A DNA stretch of 64,000 bases from Methylophilus sp. 14. Its GTDB lineage: Bacteria > Pseudomonadota > Gammaproteobacteria > Burkholderiales > Methylophilaceae. The position numbers and the translations under genes are program-made. The stretch spans positions 248,001 to 312,000 of the forward strand of contig NZ_JADKYS010000001.1 in NCBI RefSeq assembly GCF_015354345.1, given 5' to 3'. This document shows positions 1 to 64,000 of this stretch, piece by piece (position 1 is the stretch's first letter; each line of letters opens with the position of its first letter). Under the pieces are notes generated by a model. That model did not search any database and was not told the origin of the DNA. It worked only from the letters and a program-made list of their open reading frames with translations.

Positions 1-222
1 GCGGCCGCCTTGCCTCACTTTGAGCGTGCGATCACGCTACGCCCTGGGCATGCACCGTGGATTGTGGCGTATGCTATTTCCCTGCAAGCGGCAGGCCAGC
101 CTGCGCAAGCCTTACAACAACTGCAACAGGCGTATAACCTGCCTTTAAGCGACCGGCTGTCAGAGTTTGTCGGGCAACGTATCCGCCAACTGGGCGGCAC
201 GGCCGTCGTACGTAGCGAATGA
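1..222 (+). CDS. TPR-repeat protein, 3' end only
   Basis: This is the C-terminal end of a gene that begins left of the window; the frame is open to base 1. The visible 73 codons contain one recognisable tetratricopeptide unit (PHFERAITLRPGHAPW followed by an Ala/Gln-rich second helix with ALQQLQQAY) and a short tail with FVGQRIRQLGG. TPR units mediate protein-protein contacts. The tail resembles the end of MSHA-pilus biogenesis protein MshN, but too little is visible to claim that. An internal TTG at position 10 is unlikely to be the true start. It is separated from the convergent comF by about 20 bases. Confidence 0.6.
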   Translation, partial: AAALPHFERAITLRPGHAPWIVAYAISLQAAGQPAQALQQLQQAYNLPLSDRLSEFVGQRIRQLGGTAVVRSE

Positions 223-241
223 GGTCACGCAGCGAATAAGG

Positions 242-994
242 TTATTCATGCTTCAGGGTGCGCGCCAGCACCACGGCGGTCACCCGCGTCGCCCCTGCCT
301 GCTTTAATATCTTGGCCACCGCGTGCATGCTGGCGCCCGTCGTCATTACATCATCCACAATCACCACATGTTGACCTTGCCATGATTGCTGCGTGGCAAA
401 TGCGCTACGCAGGCTGCGGGTTCTGGTTTTCATGTCCATGCCAGCCTGGGTCGGGGTATCAAGCACACGTATGCATCCTTCACTATCTAGTGGAATCCGC
501 CATTGCTGTTGTAACTGTTTGGCTAGCTCCAGCGCATGATTAAACCCGCGTTCTTTGACGCGGTTGAGATGCATGGGCATAGCGATCACGACTTGTGGTG
601 CTGGTATTGGCAAGCGCGGTAATTGCGCCAGCAAGGCATTAGCCAGCAAGTGTCCCAGGGAGAGTTGTTGATGGTATTTGAATTGATGTAATAGCCGGTC
701 TAAGGGATACGCATAGCGGAACGGTGCGAAGGTATGGTCGAACGCGGGTGCATGTTGCAGGCACACACCGCACAATGCCCCCGATATATTAGGCAGTGCG
801 CATTGCGGGCAGCGTGGCGACTGGTACCAGGGCAATAAATCAAAGCAATGACTGCAAAGCGGGAGAGAGGTGCGACTGTGTGCACTGGCTGGCGCATCAC
901 ACAGCACACAGGGCAGGGTGGATCCTAGCCAGCGCTGACACTGGCGATAAAAACGAGTTTGATTAAATTTTAATCTATTGTAAAAATTTTTCAC
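242..994 (-). CDS. comF: ComF family phosphoribosyltransferase-like protein
   Basis: A 250-residue protein of the ComF/GntX family, associated with DNA uptake and use. The N-terminus carries two zinc-ribbon-like cysteine sets (C29/C32 with C47/C50, then C62/C65 with C75/C78). The C-terminal half is a type I phosphoribosyltransferase fold with the PRPP-binding loop VVIVDDVMTTGAS. Length and domain order are normal for the family. The gene is divergent from the biotin operon, and the bioB -35 element overlaps its start codon. The exact molecular function of ComF is not settled for Gram-negative bacteria; the family call is firm, the competence role is inferred from the family. Confidence 0.88.
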   Translation of the reverse strand: MKNFYNRLKFNQTRFYRQCQRWLGSTLPCVLCDAPASAHSRTSLPLCSHCFDLLPWYQSPRCPQCALPNISGALCGVCLQHAPAFDHTFAPFRYAYPLDRLLHQFKYHQQLSLGHLLANALLAQLPRLPIPAPQVVIAMPMHLNRVKERGFNHALELAKQLQQQWRIPLDSEGCIRVLDTPTQAGMDMKTRTRSLRSAFATQQSWQGQHVVIVDDVMTTGASMHAVAKILKQAGATRVTAVVLARTLKHE

Positions 995-1018
995 GTCATA
1001 TTTTAAACAACATATAAT
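990..1018 (+). promoter_or_regulatory. Probable sigma-70 promoter of the biotin operon
   Basis: TTCACG (990-995), a 17-base spacer and a perfect TATAAT (1013-1018), about 40 bases before the bioB ATG. The -35 element overlaps the divergent comF start codon. No BirA-type operator (TTGTAAACC inverted pair) is visible here. Confidence 0.6.
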
Positions 1019-1057
1019 TCGCCCGGATTATTCATACAATTTTATTGCGTGGTATTT

Positions 1058-2089
1058 ATGGAACAACATACTTCTGCTGCCGGTTGTAGCAGCGAAATAC
1101 AAACCTCTGTTATTAACCTCGATGGCTTGAAACCGTCATCTGCCTGCCATCCTACGGTAGAGCGCTGGCAGGTAGCAGACATCATGGCACTGTTTGAGTT
1201 GCCATTCAATGACTTGCTAGATCGGGCACACACCGTGCACAGAGAACACTTCGACCCGAATGCGGTGCAAGTGAGTACCTTGCTGTCGATTAAAACCGGC
1301 GGCTGCTCTGAGGATTGTGGCTATTGCCCACAAGCTGCGCGCTATCACACCGAGGTGGAAAATGAGCCGTTGATGAAACTGGACGACGTGTTGGCGGCGG
1401 CCAAAGCGGCTAAAGACAGTGGCGCCAGCCGTTTCTGTATGGGCGCCGCCTGGCGTGGCCCTAAACAGCGTGATCTGGAACCTGTGCTGAAGATGATTTC
1501 TGAAGTGAAGGCGATGGGGCTGCAAACCTGTGCCACGCTGGGGATGCTCAAAGATGGCCAGGCTGAGCAATTGAAAGAGGCCGGGTTGGATTATTACAAC
1601 CATAACCTGGACACTGCACCAGAGTTTTACGGCGACGTGATTACCACCCGCACTTACCAGGACCGCCTGGATACCCTGGACCGTGTGCGCAGCATGAATA
1701 TCAATGTGTGTAGTGGCGGCATTATTGGTATGGGTGAAACCCGTGCCCAACGCGCAGGCCTGGTGGCGCAACTGGCGAATATGGAGCATCCGCCAGAGAG
1801 CGTACCGATTAACTTGCTGACCCAAGTGGAGGGCACGCCATTGCATGGTACGGATCCACTGGATCCGCTGGAGTTTGTGCGTACCATCGCGATTGCGCGT
1901 ATCACCATGCCAACCAGCTTTGTGCGCTTGTCCGCAGGCCGTCAGAGCATGGGCGAGGCCGTGCAGGCGCTATGCTTCCATGCCGGTGCCAACAGTATTT
2001 TCTACGGTGAGAAATTACTCACGACCGGCAATCCTGAAGTCGAGTCAGATAATGCCTTGTTTGCCAAACTGGGCCTGAAGAAAATCTAA
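1058..2089 (+). CDS. bioB: Biotin synthase
   Basis: A radical-SAM enzyme that inserts sulfur into dethiobiotin, the last step of biotin synthesis. The radical-SAM cysteines are C83, C87 and C90 ([10 protein letters not shown]), binding the 4Fe-4S cluster; further typical segments are YYNHNLDT and the C-terminal [13 protein letters not shown]. The 343 residues from the ATG at 1058 match the family; an in-frame GTG at 1049 is a poorer start. First gene of a tight bioB-F-H-C-D operon, with its stop codon overlapping the bioF start by one base (TAATG), which suggests translational coupling. Confidence 0.97.
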
Positions 2090-3273
2090 TGAGCGATTTG
2101 CTGGAGTCCTTACGCGCCGACCTCGACAAGCGGCAAACACTGGGCCTGATGCGCCAGCGCCGTTTGCTGGACTCGCCGCAGGCCGAGCATATTACGGCCA
2201 ACGGTCAGCCATTTCTGTCGTTTTGCAGCAATGATTACCTGGGCCTGGCCAACGATGCCGCGCTGGTCACTGCGCTGCAAGCCGCAGCGGCTGAGGCGGG
2301 CGTGGGCAGTGGCGCCTCCAATTTAATCACTGGTCATCACCGTTACCACGACCAGCTGGAGCAGGCATTGGCGACGTTTGTCGGTCAACCGGCCGCCTTG
2401 CTGTTTTCGACCGGCTATATGGCCAATATCGGCGTCGTCAGTGCCTTGATGGGCCGTGACGATGCCGTGTTTTCCGATAAGCTCAACCATGCCTGCCTCA
2501 ATGATGGCGCCTTTTTATCACGTGCTACGCATCACCGCTTTGCGCACAATGATGTGGCCGCGCTTGAAAAGTTACTGCAAGCCAGCACGGCGCGCCACAA
2601 ACTGGTGACTGCCGATGCCGTGTTCAGCATGGATGGCGATCTGGCGCCCTTGGCCGCTTACCTCGAACTCTGTGAACGCTACGATGCTTATCTTTACGTG
2701 GATGATGCGCACGGGTTTGGCGTGCTGGGCCCGCAAGGCCGTGGCTCGCTCAAGCACCTGGGCTTGCAGTCACCGCGCCTGATCATGATGGGCACACTGG
2801 GCAAGGCCGCGGGCGTGGCTGGTGCGTTTGTCGCCGGTGAAAAAATTGTTATCGACTACCTGATTCAATACGCCAATAGTTATATCTACACCACCCCGGC
2901 GCCACCACCGTTGTCAGCCGCATTGCTGGCTTCAGTCAAGGAAATTGAACACGGCGATGCGCGCAGAAAGCAATTGTTTGACATGATTGCCTTGCTCAAA
3001 AGTGAGCTGTCACTCTCTCGTTGGCATTTGTTGCCGTCAGAAACGGCGATTCAGCCCTTGGTCGTGGGCGATACCCATGAGGCGTTGGCACTGAGCCAAT
3101 ACCTGCAGGCACGTGGCATTCTGGTGCCTGCTATTCGTCCGCCCACCGTGCCTGCCAATACCTCGCGTTTGCGTATTTCTTTGTCTGCAGCGCACAGTGA
3201 GGACAATGTACGGGCACTGATTGCCGCTTTGCATGCCGCCGAGCGCGACATTCCGCCCGGGGCGCAGGCATGA
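2089..3273 (+). CDS. bioF: 8-amino-7-oxononanoate synthase
   Basis: A PLP-dependent alpha-oxoamine synthase that condenses pimeloyl-ACP (or -CoA) with L-alanine to give 8-amino-7-oxononanoate. The Schiff-base lysine is K239 in GTLGKAAG, and the cofactor-binding VDDAHGFGVLG motif lies about 35 residues earlier. The 394-residue length is normal. It overlaps bioB by one base and bioH by four bases, so the genes are almost certainly co-translated. No bioA (diaminopelargonate aminotransferase) lies in this window, so that pathway step must be encoded elsewhere. Confidence 0.96.
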   Translation: MSDLLESLRADLDKRQTLGLMRQRRLLDSPQAEHITANGQPFLSFCSNDYLGLANDAALVTALQAAAAEAGVGSGASNLITGHHRYHDQLEQALATFVGQPAALLFSTGYMANIGVVSALMGRDDAVFSDKLNHACLNDGAFLSRATHHRFAHNDVAALEKLLQASTARHKLVTADAVFSMDGDLAPLAAYLELCERYDAYLYVDDAHGFGVLGPQGRGSLKHLGLQSPRLIMMGTLGKAAGVAGAFVAGEKIVIDYLIQYANSYIYTTPAPPPLSAALLASVKEIEHGDARRKQLFDMIALLKSELSLSRWHLLPSETAIQPLVVGDTHEALALSQYLQARGILVPAIRPPTVPANTSRLRISLSAAHSEDNVRALIAALHAAERDIPPGAQA

Positions 3274-4061
3274 GTTGTTTTATCGAAATCATGGGCCAGG
3301 GTAAACCATTGGTCTTGCTGCATGGCTGGGCCATGAATAGCGCGGTCTGGGAACGCGTGGTCAAACGCCTGTCTGCCAGCTATCGCTTGTTTCTGGTCGA
3401 TTTGCCCGGCATGGGCCAAAGCCGGGCCGTCTACCCTTATCATTTACACAGCCTGGCCGAAGCCGTGGCCGAAGAGATTCCTGGCGTGTCTACGATCCTG
3501 GGCTGGTCACTGGGTGGCCTGGTGGCGCAACAGATTGCGCTAAACCAGCCGGATCGTGTCGAGAAGTTAATTCTGGTCGGGACTAACCCTTGTTTTGTCA
3601 GCAAGCCTGATTGGCCAAACGGCATTGCCGCCAGACATTTTGAGCAGTTTAATCAGCGTTTTGAGCAGGACTTTAACGCGACCCTGTTGAATTTTCTGAC
3701 CCTGCAATGCATGCACGCCAAAGATGCCCGCGCGACCGTGCGTCAGTTACGCACTGCGTTCGCTGCCAAACCAACGCCGACGCAGGACAACCTGAACCAG
3801 GCGCTGGATATTTTGCTGCAAACTGATTTGCGTGAAGAGGTGGGCCGGATATTCCAACCGACCTTGCTGATACACGGTGACCGTGACACGCTGGCGCCGG
3901 TGGCCGCCGCACATTGGCTGGCCATGCATTTGCAGCGCGCGCAGTTGCGCGTGATTGCCGGGGCGGCGCATGCGCCATTTTTGTCACATGCAGATGCGTT
4001 CTGCGAATCCGTCGAAGCATTTATGGCCGATGACCCGTCCGAACAGCAAGTGAGTCACTAA
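3270..4061 (+). CDS. bioH: Pimeloyl-ACP methyl ester carboxylesterase BioH
   Basis: An alpha/beta hydrolase that removes the methyl ester from pimeloyl-ACP methyl ester, ending the BioC/BioH disguise of fatty-acid elongation. The nucleophile elbow is GWSLGG with Ser80; the probable acid and base residues lie in HGDRDTLAP and GAAHAPFLSH. At 263 residues it matches E. coli BioH length. The ATGAG overlap with bioF and the one-base overlap with bioC, its pathway partner, make the assignment stronger than the fold alone would. Confidence 0.93.
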   Translation: MSCFIEIMGQGKPLVLLHGWAMNSAVWERVVKRLSASYRLFLVDLPGMGQSRAVYPYHLHSLAEAVAEEIPGVSTILGWSLGGLVAQQIALNQPDRVEKLILVGTNPCFVSKPDWPNGIAARHFEQFNQRFEQDFNATLLNFLTLQCMHAKDARATVRQLRTAFAAKPTPTQDNLNQALDILLQTDLREEVGRIFQPTLLIHGDRDTLAPVAAAHWLAMHLQRAQLRVIAGAAHAPFLSHADAFCESVEAFMADDPSEQQVSH

Positions 4062-4927
4062 TGCAGGATGTTTACCAGATCGACAAGTCGCGTATGCGGC
4101 AGTCGTTTCACCGCGCCGCCAAACAGTATGATGCCGCCGCCATTTTGCAGCGCCAGGTGCGTGAAGAAATGCTCAGCCGCTTGGACGTGGTTAAGCTGGA
4201 GCCAGCCGTGATTCTGGATGCAGGCTGTGGCACTGGCCACGGTTTGCACGCCTTGCTCAAGCAGTTTAAACAAGCACAGGGCATTGCGCTTGATATCGCC
4301 GAAGGCATGCTGGCACGTAGCCGTGCCTTATTCCCCTGGTATCAGTTCTGGCGGGCGAAACCACGCTTTGTGTGTGCTGATATTGAGTCACTGCCCTTGG
4401 CGACCGCCAGTGTCGATATGGTGTGGTCCAACCTGGCGGTGCAGTGGTGTAATGATCTGGACGCCGCCTTGCAGGAATGGCGCCGCGTGTTGCGCCCGAA
4501 TGGCCTGCTGATGTTTGCTACTCTGGGGCCGGATACGCTCAAAGAATTACGCGCCGCGTCTGGCGCCGACCATACGCATGTCAGCCGGTTTATTGATATG
4601 CATGATATTGGCGATGCCCTGACGCGCGCTGGTTTCAGTGCGCCAGTGCTGGACGTGATGCATTACACCTTAACGTATGACACAGTGGAATCCCTGATGC
4701 GTGATCTCAAGGCCATAGGCGCACATAATGCCACCGCTGGCCGTGCCAAGGGTCTGAGCGGAAAAGGATTTTTACAGCAACTGCGGCAGGGCTATGAAGC
4801 GTTCCGCCACGAAGGCAAACTGCCAGCCACTTATGAAGTCGTGTTTGTCCATGCCTGGACTGGCAGCCAGCCTTATACTGCGCCCGGCACCAGCCCGGTC
4901 CAGTTTATGCCACGCAAAGGCAGTTAA
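4061..4927 (+). CDS. bioC: Malonyl-ACP O-methyltransferase BioC
   Basis: A SAM-dependent methyltransferase that methylates malonyl-ACP to start pimelate assembly on the fatty-acid machinery. It carries the SAM-binding motif I (ILDAGCGTGHG), an acidic motif II region and the WSNLAVQWCND segment typical of BioC. The N-terminal sequence with SFHRAAKQYD is characteristic of the family. Length is 288 residues. It sits between bioH and bioD and overlaps bioH by one base, so the operon encodes the complete pimeloyl branch. Confidence 0.94.
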   Translation: MQDVYQIDKSRMRQSFHRAAKQYDAAAILQRQVREEMLSRLDVVKLEPAVILDAGCGTGHGLHALLKQFKQAQGIALDIAEGMLARSRALFPWYQFWRAKPRFVCADIESLPLATASVDMVWSNLAVQWCNDLDAALQEWRRVLRPNGLLMFATLGPDTLKELRAASGADHTHVSRFIDMHDIGDALTRAGFSAPVLDVMHYTLTYDTVESLMRDLKAIGAHNATAGRAKGLSGKGFLQQLRQGYEAFRHEGKLPATYEVVFVHAWTGSQPYTAPGTSPVQFMPRKGS

Positions 4928-4936
4928 AGGGAAGGT

Positions 4937-5581
4937 ATGCACGCGCTGCCACGTCATTTTTTTGTTACCGGCACCGATACCAGTGTGGGCAAAACGACGG
5001 TTACTGTACGCCTGATGCAGCAGTTGGTGGCGCAAGGCTTGACCGTCATTGGCATGAAGCCGGTGGCGTCTGGTTGTGAGTGGGTGGATGGGCGTTGGCA
5101 AAACGACGACGTATTGCAGTTGACCGCCGCTTCTAATGTCGGCGCGCCCGCTGAGTTGATCAACCCCTATTGTTTTGAGCCCGCTATTGCGCCGCATATC
5201 GCCGCCGCCCAGGCTGGCGTGGAGATCGACTTTAACGTGATTCTGGCGGCCTATGCGCAACTCACGACCATGGCCGATGTGGTGATTGTGGAAGGGGCTG
5301 GCGGTTTGCTGGTGCCACTTAACGCTACTCAAACCATTGCTGATTTAATTCAGGCACTCAGTCTGCCTGCGCTGGTGGTGGTGGGCATGCGGCTGGGCTG
5401 TATAAATCATGCCTTGCTCACGGCGCAGGTGCTCAAGCAACGCAATATCGACTTTTGTGGCTGGGTGGCGAACAATATAGACCCGCAGATGTCAGTGCCA
5501 CAAGAAAACTTGCAGAGCCTGATCACTGGCTTGCAACAGCCCCCGGTGCTGCAAGTCCCATTTCAGGAGTCGTTTCACTGA
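4937..5581 (+). CDS. bioD: Dethiobiotin synthetase
   Basis: An ATP-dependent carboxylase that closes the ureido ring of dethiobiotin. The P-loop GTDTSVGKTT covers residues 12-21 with Lys19; a second typical block is VEGAGGLLVPLN. The 214-residue length is usual. The ATG at 4937 is preceded by a good ribosome-binding site (AAGGGAAGG). Its stop codon overlaps the start of the downstream rhomboid gene by one base. Confidence 0.95.
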   Translation: MHALPRHFFVTGTDTSVGKTTVTVRLMQQLVAQGLTVIGMKPVASGCEWVDGRWQNDDVLQLTAASNVGAPAELINPYCFEPAIAPHIAAAQAGVEIDFNVILAAYAQLTTMADVVIVEGAGGLLVPLNATQTIADLIQALSLPALVVVGMRLGCINHALLTAQVLKQRNIDFCGWVANNIDPQMSVPQENLQSLITGLQQPPVLQVPFQESFH

Positions 5582-6633
5582 TGGATCAGTCATTACTCAC
5601 CCGCATTGAGTTGCGCGCGCCGGTACCGCCGATGACACGCTTGCTGATCACATTAAACGTGCTGGTGTTCGTGGTCATGCTGTTTGGTGGGGCAGGTTTT
5701 TGGCATTCACCGAATACCGTACAACTGACCTGGGGCGCCAATTTTGCCCCGGCCACTGCCGATGGCCAGTGGTGGCGCCTGGCGAGCGCGATGTTTCTGC
5801 ACTTTGGCGCCTTGCATCTGGGCATGAATATGCTGGCCCTGTGGGATGGCGGCAAACTGGTCGAACGCATGTTTGGTGCCGTACGTTTTGTGGTGATTTA
5901 CCTGGTCAGCGGTGTCGGCGGTAACCTGTTGTCACTGGTCATCCAAGGCAATGATGCCGTGTCTGGTGGCGCTTCCGGCGCTATTTTCGGGATTTATGGT
6001 GCGCTGCTGGTGTATGTCTGGTTTGGCAGAAAGCAAATGCAGGCACAGGAATTCCGCTGGCTGTTCTGGGGTGCGTTGCTGTTCTCCGCGCTGACCATAG
6101 GCATGGGCTATATCATTCCTGGCATTGATAATTCGGCCCATATTGGCGGCTTTGTCACCGGCATGGTGATGGCAACGCTGTTGCTACCGGTCACCATCGT
6201 GCCCAGTAAACAATTAACACTGACGCAATGGCTGGCGGCCGTATCATGGGTGATTGCGCTGTTTGTCTTGGTGACCCATTTGCCTACGCCCAAATATCGC
6301 TGGCAGCAAGAAATCGCGATACAAAAGCAGGTGCAAAAGCTCAATCAGGTGGACCAGAAAGCACAGCAGAAATGGCGGCAGATCATATTGGAAGGCCGTG
6401 AGGGTAGTGTCAGCTTTGATGATATGGCGGCGCAGATTGATGCACAGGTCGCGACGCCTTATGAAGAAAGCTTTGAAAAGCTATCAGCGTTGCCGGAAGA
6501 TCCTAACCTGCCGTCTGCTGCCTTGCTGGAACAGGCCAAAGCCTATGCCTTGCAACGCAGTGAAGCCAGCAAAGCGGCCGCAGACAAATTGCGTAACGTG
6601 CCGTTTATGCCGGGTAAGCCTGCGACGCCCTAA
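5581..6633 (+). CDS. Rhomboid family intramembrane serine protease
   Basis: A 350-residue membrane protein with about six hydrophobic segments and the rhomboid catalytic pair: Ser132 in GASGAIFG and His187 in SAHIGG. The HxGxxHLxxNM region (residues 74-84) is also conserved. After the membrane domain comes an unusual soluble C-terminal tail of about 130 residues, rich in Gln, Lys and Ala and probably helical. I chose the ATG at 5581, which overlaps the bioD stop, over an upstream in-frame start at 5455 inside bioD. Its substrate is unknown. Placement at the end of the biotin operon suggests co-transcription, not a role in biotin synthesis. Confidence 0.9.
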   Translation: MDQSLLTRIELRAPVPPMTRLLITLNVLVFVVMLFGGAGFWHSPNTVQLTWGANFAPATADGQWWRLASAMFLHFGALHLGMNMLALWDGGKLVERMFGAVRFVVIYLVSGVGGNLLSLVIQGNDAVSGGASGAIFGIYGALLVYVWFGRKQMQAQEFRWLFWGALLFSALTIGMGYIIPGIDNSAHIGGFVTGMVMATLLLPVTIVPSKQLTLTQWLAAVSWVIALFVLVTHLPTPKYRWQQEIAIQKQVQKLNQVDQKAQQKWRQIILEGREGSVSFDDMAAQIDAQVATPYEESFEKLSALPEDPNLPSAALLEQAKAYALQRSEASKAAADKLRNVPFMPGKPATP

Positions 6634-7763
6634 GCGCGTGAGCCGCTAGGCGGTGTGGCTGCAATCACCCTGGCTTCAGGATAGCTGACTTGTGTGGCCG
6701 CCATTTGCTGCACGAAGGCCTTGGCATTGGCTGCCCAGGGTTGTGTCGTCAGGTTTTCCAGCATCTCTTGCAGGGCGTGGTTCATGGTGGCCTGGCTGAA
6801 TGGTGAAGCTAATACCTTGCCCGCCTGTGCTGCCGTGATATAGCTGGCATAACCACAGACTTCGGTCACCAGTAATGGCAGGCCTGCCGTCATCGCTTCA
6901 ATCAATACGATCCCGGCCAGTTCCGAGCGTGCTGCATGCACCAGCAGGTCGCAACCCAGCATCAGGGCCGGGATATCCGGACGCCCACCGGCTTCTATGC
7001 AACGGTCAGCCACACCACGTTGTTCGGCATAGGCCCGCATATTGCTGCTGGATTCAAACTCACCCACTGCGAGTAACCAGCAGCGCTGTTTCAACGGCGC
7101 AGGCAGGCTGCTCAATGCGTCTATGGCGCGGTCTACGCCTTTACGTACAAAGGCTGAGCCAACCGTGAGTAACACCATGGCGTCTGCTGGCAGGTTGAAC
7201 GTTGTGCGTACATAGGCGCGATAATCCTGTGCTGGCAAGCTGGCAAACCGTTGTAGCGGAATGTTGGGCGGCATCAGGTGGAAACGGGCGTGATCGGTAC
7301 CATACCAGTGGTGAAAAACGGTTTGATCATGCTGGTTAAGCAGCAGGATATGTGTGGCAGACGTTGCGCCAAACACCGCTTGTTCCATCGCAGAAAAGAA
7401 GCGATAGCGACCGGACAGCTTTTTATACCAGGGCTCATGGTGCATGCGTTTGGCATAGCAGGGGTCTGCCGCAAAATACACATCCAGCCCCGGCATGCGG
7501 TTAAAACCGACCACGCGGTCAAAATGTCCTTGCGCCACGGCTTGCTGCATTTGCCGGATCAATGACTGATGGCGGTGATGATTAAGCCAGCCACTGGCTT
7601 TTAACAAGTGGACATCAATGCCTGGTGGCAAGTCGCCACGCCATTCACCGGTAAAAATCGTGACCTCATGGCCGAGGGTGACGCAGTCTCTGGCAATGCG
7701 CAGCATATCGCGCTGCACACCGCCGTAAGGAAAGTATTTGAATATGAGAAACGCAAACTTCAT
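6630..7763 (-). CDS. waaG: LPS core glucosyltransferase, WaaG type
   Basis: A family 4 glycosyltransferase with close likeness to E. coli WaaG (RfaG), which adds the first outer-core glucose to heptose II of lipopolysaccharide. Shared blocks include KYFPYGGVQRDMLRIA at the N-terminus, GFNRMPGLDVYFAAD, FVRKGVDRAIDAL and the nucleotide-sugar site with GIVLIEAMTAGLP. The start at 7763 gives 377 residues and begins at the conserved N-terminal strand; a longer reading from 7940 would add 59 residues unlike the family and overlap waaC. It ends four bases inside the convergent rhomboid gene and is divergent from waaC. Confidence 0.92.
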   Translation of the reverse strand: MKFAFLIFKYFPYGGVQRDMLRIARDCVTLGHEVTIFTGEWRGDLPPGIDVHLLKASGWLNHHRHQSLIRQMQQAVAQGHFDRVVGFNRMPGLDVYFAADPCYAKRMHHEPWYKKLSGRYRFFSAMEQAVFGATSATHILLLNQHDQTVFHHWYGTDHARFHLMPPNIPLQRFASLPAQDYRAYVRTTFNLPADAMVLLTVGSAFVRKGVDRAIDALSSLPAPLKQRCWLLAVGEFESSSNMRAYAEQRGVADRCIEAGGRPDIPALMLGCDLLVHAARSELAGIVLIEAMTAGLPLLVTEVCGYASYITAAQAGKVLASPFSQATMNHALQEMLENLTTQPWAANAKAFVQQMAATQVSYPEARVIAATPPSGSRA

Positions 7764-7793
7764 GCGATGGCATTGTATGCGAAAATAGCGGCC

Positions 7794-8759
7794 ATGAAAC
7801 GCATCCTGATTGTCAAAACCACCTCCATGGGCGACGTGATCCATGCCCTGCCTGTTGTTGAGGATATCCTGCAGCATTTTCCTGATGCGCACATCGACTG
7901 GCTGGTAGAAGAAAGTTTTGCCGATATTCCCCGCCTGCATCCGCGTGTGCAGCAGGTGTTTACCGTGGCCGTGCGCCGCTGGCGCAAACAGTGGTGGCGC
8001 CGCCAGGTCTGGCGCGAAATTGCTGCAGTCAAACAGGCGGTTGCTGGTCAGCCCTATGATGTCGTTCTGGATTTACAAGGCTTGGTGAAAAGCGCCGTCA
8101 TGGCGACGTGGGCGCGTGGACCACGTCATGGTTACGACAAGCACTCCATTCGCGAGCCATTGGCCAGCCGTTTTTACCAGCATCAGTATGCCATCCCTTA
8201 TCGCCAGCACGCGGTGGTGCGTATGCGCACACTGGCGGCAATGGCACTCGGTTATGCCGTGCCGCAAAACAAGCCTGCTTATGGGCTGGCAGGTGTGGGG
8301 CAACACGCGCAGGCGGCGGCTTTTTTGGCGCTGCATGCGACCAGCCGCGATAGCAAATTATGGCCTGAAGAACACTGGGTCGCTTTAGGACAGCACTATG
8401 CCACGCAAGGCTTGCATATGTGGTTGCCTTGGGCCAGCGATATTGAAAAAGCGCGTGCTGAACGTATTGCGGCGCACGTGCCGCAAGCCCTGGTGCTGCC
8501 CAAGTTGGGCCTGCAGCAGTTAGTCGGCCAGATGCCACAAGTACGTTTTGCGGTGGGAGTGGATACCGGGTTGTCACACCTGGCTGCCGCACTGGATATT
8601 CCTGTTGTTGCCCTGTATACCGATACCGAGCCTGCATTGACGGGTGTGGCGGGCGGGCGTGTGGCGCCTGCGGTTAATTTGGGCGGCAAGGCGCAGGTAC
8701 CTGAGGTGGCCACTGTGATTGCGCAATTGTCAGCGATGCGCGTGACTGTCAGCATTTAA
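7794..8759 (+). CDS. waaC: LPS heptosyltransferase I
   Basis: A family 9 glycosyltransferase that adds the first heptose to Kdo of the LPS inner core. N-terminal KTTSMGDVIHALP and C-terminal GVDTGLSHLAAAL are the acceptor- and ADP-heptose-binding signatures. From the ATG at 7794 the protein has 321 residues, as usual for WaaC; the upstream in-frame start at 7608 lies inside waaG on the other strand. Only 30 bases separate the waaC and waaG start codons, so two core-assembly genes share a very short divergent control region. Confidence 0.93.
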   Translation: MKRILIVKTTSMGDVIHALPVVEDILQHFPDAHIDWLVEESFADIPRLHPRVQQVFTVAVRRWRKQWWRRQVWREIAAVKQAVAGQPYDVVLDLQGLVKSAVMATWARGPRHGYDKHSIREPLASRFYQHQYAIPYRQHAVVRMRTLAAMALGYAVPQNKPAYGLAGVGQHAQAAAFLALHATSRDSKLWPEEHWVALGQHYATQGLHMWLPWASDIEKARAERIAAHVPQALVLPKLGLQQLVGQMPQVRFAVGVDTGLSHLAAALDIPVVALYTDTEPALTGVAGGRVAPAVNLGGKAQVPEVATVIAQLSAMRVTVSI

Positions 8760-8787
8760 AAAATCATACACAAATTCACGCTTTACC

Positions 8788-8816
8788 CTTGAAATCAGTA
8801 GGGACATCCCCAACAT
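8788..8816 (+). promoter_or_regulatory. Sigma-32 heat-shock promoter of grpE
   Basis: CTTGAAA (8788-8794), a 13-base spacer and CCCCAACAT (8808-8816). This is close to the RpoH consensus CTTGAAA / CCCCATnT and lies about 70 bases before the grpE ATG. Confidence 0.82.
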
Positions 8817-8887
8817 TGGAAAAATATTGAAATGGTTTCGGTGAAACTGTCTCAGGATGAACAGTATTGAATAAGAAGGGGAGCTTC

Positions 8888-9421
8888 ATGCAAGAACCAA
8901 ATACACCTTCCGAGGTGAACACCAATGATCCGGCTGTGAACGACGCAGCCCAGGCTAGTCCGGCAGATACCAACGAAGCGCGCATTGCCGAACTGGAAGC
9001 TGCGCTGGAAGAAGCCAAGGCGCAAGTGCTCTATGTGAAAGCCGAAGGTGAAAATATCCGCCGCCGTGCTTCTGATGATATTGATAAGGCACGCAAGTTT
9101 GCGCTGGAAAAATTCAGTGGTGAACTGCTGGCGGTGAAGGATAGCCTGGATGCGGCTTTGGCCGTAGAAAGCAACGAAGTCGCCAGCTATAAAAATGGCG
9201 TAGAGTTGACCGCCAAGCAATTATTGAGCGTGTTTGAGAAGTTCAATATTGCCGAGATTAACCCGGTGGGTGAGAAGTTTGACCCGAACAAGCATCAGGC
9301 CATCAGCATGGTGCCCGCCGAAGGCGAGCCGAACACGGTATTGAGCGTGCTGCAAAAAGGTTACAGCCTGAATGAGCGTGTGCTGCGCCCGGCATTGGTG
9401 ACCGTGATACAGGCAAAATAA
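8888..9421 (+). CDS. grpE: Nucleotide exchange factor GrpE
   Basis: The co-chaperone that releases ADP from DnaK. From the ATG at 8888 (strong site AAGAAGGGGAG just upstream) the protein has 177 residues. An acidic, low-complexity N-terminus is followed by a long coiled-coil region (about residues 35-80) and the beta-domain ending with the GrpE signature around [10 protein letters not shown] and LQKGY. A TTG start at 8867 is less likely because it would place the ribosome-binding site inside the gene. It is first in grpE-dnaK-dnaJ; no hrcA precedes it, which fits control by sigma-32 rather than HrcA/CIRCE. Confidence 0.96.
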
Positions 9422-9440
9422 ACCATAGCAAGAATAGGGA

Positions 9441-9469
9441 CTTGAAATCTGATCAGGTATCCCAATTAT
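9441..9469 (+). promoter_or_regulatory. Second sigma-32-type promoter, upstream of dnaK
   Basis: CTTGAAA (9441-9447) followed after 13 bases by CCCAATTAT (9461-9469), in the grpE-dnaK gap. It mirrors the promoter before grpE, so dnaK probably has its own heat-shock start site. Confidence 0.72.
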
Positions 9470-9514
9470 TAGAACATCGGTATTGAGATCAACGAATTGT
9501 AAGGATTAAACAAT

Positions 9515-11437
9515 ATGGCAAAAATTATTGGTATTGACTTGGGGACAACCAATTCCTGCGTCGCAGTGATGGAAGGCGGCAAACCACGCGTGATTGAAAA
9601 CGCAGAAGGCGCACGTACCACGCCTTCTATTATCGCTTATCAGGAAGATGGCGAAATTTTGGTCGGTGCACCGGCAAAACGCCAGGCTGTGACCAACCCT
9701 AAAAACACTTTGTTTGCGGTGAAGCGTTTGATTGGTCGCCGTTTTGACGAAAAAGAAGTGCAAAAAGACATCGACCTGATGCCTTACACCATTGCCAAAG
9801 CTGACAACGGTGACGCATGGGTAGAAGTGCGTGGCAACAAACAGGCGCCACCGCAAATTTCTGCTGAAGTATTACGCAAAATGAAGAAAACCGCCGAAGA
9901 CTACCTGGGCGAAGAAGTGACCGAGGCCGTGATTACCGTGCCTGCTTACTTTAACGATAGCCAGCGTCAGGCGACTAAAGATGCAGGCCGTATTGCTGGC
10001 CTAGATGTGAAACGTATCATTAACGAACCAACTGCAGCAGCGCTGGCGTTTGGTATGGACAAACAAGAAGGCGACCGCAAGATTGCGGTGTACGACTTGG
10101 GTGGCGGTACGTTTGATATTTCGATTATCGAAATTACTGAAATCGACGGCGAACACCAGTTTGAAGTGTTGTCTACCAACGGTGACACTTTCCTCGGCGG
10201 TGAAGACTTCGATAACCGCATCATCGACTTTTTGGCCGATGAGTTCAAAAAAGAAAACGGTTTGGACTTGCGTAACGACTTGCTGGCCAAGCAGCGTTTG
10301 AAAGAAGCTGCTGAAAAAGCCAAGATCGAATTGTCTGGCGCACAGCAGACTGAAGTGAACCTGCCTTACATCACGGCAGATGCCAGTGGTCCTAAGCACT
10401 TGGTGGTGAAAATCACCCGCGCCAAACTGGAATCATTGGTTGAAGAGTTGATCGAGCGTACGATTGCGCCTTGTAAAACCGCCTTGAAAGATGCGGGCGT
10501 GTCTCCGTCTGAGATTTCTGACGTGATTTTGGTTGGCGGTCAAAGCCGTATGCCAAAAGTGCAAGAAAAAGTGAAAGAGATTTTTGGCAAAGAGCCACGT
10601 AAAGACGTGAACCCGGACGAAGCTGTGGCGGTTGGTGCTGCGATTCAGGGTGGCGTATTGAAAGGTGACGTCAAAGACGTGTTGCTGCTGGATGTGACGC
10701 CTTTGTCACTGGGGATTGAAACCCTGGGCAGCGTGATGACCAAGCTGATCAAGAAAAACACCACGATTCCGACCAAGGCATCACAAGTGTTCTCGACTGC
10801 TGAAGACAACCAGAACGCCGTGACTATTCACGTGCTGCAAGGCGAGCGTGAAATGGCGTCTGGCAACAAGAGCCTGGGCCAGTTTAACCTGAGTGACATT
10901 CCACCATCACCACGTGGCATGCCGCAAATTGAAGTGACATTTGATATTGATGCCAACGGTATTTTGCACGTGTCTGCTAAAGACAAAGCCACTGGCAAAG
11001 AGAACAAAATCACCATCAAGGCTAACTCTGGTTTGTCTGAAGAAGAAATTCAACGCATGGAAGAAGATGCGGCGAAATATGCTGACGAAGACAAGAAGCT
11101 GCGTGAGTTGGTCGATGCCCGTAACCAGGCTGACAGCGTATTGCACAGCGTGAAAAAATCACTGGCTGAGCACGGCGACAAGATTGAGGCAGATGAAAAA
11201 GCCAAGATCGAAGACGCGATTAAAGACCTGGAAGCGGTCGCCAAGGATGGCGATGATAAAGAGGTGATTGAAGCCAAAACCAATGCCTTGATGGAAGCGT
11301 CGCAAAAACTGGGTGAGAAAGTTTACGCTGAGCAACAGGCGCAGGCGAACACCGAGAGTGCGCAGCAACCAGAAGGTGAAAAAACGGTTGAAGGCGATGT
11401 GGTGGATGCCGAGTTTGAAGAAGTGAAGAAAGACTAA
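9515..11437 (+). CDS. dnaK: Chaperone protein DnaK (Hsp70)
   Basis: The main cytosolic Hsp70 chaperone. The N-terminal ATPase begins with [17 protein letters not shown] and contains [10 protein letters not shown] and [13 protein letters not shown]; the substrate-binding domain follows from about residue 390, then a helical lid and the conserved acidic end [12 protein letters not shown]. The 640-residue length is standard. A good ribosome-binding site (AAGGA) precedes the ATG. A terminator directly after the gene should make downstream dnaJ expression lower than dnaK. Confidence 0.98.
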
Positions 11438-11447
11438 GCGTGAAAGC

Positions 11448-11477
11448 GGCGGGTATTAACATGCTCGCCCTTTTTTT
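11448..11477 (+). terminator. Terminator after dnaK
   Basis: GGCGGGTAT, a four-base loop and ATGCTCGCC form a 9-bp stem with two wobble pairs, followed by a run of seven T. It lies between dnaK and dnaJ, so it probably attenuates read-through into dnaJ. Confidence 0.75.
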
Positions 11478-11488
11478 AATGATGCCGG

Positions 11489-11520
11489 CAAACACACTAC
11501 GCTGATCGCGGGTGTGTTTG
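11489..11520 (+). other. Second stem-loop in the dnaK-dnaJ gap
   Basis: CAAACACAC and GTGTGTTTG form a perfect 9-bp stem around a 14-base loop, 12 bases after the dnaK terminator T-run and 34 bases before the dnaJ ATG. It may stabilise the 5' end of a dnaJ transcript or be a second attenuator. Confidence 0.5.
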
Positions 11521-11554
11521 TCTTTATGGCGCAAGCGCATTAAACGGAAAAACT

Positions 11555-12682
11555 ATGGCAGCTGCAAAAAAAGATTATTACGAAGTGTTAGGTGTAAACC
11601 GCGACGCCAGCGAAGAGGAAATTAAAAAAGCCTTTAAAAAGCTGGCCATGAAGTTTCACCCTGACCGTAACCCGGATAACCCGAAAGCCGAAGAAAGTTT
11701 TAAAGAAGCCAAAGAGGCTTATGAGATTCTGAGCGACGACCAGAAACGTGCAGCCTATGACCAATACGGTCACGCCGGGGTAGACCCCAGCATGGGTGGC
11801 GGTGGTTTTGGCGGCTTTAACTCTGGCAACTTCAGTGACGCGTTTGGCGATATTTTTGGCGACATTTTTGGTGGCGCACGTAACCAGCGTTCGAATGTCT
11901 ACCGTGGCGCTGACTTACGTTACAACCTGGAAATTTCACTCGAAGATGCCGCCAAGGGCACAGAGACCAAGATTCGTATCCCGGTGCAAACCAGTTGCGA
12001 AACCTGTCATGGCTCGGGCGCACGCCCAGGTACCTCACCGGTGACATGTACCACCTGTAACGGTCATGGCCAGGTGCGCATGCAACAGGGCTTTTTCTCT
12101 GTGCAGCAAACCTGCCCCAAATGTCATGGCACCGGCAAGATGGTCAAAGAGCCTTGCCCGACTTGCCACGGTGGTGGCCGCGTGAAGCAAAACAAAACGC
12201 TGAACGTTAAAATTCCGGCTGGTGTGGATGAAGGCGATCGTATCCGCTTGAGCGGTGAAGGCGAAGCCGGTGTCAATGGTGGGCCAACCGGTGATTTGTA
12301 CGTGGTCGTGCATCTCAAAGAGCATCCGATTTTCCAACGCGAAGGCGCAAACCTGCATTGCGAAATGCCGATCAGCTTTAGCACGGCGGCCTTGGGTGGT
12401 GAAATTGAAGTGCCGACCCTGGATGGCGCCGCCAAGATGAAGATCCCTGCTGAAACACAAACGGGTAGCGTATTCCGTTTGCGTGGTAAAGGTATCAAAC
12501 CGTTGCGCTCCAGCGAGCATGGCGACCTGATGGTGCATGTGGTGGTAGAAACGCCGGTGCGTTTAACCGAGAAACAGAAAGACCTGCTGCGCGAGTTTGA
12601 AAGCAGTACGCAAGCCGATGCAGGTAAGCATAGCCCTAAGAACAAAAGCTGGGTCGATAAAGCACGCGACTTTTTCAGTTAA
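11555..12682 (+). CDS. dnaJ: Chaperone protein DnaJ (Hsp40)
   Basis: The J-domain co-chaperone that stimulates DnaK ATPase. The J-domain (about residues 5-70) contains the HPD tripeptide in [11 protein letters not shown] Gly/Phe-rich linker follows, then four CxxCxGxG zinc-binding repeats ([32 protein letters not shown]) and the C-terminal substrate domains. The 375-residue length is that of a class A DnaJ. Third gene of the heat-shock cluster, separated from dnaK by a terminator and a second hairpin. Confidence 0.98.
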
Positions 12683-12698
12683 TTCCTTATGAGGTTGG

Positions 12699-12753
12699 GG
12701 CCAATAGTCTGGCAGATAGAATTCTGCTAGACTATTGGCCGTTTTCTTTTTTT
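12699..12753 (+). terminator. Strong terminator after dnaJ
   Basis: A 12-bp perfect outer stem (GGCCAATAGTCT with AGACTATTGGCC) encloses a further GCAGA/TCTGC stem, followed by a T-rich tract to 12753. This is the end of the grpE-dnaK-dnaJ transcription unit. Confidence 0.88.
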
Positions 12754-12800
12754 ACCGTTTTGCGTTAAGCGGTGTCTGCAAGTTGTTGTTTTTATTAAAG

Positions 12801-12884
12801 TTACAATTTAATAACAATTGAATTTGGGCTTTTACAATTCAGTTACAGCTTGGTCAAATTACTGCAATAACTCCTCCCTATACT
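12801..12884 (+). promoter_or_regulatory. Phased TTACA repeats and a -10 box before a candidate small RNA
   Basis: TTACA-like motifs lie at 12801, 12812, 12832 and 12843, with TCAAA at 12854; pairs are spaced 11 bases apart, about one helical turn. This is the kind of layout used by OmpR/PhoB-family response regulators. A TATACT -10 element lies at 12879-12884, with no good -35 at the proper distance, consistent with an activator-dependent promoter. The repeat pattern is seen; the regulator is not identified. Confidence 0.4.
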
Positions 12885-12890
12885 GGACTC

Positions 12891-13012
12891 ATCTTTAAAC
12901 GAAACACAAAATGTTTTGTTTGATGGCTGGTTTAGTTGATTTTCAACGACTAGCATTGATTTCCTCCTGATCCAAACCCCCTTTTAACCCGCATTAGCGG
13001 GTTTCTTTTTTT
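12891..13012 (+). ncRNA. Candidate small RNA with an anti-Shine-Dalgarno segment
   Basis: A gene-free stretch between the dnaJ terminator and a ParA-like gene. It has a -10 box just upstream (TATACT, 12879), a stable terminator at its end, and no plausible reading frame between. The predicted transcript of about 120 nucleotides can form two small hairpins (ACAAAA/TTTTGT; GTTGA/TCAAC). It carries a CU-rich segment UUCCUCCUGAUCC just before the terminator that could pair with ribosome-binding sites. Organisation is that of a trans-acting small RNA, but no known family is recognised. Confidence 0.42.
12986..13012 (+). terminator. Terminator of the candidate small RNA
   Basis: AACCCGC, loop ATTA, GCGGGTT: a perfect 7-bp stem followed by TTTC and seven T. 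It is more than 230 bases past the dnaJ terminator, so it must end a separate transcript. Confidence 0.82.
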
Positions 13013-13139
13013 ATACCTGTGCTTTTTCATTGGTCATGGCTCACCGAGCGGGGTGGTCTAGGCTGGCAACATCGTTTATGATGACATGCATCGCTTGCAA
13101 GATTTGATGTTTAAAACCGTTTTTTGAGCACACTTGATC

Positions 13140-13931
13140 ATGTTGAAAATTGCCATTTTTAATCAGAAGGCAGGGGTAGGGGCCACCACCACGGCACTCA
13201 ACCTGGCGGCTGCCAGTCAGCGTAAAAAGCGTCAGGTGGCCTTGCTGGATATGGATCCACAGGCGAGACTCACCGAAATCTACAAGCATTCAGGACTGGA
13301 TATGCAGCAGCATTTGTTCCGGTTTTATCAGGAGGCGACACCGCTGGATGCCTTGTGCCAGCCGTTGCGTAATGGCCTGCAATTAATTCCAGCCACTTCT
13401 GAGTTAATGAAGGTGGATTCACAGTTTGGTCGCGGCCCAGCTACATTAAGCAAGCTGGGACAAGGCTTGCTTGCCTTGGAAGCCGCACAACCGGCGCTAG
13501 AGGTATTTATGGATTGTTGCCCGTGTGTCGGGGTGATTTCGCTGAGTGCGGTGTTTGCCAGTGACCTGGTGCTGATTCCAGTTTCAACCGATTATTTGTC
13601 GATTAACTCCGCCGTCAAAATGGATAAGGCACTTAATGCCTTACAGCCAGTGTTAAAACGCAAAATACAGCGTCGCTACTTACTGACGCGTGCGGATAAA
13701 CGCAAGGCCATGACGACGGAAGTTGATCAGGAAATGCGTCGCCTGTTTGGTAGTGAGGTCTTGCTAAGCAAAATCCATGAGCATGCCGCCCTGAACGAAA
13801 GCGCGCGCATGGGGCAGCACGTGTTTGAGTATGATGCCGACAGTGCTGCCGCACAAGATTACATGGCGTTGTACTTTGAGCTGCAAGATGTTGTTAAACA
13901 ATTACCTCGCCCCGAGCGATTAGCCGCTTGA
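13140..13931 (+). CDS. ParA-like protein with altered P-loop
   Basis: A 263-residue member of the ParA/MinD (SIMIBI) ATPase family. The N-terminus reads IFNQKAGVGATTTALNLA. The deviant Walker A signature lysine is kept (K10), but the lysine of the usual GK[TS] is Ala15 and the preceding Gly is Ala11. The Walker A' block LDMDPQARLT is present; Walker B reads VFMDCCPC, where the family usually has IDCPP. No parB lies nearby, so plasmid or chromosome partition is not implied; orphan ParA-like proteins can position other cargo. I chose the ATG at 13140 over a TTG six bases upstream. ATP hydrolysis is doubtful given the missing lysine. Confidence 0.8.
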   Translation: MLKIAIFNQKAGVGATTTALNLAAASQRKKRQVALLDMDPQARLTEIYKHSGLDMQQHLFRFYQEATPLDALCQPLRNGLQLIPATSELMKVDSQFGRGPATLSKLGQGLLALEAAQPALEVFMDCCPCVGVISLSAVFASDLVLIPVSTDYLSINSAVKMDKALNALQPVLKRKIQRRYLLTRADKRKAMTTEVDQEMRRLFGSEVLLSKIHEHAALNESARMGQHVFEYDADSAAAQDYMALYFELQDVVKQLPRPERLAA

Positions 13932-13936
13932 TCTTC

Positions 13937-15028
13937 TTAAGACTCGCGGCGGCTACTCAGCCACTGTCGCCGCCAGAATACCAGCAGCATAGCCACGGCA
14001 ATCAGCAACATCATTAATATTGCCCACCAAAAGCCATTGGGCTCTTTTAGCCACGGCATTTCGTTAAAATTCATACCAAAAATACCGGCAATCAAGGTGG
14101 CTGGCATAAACAGCATCGCCACCACCGTCAGCGCACGTACCTCGAGGTTCACGCGCTGGCTCAGGCTGGTCATGTAAATATCCATCAGGCCGCTTAAGGT
14201 GTCACGAATCGCTTCCAGTGATTCTGTGAAATGCACGGTATGGTCGTACAGGTCACGCAAATAAGGCACTGTTTGCGGGCTGAAGAATCCGTGTTCGTTA
14301 CGGATCAGGCTATTCAGCACTTCGCGCAACGGCCAGACTGCGCGCCGCAGTTGTATGGTGACATGCTTCAGGCGGTGAATATTCTGTAAGTCTTCCGGGC
14401 TGGGTCGGTCCAGCAGCTGATTCTCAAGCTGTTCGGCATCGTCATTAATCGCTTCCAGCACCTGAAAGTAACGTTCCATCAAGCTATCCAGCAAGGCGTA
14501 GCATAAATAGTCTGGGCCACTTTGGCGTAGCAATGCCTGACCCTGGCGCAGCCGTTCACGCACCGGTTCAAAGCTGCCAGAAGGTCGCTCCTGGAAAGTA
14601 AGCAGCCACTCACGTCCTAGCGCCATGCTGATTTGCTCGGAGCTCACGCTCATGCTCTCGGTGTCGTAGTAAAACAGGCGCGTTTCCAGAAACAGGTAAT
14701 CTGGGTAGGTGTCGAGTTTGGGTCGCTGTTCGGTATTCAAAATATCGTCCAGCACCAGCGGGTGCAGTTTGAAACGGCGGGCAACGGCTTGTAACAAGGG
14801 GATATCAAGCACACCATGCACATTAATCCACGCCACATGCCCGGCTGGCGGCTGCCAATCGACAATCTCCTGCATGGTGAGCTGCTGGGACACTATGTCT
14901 TGCACGTTGTAACAAATTTTATGGATACAAGCCACGGGCAAGGGCGGGCCTGCGGGTGTTTCCACGAGTGCCGGGCTCTCGGTGCCCAGCAGTCTGTGCT
15001 TGCGGTGCGTATGTTTACGTTTTGCCAT
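13937..15028 (-). CDS. corA: CorA family magnesium/divalent cation transporter
   Basis: A 363-residue 2-TM-GxN metal ion transporter. A large cytoplasmic N-terminal domain is followed by two C-terminal membrane helices; the signature GMN motif is at residues 318-320, at the end of the first helix, with the MPW loop just after it. The start at 15028 is supported by an upstream GAGATAG-like site and gives normal length; a longer frame to 15409 overlaps aroC and encodes nothing familiar. Positively charged N- and C-termini fit a cytoplasmic orientation. It converges on the ParA-like gene. Confidence 0.9.
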   Translation of the reverse strand: MAKRKHTHRKHRLLGTESPALVETPAGPPLPVACIHKICYNVQDIVSQQLTMQEIVDWQPPAGHVAWINVHGVLDIPLLQAVARRFKLHPLVLDDILNTEQRPKLDTYPDYLFLETRLFYYDTESMSVSSEQISMALGREWLLTFQERPSGSFEPVRERLRQGQALLRQSGPDYLCYALLDSLMERYFQVLEAINDDAEQLENQLLDRPSPEDLQNIHRLKHVTIQLRRAVWPLREVLNSLIRNEHGFFSPQTVPYLRDLYDHTVHFTESLEAIRDTLSGLMDIYMTSLSQRVNLEVRALTVVAMLFMPATLIAGIFGMNFNEMPWLKEPNGFWWAILMMLLIAVAMLLVFWRRQWLSSRRES

Positions 15029-15149
15029 TACTATCTCAGCTGAAAATGCCGTTCCAGCATAAGCGTTCACTGGCCGGAAATCAACCCGCGAGCAGGTGGC
15101 TGGCCAGTCTATGCTAAAATAAAGAAAATTCTTGAGTGGGAAAAAACGC

Positions 15150-16241
15150 ATGTCTGGCAATACCATCGGCACCTTGTTTACCTTGACCTCGTTTGGCGAG
15201 TCACACGGCCCTGGCATTGGCGGCATTGTCGATGGTTGCCCACCGGGCCTGGAGTTAACTGCGGCCGATTTGCAAATCGACCTCGACCGCCGTAAACCTG
15301 GTACGTCACGCCATGTGACCCAGCGCGCCGAAGCCGACGAAGTTGAGATTTTATCTGGTGTATTTGAAGGCAAAACCACAGGCACACCGATTGGTTTGCT
15401 GATCCGCAATACCGACCAGCGCTCGCAGGATTACAGCAAGATCATGGATACTTTCCGCCCTGGTCATGCAGACTATACCTATACACAAAAATACGGCATT
15501 CGCGATTACCGCGGCGGTGGCCGCTCCAGCGCTCGCGAAACTGCCGTACGCGTGGCGGCGGGGGCCATTGCCAAAAAGTGGCTCAAGCAGCAATACGGCG
15601 TGCAGATTCGCGGCTACTTAAGCCAGATTGGCGAAATTAAAGTGCCGTTTGTGAGCTGGGAGGCCTTGTCACAAGAAGGCAATGCCTTCTTCTCGCCGAA
15701 TGTCGAGATTCTGCCGCAACTGGAAGCCTATATGGACCAAATCCGCAGCGAGCGTGACTCCGTTGGTGCGCAGATTACTGTGGTCGCAGAAAAAGTACCC
15801 GTTGGCTTGGGCGAGCCGGTGTTCGACCGCCTGGATGCGGATATTGCGCATGCCATGATGGGTATCAACGCGGTGAAAGGCGTGGAAATCGGTGCCGGAT
15901 TTGATGCGATTGCGCAGCGCGGTAGCGTACACAGTGATGAGTTGACGCCAGACGGCTTTGCCACCAACCATGCCGGCGGCATTTTGGGCGGGATTTCCAG
16001 TGGCCAGGACATTGTGGTCAACGTCGCGTTCAAGCCGACTTCCAGCATTCCGCAACAACGTCACTCTATCAATCAGGCGGGTGAGCCGGTGATGATGCAA
16101 ACCACTGGCCGTCACGACCCCTGTGTGGGCATCCGCGCAACGCCGATTGTCGAAGCCATGCTGGCGCTGGTGCTGATGGATCATGCCTTGCGTAACCGTG
16201 GCCAGAATGCGGACGTGCATTCCAAGGTGCCAACACTGTAA
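15150..16241 (+). CDS. aroC: Chorismate synthase
   Basis: The last enzyme of the shikimate pathway; converts EPSP to chorismate using reduced FMN. Family signatures are [12 protein letters not shown] at the N-terminus, [11 protein letters not shown] in the middle and [11 protein letters not shown] near the C-terminus. The 363 residues match the long bacterial form. The ATG at 15150 follows GAGTGGG; a TTG at 15132 is rejected. It is divergent from corA with about 120 bases between. Confidence 0.97.
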
Positions 16242-16248
16242 TTTCCTT

Positions 16249-16276
16249 CATCGCCCAAGACTGGTCTTGGGCGATG
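16249..16276. other. Perfect 12-bp stem-loop after aroC
   Basis: CATCGCCCAAGA, loop CTGG, TCTTGGGCGATG. No T-run follows, so it may protect the aroC 3' end or attenuate read-through into the MFS gene rather than terminate. Confidence 0.55.
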
Positions 16277-16298
16277 TTCATTCACGCGCGAGTATGTC

Positions 16299-17471
16299 AT
16301 GAGTCACGCCTTACACTTCAATCTCTCGCGTTTCTATTTTATCTACTACTTTTTTGTCGGTGCATTTGTCCCTTACTGGGGCTTGTACCTGACGTCTGAA
16401 TCCTTTTCCCCGGCCGATATTGGCATCCTGATGTCGCTGTTTCAACTCAGCCGCATTATTGCGCCTAATTTGTGGGGCTGGCTGGCAGACCATACGCGGC
16501 AACGCGTGCGCTGGATACGCACCACGGCTTTTCTCGGCTTGTTAGGCTTTATCGCCATTTTCTGGGCGCACGACTTTACCACCATGTTTGTGGTGATGAT
16601 TGCCCTCAGCCTGTTTACCAGCTCGACCTTGCCGCTCTCCGAGTCTTTGGTGCTCGCACATCTGGCCAGCACCAATGGCCATTACAGCAAAATCCGCTTG
16701 TGGGGTTCATGGGGGGTTATTGTGGCCTCTGTGCTGCTAGGTTATTTAACCGACTGGTTTGGTATCGGCAGCCTGCTCTGGTTTATTTTACTGGTGCAAT
16801 GCACGCTGTTCGGGCTGACGTGGAAGCTGCCAGAGGCGCACGTGCCGCCGCATGCGCATGATGACTTTTCAGTCTGGCAAATCTTAAAGCAACCGGCGGT
16901 GCTATCGCTGCTCATAGGTTGCGCGATGATGGTGACGGCACATGGCCTGATGTATAACTTTTACTCCATCTACCTGGCTGAGCATGGCTACAGCAAAGGC
17001 ATGATAGGTTGGTTGTGGGGGCTGGGCGTGATTTGCGAGATCGGTATTTTTATGAAAATGCCGTGGATCATGGCGCGCTTTAAGCTCAAAACTATTTTGC
17101 TTGCAAGTTTACTCATAGGCGTGGTGCGTTTCACCATGATGGGTCAGGTGCCGGATCAGCTCTGGCTGTTATTGCTGGCGCAAACCATGCATGCGTTTAC
17201 CTTTGGCAGTTTCCATGCGGCGTCGGTCGAGGTGGTCACGCAATACTTTAATGGCCGCCACCAGGCCAAAGGGCAAGCCATTTATAACAGCGTGGCGTAT
17301 GGCGTTGGCGGTGCATTGGGGGGATTGTTAGGCGGTTTTGCGCTTGAGTATTTAGGTGGGCAGCTCACGTTTACGCTGGCGGCGTTGTTCCCGTTATTGG
17401 GCGCGATTGTGGTCGCAGTGGGTTTGCGTTTGTCGCAGCCTTACGCACGTCAGGGGATGTTTAGTCATTAA
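16299..17471 (+). CDS. MFS transporter, 3-phenylpropionate transporter-like (HcaT type)
   Basis: A 390-residue integral membrane protein with about 12 hydrophobic segments. The start with FYFIYYFFVGAFVPYWGLYL and the block WGWLADHT followed by basic residues fit the MFS_1-like PPP subfamily that includes HcaT. The ATG at 16299 is 57 bases after aroC. Substrate cannot be read from the sequence, and the HcaT name is a subfamily label only. A bidirectional terminator follows. Confidence 0.82.
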   Translation: MSHALHFNLSRFYFIYYFFVGAFVPYWGLYLTSESFSPADIGILMSLFQLSRIIAPNLWGWLADHTRQRVRWIRTTAFLGLLGFIAIFWAHDFTTMFVVMIALSLFTSSTLPLSESLVLAHLASTNGHYSKIRLWGSWGVIVASVLLGYLTDWFGIGSLLWFILLVQCTLFGLTWKLPEAHVPPHAHDDFSVWQILKQPAVLSLLIGCAMMVTAHGLMYNFYSIYLAEHGYSKGMIGWLWGLGVICEIGIFMKMPWIMARFKLKTILLASLLIGVVRFTMMGQVPDQLWLLLLAQTMHAFTFGSFHAASVEVVTQYFNGRHQAKGQAIYNSVAYGVGGALGGLLGGFALEYLGGQLTFTLAALFPLLGAIVVAVGLRLSQPYARQGMFSH

Positions 17472-17482
17472 GATTAATCAAT

Positions 17483-17512
17483 AAAAAATAGCCCGCATGC
17501 GGGCTATTTTTT
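17483..17512. terminator. Bidirectional terminator between the MFS gene and folE2
   Basis: A perfect palindrome built on AAAAAATAGCCCGC, with an A-run on one side and a T-run on the other, so it can act on both converging transcripts. Confidence 0.88.
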
Positions 17513-17531
17513 ATGGGATGACATCACTGAA

Positions 17532-18338
17532 TTAATTGACGCGTTTATCGCGTTCAATCAAAGCATAGGCGCTGTGGTTATGGATGGATTCAAAGTTTTC
17601 TGACTCGACCACATATTTCACAATGCGTTTTTCATCGTTGAGTTGTGCTGCCACGTCGCGCACCATGTCTTCGACAAATTTTGGATTGTCATAGGCGCGT
17701 TCAGTCACAAACTTCTCGTCCGGGCGTTTGAGCAAGCCATACAGCTGGCAAGAGGCCTGGTCTTCAATCAGCGTAATCAGGTCTTCCAGCCACATAAATT
17801 CATTGAGCAGGGCCGTCACGGTCACATGTGAGCGCTGGTTGTGCGCGCCGTAGTCTGAAATCTTCTTGCTGCATGGGCACAGGCTGGTGACTGGCACCAT
17901 CACTTGCACAGTGATTTCAAACTGGCCGTTTTTGATTTCGCCAATAAAGGTCACTTCGTAATCCAGCAAGCTTTTCACGCCGGAAACAGGCGCTGCCTTG
18001 TTGATAAAGTAAGGGAAGCGCATTTCCACGTAGCCGGACTCTGCTTCCAGGCGCTCGACCATCTGGCGCAAAATGGTTTCGAAGGAGTCGATAGAAATCG
18101 CATGCTCGTTCATGTTTAAAATCTCGACAAAACGAGACATGTGCGTGCCTTTGAAGTTGTGCGGCAAGTGCACATACATATCAAACATGGCAACAGTATG
18201 CTGCTCACCACCGGTTTTGTCTTTGACAATCACTGGGTGACGTATGGATTTGATACCGACTTTGTTGATATCCAGTCTACGCACGTCTGGCGTATTCTGT
18301 ACATCTTCAATCGTTGTTGGGATCACGGGTTGATTCAT
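17532..18338 (-). CDS. folE2: GTP cyclohydrolase IB (FolE2)
   Basis: The type IB enzyme making 7,8-dihydroneopterin triphosphate from GTP for folate and related pterins. The family's metal-binding cysteine is Cys154 in [10 protein letters not shown], and the N-terminal VGIKSIRHP block is characteristic. Length is 268 residues. Methylotrophs have high demand for pterin cofactors (folate and methanopterin), though this gene is not specific to that lifestyle. It lies 49 bases after dxs on the minus strand and may be the last gene of xseB-ispA-dxs-folE2. FolE2 enzymes can work with metals other than zinc. Confidence 0.94.
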
Positions 18339-18387
18339 CAGGGTTCCATCGCGGGGTTTCCCGCCTGTTAATTAATAGTTGAGTTTA

Positions 18388-20232
18388 CTACTCGGAAATT
18401 AATTTCTCAATAGCAGAGAGGATTCCGTTTTTGTCTAGACCACATTCGGCCAGCATAGTTTCGTGGCTGCCATGTTCAATAAACTGGTCAGGCAAACCCA
18501 GGCAGCGCACAGGTTTAACCAGGTGATGTGCCTGTAAGCATTCCATCACCGCCGCACCAGCGCCACCCATGACAGCATTTTCTTCCACCGTGAGCAGATA
18601 ATCATGCGTGCGGGCGATTTCCAGCACCATGGCTTCATCCAGCGGTTTGATAAAGCGCATATTAATCACGGTGGCATCACAGGTTTCTGCGGCCTGCAAC
18701 GCTGGTTGCAACATACTGCCAAGGGCTAGGATGGCGATTTTCTTACCCTGGCGCACGAGTTGGGCTTTGCCGATAGGCAGGGATTCTAATGCGGTTGAGA
18801 CACTGGCGCCAATGCCGCTGCCACGCGGATAACGTACCGCAGCCGTGCCAGGATAATGGTAGCCAGTGGTCAGCATCTGGCGGCATTCGTTTTCATCGCT
18901 AGGTGCCATCAACACCACGTTAGGGATACAACGCAAAAAGCTTAAATCAAAGCTGCCTGCGTGTGTCGGGCCATCAGCGCCGACCAGACCGGCACGGTCT
19001 ATCGCCAGCAAGACGTCCAAATCTTGCAATGCAATATCATGCACCAACTGGTCATAAGCGCGTTGCAAAAAGGTCGAATAAATCGCCACCACCGGCTTCA
19101 GGCCATCACAGGCCATGCCTGCCGCAAAAGTGAGCGCATGCTGTTCGGCAATGCCGACGTCAAAATAGCGTTGCGGATAGGCCTCGGCAAAGCGATTGAG
19201 GCCGGAGCCGTCACACATGGCGGGCGTGATGCCGACCAGTTTGTCGTCTGTAGCGGCCATATCGACCAGCCAGTCGCCAAAGATTTGCGTATAAGTGGGC
19301 CGCTCGTTGTGGCTCAGGCTATGGCCATTCTGTGGGTCAAACTTGCTGACGCCATGATATTTATTCGGGTTGTCTTCGGCCGGGCTGTAACCTTTACCTT
19401 TTTGCGTCACCACATGTAAAAACTGTGGGCCTTGCAGTTGGCGGATATTGCCCAGCGTATCAATCAGCGTGTCGATATCGTGGCCATCAATCGGGCCGAT
19501 GTAATTGAACCCGAACTCTTCAAATAGCGTCCCTGGAGTGACCATGCCTTTGGCGTGCTCTTCGGCGCGGCGCGCAAATTCTTTGACCGGCGGCATAATA
19601 TCCAGCACTTTTTTACCGCTACGACGTACGCTGTCATACAGTTTGCCGGACATTAAGCGGGCAAGGTAGTTGTTGAGCGCGCCGACATTGTTGGAGATGC
19701 TCATGTCGTTGTCATTGAGAATCACCAGGATGTTGGTATCCATATCGCCAGCATTGTTCAAGGCTTCAAATGCCATGCCAGCGGTCATGGCACCATCGCC
19801 AATAATGGCGACGCTACGGCGGTTGGAGCCTTGGGCTTTCGCAGCAACTGCCATGCCTAAGGCAGCAGAAATCGAGGTGCTTGAGTGCCCGGTGCCAAAG
19901 GTATCGTATTCGCTCTCATCGCGCTTAGGAAAACCAGCAATGCCACCTGCTTTGCGCAGGCCTGCCATCGCTTCACGGCGACCTGTCAGTATTTTGTGCG
20001 GATAAGTTTGGTGGCCAACATCCCATACCAGGCGGTCGTCTGGCGTGTTGTAGATGTAATGCAGTGCGATTGTGAGTTCAATCACGCCCAAGTTAGACGA
20101 TAAATGGCCGCCCGTTTGCGAAACACTTTGAATCAGGAAGGCGCGTAATTCTGCAGCCAGCACTTTGAGCTGCGAGCGCTCCAGCGTGCGGAGGTCGGTC
20201 GGGGAGTCAATGCGGGACAGCAGCGAAGTCAT
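18388..20232 (-). CDS. dxs: 1-deoxy-D-xylulose-5-phosphate synthase
   Basis: A thiamine-diphosphate enzyme making DXP from pyruvate and glyceraldehyde-3-phosphate, the entry step of the MEP isoprenoid pathway. The TPP-binding segment begins [16 protein letters not shown]; a transketolase pyrimidine-binding domain with DVGIAEQHA and a C-terminal domain follow. At 614 residues it is full length. It starts three bases after the ispA stop, so both isoprenoid genes are co-transcribed. Confidence 0.97.
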
Positions 20233-20234
20233 GA

Positions 20235-21125
20235 TTAAAATGGGCGCTCACAAATAAATTTGGCAATGCCGCGTAGCGGGTCTGCCTGCGGGCCAAAGCC
20301 CGCCAGTAACTGCAATGTTTGCGCGTATAAACTGTTTACCAGCGCTTTCGCCTCTTCTAACCCAAGCAGGCTGACGTAGGTTGATTTCTCTTGCAGGGCA
20401 TCTTTGCCAGCGGTTTTACCCAGGGTTTGTGTATCAGCAGTCGCGTCCAGAATGTCGTCGACCACCTGAAACGCCAGCCCCATATGTTGACTGTATTGTG
20501 TCAATGTATTGATCAATGGCAGGTCTGTGTGATCCGCCGCATAAGCGCCCAGTAACGCCGCCGCTTCAATCAGGGCGCCGGTTTTGTACTGGTGCATGGT
20601 TTCCAGTGCCTCGCGCGACAAGAGTTTGCCTGTGCTTTGCAAGTCTATGCTCTGGCCGCCACACATCCCGCGTGAGCCAGTGGCTTTTGCCAATACTTGC
20701 ACTTGTTTTAACGCTTGAGGAGCACTGGTGCTCGCCAGGCACTCAAAGGCCTGGCTTTGCAGTGCGTCACCCACCAGCAGGGCAGTCGCATCGTCATATT
20801 GTTTATGGCAACTTGGTTTGCCGCGGCGCAGGTCGTCATCGTCCATGCACGGCATATCATCATGCACCAGTGAAAAGGCGTGGATCAGTTCTACGGAGGC
20901 AGCGGAAGCATCTGCCGCGTCTGGGCTTGCCCCAGCCAGTTCGGCGGCGGCATAACTCAACAAGGCACGCACACGTTTGCCCCCGCCCAGCACCGCATAG
21001 CGCATGGCTTCATGCAAACGTCCTGGTGAGGTGTTTTCGCTGGGCAGCGTGCGTGACAATACTTCTTCAACGCGTTGCTGATGTGCGCTGGCCCAATGAT
21101 CAAAAAAAAATGGAGGCTGAGTCAT
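20235..21125 (-). CDS. ispA: Farnesyl diphosphate synthase (IspA type)
   Basis: A short-chain trans-prenyltransferase making farnesyl diphosphate from IPP and DMAPP. The first Asp-rich motif is [10 protein letters not shown] and the second is FQVVDDILD. Starting at the ATG at 21125 gives 296 residues with a typical N-terminus ([16 protein letters not shown]); a TTG start at 21164 would overlap xseB and is not favoured. It sits between xseB and dxs, the classic xseB-ispA-dxs order. Confidence 0.94.
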
Positions 21126-21150
21126 GACGAAAGACAAAAAAGCAGGCGCG

Positions 21151-21396
21151 TTAATTGGCCTCAAAAGGTGTCAGCTGTTGCTGCTGGTTCAGGATCATCA
21201 CGGTTTGCTCGGCTTGTTGCAGTGATTCCTGACAAACCTGTAGCAGTTGCATGCCTTCTGTGTAAGCGGTTAATGCAGCTTCCAGCGGAAGCTCACCGGA
21301 CTCCATGCTTTTGACGATGGACTCCAGCGCTGACAGTCGCTCAGCAAAGGTTTGTGGGTCGCTCACCGCGGACGGTGACTGTTTGGAAGCACTCAT
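21151..21396 (-). CDS. xseB: Exodeoxyribonuclease VII small subunit
   Basis: An 81-residue helical protein. The segment FAERLSALESIVKSMESGEL followed by LEAALTAYTEGM is diagnostic of XseB, the small subunit that partners XseA in a single-strand-specific exonuclease. First gene of xseB-ispA-dxs on the minus strand. xseA is not in the window. Confidence 0.93.
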   Translation of the reverse strand: MSASKQSPSAVSDPQTFAERLSALESIVKSMESGELPLEAALTAYTEGMQLLQVCQESLQQAEQTVMILNQQQQLTPFEAN

Positions 21397-21480
21397 GAAA
21401 ATTAGCCTGTGAAAACGCCAGCTATTTTAACAAAACTCCCCCTGCTTGCGGGATTATTCTCAGTGGGGCGAGAGAATGGA

Positions 21481-22134
21481 TCAGGCAGGCAAAACACGCA
21501 GCAGGAATTGGCGAATATCGTCAATTTCGGCTTCACATACGCTGTGCGGCATATCGTATTCATGCCACTCCACCGCATAACCCGCAGCTTCCAACGTTTG
21601 CTGGGATGATTGTGACGTGGCTAGCGTAATCACACTGTCTTGTCGCCCGTGCGCCATCCAGATTGGCAATGGTTTGTTGGCGGGATGCTGCTTTTCTTTG
21701 AGCTGATTCTTTAATGGCAAATAAGTAGAGAGCGCCAATACGCCCGCCAAGGGGTGATCAAAACGCGTTGCCGTATGCAAAGCCATCGCGCCCCCCTGTG
21801 AAAAGCCAGCCAGCAAAATACGTTGCGAAGGAATGCCGCGCGCTATTTCTGCTTCAATCATGGCATTTATCGTTGTTTGCATGCTGTTGATGCCAGCCTC
21901 GTCTTGCTGGCTCTCTGATTGCAGCCCAAAAATGTCATACCAGGCACGCATCTCATAGCCGTTGTTTAAGGTGACAGGGCGATAGGGCGCGTGTGGCAGA
22001 ATAAATTTGATATTTGGCAGATTGAGCATCTGCACCACGGGCTCAAAGTCGTGACCGTCGGCGCCTAGGCCGTGTAGCCAGATGATGCATGATTGTTGAT
22101 GACCGTTAGCATTTACAGTGATGTTTTCTAGCAT
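21481..22134 (-). CDS. Alpha/beta hydrolase, phospholipase/carboxylesterase family
   Basis: A 217-residue cytosolic serine hydrolase of the Abhydrolase_2 group (E. coli YpfH, Pseudomonas EstB). The oxyanion motif WLHGLGADG is near the N-terminus, the nucleophile elbow is GFSQGGAMAL, and the acid and base residues lie in GRQDSVI and DMPHSV. The substrate is not predictable; members cleave short acyl esters. It lies upstream of xseB on the same strand with an 84-base gap. Confidence 0.88.
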   Translation of the reverse strand: MLENITVNANGHQQSCIIWLHGLGADGHDFEPVVQMLNLPNIKFILPHAPYRPVTLNNGYEMRAWYDIFGLQSESQQDEAGINSMQTTINAMIEAEIARGIPSQRILLAGFSQGGAMALHTATRFDHPLAGVLALSTYLPLKNQLKEKQHPANKPLPIWMAHGRQDSVITLATSQSSQQTLEAAGYAVEWHEYDMPHSVCEAEIDDIRQFLLRVLPA

Positions 22135-22305
22135 GACTTACGCTTGAAGTTGCAGTTGGCCTAATCATAATTCATTGCTGAGGTCTAAATGATGATGGCT
22201 AGTCGGATTTTTTAAATTTTTGAGAATATTCTTCCTTGTATTCTCTCAACGCTATCAATGGCATGGGGTGGGTGTTTGGAGTAGGAGTTGATTTGTTCTG
22301 TCACA

Positions 22306-22341
22306 ATAAGCGAAAAGCCCCATTGCGGGGCTTTCGCTTAT
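22306..22341 (-). terminator. Terminator of the pilin gene
   Basis: On the minus strand GAAAGCCCC, a short loop and GGGGCTTTTC form a stem that extends through ATAAGCG/CGCTTAT with one bulged base. It lies 13 bases past the pilin stop. Confidence 0.7.
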
Positions 22342-22353
22342 ACCATTAGAGGA

Positions 22354-22707
22354 TTAAGGCGCAGCAGCAGCTCTGGTGCATGTTGCACCTTGAGTCATAT
22401 CACATGTGATTACTCTGCCTGTACCAGCGTTATTGGCTGGAACAGGGTTGAATTGTTGGGTTGCAATTGTAGGTGTTGCAATCACCTGGCAAGCTGATGG
22501 TCTGTGATCGTTTACTGGGCGATTGACAGTCAGAGCGGCCAGCGAGCTTTTTGCATATGCACTGGCTTCAGCCAAACATGCAGAGTCAGCAGCTTCGCGG
22601 GTGTAATCTTGATAAGCCGGAATCGCTACAGAAGCCAAAATACCAATAATGGCCACAACGATCATCAATTCAATCAGGGTAAAACCTTGTTGTACGTGTT
22701 TTTTCAT
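22354..22707 (-). CDS. pilA: Type IV major pilin-like protein
   Basis: A 117-residue type IVa prepilin. An eight-residue leader ending in Gly is followed by [27 protein letters not shown]-type sequence, with the conserved Glu5 of the mature protein; PilD should cleave after the Gly and methylate the Phe. The globular part is small and has four Cys, two close to the C-terminus as in the pilin D-loop. Two adjacent ATGs at 22710 and 22707 are possible; spacing from AAAGGA favours 22707. It stands alone, with its own sigma-54 promoter and terminator; no assembly genes are nearby. Confidence 0.92.
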
Positions 22708-22790
22708 CATGTTTTCCTTTTGAGTCAAGTTTAAAGTGAACATCTACTGTTTCATTCACTGCTTTTCCAACAGTGTTCGCTAAACCCTAA

Positions 22791-22806
22791 AGCAACAGGT
22801 GTGCCA
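22791..22806 (-). promoter_or_regulatory. Sigma-54 (RpoN) promoter of the pilin gene
   Basis: On the minus strand the sequence reads TGGCACACCTGTTGCT, a full match to the -24/-12 consensus TGGCACnnnnnTTGCW, preceded by C. The predicted start gives a leader of roughly 70 bases. Sigma-54 control of pilA by PilS/PilR is standard in related bacteria. Confidence 0.85.
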
Positions 22807-22901
22807 GCTCTGTTTTATTATCTATAACTTATTGAAAAATATGAATTAAAGGGTTTTTATGCTTTATTTCTTCGATTTGAATTGGAGGTTTTTTGACTAG
22901 G

Positions 22902-22932
22902 GTGACAAAATGAGAAATGACGTAAAGTGACA
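22902..22932 (-). promoter_or_regulatory. Possible PilR-type enhancer sites
   Basis: Two TGTCAC boxes on the minus strand (22902-22907 and 22927-22932), 25 bases apart and about 100-130 bases upstream of the sigma-54 promoter, where an enhancer-binding activator would sit. PilR is known to bind TGTC-containing repeats; the assignment is inference. Confidence 0.45.
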
Positions 22933-23000
22933 GCACTCGTCAAACTTTGGCAATGCAGGTGATGTTTTTGGTCAGGTGATGATGAGGTGGTGCAGAATGC

Positions 23001-23032
23001 AAAAAAGGGATTGTGTGGTACACAATCCCTTT
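23001..23032 (-). terminator. Terminator of the MxaD-like transcript
   Basis: AAAGGGATTGTGT and ACACAATCCCTTT form a perfect 13-bp stem with a three-base loop; read on the minus strand it is followed by a T-run. It lies about 135 bases past the MxaD-like stop, leaving room for the frameshift tail. Confidence 0.8.
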
Positions 23033-23103
23033 ATTTGGTGACAGTGTTTAGCTTTTGGCCAAAACTGCATTTGCAAAAACGAATGTTGTTTACAACGTAA
23101 GAC

Positions 23104-23175
23104 TTACCAGAACTTCCACCAGGGTTTACTGTTGCCTTGCGATTTTTTTCCAGAACCCTGGCTAATTACTTTCCC
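23104..23175 (-). other. Candidate -1 ribosomal frameshift signal and tail
   Basis: At the very end of the MxaD-like gene, GGGAAAG (23175-23169, read as G GGA AAG in frame) directly precedes the TAA stop. After an 8-base spacer an 8-bp stem (CCAGGGTT with AACCCTGG, 23161-23154 and 23126-23119) follows. A -1 shift would add 21 residues, ending KPWWKFW before a stop at 23104. Heptamer, spacer and stem together match the layout of bacterial programmed frameshift sites. A coincidental open frame this short is not rare, so function is unproven. Confidence 0.4.
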
Positions 23176-23711
23176 GATTCGGCAACCTTTTTCAGGCTTT
23201 CCAGACCGGCGTCAAAATAATCGTTCACTGCTTTGGTGGCAGCGTCGTCATTTTGTTCAGGTTTTGGGATGTTTGAAGAGTCGGCACGTGTGTAGCTGCC
23301 TTTCACCGTGACCACTGATTCATTGCCGCTGCCGGTTACAGTGATGCCTGGGTAAAAGTTAGACACTTGCAAAGTGCTTTTTTCAAGCACGTATTCATAT
23401 TTCAGGCGCATGCCTGCATCGTCAGCAGAGCGCAGTTTTTCGTACATCACGCCGCCGTTTTTCAGTTTGACAGTGCGATAAGTCGCGTCATCGCCGTTTT
23501 CGTCTTTTTTCTGCTCAATAGTGGTTGATTCAACGCCTGCGTGCCACGCTTGTACATTGCCAAAGTCTTTGAGCAATGCCCACACTTTTGCCGGGGCTGC
23601 TTTGATGGTGACGGTTTTCTCAAAACGTAACGCAGCCGCACCGTGTGCGCCAGCAGTCAGAGGGATCAACGGCAATAAAGAAACAGCAATAATGCCTAGA
23701 ATTTTTTTCAT
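23166..23711 (-). CDS. MxaD-like SRPBCC family periplasmic protein
   Basis: A 181-residue protein with a signal peptide (MKKILGIIAVSLLPLIPL, cut near AHG) and a START/SRPBCC helix-grip fold recognised by the opening KTVTIKAAPAKVWALLKDF and LRSADDAGMRLKYEY. This family includes MxaD, the periplasmic protein that in methylotrophs aids methanol dehydrogenase and its cytochrome cL; general polyketide cyclase-like proteins share the fold. The nearby beta-propeller gene supports a link with periplasmic alcohol oxidation. The 3' end carries a possible frameshift signal. Family confident, MxaD role inferred. Confidence 0.8.
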   Translation of the reverse strand: MKKILGIIAVSLLPLIPLTAGAHGAAALRFEKTVTIKAAPAKVWALLKDFGNVQAWHAGVESTTIEQKKDENGDDATYRTVKLKNGGVMYEKLRSADDAGMRLKYEYVLEKSTLQVSNFYPGITVTGSGNESVVTVKGSYTRADSSNIPKPEQNDDAATKAVNDYFDAGLESLKKVAESGK

Positions 23712-23869
23712 TACATTTCTCCTGATATTTACAGACTTTCAAAACTAAAAGATAAGCGGTACTTGATAAAAGTAGGCGGTCTTGGCGTTTTAAAAACAAC
23801 CCGAGACTTTACCTAAAAAAAGCGTTCTTTGCGACTAATTCATGGGTCATCCTGTGAAAAAAACAAATT

Positions 23870-24898
23870 TTATTTGGCCTGCAGTATAAATTGCCCAAAT
23901 GACCGGCACAGTTTGGGGCTGGCAATGGTGTGTGTGACGGTATTGGTGTGTGCATCAATCAGCGAAACGGTATCCGAGCCCCAGTTGGCAACGACGACTT
24001 GATTGGTTGTTTTGTCATACTCAATGCCTTCTGGAAACTCGCCGACGGTGATCGTTTTCACAGTTTTGCCATTGCTTAAGTCAATCACTGAAACGCTTTC
24101 TGCATGATTGTTGCTGACGTAAGCCCAACGGCTATCTGGGCTGATGGTCACACCATAAGGATGTTGCCCGGTTTTGACTGTGCTGGACTGGTAAGTGTCT
24201 ACGTTTAACAAAGTGAGCGTGTTGCTGACAACATTGACGACGAATAAGGTACGCGCGTCCGGGCTGAGGGTTAGTGCAAAGGGATGTAGCCCAACTGGAA
24301 TTTGCGCAATGGTTTTGAGTGTCCTGGTGTCTACCACTGTGACATCATTGCTGTCGCGATTGGCAATAAACAGTTTTTTGTCATCTGCACTCACCAGCAG
24401 CCCCGAAGGCGTTTTGCCTGCCTTGAAGGCTTTTTGTTTTTCCGGGTGCGCGGTGTCGACCGCAATCACCTGTTCACCACCCCAGTCTGCAACATAGAGG
24501 GTGTTTTCGTCGCGGCTGAGGGCGATGCCGACGGCTTGTACGTGTACGGGGATGTCATACACTTTTTGCTGGGTTGTGCTGTTGATGACTGAAACCGTCT
24601 GGCTATTGGCGTTGCTGATGTAGATGCGCTGTTGTTTGGTGGCAATGGCGACACCTACGGGTGCTTTGCCGACCTCAATCGTGTGTGTGACCTGTTTTTT
24701 TTGCGTATCCAGCACGGAGACCGTGTCATTGCCCTGGTTGGTGATGTAAGCCAGGTTGCCAGCATATGATTGGGGGATCCATGCCAATAATGCTAGCCAA
24801 AAAAACGCTGTCGAAGCTTGTTTTCGTAATTTGATGGCAGAGGTGAAAAGCAGGTGCATAACCGACAAACGATTGTGAGTGTATAAGGTTGACAGCAT
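23870..24898 (-). CDS. YVTN-family beta-propeller protein, exported
   Basis: A signal sequence (hydrophobic FFWLALLAWIPQSYA, cut before GN) is followed by about seven repeats of roughly 42 residues. Each contains a YVTN/YISN/FIAN-type strand and a VSVIDT/VTVVDT-type strand, as in PQQ- and cytochrome-like periplasmic propellers. Such proteins are often found near PQQ-dependent alcohol oxidation genes; binding partner unknown. The start is unclear: ATG at 24898 or at 24859, neither with a good ribosome-binding site. It lies upstream of the MxaD-like gene on the same strand with a 158-base gap. Confidence 0.84.
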   Translation of the reverse strand: MLSTLYTHNRLSVMHLLFTSAIKLRKQASTAFFWLALLAWIPQSYAGNLAYITNQGNDTVSVLDTQKKQVTHTIEVGKAPVGVAIATKQQRIYISNANSQTVSVINSTTQQKVYDIPVHVQAVGIALSRDENTLYVADWGGEQVIAVDTAHPEKQKAFKAGKTPSGLLVSADDKKLFIANRDSNDVTVVDTRTLKTIAQIPVGLHPFALTLSPDARTLFVVNVVSNTLTLLNVDTYQSSTVKTGQHPYGVTISPDSRWAYVSNNHAESVSVIDLSNGKTVKTITVGEFPEGIEYDKTTNQVVVANWGSDTVSLIDAHTNTVTHTIASPKLCRSFGQFILQAK

Positions 24899-25015
24899 TA
24901 TTAATTATATAACCATAAATTTATTGTGGGGATTTTGCGGTTTTTTTGTAAATATATGAAAAGAAACAGGATATTTCCCTGTGACCCTAATGGACTATTT
25001 TATACCGGTAGCCGT

Positions 25016-25044
25016 TTGACTTAAAATCACCATGAAAATTTAAC
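25016..25044 (+). promoter_or_regulatory. Possible promoter of the PEP-CTERM gene
   Basis: TTGACT (25016-25021), 17-base spacer, TTTAAC (25039-25044), about 36 bases before the ATG. The -35 is good, the -10 is weak. Confidence 0.4.
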
Positions 25045-25079
25045 TTTATTAAACTTTGAATGAAACCAAGGGAGTCACA

Positions 25080-25802
25080 ATGAAAAAAATAGTTGATGCT
25101 GGCCTTAAGTTGCTGTTGTCGTTTTCGATGCTGGCAACGGCGCAGTCTGCCTTTGCCTTGACCACAGGTACCGTGGTTGGTAGCAATTTTGTGGATGGCC
25201 AAACCAGCTATTCCACGAGCTTTGCTGATGGTACAACCGCTACTTTTGTTGGTAGCAATGCATTCAAGCAAAAAAGTCAGGCAGGGATCACTGGTGTGGG
25301 TATCGCTGGTGGCAGAACAAATGACGAAATTGATATTGGTGAAACATTGACCGGTACGTTCTCTAAAGAAGTGATCGTGTCTTCCATCAACCTGGCATTG
25401 CTGTTTGACGGTCCAGAGTACAGCGACGTTAAAGAAGTGGCAAAAATGCTGGTGAGCTTTGCTGACGGTGGAACAGGTGTTTACTACCTGACAGCCACTG
25501 GCGTGCACACAGCGGCCTGGACTGGCGAAGGTTCAGTCGTGTCCATCGGTAGTGGTGCTGTTGATGGCGGTACAGGTGCATGGCAGTTGAACAATCCGTT
25601 TGGTTTCCGTTCTATAGACAGCATTGTGTTCACTGCAGTCAAAGGCTATCCTGACTCACATTGTAAAAAATGTGATAACCAGTCTGATTACACTTTTGTC
25701 AACATGACCGTGATTCCAGTGCCAGAAGCAGATAAGTCTGCCATGATGTTTGCTGGCCTGTTGGTTGTGGGTGGCTTGGCTGCACGTCGCATGAAATCCT
25801 GA
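25080..25802 (+). CDS. PEP-CTERM sorting domain protein
   Basis: A 240-residue exported protein. An N-terminal signal peptide (MKKIVDAGLKLLLSFSMLA, cut after FALT or nearby) and a C-terminal sorting signal are present: PVPEA, a hydrophobic segment (MMFAGLLVVGGLAA) and the basic end RRMKS. Exosortase (EpsH/XrtA) removes such signals in bacteria making exopolysaccharide. The body is Gly-, Thr- and Ser-rich with no known enzyme domain and a lone HCKKC motif. The ATG at 25080 has a strong site (AAGGGAG). Own promoter and terminator. Function unknown. Confidence 0.85.
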   Translation: MKKIVDAGLKLLLSFSMLATAQSAFALTTGTVVGSNFVDGQTSYSTSFADGTTATFVGSNAFKQKSQAGITGVGIAGGRTNDEIDIGETLTGTFSKEVIVSSINLALLFDGPEYSDVKEVAKMLVSFADGGTGVYYLTATGVHTAAWTGEGSVVSIGSGAVDGGTGAWQLNNPFGFRSIDSIVFTAVKGYPDSHCKKCDNQSDYTFVNMTVIPVPEADKSAMMFAGLLVVGGLAARRMKS

Positions 25803-25820
25803 TCTTTTCAGGGCATCAGT

Positions 25821-25852
25821 AAAAAAGCTCACGCATAGTGAGCTTTTTTTTT
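25821..25852 (+). terminator. Terminator after the PEP-CTERM gene
   Basis: AAAAAAGCTCAC, loop GCATA, GTGAGCTTTTTT with extra T: a symmetrical, strong intrinsic terminator. Confidence 0.9.
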
Positions 25853-25953
25853 GCGCAAAACACGCATACTTTTATGGCAGACGCATGATGGTTGTCCTTT
25901 CATTAAAGGGCAAAGTGTGAAAAAATTGCAGCAAATATTGAAGGCAGTTTTTT

Positions 25954-26502
25954 ATGTTAGATCGTGATGGATACCGTCCGAACGTTGGGATTGTGCTTTG
26001 CAATGCACATAACCAGGTGTTTTGGGGCAAGCGTATCAGAGAGCATGCGTGGCAGTTTCCGCAAGGCGGCATCAAATATGGTGAAACGCCGGAGCAAGCC
26101 ATGTATCGTGAGCTGATGGAAGAGGTGGGCCTCAAGCCTGAGCACGTCAAAATTTTGGGCCGTACGCGCGACTGGCTGCGCTATGAAGTGCCTACCAGTT
26201 GGATCAAACGTGAATGGCGTGGCAGTTACAAGGGCCAAAAGCAAATCTGGTTTTTATTGCGCCTGACCGGCCGCGACTCAGATGTGTCGCTACGTGCGAC
26301 TGAGCATCCTGAGTTTGATGCCTGGCGTTGGAGTGAATACTGGGTGCCACTCGAAGACGTGATTGAGTTCAAGCGCGAGGTTTACCAATTGGCGCTTAAC
26401 GAGTTGGCAACCTTTTTGCATCATTCCGGCCGCAGGACTGGCGGCAAGCCGCGCAAACCTGCGCCCGCAAGCAAATTGCCACCCGCTGTCACCCCTGAAT
26501 AA
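25954..26502 (+). CDS. rppH: RNA pyrophosphohydrolase
   Basis: A Nudix hydrolase that converts the 5'-triphosphate of mRNA to monophosphate, triggering RNase E decay. The Nudix box is [20 protein letters not shown] followed by VGL, and the N-terminus [15 protein letters not shown] is that of RppH/NudH. Its 182 residues include a short basic, Pro-rich tail beyond the E. coli protein. It converges on msrA with a one-base gap. Confidence 0.95.
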
Positions 26503-26503
26503 T

Positions 26504-27019
26504 CTATAGCCACACGGCTGCTGCGCGGTCTTGTGGCAAAATCCAGTCCAGTCGCAAGCCATGGCAGGTGTAGCCGGTTGGATATTTCACTAAGTAATCC
26601 TGATGTTCAGGCTCAGCTAGCCAAAAGTCGCTGACAGGCGTGATCTCGGTCACGACTTTGCCGGGCCAGATGTGTGTGGCATTCATCTCGGCAATCAGTT
26701 GTTCTGCCGCCGCTTGTTGTGCCGCGTTAGCATAATAAATGGCAGAGCGGTAAGATGGCCCCAGGTCGTTGCCTTGGCGGTTGAGGGTAGTCGGGTCGTG
26801 AATCTGGAAAAAGAACACCAGCAGCTGCCTCAGGCTGATCTGTGACGCATCAAATTCGACTTCTATCGCTTCTGCATGGTTGCCATGATTGCGATAAGTG
26901 GCGTGCGCAACCTCGCCGCCGGTATAGCCTACGCGGGTGTCGATCACGCCGGGCAAGCGTCGAAACAGGTCTTGCATGCCCCAAAAACAGCCGCCAGCGA
27001 GTGTGATAGTGTCGTGCAT
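26504..27019 (-). CDS. msrA: Peptide methionine sulfoxide reductase MsrA
   Basis: Reduces methionine-S-sulfoxide in proteins. The catalytic Cys11 lies in GGCFWG near the N-terminus; other typical blocks are [12 protein letters not shown] and [18 protein letters not shown]. Length is 171 residues. No cysteine is seen near the C-terminus, so recycling may use a single-cysteine mechanism. Convergent with rppH, divergent from gap1. Confidence 0.95.
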
Positions 27020-27183
27020 TTTTCCTTCTTTCCAGAATATCTGAGGGTAAACAAGCGAGAGTAGCCTGCTTGCAGTGGCTTTTCTGCTTTGTCGTGTATC
27101 AAATCAAATACTTACAATCTGTCCAGTATAGGTGGTTTAGGTTAAAATACTGAGCTTTAGTTCTAAGCAATGTTGGGGAGCAT

Positions 27184-28185
27184 ATGGCAGTCAAGGTAGG
27201 CATTAACGGGTTTGGGCGAATTGGCCGTATGGCGTTGCGTGCGGCGATTGAGCAAGCAGAGTTCAGCAATATCGAAGTGGTGGCAATTAATAGTTCATAT
27301 GATGTTGAATACATGATGTATTTGCTCAAGTATGACTCTGTGCATGGCCGTTTTAATGCCAAGGTTGAAGCCGACAATGGCGCGCTGGTGGTCAATGGCA
27401 AGCGCATTCACCTGACTGCAGAACGTGATCCTAACAATATCGACTGGCGCAAAGGCGGCGCTGAGGTTGTGATTGAATCTACCGGCGCTTTTTTAACCCA
27501 GGACACCTGTCAGTCACACGTGAACGGCGGCGCTGTTAAAGTGGTGCAATCTGCACCGGGTAAAGATGATACGCCGATGTTTGTGTACGGTGTGAATCAT
27601 ACCGAATACGCTGGCCAAGCGATTATTTCTGCCGCTTCCTGTACCACCAATGGCCTGGCGCCGTTGGCTAAAGTGCTGCATGACAGCTTTGGGATCAAAC
27701 GTGGTTTGATGACGACGATACATGCGGCGACAGCTTCACAATTGACGGTAGACGGCACCTCGAAAAAAGACTGGCGCGGTGGCCGCAGTGTGTTTGAAAA
27801 CATTATTCCTTCCAGCACCGGCGCTGCCAAGGCGGTGGGTAAAGTGATTCCATCCCTCAACAAAAAACTGACCGGCATGGCTATGCGTGTGCCTTCCGCC
27901 GATGTGTCTGTGGTAGATCTGACCGTAGAGCTCAACACCGAAACCACCTATGAAGCGATTTGCGCGGCCATGCAACAAGCGGCCGATGGTGCGTTGAAAG
28001 GCGTGCTGGAGTTTACTAACGAAAAAGTGGTGTCCAGCGACTTCCGCAGCAGTGCAGCGGCTAGTGTGTTTGATGCCGATGCAGGCATTATGCTGGACCC
28101 GACCTTTGTCAAAGTGGTAGGCTGGTACGATAACGAATACGGCTATACCTGTAACCTGCTGCGTCTGGTTCAACACATTGCTTAA
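27184..28185 (+). CDS. gap: Glyceraldehyde-3-phosphate dehydrogenase, class I (copy 1)
   Basis: A phosphorylating GAPDH of 333 residues. NAD-binding [10 protein letters not shown] opens the protein; the catalytic Cys153 is in SAASCTTNG, and [10 protein letters not shown] closes it. The residue after VAIN is Ser37, where NAD-specific enzymes usually have Asp, as in enzymes that also accept NADP. The family SCTTNC motif has Gly instead of the second Cys. It begins an operon with pgk, after a GGGGAG ribosome-binding site. A second copy lies 3.4 kb downstream. Confidence 0.95.
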
Positions 28186-28191
28186 TCATGC

Positions 28192-28212
28192 ACGGGGCTT
28201 TATGCCCCGTTT
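28192..28212 (+). terminator. Weak stem-loop between gap1 and pgk
   Basis: CGGGGC, loop TTTAT, GCCCCG then TTT. The T-run is short, so it is more likely an attenuator or mRNA-stability element than a full terminator. Confidence 0.45.
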
Positions 28213-28281
28213 GCATATGTCACACATACATACCTTACCAGTTTATATTCAAGCGGCGGCGACCGCTCAAGGGAGACCTTC

Positions 28282-29475
28282 ATGAAATTCATCAAAATGA
28301 CCGACCTCGACTTGCGTGGCAAGCGGGTGTTTATCCGTGCCGACCTCAACGTGCCGGTAAAAGATGGCGTGGTGACCAGTGATGCCAGAATTGTGGCCAG
28401 CATGCCGACCATTGAGTATGCCTTGAAGGCGGGCGCCAAAGTGATGGTGACTTCGCATCTGGGGCGCCCGGAAGAAGGTGTGTACAGTGAAGAGAACTCA
28501 TTGCAGCCGGTCGCCGATGTGATGAGTAAATTGTTGGGGCAACCAGTGCGCCTGGTGAAGAACTGGCTGGCGCCCAATGCGCCGGAAGATAGTCTGACCA
28601 CGCAGGACGGTCAACTGATTTTGCTGGAAAACTGCCGCTTTAATGTCGGCGAAAAGAAGAACAACGATGAGTTGGCTAAAAAATATGCCGCGTTGTGTGA
28701 CGTGTTTGTGATGGATGCGTTTGGCACTGCACACCGTGCCGAAGCCTCTACGCATGGCATTGCCAAGTTCGCGCCAGTCGCCTGTGCAGGTATTCTGCTG
28801 ACGCAAGAGCTGGATGCATTAAGCAAAGCCTTGCTGGCACCTGCGCGCCCGCTGGTGGCCATCGTGGGTGGTTCCAAAGTGTCAACCAAGTTGACCGTTC
28901 TGGAAAGCTTGTCTGATAAGGTTGACCAGTTGGTGGTTGGCGGTGGCATCGCCAACACCTTCCTCAAAGCGTCTGGTCAGGAGGTCGGCAAGTCCTTGTG
29001 TGAGGATGATTTGATTGGCACGGCGAAATGCCTGATGGACAAGATGTCTGCGCGTGGTGCCTGCGTGCCAATTGCCAAAGATGTGGTAGTGGGCAAGCAA
29101 TTTGATGCCAATGAACCTGCGGTGAAAAAGTCGGCAACGGATGTGGCTGCTGATGAGATGATTTTTGATATTGGCACGCAATCAGCCGCTGAGCTGGTGG
29201 ATATCATCATGAAAGCAGGCACCGTGGTCTGGAACGGCCCGGTGGGCGTGTTTGAATTTGACCAGTTTGGTGATGGCACGAAAACCATTGCCAAGGCCAT
29301 TGCTGAAACCAAAGCCTTTACACTGGCGGGTGGTGGCGACACGATTGCAGCGATCCAGAAGTATGATATTTACGACAAAGTGTCTTATATCTCAACCGCG
29401 GGTGGTGCGTTTCTTGAGTTCCTTGAAGGCAAAACCCTGCCAGCAGTAGCGATTCTGGAAGAGCGCGCTGCCTAA
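28282..29475 (+). CDS. pgk: Phosphoglycerate kinase
   Basis: Transfers phosphate from 1,3-bisphosphoglycerate to ADP. N-terminal [15 protein letters not shown] and the substrate-binding HLGRP are present; the nucleotide site is near GPVGVFE and GGGDTI. Length is 397 residues. It follows gap1 and probably shares its promoter, preceded by AAGGGAG. It converges on the diguanylate cyclase gene. Confidence 0.97.
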
Positions 29476-29500
29476 AATACATGCAGGCTGAGGGTTGTCG

Positions 29501-30490
29501 CTACACGGAGAGCGGCACCGTCAGCCTGTGATGTTTGTCGTAGACTTCTACCCGGTTGCGGCCCTGTTTCTTGGCCACATACAAAGCTTTGTCGGCCTGT
29601 TCTATCAATAAATTACCGTCTTCACTGAAATTAAGCCACTGGTTACGCGCGTGCTGCTCTTTGTGTGATTGTGATTGCTGAAGGCCCAGTGAAGCCACGC
29701 CTATGCTCACGGTCATCAGACGGTGACCTGCAAAACGGATATCCAGTGCCATGACTTTCTGCCGGATGCGTTCGGCGATTTTGGCCGCTTCCTGTTGTGT
29801 GGTCTGCCCCAGCACCAATACAAACTCTTCACCACCATAACGCGCTGCCAAGTCGCCCGGGCGATTGCTGTAACGTTTTAATATGCCTGCCAATTGGCGC
29901 AGGCACTCGTCTCCCGCCCCATGCCCCATGCTGTCATTCAGCTGCTTGAAATGGTCGGCATCGACCATCATCACGCTCAGGCTGGATTGATGACGGATGG
30001 CGCGCGACCATTCGTCACGCATGAATTGTTCCAGCCGCCGACGATTGGCCAGCCCGGTCAAAGGATCGGTCAAGGTGAGGGCCGAGATGCGGTCCTCAGT
30101 CTGTTTGTGGTGGGTGATATTCGTGAGCGAGAGTAAAAATAATTTACCATCGGCCAGTGTGGTTTGCATCGGTTGCAGGTTGAGTGTCAGCCAGGTAGGT
30201 TCCTGGGTGGGGGTGTGACACAAATAGTCAGTCGTGAAATGCGCCATGGAGCCGCTGAGTACGCGCTCGATACCGTCCAGTAGTATGGGTTGATTGGTAT
30301 CTTCGTTGGCACGGCAGAGTTCCAGGTAGGCAATGCCAAACCAGTCTGTTTCGATGGCCAGGCCATAAAGTAGCCCAAATTGGCGCCAGGCCTGATTGAC
30401 GTAAATAATGCTGCTGGTCTCATCAATCACTGCAATTTGCAGGGGTAATGTGTCCAGGATACCACTCAGTAATTGTTCTGCGATGTTCAC
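29501..30490 (-). CDS. PAS-GGDEF diguanylate cyclase
   Basis: A 329-residue cytoplasmic signalling protein. The first 125 residues form a PAS sensor (IAVIDETSSIIYVNQAW); the C-terminal domain is GGDEF with the active site GGEEF in RYGGEEFVLVLG. The product-inhibition I-site RxxD is present as RPGD, exactly five residues before GGEEF, so the enzyme should be active and feedback-limited. It makes c-di-GMP. The PAS ligand is unknown and there is no membrane segment. It sits between the gap1-pgk unit and gap2, divergent from gap2. Confidence 0.92.
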   Translation of the reverse strand: MNIAEQLLSGILDTLPLQIAVIDETSSIIYVNQAWRQFGLLYGLAIETDWFGIAYLELCRANEDTNQPILLDGIERVLSGSMAHFTTDYLCHTPTQEPTWLTLNLQPMQTTLADGKLFLLSLTNITHHKQTEDRISALTLTDPLTGLANRRRLEQFMRDEWSRAIRHQSSLSVMMVDADHFKQLNDSMGHGAGDECLRQLAGILKRYSNRPGDLAARYGGEEFVLVLGQTTQQEAAKIAERIRQKVMALDIRFAGHRLMTVSIGVASLGLQQSQSHKEQHARNQWLNFSEDGNLLIEQADKALYVAKKQGRNRVEVYDKHHRLTVPLSV

Positions 30491-30636
30491 AAAATATCCG
30501 ATGGCCAGTTGCTTGCAACATTCAAAAGATTCAACTCTATTCTATTCAAGGCTTTGGCGCCTGTCTAATGCTAATTGTTGAAAATTAGCATCAAAATTGC
30601 TTGTTTTTACCCTATCCAGAGACGAAGGAGTCAAAA

Positions 30637-31698
30637 ATGGGCATTCGGGTGGGGATTAACGGTTTTGGTCGTATTGGCCGTATGGTGCTGCGCGCCGCAT
30701 TAAATCAGGCTGAGTTCAAAGATATGGAGGTGGTGGCCATTAACGGCATCGAAGAACCGGACCATATGTTGTATATGCTCAAATATGATTCCGTGCACGG
30801 CAGGCTGGCACAGGATGCACATTTAGAGGGCGATTTCCTGGTAGTGAATGGCAAGAAAATCCGTCTCACCGCGCATACCAAGCCTGCCGACATTGATTGG
30901 CTATCGGCGGAAGTCGATGTGGTGATTGAGTGTACTGGCGTGTTCCTGACCCAGGAGACCTGTGCTGCACATATTGCGGGTGGCGCACGTATCGTGGTGC
31001 AGTCTGCGCCAGGCAAAGACGATACGCCCATGTATGTCTACGGTGTCAATCACTACCATTATCACGGTGAAGATATCGTCTCGGCGGCGTCGTGCACCAC
31101 CAACGGGTTGGCGCCCATCGTGAAAGTGTTACACGACAACTTTGGTGTCAAACGTGGCTTGATGACGACTATTCATGCCGCGACTGCGACACAAAAAACC
31201 GTGGACGGTACTTCCAATAAAGACTGGCGCGGCGGCCGCGGGGTATTTGAAAACATTATTCCATCCAGTACCGGTGCGGCCAAGGCTGTAGGCAAAGTGA
31301 TTCCGGCGCTCAATAAGAAGCTCACAGGCATGGCTATGCGCATTCCCTCGGCGGATGTATCCGTGGTCGACTTAACTGTGGAGTTACAGCAAAAAACCAG
31401 TTACGAAGAGATTTGTGCGGTGATGAAATATGCGGCTGAGCGCGACCTCAAAGGCGTGTTGGGTTATACCGAGGAGGCAGTGGTCTCCAGCGACTTCCGT
31501 GGTTTCCCGGCGGCTAGTGTGTTTGATGCGGGTGCGGGCATTATGCTGGATCCGACCTTCGTTAAATTGATCGGCTGGTATGACAATGAATACGGCTATA
31601 CCTGCAACCTGCTGCGCCTGACCCGTTATGTCGGCTATGCCAAGTTGTCGATGACCAATTTGCCTGTGGTTGAGGAGGATGAGGCCGTCGCTGCTTGA
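30637..31698 (+). CDS. gap: Glyceraldehyde-3-phosphate dehydrogenase, class I (copy 2)
   Basis: A second phosphorylating GAPDH, 353 residues, with a C-terminal extension of about 20 residues (acidic end [10 protein letters not shown]) beyond copy 1. Catalytic Cys153 sits in SAASCTTNG. The residue after VAIN is Gly37 rather than the Asp of strictly NAD-dependent enzymes. The ATG at 30637 follows GAAGGAG. It has its own promoter region, divergent from the diguanylate cyclase gene, so the two GAPDHs can be regulated separately and may serve different carbon directions. Confidence 0.94.
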
Positions 31699-31719
31699 TG
31701 TGTTAAGCATCAATTTATT
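31695..31719 (+). terminator. Weak stem-loop overlapping the gap2 stop
   Basis: TTGATG, a seven-base loop and CATCAA, then TTTATT. A weak structure; probably partial termination before purC. Confidence 0.35.
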
Positions 31720-31775
31720 CGCCAGCAATCGCGTCACGCATTTATAATGCTGTTTTTACTTGTGTGATAGACATT

Positions 31776-32675
31776 ATGCGTGCGCCTTTGCTCGAAACTT
31801 CCATCAAAAGCCTGAAAAAACTGCACCAGGGTAAGGTGCGTGATATTTACGATATCGACGCCAAAACCATGTTGCTGGTGAGTACAGATCGCTTAAGTGC
31901 TTTTGATGTGATTTTGCCGACAGGGATTGCGCACAAAGGCGCCATGCTGACGCAAATGGCTGATTTCTGGTTTGAGCAGTTACAGGATGTCGTGCCTAAC
32001 CATTTAACGGGCATTGCGCCTGAGTCTGTGGTCGCCCCTGATGAGGTTGAACAGGTCAAAGGCCGCGCCGTGGTAGTGAAAAAGCTTAAAGCCTTGCCAT
32101 TGGAAGCGATTGTGCGTGGTTATCTGGTCGGCAGTGGCTGGAAAGAGTACAGCGCCAAGGGCACCGTCTGCGATATCCCATTGCCCGCCGGACTGCAATT
32201 GGCGCAGCAATTACCGAAACCGTTATTCACACCGTCAAGCAAGGCAGCCGTCGGCGAACATGACGAGAATATCAGCATTGCCCAAGTCGAGGCGCTGATT
32301 GGCAAAGACATGACCGCCCAGGTGGAAAGAGCCGCCATTGCCTTGTACACGCGTGCGGCGGAATATGCACGCACCAAAGGCATTATTATTGCCGACACCA
32401 AGTTTGAATTTGGCGTCGACGAGCATGGCGTATTGCATGTGATGGATGAGGCATTAACCCCGGATTCTTCGCGTTTCTGGCCTGCTGACCAATATCAGAT
32501 TGGCAGTAATCCACCCAGTTATGACAAGCAATACGTGCGCGACTGGCTGGAAAGTTGCGGCTGGAACAAGGTTGCGCCAGGCCCTGAATTGCCTGCCGAT
32601 GTCGCACAACGTACTTCTGATAAGTATATGGAAGCGTTTGCCAAGTTGACAGGTCGTACCTTAAAGGTCGATTAG
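31776..32675 (+). CDS. purC: Phosphoribosylaminoimidazole-succinocarboxamide synthase
   Basis: Forms SAICAR from CAIR and aspartate in purine synthesis. Conserved blocks are LHQGKVRDIYD, STDRLSAFDV, the substrate-binding GSGWKEY and IADTKFEFG. From the ATG at 31776 the protein has 299 residues, the longer form common in beta-proteobacteria; an upstream GTG at 31764 is possible. It is followed after six bases by a YkvA-family gene. Confidence 0.96.
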   Translation: MRAPLLETSIKSLKKLHQGKVRDIYDIDAKTMLLVSTDRLSAFDVILPTGIAHKGAMLTQMADFWFEQLQDVVPNHLTGIAPESVVAPDEVEQVKGRAVVVKKLKALPLEAIVRGYLVGSGWKEYSAKGTVCDIPLPAGLQLAQQLPKPLFTPSSKAAVGEHDENISIAQVEALIGKDMTAQVERAAIALYTRAAEYARTKGIIIADTKFEFGVDEHGVLHVMDEALTPDSSRFWPADQYQIGSNPPSYDKQYVRDWLESCGWNKVAPGPELPADVAQRTSDKYMEAFAKLTGRTLKVD

Positions 32676-32681
32676 CACCGC

Positions 32682-32978
32682 ATGGGATTGCGCGCGCAAT
32701 TGGCAACCCTGGCCAGCCGCTTTAAGCAGGAGGTGGCTTTTTACCGTGCCTTGCATGCGCATCCGCAAACGCCCTGGCTGGCCAAGGCCTTGCTCTGGCT
32801 GGCACTTGCTTATCTGGTGCTGCCGTTTGACCTGATCCCGGATTTTATCCCGGTGATAGGCCAACTGGATGAACTGGTGATTATTCCCTTATTGCTTTAC
32901 CTGGCACTCAAGCTGATCCCGGTGGCTGTTCGGCAGTCTTGCCGTGATTCGGTGGCAGTTGTGCCGGATCAAAAATAG
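32682..32978 (+). CDS. YkvA family membrane protein (DUF1232)
   Basis: A 98-residue protein with a charged N-terminal half and one or two hydrophobic segments. The DUF1232 signature PFDLIPDFIPVIGQLDE lies in the centre. Function is unknown for the family. It starts six bases after purC and is probably co-transcribed with it. Confidence 0.88.
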   Translation: MGLRAQLATLASRFKQEVAFYRALHAHPQTPWLAKALLWLALAYLVLPFDLIPDFIPVIGQLDELVIIPLLLYLALKLIPVAVRQSCRDSVAVVPDQK

Positions 32979-33049
32979 TGCTGTTTGCCAGCAAATGTTC
33001 ATATTATTCGCCTATAATGGCGCTTTTTTGTTGAAATGGGTTTGAGAAG

Positions 33050-33598
33050 ATGTCTTTGAATTTGGTGCCAAGCGGCAAAGATTTGCCCCACGACTTTAAC
33101 GTCATTATCGAAATTCCGGCCAACGGCGACCCGGTTAAATACGAAGTAGATAAAGAAAGTGGCGCGCTGTTTGTGGATCGTTTCATGGGGACATCCATGC
33201 AATATCCATGTAACTACGGCTATATTCCACACACTTTGGGTGATGATGGAGACCCGGTTGATGTGCTGGTGATTACACCCGTGCCATTGTTGCCAGGTGT
33301 GGTGGTACGCTGCCGCGCATTGGGTATGCTGAAAATGACGGACGAAGCCGGTGGTGATGCCAAAGTACTGGCTGTGCCTATCGAGAAAGTATGCGGCCTG
33401 TATGCTTATCAGAAAACCTTGAGCGATGTGTCACCTTGGCGTTTGGACATGATTGCCCACTTCTTTGAGCACTACAAAGACCTGGATAAAGGTAAATGGG
33501 TGAAAATCGAAGGTTGGGAAGGCATTGAATCTGCGCATAAAGAAATCACTGATGGCGTTGTGCGTTACAACGAAGCAGAAGTGAAACCAGCGTTTTAG
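33050..33598 (+). CDS. ppa: Inorganic pyrophosphatase, soluble
   Basis: A family I pyrophosphatase of 182 residues. Signature blocks are [24 protein letters not shown] and the metal-binding [10 protein letters not shown]. Hydrolyses PPi from biosynthesis in the cytosol. It converges on the membrane pyrophosphatase gene hppA, so both PPi-consuming enzymes are encoded end to end. Confidence 0.96.
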
Positions 33599-33641
33599 TC
33601 TGACGTTTTAAGCAGGCGTTTTAATCAGAAACGTGATGCAC

Positions 33642-33671
33642 AAAAAAGCCGGGTCTTTTACCCGGCTTTTT
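33642..33671. terminator. Bidirectional terminator between ppa and hppA
   Basis: AAAAAAGCCGGG, loop TCTTTTA, CCCGGCTTTTT. Symmetrical, so it can end both converging transcripts. Confidence 0.88.
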
Positions 33672-33687
33672 GTTTGTGAATGGCTTG

Positions 33688-35718
33688 TTAATGTAATAGC
33701 GGCACGATCAGCAGCGCCACAATATTGATGATCTTGATTAATGGATTCACTGCCGGGCCAGCCGTATCCTTGTAAGGATCGCCGACCGTATCGCCCGTCA
33801 CTGCCGCTTTGTGCGCATCCGAGCCTTTGCCGCCGTGATGACCGTCTTCAATATATTTTTTGGCGTTATCCCAGGCGCCACCGCCTGTACACATCGAAAT
33901 CGCCACAAACAGGCCGGTGACGATGGTGCCCATCAATAAGCCTCCTAAGGCAACCGGGCCCAGAAACAAGCCTACCAAAATCGGCACGGCAACCGGTAAT
34001 AATGATGGCAACATCATTTCCTTGATGGCGGCACTGGTCAGCATGTCGACAGCTTTGCCATATTCCGGTTTGGCAGTGCCTTCCATAATGCCTTTGATTT
34101 CGCGGAACTGGCGGCGCACTTCTTCTACCACGCTGCCCGCGGCACGGCCGACCGCCTCCATCGCCATGGCGGCAAACAGGAACGGAATCAGGCCGCCAAT
34201 AAACAGGCCGATAATCACTTTTGGATCGCTTAAGTCAAAACTGGCGGTAATGCCAGCCCCTTCCAGTTTGTGTGTGTAGTCGGCAAACAGCACCAGCGAT
34301 GCAAGGCCTGCGGAGCCAATGGCATAACCTTTGGTGACTGCTTTGGTGGTGTTGCCTACCGCATCCAGCGGGTCAGTCACATCACGCACGCTGCTGGGCA
34401 ATTCTGCCATTTCGGCGATGCCGCCTGCATTATCGGTAATCGGGCCGTAGGCATCCAGCGCGACCACAATGCCTGCCATGCTCAACATGGCCATGGCAGC
34501 AATCGCCACGCCATACAGTCCCGCCAGGTGAAAGGCGACGTAGATGGCGATACAAACCGAAATCACCGGCAGCGCGGTCGATTTCATGGACACGCCTATC
34601 CCGGCAATAATGTTGGTGGCATGGCCAGTGGTCGAGGCTTGTGCCACGTGTTTGACTGGCGCGTAGTCAGTGCCCGTGTAGTATTCGGTGATCCACACCA
34701 GCGCTGCGGTTAATACCAGGCCCACTGCACAAGCGCCGAATAGTGCCTGACTGGTGACGGTGACTTCACCATGCGTATAGCCTTGCGGAAACACATACTG
34801 CGTCACAAAATAGAATGCAATCAGAGAGAGTGTGCCTGCGACGGCCAGGCCCTTGTACAGTGCTGGCATGACGTTTTTCATGCCGGGCGAGGCCTTGACG
34901 AAGAAACAGCCAATAATGGATGCGACGATTGAAACTGCGCCCAGCAATAAGGGGTAAATGACACCGTTGGCGCCTGCTTCTGCCGCCATCAGGCCGCCGA
35001 GCACCATGGTAGCGATCAATGTCACGGCATAGGTTTCAAACAGGTCGGCGGCCATGCCTGCGCAGTCGCCCACGTTGTCGCCCACGTTGTCGGCAATCAC
35101 TGCAGGGTTACGCGGATCATCCTCAGGGATGCCTGCTTCCACCTTACCTACCAGGTCGGCGCCAACATCGGCCCCTTTGGTGAAAATGCCGCCACCCAGC
35201 CGGGCGAAGATAGAAATCAATGAAGAGCCAAATGCCAGGCCGATCAGTGGATTCAGGTCTGTCGCCTGTTCGGCGCCGAGATAGGCATAAAAGCCAGCCA
35301 CGCCTAATAGGCCCAGGCCCACCACCAGCATGCCGGTAATGGCGCCACCTTTAAAGGCCACATCCAGCGCTGCGCCTATGCCGTTGGTGGCCGCCTGTGC
35401 CGTGCGCACATTGGCCTTGACCGAGACATTCATGCCAATAAAGCCACAGGCGCCGGATAATAAGGCGCCGATGACAAAGCCGACGGCGGTTTGCGCGCCT
35501 AAAAATACGCCAATTAAAATAGCCAGTACTATACCTACCAGTGCGATGGTTTTGTATTGCCTGGATAGATAGGCGGCTGCGCCTTGCTGAATGGCCCCGG
35601 CAATTTCTTGCATGCGGGCATTGCCCGCGGGTAAACCTGAAATCCACTTGCTCATTACTACGCCATAGAGCACCGCCAACACTGCAGCACCGAGCGCTAA
35701 CATTAATGCGACTGACAT
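33688..35718 (-). CDS. hppA: H+-translocating membrane pyrophosphatase, K+-independent type
   Basis: A 676-residue membrane protein with about 16 hydrophobic segments that couples PPi hydrolysis to proton pumping. The substrate-binding block is [20 protein letters not shown] followed by [12 protein letters not shown]. The cation-specificity site reads [10 protein letters not shown], with Lys where K+-dependent enzymes have Ala, so this is the K+-independent H+ pump. It lets the cell recover energy from PPi, complementary to the soluble enzyme ppa next door. Confidence 0.95.
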
Positions 35719-35880
35719 GACTTCTCCTGTTCCTGATGAAACTGCGTTAAACGTAATGACTGCTTGTAACCGCGCTATTTTATTTGTAAATAAATTGTAA
35801 CGGGTTGGGTCATTATTGCACTATTAAAGTGCGTCTACAAGCGCGTTTTCAGGGCTGTTTTGGCGGCGGAAAAGTGCTGC

Positions 35881-36327
35881 TTAATCGTGGCGTTGCTGGT
35901 CAATAAAGTGACGTAAAGCGGCTTCTAGCGCTGGATTATCGACCTCGTTAGCACAGGTCTCCAGCGTGTTTAAAGCGCGATTTGAAGGGGCTTTGATACG
36001 TTTATGCTTGCTTTGCGGGCGAGATTTTACTTGCACTTTGACCTTAATTGCGTTAAGGTTTAAGCCTTTGATTTTCCTGGAATTTTGACAAAAATCCCGG
36101 ATTTTTTGCAAGAGTTGGGTTTCCATTAACTTAATTCTGCTGGCCGCTGCGCCTGACTGTACGGCAATCGTCAGGGCGCCATCATGAAATGCCAGCACAT
36201 GCGAAAATCTGGAGAATTCCGGGGCAACTGCTGACCAGCATTGCTGTAATTGCTGCCTATCATCCGCTTCTTGTAATAGCGGCTTGAGATCGTGATGATG
36301 CTTGAAAATCTGATTGATTTTGAACAT
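35881..36327 (-). CDS. DUF721/DciA family protein
   Basis: A 148-residue protein with the DUF721 fold (about residues 10-95: LQQCWSAVAPEFSRFSHVL and a following strand with GALTIAVQS). DciA proteins help load the replicative helicase DnaB in bacteria lacking DnaC; this shorter betaproteobacterial member is placed there by family. The C-terminal third is basic (KVQVKSRPQSKHKRIK). The ATG at 36327 is chosen over an in-frame start at 36366. It is divergent from the M23 peptidase gene, close to secA as in many proteobacteria. Confidence 0.75.
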   Translation of the reverse strand: MFKINQIFKHHHDLKPLLQEADDRQQLQQCWSAVAPEFSRFSHVLAFHDGALTIAVQSGAAASRIKLMETQLLQKIRDFCQNSRKIKGLNLNAIKVKVQVKSRPQSKHKRIKAPSNRALNTLETCANEVDNPALEAALRHFIDQQRHD

Positions 36328-36434
36328 GGCGGATTGTCCACAGAATGCATGAATATTGTACACCACCAGGCCAGAAAACGTTGGTAACCCGTAGGGTCAT
36401 CATGGCTAGCCGGTGAATAGCGAGAGTTCTAAGC

Positions 36435-37337
36435 ATGATTAATATCATTATTGTTTCAGAAAAAATGGCCAAGCCTAAAACACTGGGTGTGTTTGAGAGC
36501 ATTGGCATGGTCATGGCACTGATCCTGGTGCCCGTCGTGTTGACCTTGTTGTTTATCACACCGCAACAAGTGATCAAGTCACAGGGCGTGAAAGCCATGT
36601 TGCCACCACATTTGCGCGGCGCCATGTTGTCTACTCAAAGTCATCTCGATGCTTATGCCAAGCAAATTGGTGAGTTGCAGGCGCGTATTTTGCGCCTGGA
36701 TGCGCAAAACCAACGTTTGTCCAAATTGGCGGGAGTTAAATCAACTGCGGAGCCGATTAACCAGCGCACACCAGTCAATGAGCTGATGGGGCAAGGGGGG
36801 CCGCTGGTTAAAGACTCTCCTTTAAGTGAAGACGATCTCAAAGCAACCATCGAACAAATGTCGGCTGATCTCGACTTCAGGGACGAGTATCAGGGCAAGA
36901 TAGAGGCGAAGTTGTTGCAGAAAAGTGTGTTGCGCGAAATGCTGCCGAACAGCAGTCCGGTAGAGGCGGCTTACAGCTCGTCTAGTTATGGGTGGCGTAT
37001 CGACCCGCTCAGTGGTCACCGCGCTTTTCATGAAGGTCTGGATTTTCCGGCATCGGTCGGGATGCCAGTGTATGCTGCCGCGGATGGCATTGTGACAACC
37101 GCTGTGCAAACGCCGGATTACGGTAATTTGCTCAAGATAGATCATGGCTCCGGTCTAGAAACCCGTTATGCCCATAACTCCAGATTGCTGGTGAAAGCTG
37201 GCGAGCGTGTGCTGAAGGGCCAGAAAATTGCCCTCATCGGCAGCACTGGCCGTTCTACCGGCCCACATTTGCATTATGAAATCCGCCTAAACGGTAACCC
37301 GCTGGACCCACGTGAATATCTCAGGAATCACTCCTGA
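36435..37337 (+). CDS. M23 family metallopeptidase, membrane-anchored
   Basis: A 300-residue LytM/peptidase M23 protein. A single N-terminal membrane helix (about residues 17-36) and a short coiled coil (about 65-95) precede the catalytic domain from about residue 180. Zinc ligands are in HEGLDFPA (H..D) and HLHYEI. It probably cleaves peptidoglycan crosslinks or acts as a regulator of amidases in the periplasm. An alternative ATG at 36465 exists. It precedes secA by about 100 bases. Confidence 0.88.
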   Translation: MINIIIVSEKMAKPKTLGVFESIGMVMALILVPVVLTLLFITPQQVIKSQGVKAMLPPHLRGAMLSTQSHLDAYAKQIGELQARILRLDAQNQRLSKLAGVKSTAEPINQRTPVNELMGQGGPLVKDSPLSEDDLKATIEQMSADLDFRDEYQGKIEAKLLQKSVLREMLPNSSPVEAAYSSSSYGWRIDPLSGHRAFHEGLDFPASVGMPVYAAADGIVTTAVQTPDYGNLLKIDHGSGLETRYAHNSRLLVKAGERVLKGQKIALIGSTGRSTGPHLHYEIRLNGNPLDPREYLRNHS

Positions 37338-37440
37338 CGTTTGCTTGACGAACAATAATCAAGACAACCGCCCTCTATATCTTATACAATCTCTGTTTAT
37401 TTCAATTTAACGCCGCGTATGCGGAAAATCGGTGTGACTC

Positions 37441-40173
37441 ATGTTAGCCTCGTTGTTTAAAAAAGTTTTTGGCAGTCGTAATGATCGACTGGTCAAACAG
37501 TATCAGCAAACCGTCAAACAAATCAATGCGTTAGAGCCCGCGACTCAGGCCTTGAGTGACGAGCAGCTACGGGCAAAAACCGAAGAGTTTAAACAGCGTT
37601 ACAGCAATGGCGAGTCCCTGGAAAAATTGTTGCCAGAGGCGTTTGCAGTGGTGCGTGAAGGCAGCAAGCGTGCCTTGGGCATGCGCCACTTTGACGTGCA
37701 GCTGATCGGCGGCATGGTGCTGAATGCAGGCAAAATTGCCGAAATGCGTACCGGTGAAGGTAAAACGCTGGTGGCAACCTTGCCGACGTACCTGAATGCG
37801 TTAACGGGTAAAGGTGTGCATGTGGTCACTGTCAACGACTACCTTGCCAAACGCGATGCCGAGTGGATGGGGCAGCTCTACAACTTCTTGGGCTTGAGTG
37901 TGGGCATCAACCTGTCGCAAATGCCGCACGACGCCAAACAGCAGGCATATGCCGCTGATATTACCTACGGTACCAATAACGAATTCGGTTTTGATTACCT
38001 GCGTGACAACATGGTGTTCAGCAAAGAGGAGCGCGTTCAGCGTCCTTTGCACTATGCGCTGGTGGATGAGGTCGATTCTATCCTGATTGATGAGGCGCGT
38101 ACGCCATTGATTATTTCTGGCCAGGCCGAGCACAGCGTGGATTTGTATGGCGCGATTAACGAAGTTGCCAAACAATTGGTCCGCCAGCAAGTTGAAGACG
38201 GTGAAGGCGATTTCTGGGTCGATGAAAAAGCGCAGAGCGTGACCATGAGTGAAGCCGGTCACGAGCACGCTGAGCAACTGCTGGAGCAAACAGGCTTGCT
38301 GACGGCAGGCTCCAGTTTGTATGAGCCCGCCAATATTACGCTGGTGCATCATTTGTATGCCTCCCTGCGCGCGCAAAATCTCTATCACCGCGACCAGCAC
38401 TACGTGGTGCGTAATAATGAAATCGTCATTGTGGACGAGTTTTCTGGCCGTATGATGCCGGGCCGTCGCTGGTCTGATGGTTTGCATCAGGCGGTGGAAG
38501 CCAAAGAAGGCGTGGCGATTCAGAAAGAAAACCAGACGCTGGCGTCGATTACGTTCCAGAACTATTTCCGCATGTATCAAAAGCTTAGCGGCATGACAGG
38601 TACAGCAGATACCGAAGCCTACGAATTTAACCAGATCTATGCGCTGGAAACCGTGGTGATTCCTACCCACAGGCCTGTGCAGCGACAAGATGCCATGGAC
38701 AAGGTGTACCGCACCGGCATGGAAAAATACAAAGCGGTGATCGAAGATATCAAGCAATGCCAGGCCAAAGGCCAGCCGGTATTGGTCGGTACGACTTCAA
38801 TTGAAAACTCCGAGCTGATTTCGCAATTGCTGACCCAGGCCAAACTGGAACACCAGGTGTTGAACGCCAAGCAGCATGAGCGCGAAGCAACCATTGTTGC
38901 CGAAGCAGGCCGTCCAGGCATGATCACCATTGCGACCAACATGGCCGGTCGTGGTACCGACATTGTATTAGGCGGTAACTCCGAAGGTGAAATTCACGCC
39001 ATTCGTAATGATGCCAATTTGAGTGACGCGGATAAAGAAAGCAAAATTGCCCAATTGAAGGCTGAATGGCAGCAACGCCACGATGCCGTATTGGCCGCGG
39101 GTGGTTTGCATATTATCGGCACTGAGCGCCACGAGTCACGTCGTGTCGATAACCAGTTGCGTGGTCGTTCCGGCCGCCAGGGTGACCCAGGTTCTAGCCG
39201 CTTCTACCTGTCACTGGAAGACCAGTTGCTGCGTATTTTCTCCGGTGAGCGTGTCGCTGCGATCATGACCCGCCTCAATATGCCAGAAGGCGAAGCCATT
39301 GAGCATGCCATGGTGACGCGTGCGATTGAAAACGCGCAGCGCAAGGTGGAAGGCCGTAACTTCGATATCCGTAAACAGTTGCTCGAATACGATGATGTGT
39401 CTAACGATCAGCGCAAGGTGATTTACGAGCAGCGGAATGAGTTGCTGGAGTCTGTCGATGTTGGTCAAACCATCCGTGCCATGCGTGAGGATGTGATTAA
39501 CAGCCTGTTTAATACCTATGTGCCACCAGGCAGCGTGGAAGAGCAGTGGGAAGTGCCTGCGCTGGAGCAGGCCTTGCAGGACGAGTTGAGCATGCACTTG
39601 CCAGTTGGTGAGTGGCTGGAAAACAACCCTGACCTGCATGAAGAAACCTTGCGTGAGCGCATTCTCGATGCGGCGAACGAAAGTTATGGTTCAAAAGAGG
39701 CCTTGGCAGGCAATGACAATATGCGTAATTTCGAGCGCGCCGTCATGCTGCAAAGCCTGGATAACCACTGGCGTGAACACCTGGCTGCCCTGGATCATCT
39801 GCGTCAGGGGATTCATTTGCGTTCTTATGCGCAAAAGAATCCTAAGCAAGAATACAAACGTGAAGCGTTTGAGTTGTTTGAGTCTTTGCTGAATACCGTT
39901 AAGAGCGAAGTCACCAAGATCACCATGCAGGTACAAGTGCGTTCCCGCGAAGAGCTGGAAGAGGAAGAGCGCCGTGCCGAAGAGGCCATGCGTGCAGCCG
40001 ATGTAGGTAACTTGCAGTATCAGCACACCGATTATGATTCTGCATTAACCAATAGCGGTGATGCGGCACAGCCGCCACAGGGCTTGCCAGAAGGTGTACG
40101 CGTCGGTCGTAATGATCCTTGTCCATGCGGTTCAGGCAAGCGTTTTAAAAACTGTCACGGCGCATTGAGCTAA
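37441..40173 (+). CDS. secA: Preprotein translocase ATPase SecA
   Basis: The motor that drives proteins through SecYEG. The Walker A is in MRTGEGKTL, Walker B in [13 protein letters not shown], and the arginine finger region is [12 protein letters not shown]. The C-terminus ends in the zinc-binding motif [14 protein letters not shown], which contacts SecB and ribosomes. At 910 residues it is full length. Its partners secD, secF and yajC are in the same window 20 kb away. Confidence 0.98.
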
Positions 40174-40222
40174 GGTGTATTTAGTTTAGGTGTATTGAGC
40201 AAGGCAGCGAAAGGGATTCAAC

Positions 40223-40408
40223 ATGTCAGACCAGGAAATTCCATCCCCATGTGTCGGGGTGTGTAGCATTGATGACAGTAATGGTTTTTGCCAGGGCTGT
40301 TTTAGAACCATAGAAGAAATTCGCCAGTGGTGGGATCTCGATCCTGCCGGTAAAGCCGAAGTGATCAAATTGGCGAATGCGCGCGAAGCGGCAGTATTTG
40401 GCGATTAG
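40223..40408 (+). CDS. DUF1289 family small zinc-finger-like protein
   Basis: A 61-residue protein with PSPCVGVCSIDD and FCQGCFRTIEEI giving a C-x3-C-x8-C-x2-C set typical of DUF1289, then RQWWDLDPAGKAEVI. Function unknown; probably binds zinc. It follows secA by 50 bases and shares its terminator. Confidence 0.9.
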   Translation: MSDQEIPSPCVGVCSIDDSNGFCQGCFRTIEEIRQWWDLDPAGKAEVIKLANAREAAVFGD

Positions 40409-40446
40409 TTACCAGCCTGATAGTCACTTACCTTCAGTCACAAAGT

Positions 40447-40473
40447 AAAAAGCCGGCAATTGCCGGCTTTTTT
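40447..40473. terminator. Terminator after the DUF1289 gene
   Basis: A perfect palindrome on AAAAAGCCGGCAATT with an A-run and a T-run at the ends. It lies between the secA unit and the convergent marR gene and can serve both. Confidence 0.87.
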
Positions 40474-40492
40474 ATATTCTGGGTGGAGCAGG

Positions 40493-40960
40493 TTACAAGT
40501 CAGCCAGCGGCTGGTTGCCTAACGTATTCGATTGTGCATCCAGTTTGCCGATGACCATCTTGAGGGAGAGGTTTAGGCTTTGTAGGGTCTCTATATCCAG
40601 CGTGGCCAGCACTTGCGGCAAAATGCCATCGACAGGTTGGGGTGCTTTGGCCAAAACGGTATGGCCTGCCTCTGTCACAATCAGACCTACTTTACGTTGA
40701 TCCTCGCTGAGGCGCTGTTTTTCAACCAGGTGTTTTTTAACCAGTTTTTCTACCAACAGGCTACAAGTGGATTGGTGAATCGCAAGGTTTTCTGCCAAGC
40801 GTGAGACACCTAATTCTGGATGGCTGGCGATTTCGTGTAAGAGCCACAACTGGGAACCTGAGATGCCGCACGAAGCTTCAATTTCTCTAAAATGTTGTCT
40901 GACGGTACCGAAAATAATTCGAAATTGTTTTAAAGCGTCTTTGGCGAGTGAGTTTTGCAT
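40493..40960 (-). CDS. MarR family transcriptional regulator
   Basis: A 155-residue winged-helix regulator. The recognition region is LGVSRLAENLAIHQSTCSLLVEKLV and the wing has the QRKVGLIVTEAGH motif. Ligand and target are unknown. It lies downstream of the HvfABC-like genes on the same strand with a 180-base gap that holds two palindromes, so it probably has its own promoter; a link to the metal-RiPP operon is possible but not shown. Confidence 0.85.
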   Translation of the reverse strand: MQNSLAKDALKQFRIIFGTVRQHFREIEASCGISGSQLWLLHEIASHPELGVSRLAENLAIHQSTCSLLVEKLVKKHLVEKQRLSEDQRKVGLIVTEAGHTVLAKAPQPVDGILPQVLATLDIETLQSLNLSLKMVIGKLDAQSNTLGNQPLADL

Positions 40961-41030
40961 AATTAATTTAATGTAAATATTTTATATGTTCATTTTACCA
41001 GTTTCCACCAGATAACATGGATTCCCGATG

Positions 41031-41044
41031 TTTATCGCGATAAA
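41031..41044. promoter_or_regulatory. Perfect 14-bp palindrome upstream of marR
   Basis: TTTATCGCGATAAA, 70 bases before the marR start. A candidate operator for the MarR protein itself or another dimeric regulator. Confidence 0.4.
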
Positions 41045-41113
41045 AATTCCCGCTTCTAAAGGTGGTTTTAGACAAAAAAGTCGGTTTTAGCCACAAAGCT
41101 GCGCTTGGTTTGG

Positions 41114-41125
41114 CAGACCGGTCTG
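41114..41125. promoter_or_regulatory. Perfect 12-bp palindrome after the DUF2063 gene
   Basis: CAGACCGGTCTG, 15 bases beyond the end of the DUF2063 gene. It has the form of a TetR-type operator (GACCGGTC core) but no tetR gene is in view. No T-run, so it is not a terminator. Confidence 0.4.
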
Positions 41126-41139
41126 TCTTATTTGAATCG

Positions 41140-41895
41140 TTATTTTGATAGTAAACCGTCGGCAGAGACGGCTTGTTGCTGGTATAAAGAGGATAACGTT
41201 TCTAAGCCAAATGCGATGACATCCTCGCTTGGGAAATGTGGAATGGTTTGGGCTAACTGTAGTAAGTGCTGATGTGCAGTGGCGGTTTGTGTATGTAGCT
41301 GTTGCAAGAGTTGGTAAGTCATTGCATTTAGCTGGATGAAGCGAACTTTGAATTCGGGCGTACGATAAACCAGTAAAAAGGTTGGTATGGTCTCAACCAA
41401 ACTGTGCTTTTTGGAGAGTCGGTGTACTGCATAATCATAATGCAGCAATTGGTGCGCCTCACATAACTGCACCACGCGATGTAGCAGCGTAGATGCTGTC
41501 GCAGCCGCCGCTGCAAACGCAGGTGGTGCAGTGACTTGCTGGCTAAGTGCCAGCTCTATCCATTCATAGTGTGCGAGTTGTGCGGTGTAGGCTGGATAGT
41601 CTGCTGGGGTCTGCGTGCGCAAAAAAGACACAAAACAGCCTGGAATATCTTTAAACAATGGGCTGTTAAATGACTGTGACGCAAAACACTGCCGCACCAG
41701 TTTGCTAAAGCGGCGTTTGCCAAGAATGTCGCGCAGTACCGGGAAGCAGGCACTGACACTGGCATAAAAGTTATTAAACACGATTTCACGGTAAATACGC
41801 ATGCGCTTGGCGTCGACCCCTGCCGGTTTGGCATGCAGGGCAGGTTGCCGCAAGTGAGCGGTGAACGCCGCTTGGTAGGCTTGAAATGCAGGCAT
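41140..41895 (-). CDS. DUF2063 (HvfC/BufC-like) protein of an MNIO RiPP operon
   Basis: A 251-residue protein with the DUF2063 N-terminal helical region (FQAAFTAHLR-like start, MRIYREIVFNNFYASVSACFPVL). In MNIO systems the equivalent protein (HvfC, BufC, GigB) recruits the precursor peptide to the DUF692 enzyme. The start codon overlaps the hvfB stop by one base (TGATG), so the two are translated together. It is the last gene of the operon; the DoxX-like membrane protein often found next in such operons is not present here. Confidence 0.85.
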   Translation of the reverse strand: MPAFQAYQAAFTAHLRQPALHAKPAGVDAKRMRIYREIVFNNFYASVSACFPVLRDILGKRRFSKLVRQCFASQSFNSPLFKDIPGCFVSFLRTQTPADYPAYTAQLAHYEWIELALSQQVTAPPAFAAAAATASTLLHRVVQLCEAHQLLHYDYAVHRLSKKHSLVETIPTFLLVYRTPEFKVRFIQLNAMTYQLLQQLHTQTATAHQHLLQLAQTIPHFPSEDVIAFGLETLSSLYQQQAVSADGLLSK

Positions 41896-42773
41896 CAGGC
41901 TACCTTGTGCAGGGTGTTTACGTGGAGGGGACGTGCGTGCTGTTGTAGTGAGGCAATCTGGTCAACCTCCTGCATGAGCACAGGCAGCGGCGGAATATGG
42001 CTGTCACGTTCGAGCAAGGTCGGGAACACGCCCAGTTTGTCATAGGCGTATGTTAGCAGGCGCCACACCGGGTCGATAATCGCATCGCCATGGGTATCCA
42101 CCAGCAAATTTGCTTCTACTTGCAAATGCCCGGCCATATGGCCGTAGACAATGCGCTGCGCAGGCAGCAGGTCTAAAAAAGCATAAGGGTCAAAGCCAAA
42201 ATTGACGCTATTGACGTAGACGTTATTAATGTCCAGGTGCAAATCACAGTCAGCTTCGGTCAACACGGCATTGATAAAGCTGATTTCATCCATCTCAGAG
42301 ATGGGGGCCGCCACGTAAAATGAGGCGTTCTCTACGGCGATACGGCGTTGCAGAATATCCTGCGTTTGCTGGATGCGCTGGGCGACATATTTCACGGCTT
42401 CTTCAGTAAACGGCAGTGGCAGTAAATCGTAAATATAGCCATTGGCAGTGTCGCTGCAATAGCTTAAATGTTCGGTATAGAGCGGAATTTCAAACTCAGA
42501 CAGAAACTGTTTGACCTGTTGCAGAAAGCTGACATTGAGCGGGTCTGGCCCGCCCAGTGACAGGCATAAACCATGGCAGGCGATCGGGTAGTGCGCGACC
42601 AGCCAGTCCAGTTCGGCGGCATATTTGCCACCGGCCTGAATCCAGTTTTCAGGCGCAATTTCCAGGAACTGCAAATGCGCCAGGTGCGGCTGGCCATATT
42701 GCTGCATGAGCTGGGGCAATAGCTCACGCTTCAACCCCAGGCCTGCACCATGAATGTCCGCTAACTGTGCCAT
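41895..42773 (-). CDS. MNIO (DUF692) multinuclear non-heme iron oxidase, HvfB-like
   Basis: A 292-residue TIM-barrel enzyme of the DUF692 family, which includes MbnB, TglH, BufB and HvfB. Conserved metal-binding blocks are FLEIAPENW, CHGLCLSLGG, YTEHLSY, DLHLDINNVYVNS, GHMAGH and DTHGDAI. Family members use two or three irons to modify peptide cysteines, giving oxazolone-thioamide or thiooxazole groups that bind copper. It lies 19 bases after the EGxC precursor gene and overlaps the DUF2063 gene. The product here is inferred from the family. Confidence 0.92.
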   Translation of the reverse strand: MAQLADIHGAGLGLKRELLPQLMQQYGQPHLAHLQFLEIAPENWIQAGGKYAAELDWLVAHYPIACHGLCLSLGGPDPLNVSFLQQVKQFLSEFEIPLYTEHLSYCSDTANGYIYDLLPLPFTEEAVKYVAQRIQQTQDILQRRIAVENASFYVAAPISEMDEISFINAVLTEADCDLHLDINNVYVNSVNFGFDPYAFLDLLPAQRIVYGHMAGHLQVEANLLVDTHGDAIIDPVWRLLTYAYDKLGVFPTLLERDSHIPPLPVLMQEVDQIASLQQHARPLHVNTLHKVA

Positions 42774-42792
42774 GGTTGTTTTTTGACAATGA

Positions 42793-43107
42793 TTACTTGC
42801 TAGCGTGGCAAGAGCCTTCTTTCATTTTCTCGGCTGAGCAGCTACCTTCTTTCATCTTGTCTGCAGAGCAGGAGCCCTCTTTGGCTTTATCATGGTGGCA
42901 AGAGCCTTCCTTCATTTTTTTCTTCTCGGCACCACATTTACCGCTGCTACATTTACCTTCTTTGGCCTTGCTGTCTGCAGCATCTGCTACCTGGTAGCCT
43001 TGGCCCAGTGTTTTTAATTCAAACGGATTGTTGCCTGCATGGGCAGTAGCCGCTGCAATGGATAAGGCGACTGCGCCAGTCATTAAAGCCATTTTATGTG
43101 TCGTCAT
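42793..43107 (-). CDS. HvfA-like RiPP precursor with five EGxC motifs
   Basis: A 104-residue exported peptide. A signal sequence (residues 1-24, cut after AHA) leads to a short leader-like region (FELKTLGQGYQVADA) and a Cys-rich core: EGKC at 50-53, GKC at 56-58, then EGSC at 67-70, 77-80, 87-90 and 97-100. The four EGSC units recur every ten residues, separated by Lys-rich linkers such as SADKMK. HvfA-type precursors with EGKCG motifs are substrates of the adjacent DUF692 enzyme and are tied to copper or metal handling. A good site (AAAAAGGA) precedes the ATG. Confidence 0.88.
   Translation of the reverse strand: MTTHKMALMTGAVALSIAAATAHAGNNPFELKTLGQGYQVADAADSKAKEGKCSSGKCGAEKKKMKEGSCHHDKAKEGSCSADKMKEGSCSAEKMKEGSCHASK
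42796..42909 (-). repeat. 30-bp in-frame repeats encoding EGSC units
   Basis: Four tandem units of about 30 bases (last one shortened), each encoding EGSCxxxKxK. They vary at synonymous and linker positions, so the array has diverged by point changes after duplication. Confidence 0.8.
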
Positions 43108-43144
43108 GTTGGTTCCTTTTTAAAACAGGGTTTAAAAGCGGACA

Positions 43145-43393
43145 TCAGTAAAACTTGTCCAGTTGTTGCGTAATGCGTTCCCGTGCTGCCGCTGATAAAA
43201 CATCCTCAGTACGATCCGTGGCGTGCGTCTGCCAAGATTGCATCGCACCTTGAATCCACTTGAGCTGCTGCGTAAAGCGTCGGCAGTAGACGCAAATCAG
43301 CAAGTGCAACCTCACTGCCCAGCGCTCACGCCAGGTGAGCGGGCGGTCAAGTGATTGCGACACCAGTATGCTGGTTTGTTTGCAATTCAACAT
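43145..43393 (-). CDS. zf-HC2 anti-sigma factor-like protein
   Basis: An 82-residue protein from the ATG at 43393, which follows GGAAAAAGAG. It has the zinc-binding HxxxCxxC set in HLLICVYCRR and a short N-terminal Cys (MLNCKQ), as in small cytosolic anti-sigma factors of the zf-HC2 type. There is no membrane helix. A longer reading from 43435 would overlap the sigma factor gene. It directly follows the ECF sigma gene, the usual sigma/anti-sigma order, and precedes the RiPP precursor by 37 bases. Confidence 0.82.
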   Translation of the reverse strand: MLNCKQTSILVSQSLDRPLTWRERWAVRLHLLICVYCRRFTQQLKWIQGAMQSWQTHATDRTEDVLSAAARERITQQLDKFY

Positions 43394-43418
43394 CTCTTTT
43401 TCCGTTTCACCTTGTGCG

Positions 43419-43961
43419 TTACCAGTGCATTTCAAGACATTTTCGCAGTCCCATGCGGGCCCGGTATAACATTACCCATGCATTGGTCGCGGTGATGTTC
43501 AATGCCTTACAAATTTCTTCATTATCCAACTCATCAACATCGCGCATGGTGAAAATGGCTGCCAGTTTTTGCGGCAAACGCGCCATGCATTGCTGCAATA
43601 CCTGCAAAAACTGTTTTTGCTGCAAGGCGTCATGCGGAATATCCCATGCCTGCGGTTTTTCTGCCCAATGACCAGTGTCGTCAAAAAATTCATCCATATT
43701 GGCATCTTCTTCAGTCAGGAGTTCCGATGCCGGGATTTCGCGCAGTTGCTTGCGCATGCAGTCAATGATTTTGTGTTTGAGGATGCCGGTGAGCCAGGTG
43801 CGCGGGCTGGATTGTTCGGCAAAGGTGGGGCTTTTAATCGCTGCCAGCAGGGTTTCCTGCACCACATCTTCCGCTTGATGCGGGTCGCGCAATCGCGTCA
43901 GCGCAAAGCGATATAAGTAATCGCCATGTTCGTTAAGCCAGTCGTGCGGGTTAGCTGCCAT
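43419..43961 (-). CDS. ECF sigma factor
   Basis: A 180-residue sigma-70 family protein with region 2 (GDYLYRFALTRLRDPHQAEDVVQET, spanning the -10 contact) and region 4 (LPQKLAAIFTMRDVDELDNEEICKAL, helix-turn-helix), joined by an acidic linker with DEFF. I chose the ATG at 43961; the frame extends to 44138 inside the neighbouring gene. The paired anti-sigma and RiPP genes downstream suggest it controls this operon. Related metal-RiPP operons (gig genes of Cupriavidus) also involve an ECF sigma factor. Its target promoter was not recognised. Confidence 0.9.
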   Translation of the reverse strand: MAANPHDWLNEHGDYLYRFALTRLRDPHQAEDVVQETLLAAIKSPTFAEQSSPRTWLTGILKHKIIDCMRKQLREIPASELLTEEDANMDEFFDDTGHWAEKPQAWDIPHDALQQKQFLQVLQQCMARLPQKLAAIFTMRDVDELDNEEICKALNITATNAWVMLYRARMGLRKCLEMHW

Positions 43962-43981
43962 GACGGCTATTGAAGCATAAT

Positions 43982-44431
43982 TCAGGTAGATGGGGCAATG
44001 TTGGCGCGCTGTTCGATCAGGCTCAGGTAATGCGCTGCATCCAGCCCGGTGTGGTTGCGCTGCGCCAGCCAGATGGTTTCGGCCAGGCATTCTAGCAAGG
44101 CATGTTGTGCTTCGTGCTCTTGCTGAAAGCGTGTACACAGTTTGCCGTAGGCTTGGGTAATGCCAATCGGCTGGTTAATGCTGATTTGCTCCTGGATGGA
44201 CAGGTGCAGGCTCATGTGCAAAAACGGGTTGGTTTCGCCCATTTCCGGGTAGTAGGCTTGCTCCAGGTATTGTTCTGGATGATCCAGGATGGTGTGGTAT
44301 TCGGGGTGCATATGCATAATGCCGACTGCCATTTTTTCGAGGTCGGTTAATATGCTTTGCTGTTTGAATTTGGCCCAGGCGTCAAAGAAAAACTGGCGCA
44401 CTTCATCGCGGCTAGGATTAAATAAGGCCAT
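43982..44431 (-). CDS. DUF1841 family protein
   Basis: A 149-residue protein recognised by FNPSRDEVRQFFFDAW and the HPEYH/NPFLHMSLHLSIQEQ blocks of DUF1841, a beta/gamma-proteobacterial family of unknown function. It is two bases downstream of nth and 20 bases upstream of the ECF sigma gene, so the long unit rnfB-nth-DUF1841 may run into the RiPP operon unless an internal promoter exists. Confidence 0.88.
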   Translation of the reverse strand: MALFNPSRDEVRQFFFDAWAKFKQQSILTDLEKMAVGIMHMHPEYHTILDHPEQYLEQAYYPEMGETNPFLHMSLHLSIQEQISINQPIGITQAYGKLCTRFQQEHEAQHALLECLAETIWLAQRNHTGLDAAHYLSLIEQRANIAPST

Positions 44432-44433
44432 GA

Positions 44434-45093
44434 TTAACTCTCTGTCGGTGGTTTGACCGGGTGTATTTGTTTGTCGTGAAATTCACATAAATCGGCAATG
44501 CAACATTCGCCGCATTTGGGGCTACGTGCCGTGCAGGTATAGCGGCCATGCAAAATCAATAAATGATGCGCGTCTTTTAAGAACTGCTTGGGGGTGGTGC
44601 TTAAAAAACGTTGCTCTACTTCCAGTACATTTTTGCCCGGCGCCAGTTTGGTGCGATTGCCGACGCGGAACAAATGCGTGTCGACGGCAATCGTAGGTTG
44701 TCCAAAGGCGGTATTGAGAATCACATTGGCGGTTTTACGCCCGACCCCAGCCAAGGCTTCCAGTGCGGCGCGCGTGTCCGGCACTTCACCGTCATGCAGG
44801 TCCAGCAGTTGCTGGCAGCATTTGAGCACGTTGTTGGCTTTGGCATGATAGAGGCCTATGGTTTTAATATAGCTCTCCAGTCCTTCCAGGCCGAGGTCGA
44901 GAATGGCTTGCGGCGTGTTGGCGACTTTGAACAGTTTGCGGGTGGCGATGTTTACGCCTTTGTCAGTCGCTTGTGCTGACAAAATCACTGCAATCAGTAA
45001 CTCAAAGGTCGAGCTGTGTTCCAGTTCTGTGGTCGGATTAGGAATGGCTTGCGCCAGCCTCTCGAAAATCGCCAGTCTTTTTTGGGCATTCAT
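44434..45093 (-). CDS. nth: Endonuclease III
   Basis: A DNA glycosylase/AP lyase for oxidised pyrimidines. The helix-hairpin-helix is ALAGVGRKTANVIL, with the catalytic Asp in VDTHLFRV. The C-terminal 4Fe-4S cluster ligands are C-x6-C-x2-C-x5-C (CTARSPKCGECCIADLC). Length is 219 residues. It lies 29 bases after rnfB on the minus strand, a pairing common in proteobacteria (rnf-nth). Confidence 0.97.
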   Translation of the reverse strand: MNAQKRLAIFERLAQAIPNPTTELEHSSTFELLIAVILSAQATDKGVNIATRKLFKVANTPQAILDLGLEGLESYIKTIGLYHAKANNVLKCCQQLLDLHDGEVPDTRAALEALAGVGRKTANVILNTAFGQPTIAVDTHLFRVGNRTKLAPGKNVLEVEQRFLSTTPKQFLKDAHHLLILHGRYTCTARSPKCGECCIADLCEFHDKQIHPVKPPTES

Positions 45094-45122
45094 AACAAAT
45101 AGTTCATTGATTACAGCAGGGG

Positions 45123-45785
45123 TTAACCCAGTTTTTGCGCCTTTACACGTGCCATCGCGGCGGCAATCGCTGCTTTTTTAAGTGCGTCTGCCGAGGCGGC
45201 GGGTGTGCCGACTTTCTCCGTCTCAGCATGTATCGTGGCTGGTTTGTGATAGGTTTGGGCTATGTTGTGTTTTTCAAGCGTCTGCCGGGCGAGTCGCTGC
45301 TCGTGGCGACGTCGCGCCAGCGCTGCCTCCTCAGCATTCATGGCCACTTCTCGGCCAGCCACCGTTTGCATGCTGATGCAATCGACTGGGCAGGGCGGCA
45401 GGCATAACTCACAACCGGTACACTCCTGGCTGATCACCGTGTGCATGCGTTTGGAAGCACCGAGAATCGCATCGACCGGGCAGGCACTGATACATAGCGT
45501 GCAGCCGATGCATGTAGTTTCATCAATCACCGCGACCGCTTTGGCTTTGGTGATGCCATGGGCGAGGTTTAACGGCTGATAGGGGCGTTGCAGTAAGGTG
45601 GCCAATGCGTGTATGCCTGCGTCTCCGCCCGGCGGGCATTGATTGATGTCTGCTTCACCATTGGCGATGGCTGTCGCGTAAGGTTTGCAGCCATCGTAGC
45701 CACACTGGCGGCACTGTGTTTGCGGCAGCAGGGCGTCAATCTGCGCAATCAATGTGTCCTGCTTGAGTCGGCTCGTGGTCTGCAT
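45123..45785 (-). CDS. rnfB: RnfB-like ferredoxin-type electron transport protein
   Basis: A 220-residue iron-sulfur protein. An N-terminal cluster domain ([13 protein letters not shown]) is followed by two 4Fe-4S ferredoxin motifs ([14 protein letters not shown] and [14 protein letters not shown]). It lacks the hydrophobic N-terminus of the membrane RnfB subunit, and no other rnf genes are in view, so it is a standalone version that may act as a soluble electron carrier. The last 60 residues are Ala- and Lys-rich. Confidence 0.85.
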
Positions 45786-45957
45786 GTTAGCTGCCTGGCA
45801 AAAACGCTATTTCATCGCGGTTGCAAAGGCTGTCATTATAACTGAAAGCAGGATTGGCGATGGCCTGGCAGGCCGTGTCTGGTGGCTAAGCGGGTTCTTT
45901 GGCGTTCAGGCGCATAATCAGTTAAAATATTCGCTTTATTATTGAATGGCGCTAGGT

Positions 45958-46836
45958 ATGTTTACGGGCAGTTTGGTCGCAATCGTGACCCCGATGTTTG
46001 AAGATGGTCGTTTGGATCTGGACGCGCTCAAAAAGCTGATCGATTTTCATATCGACGCCGGTACCGATGGCATTGTCATCGTTGGTACCACTGGCGAATC
46101 CCCCACCGTCAATGTTGACGAACATTGTTTGCTGATTAAAACCACGGTTGAGTATGTCTCCAAACGTGTGCCTGTCATTGCCGGCACGGGGGCCAACTCA
46201 ACTGCAGAAGCGATTGAACTGACAGCAAAAGCGAAAAGCCTGGGTGCCGATGCCTGCCTGCTGGTCGCGCCTTATTACAACAAGCCGTCACAAGAAGGTT
46301 TGTACCAGCATTTTAAAGCGGTGGCTGAGGCGGTTGCCATTCCACAAATTTTATACAATGTGCCTGGCCGTACCGGCTGCGATTTAAGCAATGACACGGT
46401 GCTACGTCTCGCACAAGTGCCTAATATCGTCGGCATTAAAGATGCGACGGGTGGCATTGAACGCGGCACCGATTTGCTGTTGCGTGTACCGGCCGACTTT
46501 GCCGTGTATAGCGGTGATGATGCGACCTCGCTGGCATTAATGCTGCTGGGTGGCAAAGGGGTGATTTCGGTGACTGCCAATGTAGCGCCGCAATTAATGC
46601 ACGACATGTGTGTGCATGCCTTGAATGGGGATATCGCTGCGGCCAAAGCGGCCAATGCCAAATTGTTTGCCCTACATCAGAAATTGTTTGTAGAGGCGAA
46701 CCCGATCCCGGTGAAATGGGTATTACAGCAAATGGGCTTGATTGCGACCGGCATTCGTTTGCCGCTGGTGAATTTGTCCAGCCAGTATCATGAAGTATTA
46801 CGCAGTGCCATGAAACAGGCAGAAATTGCCGCTTGA
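45958..46836 (+). CDS. dapA: 4-hydroxy-tetrahydrodipicolinate synthase
   Basis: A Schiff-base aldolase of the lysine/diaminopimelate pathway, condensing aspartate semialdehyde with pyruvate. Signature blocks are [32 protein letters not shown], the [11 protein letters not shown] segment and the catalytic Lys in GIKDATGG. The start at 45958 matches family N-termini; an upstream ATG at 45946 adds four residues. It precedes bamC and an MBL hydrolase, the typical dapA-bamC order. Confidence 0.95.
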
Positions 46837-46866
46837 TTGGGCCAAGACTAATTTAGGGTGAAATAA

Positions 46867-48132
46867 GTGAAATACATGAATCATGTTTGGTTACAACGGG
46901 CCGTGCTGGTCAGCCTGGTGACGGTGCTGGCAGCTTGCGATTCTATCCCGTTTATTGATAACAGCTCTGATTACAAGGGTGCAGGCCGTTCCAAACCGCT
47001 GGAAGTGCCACCCGACCTGACTGCTGTACGTACCAGCAGTACTTATAACGTGCCTGGTAGCACCAGCTATTCTGCTTATAGCCAGAATCAGGATGCGCAA
47101 GAGCAAAATGGCCCGCAGCCCGTGCTGGCCGATATGAAAAACGTGCGCATGGTTAAAGCTGGGCAACAACGCTGGCTGGTAGTGAATGCCCCGGCTGAAA
47201 AAATCTGGCCGATTGTGCGTGATTTCTGGCTGGATCAAGGCTTTGCGGTCAAAGTGGAAAACCCGGAGCTGGGTGTGATTGAAACCGAGTGGTTGCAGTC
47301 AGATGCCATTAAGCCAAGAGAAGATAACCGTGGCTACGGTGAGAAATTCGATGCCTGGCTGGATAAGTTGTCCGGTTTTGCAGACAGACGTAAATTCCGC
47401 ACCCGCCTGGAACGCGGTGAAAAAGAAGGCACCACTGAAATCTATATGACGCATCGTACGGTGGCTGGTGCGCCGGATGATGGTAAAAACTATGTGACTA
47501 CGCAGTTGGGTGTGATTGACACTGGTTATCGTGCGGATGCCGCTGACAAGAAAAATACTGCGGGTCAGGAGTTTGATGCTGACCTTGATGCTGAATTGTT
47601 GCGCCGCATGATGGTCAAGCTGGGTCTGGATGAGCAGAAAGCGGACCAGGTCATGACACAGGCGGCTTCTGACAAGCGTGCAGATGTGATTAAAGAGCCT
47701 GACCAGAGCGTGACCTTAAAACTCAATGAGCCATTTGACCGCGCCTGGCGTCGTGTTGGTCTGGCGCTGGATCGCATTGGTTTTGTCACCGAAGACAAAA
47801 ACCGCTCTGAAGGTATCTTCTATGTGCGTTATGCCGATACTGATGCAGAAGACCCGATCAAGCAGAAAAAAGGCTTGCTGGAGCGCCTGAAGTTCTGGGG
47901 TAGCGATGAGGACGAAAAAGCAGCGGCACCCGCAGAAGTCAAACCTGGCGATAAAACCAAGTTCTGGAAAGGCACCTCTGATGGTGACAAGTCCAGCAAG
48001 CAATATCGTATTCAGGTGCTGGAAAACGCAGATGACACCACTGATGTCTATGTGTTGACGGTGGATAACAAGCGCAATACGTCGACGACGGCTAACCGTA
48101 TTATTTCCCTGCTATATGAGCAACTGAAATAA
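46867..48132 (+). CDS. bamC: Outer membrane assembly lipoprotein BamC
   Basis: A lipoprotein of the BAM complex. The signal peptide ends with the lipobox LAAC (Cys24); a disordered N-terminal part (SRPKPLEVPPDLTAVR-like) precedes two helix-grip domains. At 421 residues it is longer than E. coli BamC because of insertions in and after the second domain. The GTG at 46867 is spaced well from AGGG; an ATG at 46876 is also possible. It is 30 bases downstream of dapA. Confidence 0.9.
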   Translation: MKYMNHVWLQRAVLVSLVTVLAACDSIPFIDNSSDYKGAGRSKPLEVPPDLTAVRTSSTYNVPGSTSYSAYSQNQDAQEQNGPQPVLADMKNVRMVKAGQQRWLVVNAPAEKIWPIVRDFWLDQGFAVKVENPELGVIETEWLQSDAIKPREDNRGYGEKFDAWLDKLSGFADRRKFRTRLERGEKEGTTEIYMTHRTVAGAPDDGKNYVTTQLGVIDTGYRADAADKKNTAGQEFDADLDAELLRRMMVKLGLDEQKADQVMTQAASDKRADVIKEPDQSVTLKLNEPFDRAWRRVGLALDRIGFVTEDKNRSEGIFYVRYADTDAEDPIKQKKGLLERLKFWGSDEDEKAAAPAEVKPGDKTKFWKGTSDGDKSSKQYRIQVLENADDTTDVYVLTVDNKRNTSTTANRIISLLYEQLK

Positions 48133-48144
48133 CAGAGGTCAGGT

Positions 48145-48912
48145 GTGCGATTTGCATCTTTAGGCAGTGGCAGCGCAGGCAATGCCACTGTGGTAGAAGC
48201 CGGGGAAACCCGGCTTTTGCTTGACTGTGGCTTTAGCGTGAAAGAAACCGTACAACGTCTGGCGCGTCTGGATCTGCAACCTGAACAACTTTCAGGCATC
48301 CTGGTCACGCACGAGCATGATGATCATGCGCGTGGCGTGTTCAAACTGGCGGCGCGTTACCAGATTCCGGTCTGGCTCACACATGGCACTTACAGCATGT
48401 GCCAGCGCTATTTGCCCACACAACCTGTCACGATCAATATCATTGATGCGCATAGCGCGTTTGCGCTGCAGGAAATCGAAGTGCACCCTTACCCGGTGCC
48501 GCACGATGCGCGTGAACCGGCACAATTTGTGTTTGGTGATGGTGCCCGGAAATTTGGTGTGTTGACTGATGTTGGCAGTGTCACGCCGCATATTGTGATG
48601 ATGCTACAAGGCTGTGACGGCTTGCTGCTGGAGTGTAATCATGACCTGGAAATGTTGCGCACCGGCCCTTATGCACATTCACTCAAAAAACGCGTAGGCG
48701 GCTGGCTGGGGCACCTGGATAATCAAACCAGTGCGCAATTGCTTGCCCAGCTGGATAACAGCAAACTCAAACAGTTGGTCGCGGCGCATCTGAGCGAGAA
48801 AAATAATACGCCTGCTTTGGCTAAGCAGGCGTTGAGTACAGTGCTAGGTTGCGCCAGTGACTGGGTGCAGATTGCCCATCAGCAAGCCGGGCTGGGCTGG
48901 CGTGATTTATAA
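48145..48912 (+). CDS. MBL-fold metallohydrolase, YycJ/WalJ-like
   Basis: A 255-residue metallo-beta-lactamase-fold hydrolase. The metal site HxHxDH is THEHDDHARG; the N-terminus FASLGSGSAGNATVVE is that of the YycJ-type subgroup, thought to act in DNA repair or nuclease roles. The start is a GTG 12 bases past bamC. It converges on the PII-like gene with three bases between. Confidence 0.88.
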   Translation: MRFASLGSGSAGNATVVEAGETRLLLDCGFSVKETVQRLARLDLQPEQLSGILVTHEHDDHARGVFKLAARYQIPVWLTHGTYSMCQRYLPTQPVTINIIDAHSAFALQEIEVHPYPVPHDAREPAQFVFGDGARKFGVLTDVGSVTPHIVMMLQGCDGLLLECNHDLEMLRTGPYAHSLKKRVGGWLGHLDNQTSAQLLAQLDNSKLKQLVAAHLSEKNNTPALAKQALSTVLGCASDWVQIAHQQAGLGWRDL

Positions 48913-48915
48913 AGC

Positions 48916-49248
48916 TTAATCCATCACCATGATCTGTTCTGATAAACGGATCATGCGCTCAACCGGCGTCACCCAGACAATGCCATCGCCGACATTGCCG
49001 GTGTGGGCCACTTCAACGATGGTTTGCAAAATGCCTTCTACCAGTTCATCCGGCACCACCATATACAAATAGACTTTGGGGCTGTAATCGGTCAGTTCTT
49101 CGCGCACACCTACACTTGGTTTTTGCAAGTGGGGGCCGCAGCCCTCCATCTTGTTGACCGACATGCCAGGAAAGCCTTTGATATTGCGCAGTGCGGAGCG
49201 TATCTTTGCCAATCTCGCCGGTTGTATGACTGCTTTGATTTCTTTCAT
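48916..49248 (-). CDS. PII-like regulatory protein of a metal-efflux operon (PII-NG type)
   Basis: A 110-residue GlnB/PII-fold protein: KEIKAVIQPARLAKI at the start, GNVGDGIVWVTPVE (the ATP-binding B-loop region) near the end. The T-loop differs from GlnB/GlnK: the uridylylated Tyr51 context is missing and the segment reads KMEGCGPHLQKPSVG, with a Cys. It is the last gene of the czcCBA-type operon. A PII subgroup (PII-NG) is known to be encoded with heavy-metal RND pumps, which fits here; its role is probably to sense nucleotide or metal state. Confidence 0.85.
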   Translation of the reverse strand: MKEIKAVIQPARLAKIRSALRNIKGFPGMSVNKMEGCGPHLQKPSVGVREELTDYSPKVYLYMVVPDELVEGILQTIVEVAHTGNVGDGIVWVTPVERMIRLSEQIMVMD

Positions 49249-49286
49249 AAAAGTATCCTTTTGAGCATAAACTCACTGGGTCGGCA

Positions 49287-52200
49287 TTATGCCTCTATCT
49301 TGCTTTCTTCAAACTTACGATAGAGGGTGGGCACCACAATCAGGGTGAGTAGAGTAGATGTAATCAAACCACCAATCACCACAATCGCCAACGGTCGCTG
49401 TACCTCGGCGCCCGGGCCTGTTGCAAACAGGAACGGCACCAGCCCCAGCATGGCCACGGTCGCGGTCATCATCACCGGCCTGAAACGCTGGGCACAGCCT
49501 TTGCGGATGGCTTCGAGCTGACTCAGGCCTTCTTCACGCAGCGTGCGGATGTAGGACACCAACACCACCGCATTCAACACGGCTATGCCCCATAAGGCAA
49601 TAAAACCGACGGAAGCAGGCACGGACAGGTATTCACCGGTAATAAACAAGGCAATCACGCCGCCAATCGAGGCAAATGGCAACACCAGGATAATCATGGT
49701 GGCAAATCGCAAAGACTGGAACAGCAGGAACAGCAGGAAGAAAATCGCTGCAATGGTGACCGGGATAATAATCATCAAGTGACCCATGGCGCGTTCCATG
49801 TTCTGGAACTGGCCACCGTACTCCAGATAATAGCCATCCGGTAATTGCAGTTTTTGTCCTAATACTTGCTGTAGCTCAGCCACAAAACCACCCAGGTCGC
49901 GGTCTTTGACGTTGACGCCAATGACGATACGGCGCTTGGCCAATTCGCGGCTGATTTGCGCCGGGCCATCCTTGATTTCAATGTCGGCCAGATCTTCCAG
50001 CGCCACGCGTGAGCCGTTGGGCGAGGTCAGCATAATGTTGCGGATGGCTTCTTCGTTATTACGGAAAGATTCCGGATAACGCACAGCGGCTGAGAAACGG
50101 CGTTGGCCTTCAAAAATCTCGGTTGCAATCTTGCCGCCAATCGCCGTTTCAATCACGTCATGCACATCGGACGCGTTGATGCCATGGCGGGCAATCGCCT
50201 GACGGTCGATGGTGATATTCAGGTATTGTTGTCCTGATACCTTCTCGACCTTGATCTCCGTCGCACCTGTCACCGTACCGGCCAGCTTGGCAATTTCATC
50301 CGCTTTCTGCTTGAGCGAATCCAGGTCTTCACCAAAAATCTTCACTGCCACATCCGCACGCACACCGGTCAGCAATTCATCGACACGGTCAGAAATCGGT
50401 TGTGCCATGATGATTTGCACGCCTGGAATATACTTCTCCAGCACTTCGCGCATTTTCTCGGCGATGTCATCCTGTGTCCAACCTGCAGGCCACTGATCAC
50501 GCGGTTTGAGGCTGATAATCGGCGTCGATTCGTTTTGTGCTTGCGCATCGGCCGGGCTTTCACCGCGACCCAGGCCGGAGATGGCTGACTTGATGCCTGG
50601 TACTTGTTCCATGATCAATTTCATCGCTTTGTTTTCCATTTTCATGGATTCTTCCAGCGAGATATTCGGCACACGGTTGATGCCAGGGACGATGGAGCCT
50701 TCTTTCATTTCCGGGATAAATGAAGTGCCCAGGAACGGAAACAATGCAATGGTGCCGACGAACAGCAGGCCGGACGCCATGATAGTTTTTTTCTCGTTGT
50801 TGAGCACCCAGTTCAATGCCGATAAATAGGGCCGCTTGATGGCTTGTATGAGCTTGGTGTCGTCACCACTGCCACCTTTTAGCATGTATGAGCACAGGGC
50901 AGGGGTCAGGGTGAGTGACAATACCAGCGACACAAACAGCGCAATGGCGATGGTGTAGGCCAAAGGCGCAAACATTTTGCCTTCCATGCCTTCCAGCGTC
51001 ATCAATGGCAAGAACACCAGGATGATGATACCGACGCCAAATAATACTGGCGTCGCCACTTCAGTCGCTGCTTCTAGCGCCACGCGAATGCGGCTTTCGT
51101 CTTTGCGGTGGCCCAGGTGGTGAAAGGTGTTTTCAACCACCACCACAGAACCATCGACCATCAGGCCAATAGCGATCGCCAGGCCACCTAATGACATCAG
51201 GTTAGCGGAAATGCCATAGTGGTTCATCACCATAAAAGTGATTAAAGGGGTCAGGATCAACGTACCCACCACGATCAGGCTGGAACGCACATCACCCAGG
51301 AACAGGAACAAAATCACAATCACCAGGATAATGCCTTCAATCAGCACTTTGGTCACCGTGTGCAGCGCGGCATCCACCAGTTCGCTACGATCGTAGTAGG
51401 GCACGATCTGCAAGCCGTGTGGCAACATGCCTTTGCTGTTGATTTCCTCAACGCGGGCCTTGATACGGCTGACTACTTCTTTGGCGTTGCCGCCACGCAT
51501 CATGATGACAATACCACCGACGGATTCGGTGTCGCCGTTTTTGAGCACGACGCCGACCCGCACTTCATGGCCGATGGTGACTTCAGCCACATCGCGGATA
51601 TAGACCGGAATACCGTTCTCTTCCTTGAGCACCATGTTGCGGATGTCGTCCAGGTTTTGTACCAGGCCCACACCGCGAATCAGGTATTGCTCTGCATAAT
51701 GCGGCAAAATACCGCCGCCGCTGTTGGCATTATTGCGCGCCAGTGCTTCATACACATCTTTGAGTTTGATCGAAAAATGCGTCATGCGGTCCGGATTGAC
51801 CAGCACCTGGTATTGCTTGACATAGCCGCCTTGCGAGTTGATTTCGGCCACGCCGGGGATGCCGCGCAGCAGGGGGCGAACCACCCAGTCCTGAATGGCG
51901 CGACGCTCTGTGAGGTCTGCCTGGGTCAATGCCTTTTTACCGTCATCCGGTTTATCCAGCGTGAATTGATAAACCTCACCCAAACCCGTAGAGACTGGCC
52001 CCAAGATAGGCGTTACGCCTTGCGGCATGCGCTCCATCACTTCCATCAAGCGTTCCATCACCAGTTGACGGGCAAAATAGACATCAGTGCTGTCAGTAAA
52101 GACCAGCGTGATCAGTGACAAGGCATTTTTATTCACCGAACGCATTTCGGTCAGGCCAGGCAAGCCTGTCATGGCGATTTCCAGCGGCACGGTGATAAAC

Positions 52201-52388
52201 CGTTCGACTTCTTCCGGCGATTTGCCGGTGGCCTGTGTGGCAATCATGACCTGGACGTTAGTCACGTCAGGGAAAGCATCGACTGACAGTTTTTTAACCG
52301 CAAACAGGCCCGCCAGAATCAGCCCGACGGCCAAGACCAGCACAATCAGGCGCTGCTTGAGCGCGCCTCTAATCAGGGATTCAATCAT
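49287..52388 (-). CDS. Heavy-metal efflux RND permease (CzcA/CusA family)
   Basis: A 1033-residue inner-membrane proton-driven pump with two sets of six transmembrane segments and two large periplasmic loops. The TM4 motif GGLAIAIGLMVDGSVVVVEN is characteristic of the heavy-metal HME group. The methionine pairs of CusA are not obviously all present, so copper/silver specificity is not proven; cobalt, zinc, cadmium or nickel are possible. It is part of czcC-czcB-czcA-PII, with three bases to czcB. Confidence 0.92.
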   Translation of the reverse strand: MIESLIRGALKQRLIVLVLAVGLILAGLFAVKKLSVDAFPDVTNVQVMIATQATGKSPEEVERFITVPLEIAMTGLPGLTEMRSVNKNALSLITLVFTDSTDVYFARQLVMERLMEVMERMPQGVTPILGPVSTGLGEVYQFTLDKPDDGKKALTQADLTERRAIQDWVVRPLLRGIPGVAEINSQGGYVKQYQVLVNPDRMTHFSIKLKDVYEALARNNANSGGGILPHYAEQYLIRGVGLVQNLDDIRNMVLKEENGIPVYIRDVAEVTIGHEVRVGVVLKNGDTESVGGIVIMMRGGNAKEVVSRIKARVEEINSKGMLPHGLQIVPYYDRSELVDAALHTVTKVLIEGIILVIVILFLFLGDVRSSLIVVGTLILTPLITFMVMNHYGISANLMSLGGLAIAIGLMVDGSVVVVENTFHHLGHRKDESRIRVALEAATEVATPVLFGVGIIILVFLPLMTLEGMEGKMFAPLAYTIAIALFVSLVLSLTLTPALCSYMLKGGSGDDTKLIQAIKRPYLSALNWVLNNEKKTIMASGLLFVGTIALFPFLGTSFIPEMKEGSIVPGINRVPNISLEESMKMENKAMKLIMEQVPGIKSAISGLGRGESPADAQAQNESTPIISLKPRDQWPAGWTQDDIAEKMREVLEKYIPGVQIIMAQPISDRVDELLTGVRADVAVKIFGEDLDSLKQKADEIAKLAGTVTGATEIKVEKVSGQQYLNITIDRQAIARHGINASDVHDVIETAIGGKIATEIFEGQRRFSAAVRYPESFRNNEEAIRNIMLTSPNGSRVALEDLADIEIKDGPAQISRELAKRRIVIGVNVKDRDLGGFVAELQQVLGQKLQLPDGYYLEYGGQFQNMERAMGHLMIIIPVTIAAIFFLLFLLFQSLRFATMIILVLPFASIGGVIALFITGEYLSVPASVGFIALWGIAVLNAVVLVSYIRTLREEGLSQLEAIRKGCAQRFRPVMMTATVAMLGLVPFLFATGPGAEVQRPLAIVVIGGLITSTLLTLIVVPTLYRKFEESKIEA

Positions 52389-52391
52389 GCT

Positions 52392-53543
52392 TTACTCCAT
52401 TTCTTTGCGCTTGCGTTCATTGTTGACATGAAACGCGCCATCGAGCACGATTTGATCGCCTGGTTGCAGGCCTTGCAGCACTTCCCTGTTGCCCTGGTAA
52501 GTACGGCCCAGGGTGACGGGCAGCAATTTATATTGCGTTGGTTTTAAGGTTTGCACAAACACATGGTCAGCATTGTTTTCACGCACCACGGCGGTAGAGG
52601 GGATGGCAATCACTTTTTCCGGTTTGGCTTCCAGCAAAATGGTGATCAGCATGTCTGGCTTGAGCAGCATTTTTTCATTGTTGATATTGGCGCGTGCCAT
52701 CACGGTACGCGTGGCCGGGTTCACAATGTCGCCGACAAAAGCTAGGGTGCCTGTGAGTTCGGCATCGTCCAGGGCAGGCACTTCAATATCCAGCGACTGG
52801 CCTTCTTTAATGTGCGCAATTTGCTGCTCAGGGATTTCTGCCACTGCCCAGACATGGGACAAATCAGCAATCACAAACAGCTCTTCTGCGGGTGCCACCA
52901 CCTGGCCCAGCCTGGCTTTACGTGCAATCACGGTGCCGGTGATTTTAGAGTTGACCTGGCTGGTCGACATGCCGCTGTTGTGCAAGCCCAGTTGGGCAAT
53001 GCTGGCAGGCGGCATGCCGAGTACCAATAACTGGTCACGGGCGGCATTCAATTCCGCATTGGCCGCATTGAGCTCGCCCTCGCGGCGCTGTAGTTCTGCC
53101 AGGCTGATCACATCCGCTTCCAGCAGTTGCTTGGCACGGTCCACGGCTTTGGTTTGCAATTGCATCTGCTGGCTGGCCTTGATGTAGCTCAGCTGGTATT
53201 GCGCAAGTTCTGTACTCTTGATGACAGCCAGCCGCTGGCCAGCTTTCACTTCATCGCCCAGGTTGACATCCAGCGTGCTGATGCGGCCGGTGATAGATGC
53301 ACCTGCCCTGGATTCATATTGCTCATCGACCTGGATACGGCCTGGAATACGCAGGGTATCAATAAACGCCAATTCTTCTACCGCACCGGTACGCACGTTG
53401 GCAGCCAGTTCTTTGGTCAATGTGACCAGGCTGGGATCTACGACTTCTTTGGTTTCTGCTGCCGGGGCGGGTTTTTCGGTGCACGCGGTAGACATCACTG
53501 CCAGTGCGGCAGCGAGCAAAGTTGAAAATAAAACACGAGACAT
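52392..53543 (-). CDS. RND efflux periplasmic adaptor, CzcB type
   Basis: A 383-residue membrane-fusion protein. A lipoprotein signal ends with MSTAC, so it is probably lipid-anchored in the inner membrane. A barrel-sandwich domain with SRAGASITGRI, a helical hairpin (about 110-170) and a beta-barrel region follow. I chose the ATG at 53543, seven bases after AAGGGG. It bridges the pump and the outer-membrane channel encoded next to it. Confidence 0.9.
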   Translation of the reverse strand: MSRVLFSTLLAAALAVMSTACTEKPAPAAETKEVVDPSLVTLTKELAANVRTGAVEELAFIDTLRIPGRIQVDEQYESRAGASITGRISTLDVNLGDEVKAGQRLAVIKSTELAQYQLSYIKASQQMQLQTKAVDRAKQLLEADVISLAELQRREGELNAANAELNAARDQLLVLGMPPASIAQLGLHNSGMSTSQVNSKITGTVIARKARLGQVVAPAEELFVIADLSHVWAVAEIPEQQIAHIKEGQSLDIEVPALDDAELTGTLAFVGDIVNPATRTVMARANINNEKMLLKPDMLITILLEAKPEKVIAIPSTAVVRENNADHVFVQTLKPTQYKLLPVTLGRTYQGNREVLQGLQPGDQIVLDGAFHVNNERKRKEME

Positions 53544-53553
53544 GACCATCCCC

Positions 53554-54804
53554 TTATGGTTGAACCAAATCCGAACCGATGAAGCGTTCGATTTGCAATA
53601 CACTGAAAAAATAATCGAATTTGGCAATCAGATAGTCACGTCTGACATCACGATTGACGCGTTGTGCATCCAGGTATTCCAGGATGCCGCGCTCTCCGAA
53701 CTTATAGGCGGCTTCTGCGCGACTCAGGGTCGCTTCTGATTGTTGCAACAAGCCGTTCTCAAAGACTTTGAGCTGATTGCTAGCAATCACGGTGCGCTGG
53801 TAGGCGCTATCAATCTCTTTGCGTAGCACCTGTTGTTGCAGCTTGATATTGGCGTCTGCTTCCTCTATGCCTGCAGCGGCCTGGGCAATCTGGCCTTCAC
53901 GGCGGTTCCACACCGGCAATGGCAGCACAACGCCCACCCTGAAGGTGTTCAGGTCCGGGTCTTGGGTGAAGTCAGACTTCAATGTGAGGCCAGGAAAACG
54001 CAAGGCTTGCTCCAGCTTGAGTTTAGCCTCGGCACTGTCTTTGGCGGTAAACAGCTGCTGCAAGTAAGGGTTGTTCTCGGCAGATTTGCGTAACTCGGTG
54101 ATGGCCGGTAAGTTTGAAATCGTCGGCAGTTCAGATTTGACATCGAAGGTGTCTGGCATATTGCCTATCATGCCGCGCAAAATGGCTTTGGCTTCATCAA
54201 TGCGGGTTTGCGCACTGGCGTAATCCCGTTCGGCTGCCAGTACTTCAGTGTCGGCCTTGATCAGCTCATACCTGGCGGCTTCACCCACGTCTACCTTGCG
54301 TTTGATTTTGGTCTGGATTTCTTGCAGGATGCTCAAGTTGGCACCCAGCATTTGCAAAATCTGCTGGCGCAGTAGCACCGTTAAATAGGCTTGTTTGATT
54401 AGGTTGCGCAAATCAAAACTGGTGGTTTGAATGCCTTTTTCGGCATAAGTCAGTTGTTGTTCTGCCAGTTCCCGGCGTGAGGTACGGGTGCCAGGAAAGT
54501 CCAGGGGTTGTGAAATGGTGACGCCATAGTTTCTTTCACTGGCGCCTGGCGTGGGTACGCCGCGGTATCTGGCCGGGCCTGCCATCACTTCCATATCGGG
54601 GTTGTAGAAAGATCTTGCCACGGTGATGCCTGCCGCAGCAGCTTCAATTTGTGCTTTGCTCACGGCCATCATCGGGTTTTCGGCGACGGCTTTATCCAAT
54701 AAGGTTTTTAGGTCAAAAGTAGTTTCTGCAAACGCAACGGGAGTGATGCAACAATATAGCCACAAGAGCCTGCATACTTTCCGCCAGCGGGTCTGACTTA
54801 ACAT
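53554..54804 (-). CDS. TolC-family outer membrane factor, CzcC type
   Basis: A 416-residue outer-membrane channel component. The signal peptide (LLWLYCCITPVAFA) precedes two TolC repeats; the N-terminal FDLKTLLDKAVAENPMM and the second-half EADANIKLQQQVLRKEI segments fit the OEP family, and the end contains GERGILEYLDAQRV. It starts the czcCBA-PII series, with ten bases to the adaptor gene. Confidence 0.9.
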   Translation of the reverse strand: MLSQTRWRKVCRLLWLYCCITPVAFAETTFDLKTLLDKAVAENPMMAVSKAQIEAAAAGITVARSFYNPDMEVMAGPARYRGVPTPGASERNYGVTISQPLDFPGTRTSRRELAEQQLTYAEKGIQTTSFDLRNLIKQAYLTVLLRQQILQMLGANLSILQEIQTKIKRKVDVGEAARYELIKADTEVLAAERDYASAQTRIDEAKAILRGMIGNMPDTFDVKSELPTISNLPAITELRKSAENNPYLQQLFTAKDSAEAKLKLEQALRFPGLTLKSDFTQDPDLNTFRVGVVLPLPVWNRREGQIAQAAAGIEEADANIKLQQQVLRKEIDSAYQRTVIASNQLKVFENGLLQQSEATLSRAEAAYKFGERGILEYLDAQRVNRDVRRDYLIAKFDYFFSVLQIERFIGSDLVQP

Positions 54805-54911
54805 AACGATCCTTTTTTAGATGACTGTTCATCGCATGATGTCACAGTCATCTTAACTAATGATTAAAATGACGCTCTTTACCTGCACGGCAAATTGCGT
54901 TGGATAGTTTT

Positions 54912-55247
54912 TTAAGCGCGTTGCGGAGGCCGGTCTAGCCAGAAGCTCAGGAGCAGATGGTAAGTGGAGAGTTGATGTTCTGGAGCGAGGTGGGTGGTTT
55001 TATGCAGCGGATAGCTAAAGCCTGGTAGCAGGATTTTATCGACGTCTACTTCGGCGATTTCCAGCATGTCGACGCAACAATATCCTTCGCCAAAGTCAGC
55101 GGATAAACTGTCATCAATGGCATTGGAAAGGCTGGTTGCGGAAATGCCGGTTTCTAGTAGCGTAGTTGTGACCGCCGGTTCGGCAGCAGTTGTCTGCAAA
55201 GCAAACATCAAACACAACGCATGTAGAAAATAAAATATCTTTTGCAT
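54912..55247 (-). CDS. Small exported protein at the head of the metal-efflux operon
   Basis: A 111-residue protein with a signal peptide (MQKIFYFLHALCLMFALQ, cut near AAE) and a mature part of about 85 residues. The only striking motif is GEGYCCVDML, a vicinal Cys pair, plus His residues and a basic C-terminal RPPQRA. It is not recognised. Its place upstream of czcC is where CzcI-like small metal-responsive periplasmic proteins occur, so a metal-sensing or metal-binding role is a guess. Confidence 0.65.
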   Translation of the reverse strand: MQKIFYFLHALCLMFALQTTAAEPAVTTTLLETGISATSLSNAIDDSLSADFGEGYCCVDMLEIAEVDVDKILLPGFSYPLHKTTHLAPEHQLSTYHLLLSFWLDRPPQRA

Positions 55248-55379
55248 TACAAAATCATATCTGTCAGGCAATACATTTACAGCAATAATTATACCAGTAA
55301 TGCGAACACACCTAACATATTGATTTTATGTCACTCGTGGCCAAGATAGGCAGATCTGGTAGCGCGTTTGGGACTTTTT

Positions 55380-55433
55380 GCACCAAACTGGTGCGTGAAA
55401 GCCACGGTAACATTATAGTAGATGTCACCGTGG
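55380..55433. other. Two stem-loops between the metal-efflux operon and clpA
   Basis: GCACCA/TGGTGC with loop AAC (55380-55394), then CCACGGT-A-ACAT with ATGT-C-ACCGTGG (55402-55433). The second lies about 20 bases past the clpA stop (minus strand) but no T-run follows; it may be a weak terminator or an mRNA-end stabiliser. Confidence 0.4.
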
Positions 55434-55452
55434 TGTCAAAGTTCCAGCCAGA

Positions 55453-57708
55453 CTAGGCTGAAATGGTTTCTTCTTTAAAAATCAGTTTAATCTGGTCGTT
55501 GTCATCAATATCGATATGGACGTGACCGCCATCGTTCAAGCGACCAAACAGCAACTCATCCGCCAGTGCTTTACGAATGGTGTCCTGAATCAATCTGGCC
55601 ATCGGGCGTGCGCCCATCAGCGGGTCAAAGCCTTTTCTACCCAGATAGGCTTTGAGTTCGTCACTAAAGGTCACATCGACTTTCTTCTCGTGCAACTGAT
55701 CTTCCAACTGCATAAGGAACTTGTCGACCACGCGCAGAATGACGTCTTGGCTGAGTGCACTGAATGACACGGTGGCATCCAGGCGGTTACGGAATTCAGG
55801 GCTGAACAAACGTTTGAGATCAGCTGCCTCATCGGTGCTGTCTTTGCTGTTGGTGAAGCCTATGCTCGATTTAGACAGGTTTTCCGCACCAGCGTTGGTG
55901 GTCATGATAATGGTCACGTTGCGGAAATCTGCTTTACGGCCATTGTTATCCGTCAACGTGCCATGATCCATCACTTGCAACAAGATGTTGAAAATGTCTG
56001 GGTGTGCTTTCTCAATTTCGTCCAGTAACAACACGCAATATGGTTGTTTAGTCACCGCTTCAGTCAGCAGGCCGCCCTGGTCAAAGCCCACATAGCCCGG
56101 AGGCGCACCAATCAGGCGAGACACAGCATGACGCTCCATATATTCGGACATGTCAAAACGCAGCAATTCAATGCCAAGCACATAAGCCAATTGTTTGGCG
56201 ACCTCGGTTTTACCAACACCGGTCGGGCCAGCAAACAGGAAGCTACCAATCGGTTTGCTGCTGTTGCCCAGGCCACTACGCGCCATTTTGACGGCGGAAG
56301 ATAATACTTCAATCGCTTTGTCCTGGCCAAAGACCACGGCTTTCAGGTCGCGCTCCAGTGTTTTCAGTGCGTTACGGTCATCACTGGAAATGTTTTTGGG
56401 CGGAATGCGCGCAATTTTGGCAATGATTTCTTCAATCTCTTTATTGCCAATAATCTTCTTCTGTTTGCTTTTTGGCAGGATACGTTGCGCAGCACCAGCC
56501 TCATCAATCACATCAATCGCCTTGTCTGGCAAATGACGGTCATTGATGTACTTGGCCGACAACTCAGCCGCCACAGTCAGCGCACTGGCGCTGTATTTGA
56601 CGCTATGGTGCTCTTCAAACTTGGTTTTGAGGCCTTTGAGTATCTCAATGGTTTCGGCCACACTCGGCTCTTGCACGTCGATTTTCTGGAAACGGCGTGA
56701 CAAAGCATGGTCTTTTTCAAAGATGCCGCGATATTCCTGGTAAGTGGTGGCGCCTATGCATTTGAGTGAGCCATTGGATAATGCAGGTTTCAGCAAATTG
56801 CTGGCATCCAGCGTGCCGCCACTGGCGGAACCGGCGCCAATCAGGGTATGGATTTCGTCAATAAACAAAATCGCATCCGGTTTCTCGGCCAGCTGCTTCA
56901 TGACGGCTTTCAGGCGTTGCTCAAAGTCACCACGGTATTTGGTGCCAGCCAGCAGGGCACCCATGTCCAGTGAGTAGACCGTGGCGTTTTCCAGTACTTC
57001 TGGAATGTCGTTGCTGACAATACGTGAAGCCAGGCCTTCGGCAATGGCGGTTTTACCCACACCGGCTTCGCCTACCAGCAAAGGATTGTTTTTGCGGCGG
57101 CGGCACAAGGTCTGGATCACGCGCTCAAGCTCTTGGCCACGACCAATCAAGGGGTCAATTTTGCCAGCAATCACTTGTGCATTGAGGTTGAGGGTGAAAT
57201 TTTCCAGCGCGCCGGTACTGACGCTTTCGCCTTCAGTTTCCTGCTCAGTGCTGGATGCTTTAGGTTCGTTTTCCTGGATTTTGGCCACACCATGCGAAAT
57301 GAAGTTGACCACGTCGAGGCGGGTCACACCTTGCTGATGCAGGAAAAATACGGCATGGGAATCTTTTTCACCATAGATCGCGACCAGCACATTGGCGCCG
57401 GTCACTTCTTTTTTGCCGGAAGACTGTACGTGCAACATGGCACGCTGAATCACACGCTGAAAGCCCAGGGTTGGCTGCGTGTCGACTTCTTCAGTCCCGG
57501 CCACGGTGGGGGTGTGTTCTTCGATATATTGGGTCAGTTCACTACGCAGCGTATCAAACTTGGCCCCGCAAGCGCGCAGGACTTCTGCGGCGGTTGGGTT
57601 GTCCAACATAGCCAGTAACAGATGCTCAACCGTAATCAATTCGTGACGCTTTTGTCGCGCGTCCATAAACGCCATGTGCAGGCTAACTTCAAGTTCTTGA
57701 GCAATCAT
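55453..57708 (-). CDS. clpA: ATP-dependent Clp protease ATP-binding subunit ClpA
   Basis: A 751-residue AAA+ unfoldase that feeds ClpP. An N-domain (about 1-140, ClpS-binding), then two AAA modules with P-loops [13 protein letters not shown] and [13 protein letters not shown]. The absence of the long middle coiled coil separates it from ClpB. clpS lies upstream on the same strand. clpP is not in the window. Confidence 0.97.
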
Positions 57709-58034
57709 GATGACTTTCCTTAATACACTACACTACAAAAACGCCTCATTCACAGATGCCAATCCATGCAATCCGGCAAAACTTGTCTGTTTATTGTTAT
57801 CGTGCTTTTTTTCAAAAAATTCAATGCTCCGTGGCCGCTTTTTGCTCAAGTTTATATGAGTCAAGCACAACAGAATCACCTCATTACCATGCTACCACTG
57901 TGAAGCCTGACTCGAACCGCGAGTATGTCAGTGTATTTGCCCGATATTCTCAGGATGCTACACCTGCAAACCAGCGCGAACCTTGCTGTTTAAATTGCTT
58001 TTATCCCGCGTTTTCGGCATCCAGACACTACATT
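57709..58034 (-). promoter_or_regulatory. clpS-clpA intergenic region with a possible clpA promoter
   Basis: A 326-base gap between two genes on the same strand. On the minus strand TTGAAT (57824-57819) and GATAAC (57801-57796) are 17 bases apart, about 80 bases before clpA, suggesting a separate clpA promoter. The clpA start is preceded by AAGGAAAG. No terminator after clpS, no small RNA and no plausible gene were recognised in the remainder. Confidence 0.35.
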
Positions 58035-58346
58035 TCAAGCGGCTTCAATCACACATTGCAAAGGGTGTTGTGCTTCGCGGGCGGATTCCAAGACCTGATG
58101 CATTTTGGTTTCTGCAATATCTTGTGGGTAGACGCCACATACGCCCATGCCCTCTGTATGTACTTGGAGCATGATTTGTGTCGCTTGTTCACGAGACTTG
58201 TTAAAAAAACGTTCAATGACGGCGACGACAAACTCCATGGGGGTGTAGTCGTCGTTAAGCAACAACACTTTATATAACTCTGGGGGCTTGGGTTTGGCCA
58301 CTTGGGATTCAAGGGCCAAATCACCTTCACGCTTGGGTCGTACCAT
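58035..58346 (-). CDS. clpS: ATP-dependent Clp protease adaptor ClpS
   Basis: A 103-residue N-degron adaptor for ClpAP. The core [17 protein letters not shown] with the N-end-rule binding Asn-Asp pair and the [12 protein letters not shown] block are diagnostic. An unstructured N-terminus rich in Lys and Pro precedes it. It lies upstream of clpA on the minus strand, as in most proteobacteria. Confidence 0.97.
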
Positions 58347-58439
58347 AGTTTTGTATACCTGTCTTAGAACCTATTTTGCGCCTTGTATTAAAAAATTCAA
58401 GGGCCTGATGCAGGAGAAATCCGGCTTTTATAAGATAAA

Positions 58440-59711
58440 TTAAAGATAAATTTTGACGCGCTTGACGATACGGTCCTGTACGTCGAGGATTTCCAGTTTA
58501 TGTTCACCAATTTTAAAGCTGGTGTCCGGTTCCGGAATGCCCTCAAAGTGCTCAAGAATTAAACCATTCAATGTGCGTGGACCATCAGTGGGCAGGGAGA
58601 GTTTCAATTTGCGGTTGAGGTCGCGCAGCAAGCTACCGCCATCGACCAGCCAACTGCCATCTTCATGCTGATGAAAGTGATTGGCGTGCTCGGGTGACTG
58701 GGTGGTGAATTCGCCCACCACTTCTTCAAGGATATCTTCCAGCGTCAGCAAGCCTTTGAATTCACCATACTCATCGACGACCAGCGCAATCCGCTCATGC
58801 CGCTTCTGGAATTGCTGCAACTGGGTGTAAAGCGGCGTGCCCGACGGAATATAGTAGGGCAGACTCATGGCAGCCTGTAATAAGGCTTTGGTAGGGGCTT
58901 TGCCGATGTGGAAGTCGCGTAGCAGTGGTAGCACTTTACGCACATGCAAAATGCCCACGATATCTTCGTGGTCGCCCTCTCTTACCGGCAGGCGCGAGTG
59001 ATGGCTGCGTGTCAGTTGCTCCATGATCTGCTCAATCGAATGATTCAGGTCTATAAACTCGACCATGGTATGCGCCGTCATGGCGTCGTCCACAATAATG
59101 TCTTCCAGGTCCAGTAGGTTGAGCAAAATGGTGCGGCTTTGTGAGGGGATATATTGCCCGGCATCGCTGACAATGCTGCGCAACTCCTCGGTGGTGACTG
59201 ATTGCGCCTGCTCATCGAAGTTGACGCGCACACCCAGTATCTTGAGAAAGGCTTTGACGAACAAGTTAACAAACCAGACTACCGGGGTGAACAGCCATAT
59301 CAGCGGGTAAAGCAAGTAGCTGGTGGCAAAACCGAGTTTTTCCGCGTGTGCGGCGGCGATCACTTTAGGCGATATTTCACTGAAGACCAGAATGGCAAAG
59401 GTGATGGCGAGCGAGCCAAACATGAGTACATAATCGCCTTCACCAAACAGGCGCTCAGAAATCACGACTTCCAGCGTGGAGGAACCGACGATACAAAAGG
59501 TATTGCCGAGCAAAATGGCACCCAGTGTTTTATCGGTTTGTGCAATCAGTCGGCTGGCCAGTTTGGCGCCACGATGGCCTTCTTTGGCCAGGTGTCGCAT
59601 CCGGTAACGGTTGAGCGACATCAGGCTGGTTTCGGCAATGGAGAAAAAGGCTGTCAGTGACAGCAAGAGCAGTAGCAGACCAATCTGCCAGCTTAACGGG
59701 ATGTTGTCCAA
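58440..59711 (-). CDS. CNNM/CorC family transporter-associated protein (HlyC/CorC)
   Basis: A 423-residue membrane protein. An N-terminal DUF21 (CNNM) domain of about 190 residues with four hydrophobic segments is followed by two CBS domains (about 200-325) and a C-terminal CorC_HlyC domain (about 340-420). The family affects magnesium and cobalt transport; some members are Mg2+ exporters. It begins 81 bases after secF on the minus strand, separated by a stem-loop. Confidence 0.88.
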   Translation of the reverse strand: MDNIPLSWQIGLLLLLLSLTAFFSIAETSLMSLNRYRMRHLAKEGHRGAKLASRLIAQTDKTLGAILLGNTFCIVGSSTLEVVISERLFGEGDYVLMFGSLAITFAILVFSEISPKVIAAAHAEKLGFATSYLLYPLIWLFTPVVWFVNLFVKAFLKILGVRVNFDEQAQSVTTEELRSIVSDAGQYIPSQSRTILLNLLDLEDIIVDDAMTAHTMVEFIDLNHSIEQIMEQLTRSHHSRLPVREGDHEDIVGILHVRKVLPLLRDFHIGKAPTKALLQAAMSLPYYIPSGTPLYTQLQQFQKRHERIALVVDEYGEFKGLLTLEDILEEVVGEFTTQSPEHANHFHQHEDGSWLVDGGSLLRDLNRKLKLSLPTDGPRTLNGLILEHFEGIPEPDTSFKIGEHKLEILDVQDRIVKRVKIYL

Positions 59712-59719
59712 AAGAGTGG

Positions 59720-59759
59720 AATTAAAAACAAGAAGCCACTAGTGTACCCACCAGTGGCT
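59720..59759 (-). terminator. Terminator-like stem-loop after secF
   Basis: On the minus strand AGCCACT, a 12-base loop, AGTGGCT, then TTCTTGTTTTT. It lies between secF and the CNNM gene. Confidence 0.5.
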
Positions 59760-59792
59760 AAAAATCAAGAAGAACGCGGACTAAAGGTTTTA

Positions 59793-60737
59793 TTAGGGCG
59801 CAACAGCCGCTTCGTCTTCTTTCGGTTTTTTCTCGGTGTCGCCGATCAGGTTGGCACGGCTCACACCCAGCCACATGGCAATCGGGCAAGCGACCAAGAC
59901 GGAAGAGTAAATGCCGAACAAAATACCAATGGTCAGTGCCAGCGAGAAGTTGTGCAGGGTTTCGCCACCAAAAAACAGCATGGAGCAGACCATGGTCTGC
60001 GTCATCATGTGGGTGATGATGGTGCGCGACATGGTGCGGGTAATCGCATTGTCAATGACTTGTACGGCGCTGGCTTTACGCATTTTTTTGAAGTTTTCGC
60101 GCACGCGGTCAAACACCACCACGGACTCATTCACGGAGTAACCCAATACCGCCAGAATCGCCGCCAGTACCGTGAGATTAAACTCCCACTGGAAGAAGGC
60201 GAAGAAACCTAAAATGATAATCACGTCATGCATGTTGGCGATAATGGCTGCCACCGCAAAGCGCCACTCAAAGCGCAATGCAAGGTAGCCCATGATGCCT
60301 GCACACACCAGCAGCAAAGCCAGTGCGCCGTTTTCATACAACTCTTCACCGACTTGTGAACCCACTGATTCCACGCGACGGATTTCTGCACCGGCATCTG
60401 CCGCTTTTAATGCGCTGGAGATTTTTTCGGACAATTGTGCAATTGACAGCTCTTTTTTCACCGGCAGGCGGATCAATACATCCTGGCTGGAGCCAAAGTT
60501 TTGTACCGTCACATCTTTGAGGCCCACGCCATCCATTACCTGGCGGATTTGCTCGATATTGGCCGCTGCCGGGTAGTGCACTTCCATCACGGTGCCGCCA
60601 GTAAAGTCGACGCCGTAATTCAAGCCTCTATGCAGCAAGAAGAAGATCGCCAATACAAAGGTAATCAGCGAGATCGAGGTGGTCAGACGCCCGTAGCTCA
60701 TGAACGGGATATCTTTTTTAATTCTGAATAATTCCAT
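59793..60737 (-). CDS. secF: Protein translocase subunit SecF
   Basis: A 314-residue inner-membrane protein with six hydrophobic segments. The first periplasmic domain begins after GLNYGVDFTGGTVMEV; the segment SVNESVVVFDRVRENF is in the conserved membrane core. Works with SecD and YajC to pull proteins out of the translocon using the proton gradient. It is preceded by secD with 38 bases between. Confidence 0.97.
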   Translation of the reverse strand: MELFRIKKDIPFMSYGRLTTSISLITFVLAIFFLLHRGLNYGVDFTGGTVMEVHYPAAANIEQIRQVMDGVGLKDVTVQNFGSSQDVLIRLPVKKELSIAQLSEKISSALKAADAGAEIRRVESVGSQVGEELYENGALALLLVCAGIMGYLALRFEWRFAVAAIIANMHDVIIILGFFAFFQWEFNLTVLAAILAVLGYSVNESVVVFDRVRENFKKMRKASAVQVIDNAITRTMSRTIITHMMTQTMVCSMLFFGGETLHNFSLALTIGILFGIYSSVLVACPIAMWLGVSRANLIGDTEKKPKEDEAAVAP

Positions 60738-60775
60738 AATCTATTCTCTTATATGCGTTGTCAGCGTGCGGGTGA

Positions 60776-62605
60776 TTAACCAATGCGCAGGTGTTCAATC
60801 TTGCGGCGGTAGCCGTACAAGAGGTTGACCAGTGCACGGGAGACCAGCACGGCGCTAAACATAGAGGTCATAATGCCCAACACGTGTACCACAGCAAAGC
60901 CTTTGATCGGGCCGGTACCAAACATAAACAAAGCCAGACCAGCAATCAGGGTGGTGACGTTGGAGTCCAAAATGGTATCAAACGCACGGTCATAGCCAGC
61001 GTGGATACTGGCTTGTGGCGTGTTGCCATTTCGCAGCTCTTCACGGATACGTTCGTTAATCAGCACGTTGGCATCAATTGCCATCCCCAGTGCCAGCGCA
61101 ATCGCCGCCAGGCCTGGCAAGGTCAGTGTCGCTTGCAGCATGGACAAGATCGCTACTAGCAACAGCAGGTTCACGCCCAGCGCCATCACAGACACGCCAC
61201 CAAACACCATGTAGTAAACGATCATCATCACCGCGATGGCTGCAAAGCCCCACAGTGTAGAGTGCACACCGCGTTTGATGTTTTCTTCACCCATGCTTGG
61301 GCCTACCGTACGTTCTTCGATGATTTCCATCGGTGCTGCCAGCGCACCGGCGCGCAGCAGCAGTGAAATATCAGTGGCTTCCTGTGCATTGGCCATGCCA
61401 GAGATTTGTACGCGGCCGCCGCCAATTTCTTCGTTAATTACCGGTGCGGTAATGACTTCGGTGCTGCCTTTTTCAATCAGCAGAATCGCCATGCGCTTGC
61501 CCACGTTTTCACGCGTCACGTTTTTAAAGATGCCTGCACCACGGCCATCCAGCGTGACGTTAACCACGGAAGAACCGTTTTGGCCATTCACACCCGGGCC
61601 CGCATCGGTGATGCGGTCACCGGTTAACACCACGCTCTTTTTCACCAGCACCGGACGGCCTTCACGGTCAGCAAACAACTCGTCACCAAACGGCACCTGG
61701 CCTGCCTGCGCTTTTTGCAGTGTGGCCATGTCAGACTTTTCTTCATCCACCATGCGGATTTCCAAAGTCGCTGTGCGGCCGAGGATTTCCTTGGCTTTGG
61801 CGGTGTCTTGCACGCCTGGTAATTGCACCACAATACGGTCCAGGCCTTGTTGCTGCACGATAGGCTCGGCTACGCCCAGCTCGTTAATCCGGTTATGCAG
61901 AGTTTGCAAGTTCTGCTTGAGCGCAAATTCCTGGATGCGTTTTTGCGCCATCACGCTCATGCTGGCCGTGAGGTTAAAGTCTTTGTCGCTACCTGCAATT
62001 TTGTAGGTCAGGTCAGAAAAGTCTTTGGCCAGCAGGTTGCGCGCCTTGGTGGCTTCGGCTTCTGATTCAAATTTGATCACCACTACCTGGCCTTGACGCT
62101 CAATACCGTAGTAATTGATTTTTTCCTTGCGCAAAGACATGCGGAAATCGCCGACAGTACTTTCAGCCGCTTTATCCAACGCCGCTTTCATGTCCACTTG
62201 CAGCAGGAAATGCACGCCACCACGCAAGTCCAGGCCCAAATACATCGGTTTGGCGCCTATGCTTTGCAGCCAGTTTGGTGTTTGTGGCACCAGGTTAAGC
62301 GCCACGGTGTAGTCTTTACCAAGGTTGCCAACCAGTTTGTCCTTGGCCAGCAATTGCGTATCCGTGTTGGCAAAACGCACTTTCACGCCGCTGGCATCCA
62401 TAAATAAACCGTCAAACGGAATGTTGGCCAGTTTCAGTGTGTCTTCCACTTTTCGCAGCAGGCTATCGTCTACTTTCAGTGACGTTTTGGCCGGGCTGAT
62501 CTGCACCGCTGGTGATTCACCAAAAAAGTTGGGGATCGTGTAAAGCAGGCCAATGATAAACACTGTGCCGATCAGCACGAATTTCCATATTGGATAACGG
62601 TTCAT
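60776..62605 (-). CDS. secD: Protein translocase subunit SecD
   Basis: A 609-residue inner-membrane protein. The first helix is followed by a large periplasmic P1 domain with LGLDLRGGVHFLLQVDM; the C-terminal part holds five further helices with GMAIDANVLINERIREE. Partner of SecF. It follows yajC in the usual yajC-secD-secF order, all on the minus strand. Confidence 0.97.
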   Translation of the reverse strand: MNRYPIWKFVLIGTVFIIGLLYTIPNFFGESPAVQISPAKTSLKVDDSLLRKVEDTLKLANIPFDGLFMDASGVKVRFANTDTQLLAKDKLVGNLGKDYTVALNLVPQTPNWLQSIGAKPMYLGLDLRGGVHFLLQVDMKAALDKAAESTVGDFRMSLRKEKINYYGIERQGQVVVIKFESEAEATKARNLLAKDFSDLTYKIAGSDKDFNLTASMSVMAQKRIQEFALKQNLQTLHNRINELGVAEPIVQQQGLDRIVVQLPGVQDTAKAKEILGRTATLEIRMVDEEKSDMATLQKAQAGQVPFGDELFADREGRPVLVKKSVVLTGDRITDAGPGVNGQNGSSVVNVTLDGRGAGIFKNVTRENVGKRMAILLIEKGSTEVITAPVINEEIGGGRVQISGMANAQEATDISLLLRAGALAAPMEIIEERTVGPSMGEENIKRGVHSTLWGFAAIAVMMIVYYMVFGGVSVMALGVNLLLLVAILSMLQATLTLPGLAAIALALGMAIDANVLINERIREELRNGNTPQASIHAGYDRAFDTILDSNVTTLIAGLALFMFGTGPIKGFAVVHVLGIMTSMFSAVLVSRALVNLLYGYRRKIEHLRIG

Positions 62606-62653
62606 AAGAAACTCTTGGTCGGAATGAAAGACGCGTGCGTCTTGTGGTTAGGA

Positions 62654-62968
62654 TTAAATGGATTTCAGGGTGCCAGGTGGCAACAGTGTTTGTACCGTAT
62701 GTTTCTGCACATTGACTACTGTATTGGCTGCAATTTCAATGCTGACAAAGTTCTCGCTCACTTTGGTTACCTTGCCGACGATGCCACCGGTGGTGGCCAC
62801 TTCATCGCCCGCTTTCAGGGTTTCCAGCATGGACTTATGCTGTTTTGCCTGTTTGACCTGTGGGCGGATCAACATAAAGTAAAACAAGACAAAAATCACC
62901 ACCATGGGCAAAAAGCTCATGATGTCGGTAGCTGGCGCGGCAGCTGCGTAAGCGTTGCTGATAAACAT
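62654..62968 (-). CDS. yajC: Preprotein translocase subunit YajC
   Basis: A 104-residue single-pass membrane protein: a short N-terminus, a hydrophobic helix (FLPMVVIFVLFYFMLIRPQ) and a basic cytosolic part with GDEVATTGGIVGKV. The ATG at 62968 follows AGGAAT; a longer frame to 63001 is not favoured. First gene of yajC-secD-secF. The tgt/queA genes that precede yajC in many bacteria are absent. Confidence 0.95.
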   Translation of the reverse strand: MFISNAYAAAAPATDIMSFLPMVVIFVLFYFMLIRPQVKQAKQHKSMLETLKAGDEVATTGGIVGKVTKVSENFVSIEIAANTVVNVQKHTVQTLLPPGTLKSI

Positions 62969-63162
62969 ATCTATTCCTAGGTCATACTGAAAATAACGCA
63001 TGATTCTATCATAGAGCCTTCTTAATCTGTCACCAGCCGTCCGCCTGCCCGCATCGCAATAAAGACTTGACTGTTAATTGTAAAGATATTTTAATATTTG
63101 TTCGCCTGGATTGTTTAGCATCCAGGTATTTGATCACAACATTTTTCATATTGGAGAAGCAT

Positions 63163-63810
63163 ATGCAAAGTTACATAAAATGTATCGCAGCAGTCACTTT
63201 AGCCATTTCGTGCCAAGTGGCGCAAGCTGGGGTGATTGTGCAGGCAACGGCAATTAGCGCCTCTAATCCTGACTTTGGCGGTTCGTATGCCTTGGTTAAT
63301 CAAATCAATCAGTCAGGGTTATCCGCTAGTTATGTCGCAGGTGTCACCGATTTTGACAGCTTTGTCGCCAGCACCACACATGATGGACTGGCTGCGTTAA
63401 ATTCCGGCTTCAGTGTCGGCCCTTACGGCAGCTTTAGCTATGACCTCGGGGCCGTCTACAATATTGATGCCATTGGATTATGGGCGACCGCCAATACCGG
63501 GTCTGTGCTGCAATTTAACTTGTATGCTGATAATGACAATGATTTTAGCAATGGCAATAGCGGATTGCTGGGCGGGTTTAATGCGGTAGGGTCTAATTAC
63601 ACGTCGGCAGATCCTGGTCAGGCATTTACTTTCGGCGATGTTTCCACCCGATATGTGCACATGGAGATTCTGACCACCGATGGCGGTGCCCAACCGGGGT
63701 TGGGTGAAGTTGTTTTCCGTACGGCAACCATGGTCCCCGAACCTGAGTCTATGGCTTTGTTTGCCGCCGGGCTGATTCCTGTTTGGTTGCGTTTACGCAA
63801 AAAAGCCTGA
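63163..63810 (+). CDS. PEP-CTERM sorting domain protein (second)
   Basis: A 215-residue exported protein. The N-terminal signal (MQSYIKCIAAVTLAISCQ, cut after AQA) is followed by a beta-rich, Gly/Ser-rich domain with features of a discoidin-like fold (SYDLGAVYNIDAIGLWA, RYVHMEIL). The C-terminal sorting signal is VPEPE, a hydrophobic stretch (MALFAAGLIPVWL) and the basic end RLRKKA. The ATG at 63163 follows TTGGAGAAG. It has its own terminator. Exosortase substrate; function unknown. Confidence 0.87.
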   Translation: MQSYIKCIAAVTLAISCQVAQAGVIVQATAISASNPDFGGSYALVNQINQSGLSASYVAGVTDFDSFVASTTHDGLAALNSGFSVGPYGSFSYDLGAVYNIDAIGLWATANTGSVLQFNLYADNDNDFSNGNSGLLGGFNAVGSNYTSADPGQAFTFGDVSTRYVHMEILTTDGGAQPGLGEVVFRTATMVPEPESMALFAAGLIPVWLRLRKKA

Positions 63811-63844
63811 TTTGCACTTTGGTTGGTGATGTTAATCAACCTTT

Positions 63845-63878
63845 AAAAGCCAGCACCTGTTTGCGTGCTGGCTTTTTT
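63845..63878. terminator. Terminator after the second PEP-CTERM gene
   Basis: AAAAGCCAGCAC, an eight-base loop, GTGCTGGC and six T. It overlaps the stop codon of the convergent frame on the minus strand, so it may serve both. Confidence 0.87.
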
Positions 63879-64000
63879 ATCGAGAGTTGATGGTGAGGGT
63901 GCAGTAGTTAATTTCGGCTCTAGTTTCGTGATGCAGGGGTGGGGTGATTGTAATAAAAGGTTGTTCTTTGGTTAGTTGGGCATGGCTGCCTACGCGGATG
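63877..64000 (-). CDS. 3' end of an unidentified gene
   Basis: The minus strand is open for 40 codons from the window edge to a TAA at 63877-63879. The translation (ending EINYCTLTINSR) is not recognised. Its convergent position with a shared terminator makes it likely to be the end of a real gene, but the piece is too short to name. Confidence 0.45.
   Translation of the reverse strand, partial: IRVGSHAQLTKEQPFITITPPLHHETRAEINYCTLTINSR

Follow-up and report, generated by a model that had tools for sequence, protein, structure and literature searches.

We propose that a five-gene operon of Methylophilus sp. 14 is a captophorin-type (HvfABC-like) envelope-stress unit wired by a promoter embedded in the gene of its own sigma factor, a reading to which we assign a probability of about 0.7. 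The operon occupies positions 41140-43961 on the minus strand of the window, the 64,000-nucleotide stretch that was analyzed, and all five open reading frames were found. The features of the locus are as follows.

43419..43961, minus strand: ECF sigma factor, TIGR02943 family, 180 aa (TIGR02943, 202.7 bits, cut-off 162.2)
43145..43393, minus strand: zf-HC2 / ZAS-type (HxxxCxxC) anti-sigma factor, 82 aa, ATG start (NF052368, 77.8 bits, cut-off 50; Pfam zf-HC2)
42793..43107, minus strand: exported precursor peptide, 104 aa (ORF; signal peptide about residues 1-24 by eye; leader NPFELKTLGQGYQVA)
42808..42960, minus strand: precursor core, EGKCSSGKC plus four EGSC decapeptide units (Cys 53, 58, 70, 80, 90, 100)
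41895..42773, minus strand: HvfB-type MNIO (DUF692) maturase, 292 aa (NF003818, 387 bits, cut-off 360; Pfam PF05114)
41140..41895, minus strand: HvfC-type DUF2063 (PME1/RRE) partner, 251 aa (NF050145, 227.6 bits, cut-off 142; Pfam DUF2063)
43483..43510, minus strand: embedded ECF promoter motif GTAAGG-N15-CGACCAA in the sigma gene, codons 151-160 (pattern search)
43969..43977, minus strand: extended -10-like TGCTTCAAT, 7 nt 5' of the sigma ATG (by sequence)

A conserved captophorin-type operon

The first-pass annotation had named five minus-strand genes (ECF sigma, zf-HC2, Cys-rich exported peptide, DUF692 and DUF2063), and both the open reading frames and the profile cut-offs agree with it. 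Its description of them as partly overlapping is right for the MNIO and DUF2063 genes, whose one common base (41895) is the sole overlap in the operon, and wrong for all other pairs. The comparison of synteny across Methylophilaceae that it had suggested reveals that the genes do co-occur: 89 of the 96 loci with an MNIO ortholog (>300 bits) yielded a precursor that shares the leader (NPF...GYxVA), and 79 of these 89 keep the gene order sigma, anti-sigma, precursor, MNIO, DUF2063. Judged from this conservation, the operon is thus no chance assembly. Profile matches and conservation in the family likewise bear out the proposed type, an MNIO-modified RiPP operon with its own ECF sigma/anti-sigma pair, and by sequence the operon is of the known captophorin (oxazolin/bufferin) kind. 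A TIGR02943-type sigma match (E<=1e-25) is present in 100 of 187 family genomes, part of these being distant or partial.

The window anti-sigma has the ZAS residues Cys4, His30, Cys34 and Cys37 and no membrane segment evident by eye, and HxxxCxxC is found in 78 of 80 anti-sigma orthologs. ECF/ZAS control of captophorin-type operons is already published for Neisseria sigma-E and Haemophilus RpoE2, and the window shows the pairing of the Neisseria sigma-E type, a TIGR02943 sigma (as scored for the window sigma) beside an HxxxCxxC anti-sigma with an N-terminal Cys. As described in the available text of the reports, the Neisseria sigma-E (rpoE)-MseR operon NMB2140-2145 / NGO1943-1948 (gonophorin) also unites sigma, ZAS anti-sigma, captophorin peptide, MNIO and DUF2063, and the MseR residues Cys4, His30, Cys34 and Cys37 bear the same numbers as those of the window, but doxX comes first there, sigma and anti-sigma come last, and an upstream promoter and a positive loop are reported (PMC2893595, PMC2954202, PMC13097082). 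In the operon studied here, by contrast, sigma comes first and its gene contains the promoter motif, doxX lies in trans, and MsrPQ is the reductase. A second comparison involves the DoxX gene cluster of H. influenzae, which we take to be hvfABC (oxazolin). According to the available text, RpoE2-HrsE of that species similarly combines an ECF sigma with a small MseR-related anti-sigma, its targets include Msr, DoxX, UPF0276 (MNIO) and DUF2063, and RpoE2 likewise governs the promoter upstream of its own gene only to a very limited extent; it differs in having peptide genes away from sigma, EGKCG repeats and MsrAB (PMC7907618).

The precursor and its maturation enzymes

As claimed earlier, the precursor core contains a single EGKC motif and four EGSC motifs, the EGSC units spaced exactly 10 residues apart; a sixth core cysteine, in SGKC at residue 58, had gone unmentioned. 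The motifs (EGKCS, SGKCG and four EGSC[HS]) do not make up a repeated EGKCG, Ser or His follows the cysteine at five of the six positions, and Gly follows every core Cys in 22 of 89 family precursors. Compared in this way, the array of EGSC decapeptides represents a diverged EGKCG repeat. In profile searches the precursor fell below the cut-offs of the HvfA models (NF050188, 27.6 versus 95; NF050137, 19.2 versus 19.5), and a hit to Pfam 'Decapeptide' PF25296 (21.6 bits, cut-off 45) was rejected as low-complexity similarity. The window MNIO scores below both the BufB model for bufferins (NF050167, 267.1 bits versus 310) and the MbnB model for methanobactin (TIGR04159, 25.9 bits versus 325).

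Fontiphorin (FonABC) and the captophorins share with the window an MNIO with a DUF2063 partner, a Lys-Cys-repeat precursor and the catalytic Asp, according to the available text (PMC13097082), whereas the window has EGSC units 10 residues apart, Ser or His after Cys, and Ser and Lys at the sites taken for FonB Phe250 and Arg15. These equivalents were placed by motif and PDB 3bww, without the FonB sequence, and are presumed. The Asp taken as FonB D249 is kept in 89/89 family MNIOs, and the site taken as Phe250 is S in 28, N in 21, T in 19, I in 8, L in 7, V in 2, A in 2, F in 1 and M in 1. Co-evolution of this site with the repeat type was considered and rejected: Ser pairs with all-Gly (16) as well as other (12) precursors, and the observation that the site is never N, I or L where the precursor is all-Gly (89 MNIOs) is confounded by kinship.

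The multi-site product expected by the first-pass annotation is not established, and modification of the EGSC cysteines is an unproven candidate only. In the available text on FonBC, double variants accepted Gly or Ala alone after Cys, and modification was seen once in another substrate, a FonA variant with Cys-Tyr (PMC13097082). A plain exported metallothionein-like cysteine peptide, with few or no EGSC cysteines modified and the proximal EGKCSSGKCG pair as the only MNIO substrate, is an unlikely but serious alternative. In its favor, a spacing of 5 residues separates the first core cysteine from the second in 85 of 89 precursors, the distal units vary across the family, and most residues after Cys block FonBC (PMC13097082); however, MNIO and DUF2063 remain next to the peptide, the Cys-Tyr variant was modified nonetheless, and the Phe250-like site is Phe in just 1 of 89 MNIOs (Ser in the window), such that substrate tolerance may differ. 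The EGSC array also offers a natural substrate set for probing MNIO tolerance around Cys.

Predicted targets in trans

The DoxX partner had been described as missing, which is true of the operon but not of the genome, where an HvfX-family DoxX is encoded behind msrPQ (136.6 bits, cut-off 80). The GTAAGG-N15-CGAC promoter type precedes msrP, hvfX (with one mismatch) and a DUF1223 gene. These targets carry the GTMAG-type -35, the CG(A/T)C -10 and the spacing of the Neisseria sigma-E type, for which the available text gives GTMAGBWTT N12-13 CGTCTAAH (PMC2893595, PMC2954202, PMC13097082). In the window genome alone the motif (at most one mismatch) is not enriched, with 9 matches versus 20 for the control, and the trans targets therefore rest on position and comparison; one-mismatch matches inside genes were excluded from the target list. 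Across 187 genomes, the exact GTAAGG-N15-CGACWAA gave 146 matches versus 37 for the reversed control.

For the comparison, msrP orthologs were located independently of the motif; 150 genomes gave a match, and 90 of them were used, namely the 30 top-scoring loci plus 60 hand-picked to span the genera. GTAAG-N16-CG[AT]C precedes msrP in 43 of the 57 genomes whose sigma is full, in 3 of the 5 whose sigma is partial or distant, and in 5 of the 28 in which none was detected. Among assemblies at least 90% complete the respective counts are 34/47, 1/3 and 1/17 (full versus none, Fisher p 2e-6, uncorrected for kinship), and the stricter GTAAGG-N15-CG[AT]C-N-AA gives 37/57, 3/5 and 3/28. As for the exceptions, 13 of the 14 sigma genomes (of 57) without the msrP motif belong to genus g18, and four of the five (of 28) with the motif despite no detected sigma are assemblies less than 90% complete. 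Thus msrPQ, hvfX and the DUF1223 gene are predicted to be co-regulated with the operon, and the trans motifs point to envelope oxidant plus copper defence. This explains where the absent DoxX is, and joins MNIO peptides, HvfX and MsrPQ in one predicted oxidant/copper regulon of methylotrophs.

With these predicted targets, the earlier label 'metal-responsive' is unsupported as stated. The best-characterised relatives that share the sigma/ZAS pairing, H. influenzae RpoE2 (with HOCl; PMC7907618) and Neisseria sigma-E (PMC2893595), answer to oxidant damage or repair it, whereas Caulobacter sigma-F is linked to metals (PMC3511200). The sigma-E regulon includes the methionine sulfoxide reductase MsrAB, yet sigma-E expression is described in the available text as unchanged by oxidants (PMC2893595). 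Sigma-F of Caulobacter likewise governs MNIO peptide operons, DoxX and YedY/MsrP, and couples its bufferin-type operons and YedY/MsrP to heavy metals; it differs in its NrsF-type negative regulator, a membrane protein with six helices, in its DUF2282 peptides and in its promoter GTAACC-N16-CGAA (PMC3511200, available text). That the operon answers to metal (copper, gold) stress, its link to oxidant-repair genes being incidental, we consider improbable: msrPQ, hvfX and DUF1223 as predicted trans targets argue against it, as does the response of RpoE2 and its DoxX/UPF0276/DUF2063 genes to HOCl (PMC7907618), even though captophorins bind copper (PMC13097082) and the Legionella and Cupriavidus GIG operons are reported, in the sources available, with gold and copper.

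A promoter motif within the sigma gene

A search of both strands of the window for GTMAGG-N15-[CA]G[AT]CNAA returned a single match, the embedded copy, which sits in the codons of the region 4 helix-turn-helix, 90 nt upstream of the anti-sigma start. The motif was taken beforehand from the published Neisseria sigma-E consensus, and changes in sigma codons 8-178 were counted by parsimony on a tree built from the other two genes, not sigma. The 158 degenerate third positions in 74 sigma orthologs have undergone a mean of 20.9 steps, and exactly three have undergone none: those of codons 151 (TGT), 152 (AAG) and 158 (NCG), inside GTAAGG and CGAC, which are the wobble bases of the motif. Codon 158 changed 24 times at its first position and never at its third, and the spacer wobbles (codons 154-157) changed 15-23 times each. 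Simple codon statistics looked striking at many other sigma sites, and we take the tree-based count alone as evidence.

The element is kept in all 74 sigma genes analyzed, from 81 precursor loci with a sigma hit, and in one of them (L072) the gene ends at a stop right after it. Seven loci were left out: L066, L079, L102, L115, L122 and L126, which scored <200 bits and are distant, partial or broken, and L096, whose projected sequence contains stops. Of these, L079, L096 and L115 carry the element, whereas L102 and L126 lack it. In L218, L223 and L238, relatives with long flanks, the element persists although no MNIO was found downstream of the anti-sigma, and L252 lacks the element; on this comparison it therefore goes with the anti-sigma more closely than with the peptide. 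Beyond the family, a class-wide sample has the exact element in 6 of 29 sigma genes besides that of the window, and 31 named loci hand-picked from 80 comprise 8 with GTAAGG and CGAC, 7 with GTCAGG and CGAC (15 of 31 together), 8 with another -35 and CGAC, 2 with GTAAGG and another -10, and 6 with neither.

We read the embedded motif as an autoregulatory promoter for the anti-sigma and peptide genes, and think it fairly probable that the DNA-recognition codons of the sigma gene double as the sigma factor's own target promoter, read by the encoded region 4. This apparent promoter inside the sigma gene strengthens the earlier claim that the operon is under its own sigma factor. That the frozen bases serve another purpose (as an RNA structure or translation element, as the binding site of a different protein, or as a site at which RNA polymerase pauses or is decoyed) is quite unlikely, since their sequence and 15-nt spacing equal those found in trans and agree with the consensus published for Neisseria, the spacer wobble sites vary freely, and direction and distance (102-175 nt from GTAAGG to the anti-sigma start across family loci) suit anti-sigma transcription, although the usual embedded -10, CGACCAA, is rarer before msrP than CGACTAA or CGACAAA and some relatives, as above, retain the element without an MNIO found.

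A separate promoter before the precursor was considered and rejected, as the anti-sigma-precursor gap is only 17-26 nt in several loci. A consensus scan placed a close motif immediately 5' of the precursor in L066 only, and two weak motifs (14 of 17) 223-224 nt 5' of it in L109 and L118; overall it gave 70 plus-strand matches versus 34.6 in shuffled sequence, the window's embedded element lying below its threshold and being found by pattern search instead. In one genome (G151), where the sigma cassette is not followed by the peptide genes, the precursor has its own GTAAGG-N15-CGTC 110 nt upstream. We found no report of an embedded autoregulatory promoter of this kind in the literature on internal or embedded promoters with ECF sigma factors; a related case is Caulobacter sigV, whose promoter lies within cabp, the gene before it (PMC13171946, available text).

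A model for the circuit

In the model that we favor, an oxidant (or thiophilic metal) would disrupt the zinc-thiolate anti-sigma and free sigma, which would fire the embedded promoter and raise anti-sigma, peptide, MNIO and DUF2063. DUF2063 would present the peptide leader to the MNIO, which would turn some or all of the six cysteines into 5-thiooxazoles, and the exported peptide would sequester copper in the periplasm as MsrPQ repairs oxidised methionines and HvfX assists. The rise in anti-sigma would bring a delayed shut-off. If the embedded promoter is real, this is a simple feedback design by which sigma, once active, boosts the anti-sigma and the effectors but not its own level, and the DNA-reading helix and the DNA that it reads share bases, such that the evolution of both is constrained. 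The level of sigma would not be raised by the embedded promoter because transcription of the sigma gene begins farther upstream, probably at a housekeeping promoter. The extended -10-like TGCTTCAAT is possibly the sigma-70 promoter of a leaderless sigma mRNA, and the pattern TGnTTnAAT N5-8 ATG occurs at 34 of the 74 sigma genes.

The operon and its distribution

Judged by its gene families, the operon belongs to a type already known, an ECF/ZAS-controlled peptide-MNIO-DUF2063 set, and the window peptide is a divergent form.

Window 41140-43961, minus strand: five-gene operon of ECF sigma factor, zf-HC2 anti-sigma factor (82 residues), exported cysteine peptide (104 residues), DUF692 enzyme (MNIO) and DUF2063 protein
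Window 40493-40960, same strand: MarR-family regulator gene, downstream of the operon
Window 43510-43483, minus strand: embedded element GTAAGGCATTGAACATCACCGCGACCAA, codons 151-160 of the sigma gene; the refined motif matches nowhere else in the window
Window 43961-43977: extended -10-like TGCTTCAAT N7 ATG, ahead of the sigma gene

In profile searches, the sigma factor (TIGR02943), anti-sigma factor (NF052368), MNIO (HvfB, NF003818) and DUF2063 protein (HvfC, NF050145) passed curated cut-offs, and the peptide fell under those of the HvfA model. Neisseria sigma-E/MseR is reported as an ECF sigma factor with a ZAS anti-sigma factor over a peptide, MNIO, DUF2063 and DoxX set (PMC2893595, PMC3240639, PMC2954202), and H. 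influenzae RpoE2/HrsE as a sigma/anti-sigma pair over a like gene set, associated with HOCl (PMC7907618). 5-Thiooxazoles are reported on gonophorin and oxazolin, peptides of Neisseria and Haemophilus (PMC13097082), and the reported Caulobacter sigma-F targets include two bufferin-type operons, DoxX and YedY (PMC3511200). A survey of the MNIO landscape places sigma genes within Buf1 and not Buf2 clusters, and records, in few EGKCG clusters, genes for molybdopterin oxidoreductases (the family of MsrP) and for ferric reductases (the family of MsrQ) (PMC12452194).

An MNIO of some type is present in 113 of 187 Methylophilaceae genomes and 19 of 24 genera, and a sigma match at E<=1e-25 in 100 of the 187; the 3.0 Mb window genome has a single MNIO. 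Besides the window, 100 MNIO regions were fetched. With the window counted, 96 loci (95 of them fetched) have an MNIO that scores above 300 bits against that of the window, and 89 of the 96 yielded a peptide. The first-pass annotation had read the five genes as one operon, and synteny across the family bears this out, with the order sigma, anti-sigma, peptide, MNIO, DUF2063 found in 79 of the 89 loci, preceded by DUF1841 in 74 of those 79. The ZAS motif HxxxCxxC occurs in 78 of 80 anti-sigma orthologs. The relatives place the window genome in Methylophilus: the nearest named sigma factor, from Methylophilus sp. QUAN, is 98% identical, and that of M. methylotrophus 86%. Within the stretches fetched, 12 of the 18 ortholog loci from the same genus had a homolog of the MarR-family regulator, and no other listed locus of the family did. 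One Methylophilus genome (G064, locus L046) has neither sigma nor msrP detected, no anti-sigma gene at the locus, and a peptide with four cysteines.

A putative promoter motif embedded in the sigma gene

Scanning the oriented loci for matches to the Neisseria sigma-E consensus, as published, gave 70 plus-strand matches (counted by hand) versus 34.6 expected from shuffles, in which two clusters stood out. One, at 19 of the 30 loci L002-L031, lies 432-870 nt upstream of an MNIO that belongs to a second operon of relatives, of bufferin type (profiled in one genome). The other lies within the sigma gene itself, where the window carries GTAAGG-N15-CGACCAA. The protein motif C-K-x-L-x-I-x-x-T-N could by itself produce such a match, but codon use and third-position constancy speak against this: the codons TGT and AAG are each used in 74 of 74 sigma orthologs, versus 34.6 and 25.5 expected, respectively, from local codon use. 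Mapped on a tree of MNIO and DUF2063 proteins, third-position changes averaged 20.9 over 158 degenerate sigma positions and were zero at exactly three, in codons 151, 152 and 158, where the wobble base falls within GTAAGG or CGAC. At codon 158 the first base changed 24 times, with Ala, Thr, Ser and Pro as the main residues, and the third never; third positions of spacer codons 154-157 changed 15-23 times. Because the wobble bases of the motif are fixed while those of the spacer vary, selection acts here at the nucleotide level.

From sequence comparison we infer that the embedded motif is an autoregulatory promoter read by this sigma factor. We found no report of such a promoter in the literature on internal or embedded promoters with ECF sigma factors, and this predicted element is the new feature of the operon. 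Of 80 named loci, many from Methylophilaceae, 79 could be aligned, and 55 of these have the element in exact form. Several relatives from Gallionella, Sideroxydans and Nitrotoga encode Gln (CAG) in place of Lys, so that the sequence becomes GTCAGG, a form also covered by the Neisseria GTMAG, with CGACTAA after it. Among 31 named loci outside Methylophilaceae, 15 carry GTAAGG or GTCAGG with CGAC and six neither half; the exact element occurs in 6 of 29 sigma genes of a class-wide sample.

In 34 of 74 sigma orthologs an extended -10-like element similar to that of the window stops 5-8 nt short of the ATG, which suggests that the sigma gene is transcribed from a housekeeping, perhaps leaderless, start. 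Sequence comparison demonstrates the gene set, its kept order, the embedded motif constrained as nucleotides and an msrP motif that tracks sigma. The embedded promoter would raise the anti-sigma and peptide genes and leave sigma unraised, the signal may be an oxidant or thiophilic metal that targets the anti-sigma factor at its ZAS cysteines, and the peptide would be thiooxazole-modified and copper-binding.

Copies of the motif in trans

In the window genome the motif GTAAGGTTTTCCTGTCATATGCGACAAA ends 33 nt upstream of msrP, and a copy with one mismatch precedes the DoxX gene that comes after msrPQ. The first-pass annotation had the DoxX partner as missing, which is correct for the operon and not for the genome: the protein encoded behind msrPQ is of the HvfX family by profile search, and the partner of captophorins (the HvfA-like peptide class) is therefore present but unlinked. 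An exact GTAAGG-N15-CGACCAA also lies 25 nt before the start of a DUF1223 protein gene (L146:2670-3504, G000:C1), a likely further target. Elsewhere in this genome, GTAAGG-N15-AGACTAA, with one mismatch, lies within a small gene, which we take to be cutA, about 117 nt before dsbD (identified by profile; L149:2617-2644, G000:C10), possibly a second promoter embedded in coding sequence.

Matches with at most one mismatch are not enriched across the window genome (9 versus 20 for the control), and msrP was therefore tested without using the motif, with msrP orthologs and sigma status both called by protein and upstream regions taken from 90 of 150 genomes. The motif before msrP tracks the presence of sigma (see the table), and in G069, of the same genus as the window, no sigma was detected and msrP is present without the motif before it.

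Genomes with GTAAG-N16-CG[AT]C before msrP, by sigma status (shuffled-sequence rate 0.3%)
Set: full sigma; partial or distant sigma; none
All: 43/57; 3/5; 5/28
Assemblies >=90% complete: 34/47; 1/3; 1/17

Family-wide, GTAAGG-N15-CGACWAA gave 146 matches versus 37 for the reversed motif (summed from a table). Among the 29 new loci that it returned, MsrP comes next in 15, a second-type MNIO in three and DoxX in one; one is the sigma element, and nine have none of these. In the planctomycete Zavarzinella formosa (L287), a sigma factor 42% identical and an anti-sigma factor are followed by an MsrP homolog, which suggests that the sigma-Msr link is old.

Peptide core and MNIO substrates

The core cysteines of the window peptide, residues 53, 58, 70, 80, 90 and 100, lie in EGKCS, SGKCG, EGSCH, EGSCS, EGSCS and EGSCH. 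The family peptides share the leader NPF...GYxVA, and in 85 of 89 the second core cysteine comes five residues after the first. Since the units after this pair include canonical DGKCGEGKCG at one extreme and EGSCSAEKMK decapeptides at the other, the EGSC array of the window is one end of a continuum of repeats.

For FonBC, the MNIO (FonB) and DUF2063 partner of fontiphorin, reported assays found that repeat position 3 tolerates Ala, Arg and Thr, that position 5 in double variants tolerates Ala alone besides Gly, and that one Cys-Tyr substrate was modified once; FonB Phe250, adjacent to D249, is reported to contact residues around the Cys (PMC13097082). Placed by motif, the Asp taken for catalytic D249 is present in 89 of 89 MNIOs; at the site taken for Phe250, likewise placed by motif, PDB 3bww and a single one of the 89 have Phe, and the window has Ser. 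The EGSC-Ser/His sites are thus plausible candidate substrates of the MNIO.

A second captophorin locus, of a kind absent from the window genome, was seen in another Methylophilus genome (L154, G066:C1:1502000-1511000, at 3790-6314). Its peptide is BufA2-like, of CKG type and under the model cut-off, its DoxX/HvfX-like protein is also under cut-off, and its MNIO, joined to DUF2063 in one protein of 553 aa, passes the BufB cut-off. Long MNIO frames, of 547-583 aa, are seen repeatedly in Methylophilus.
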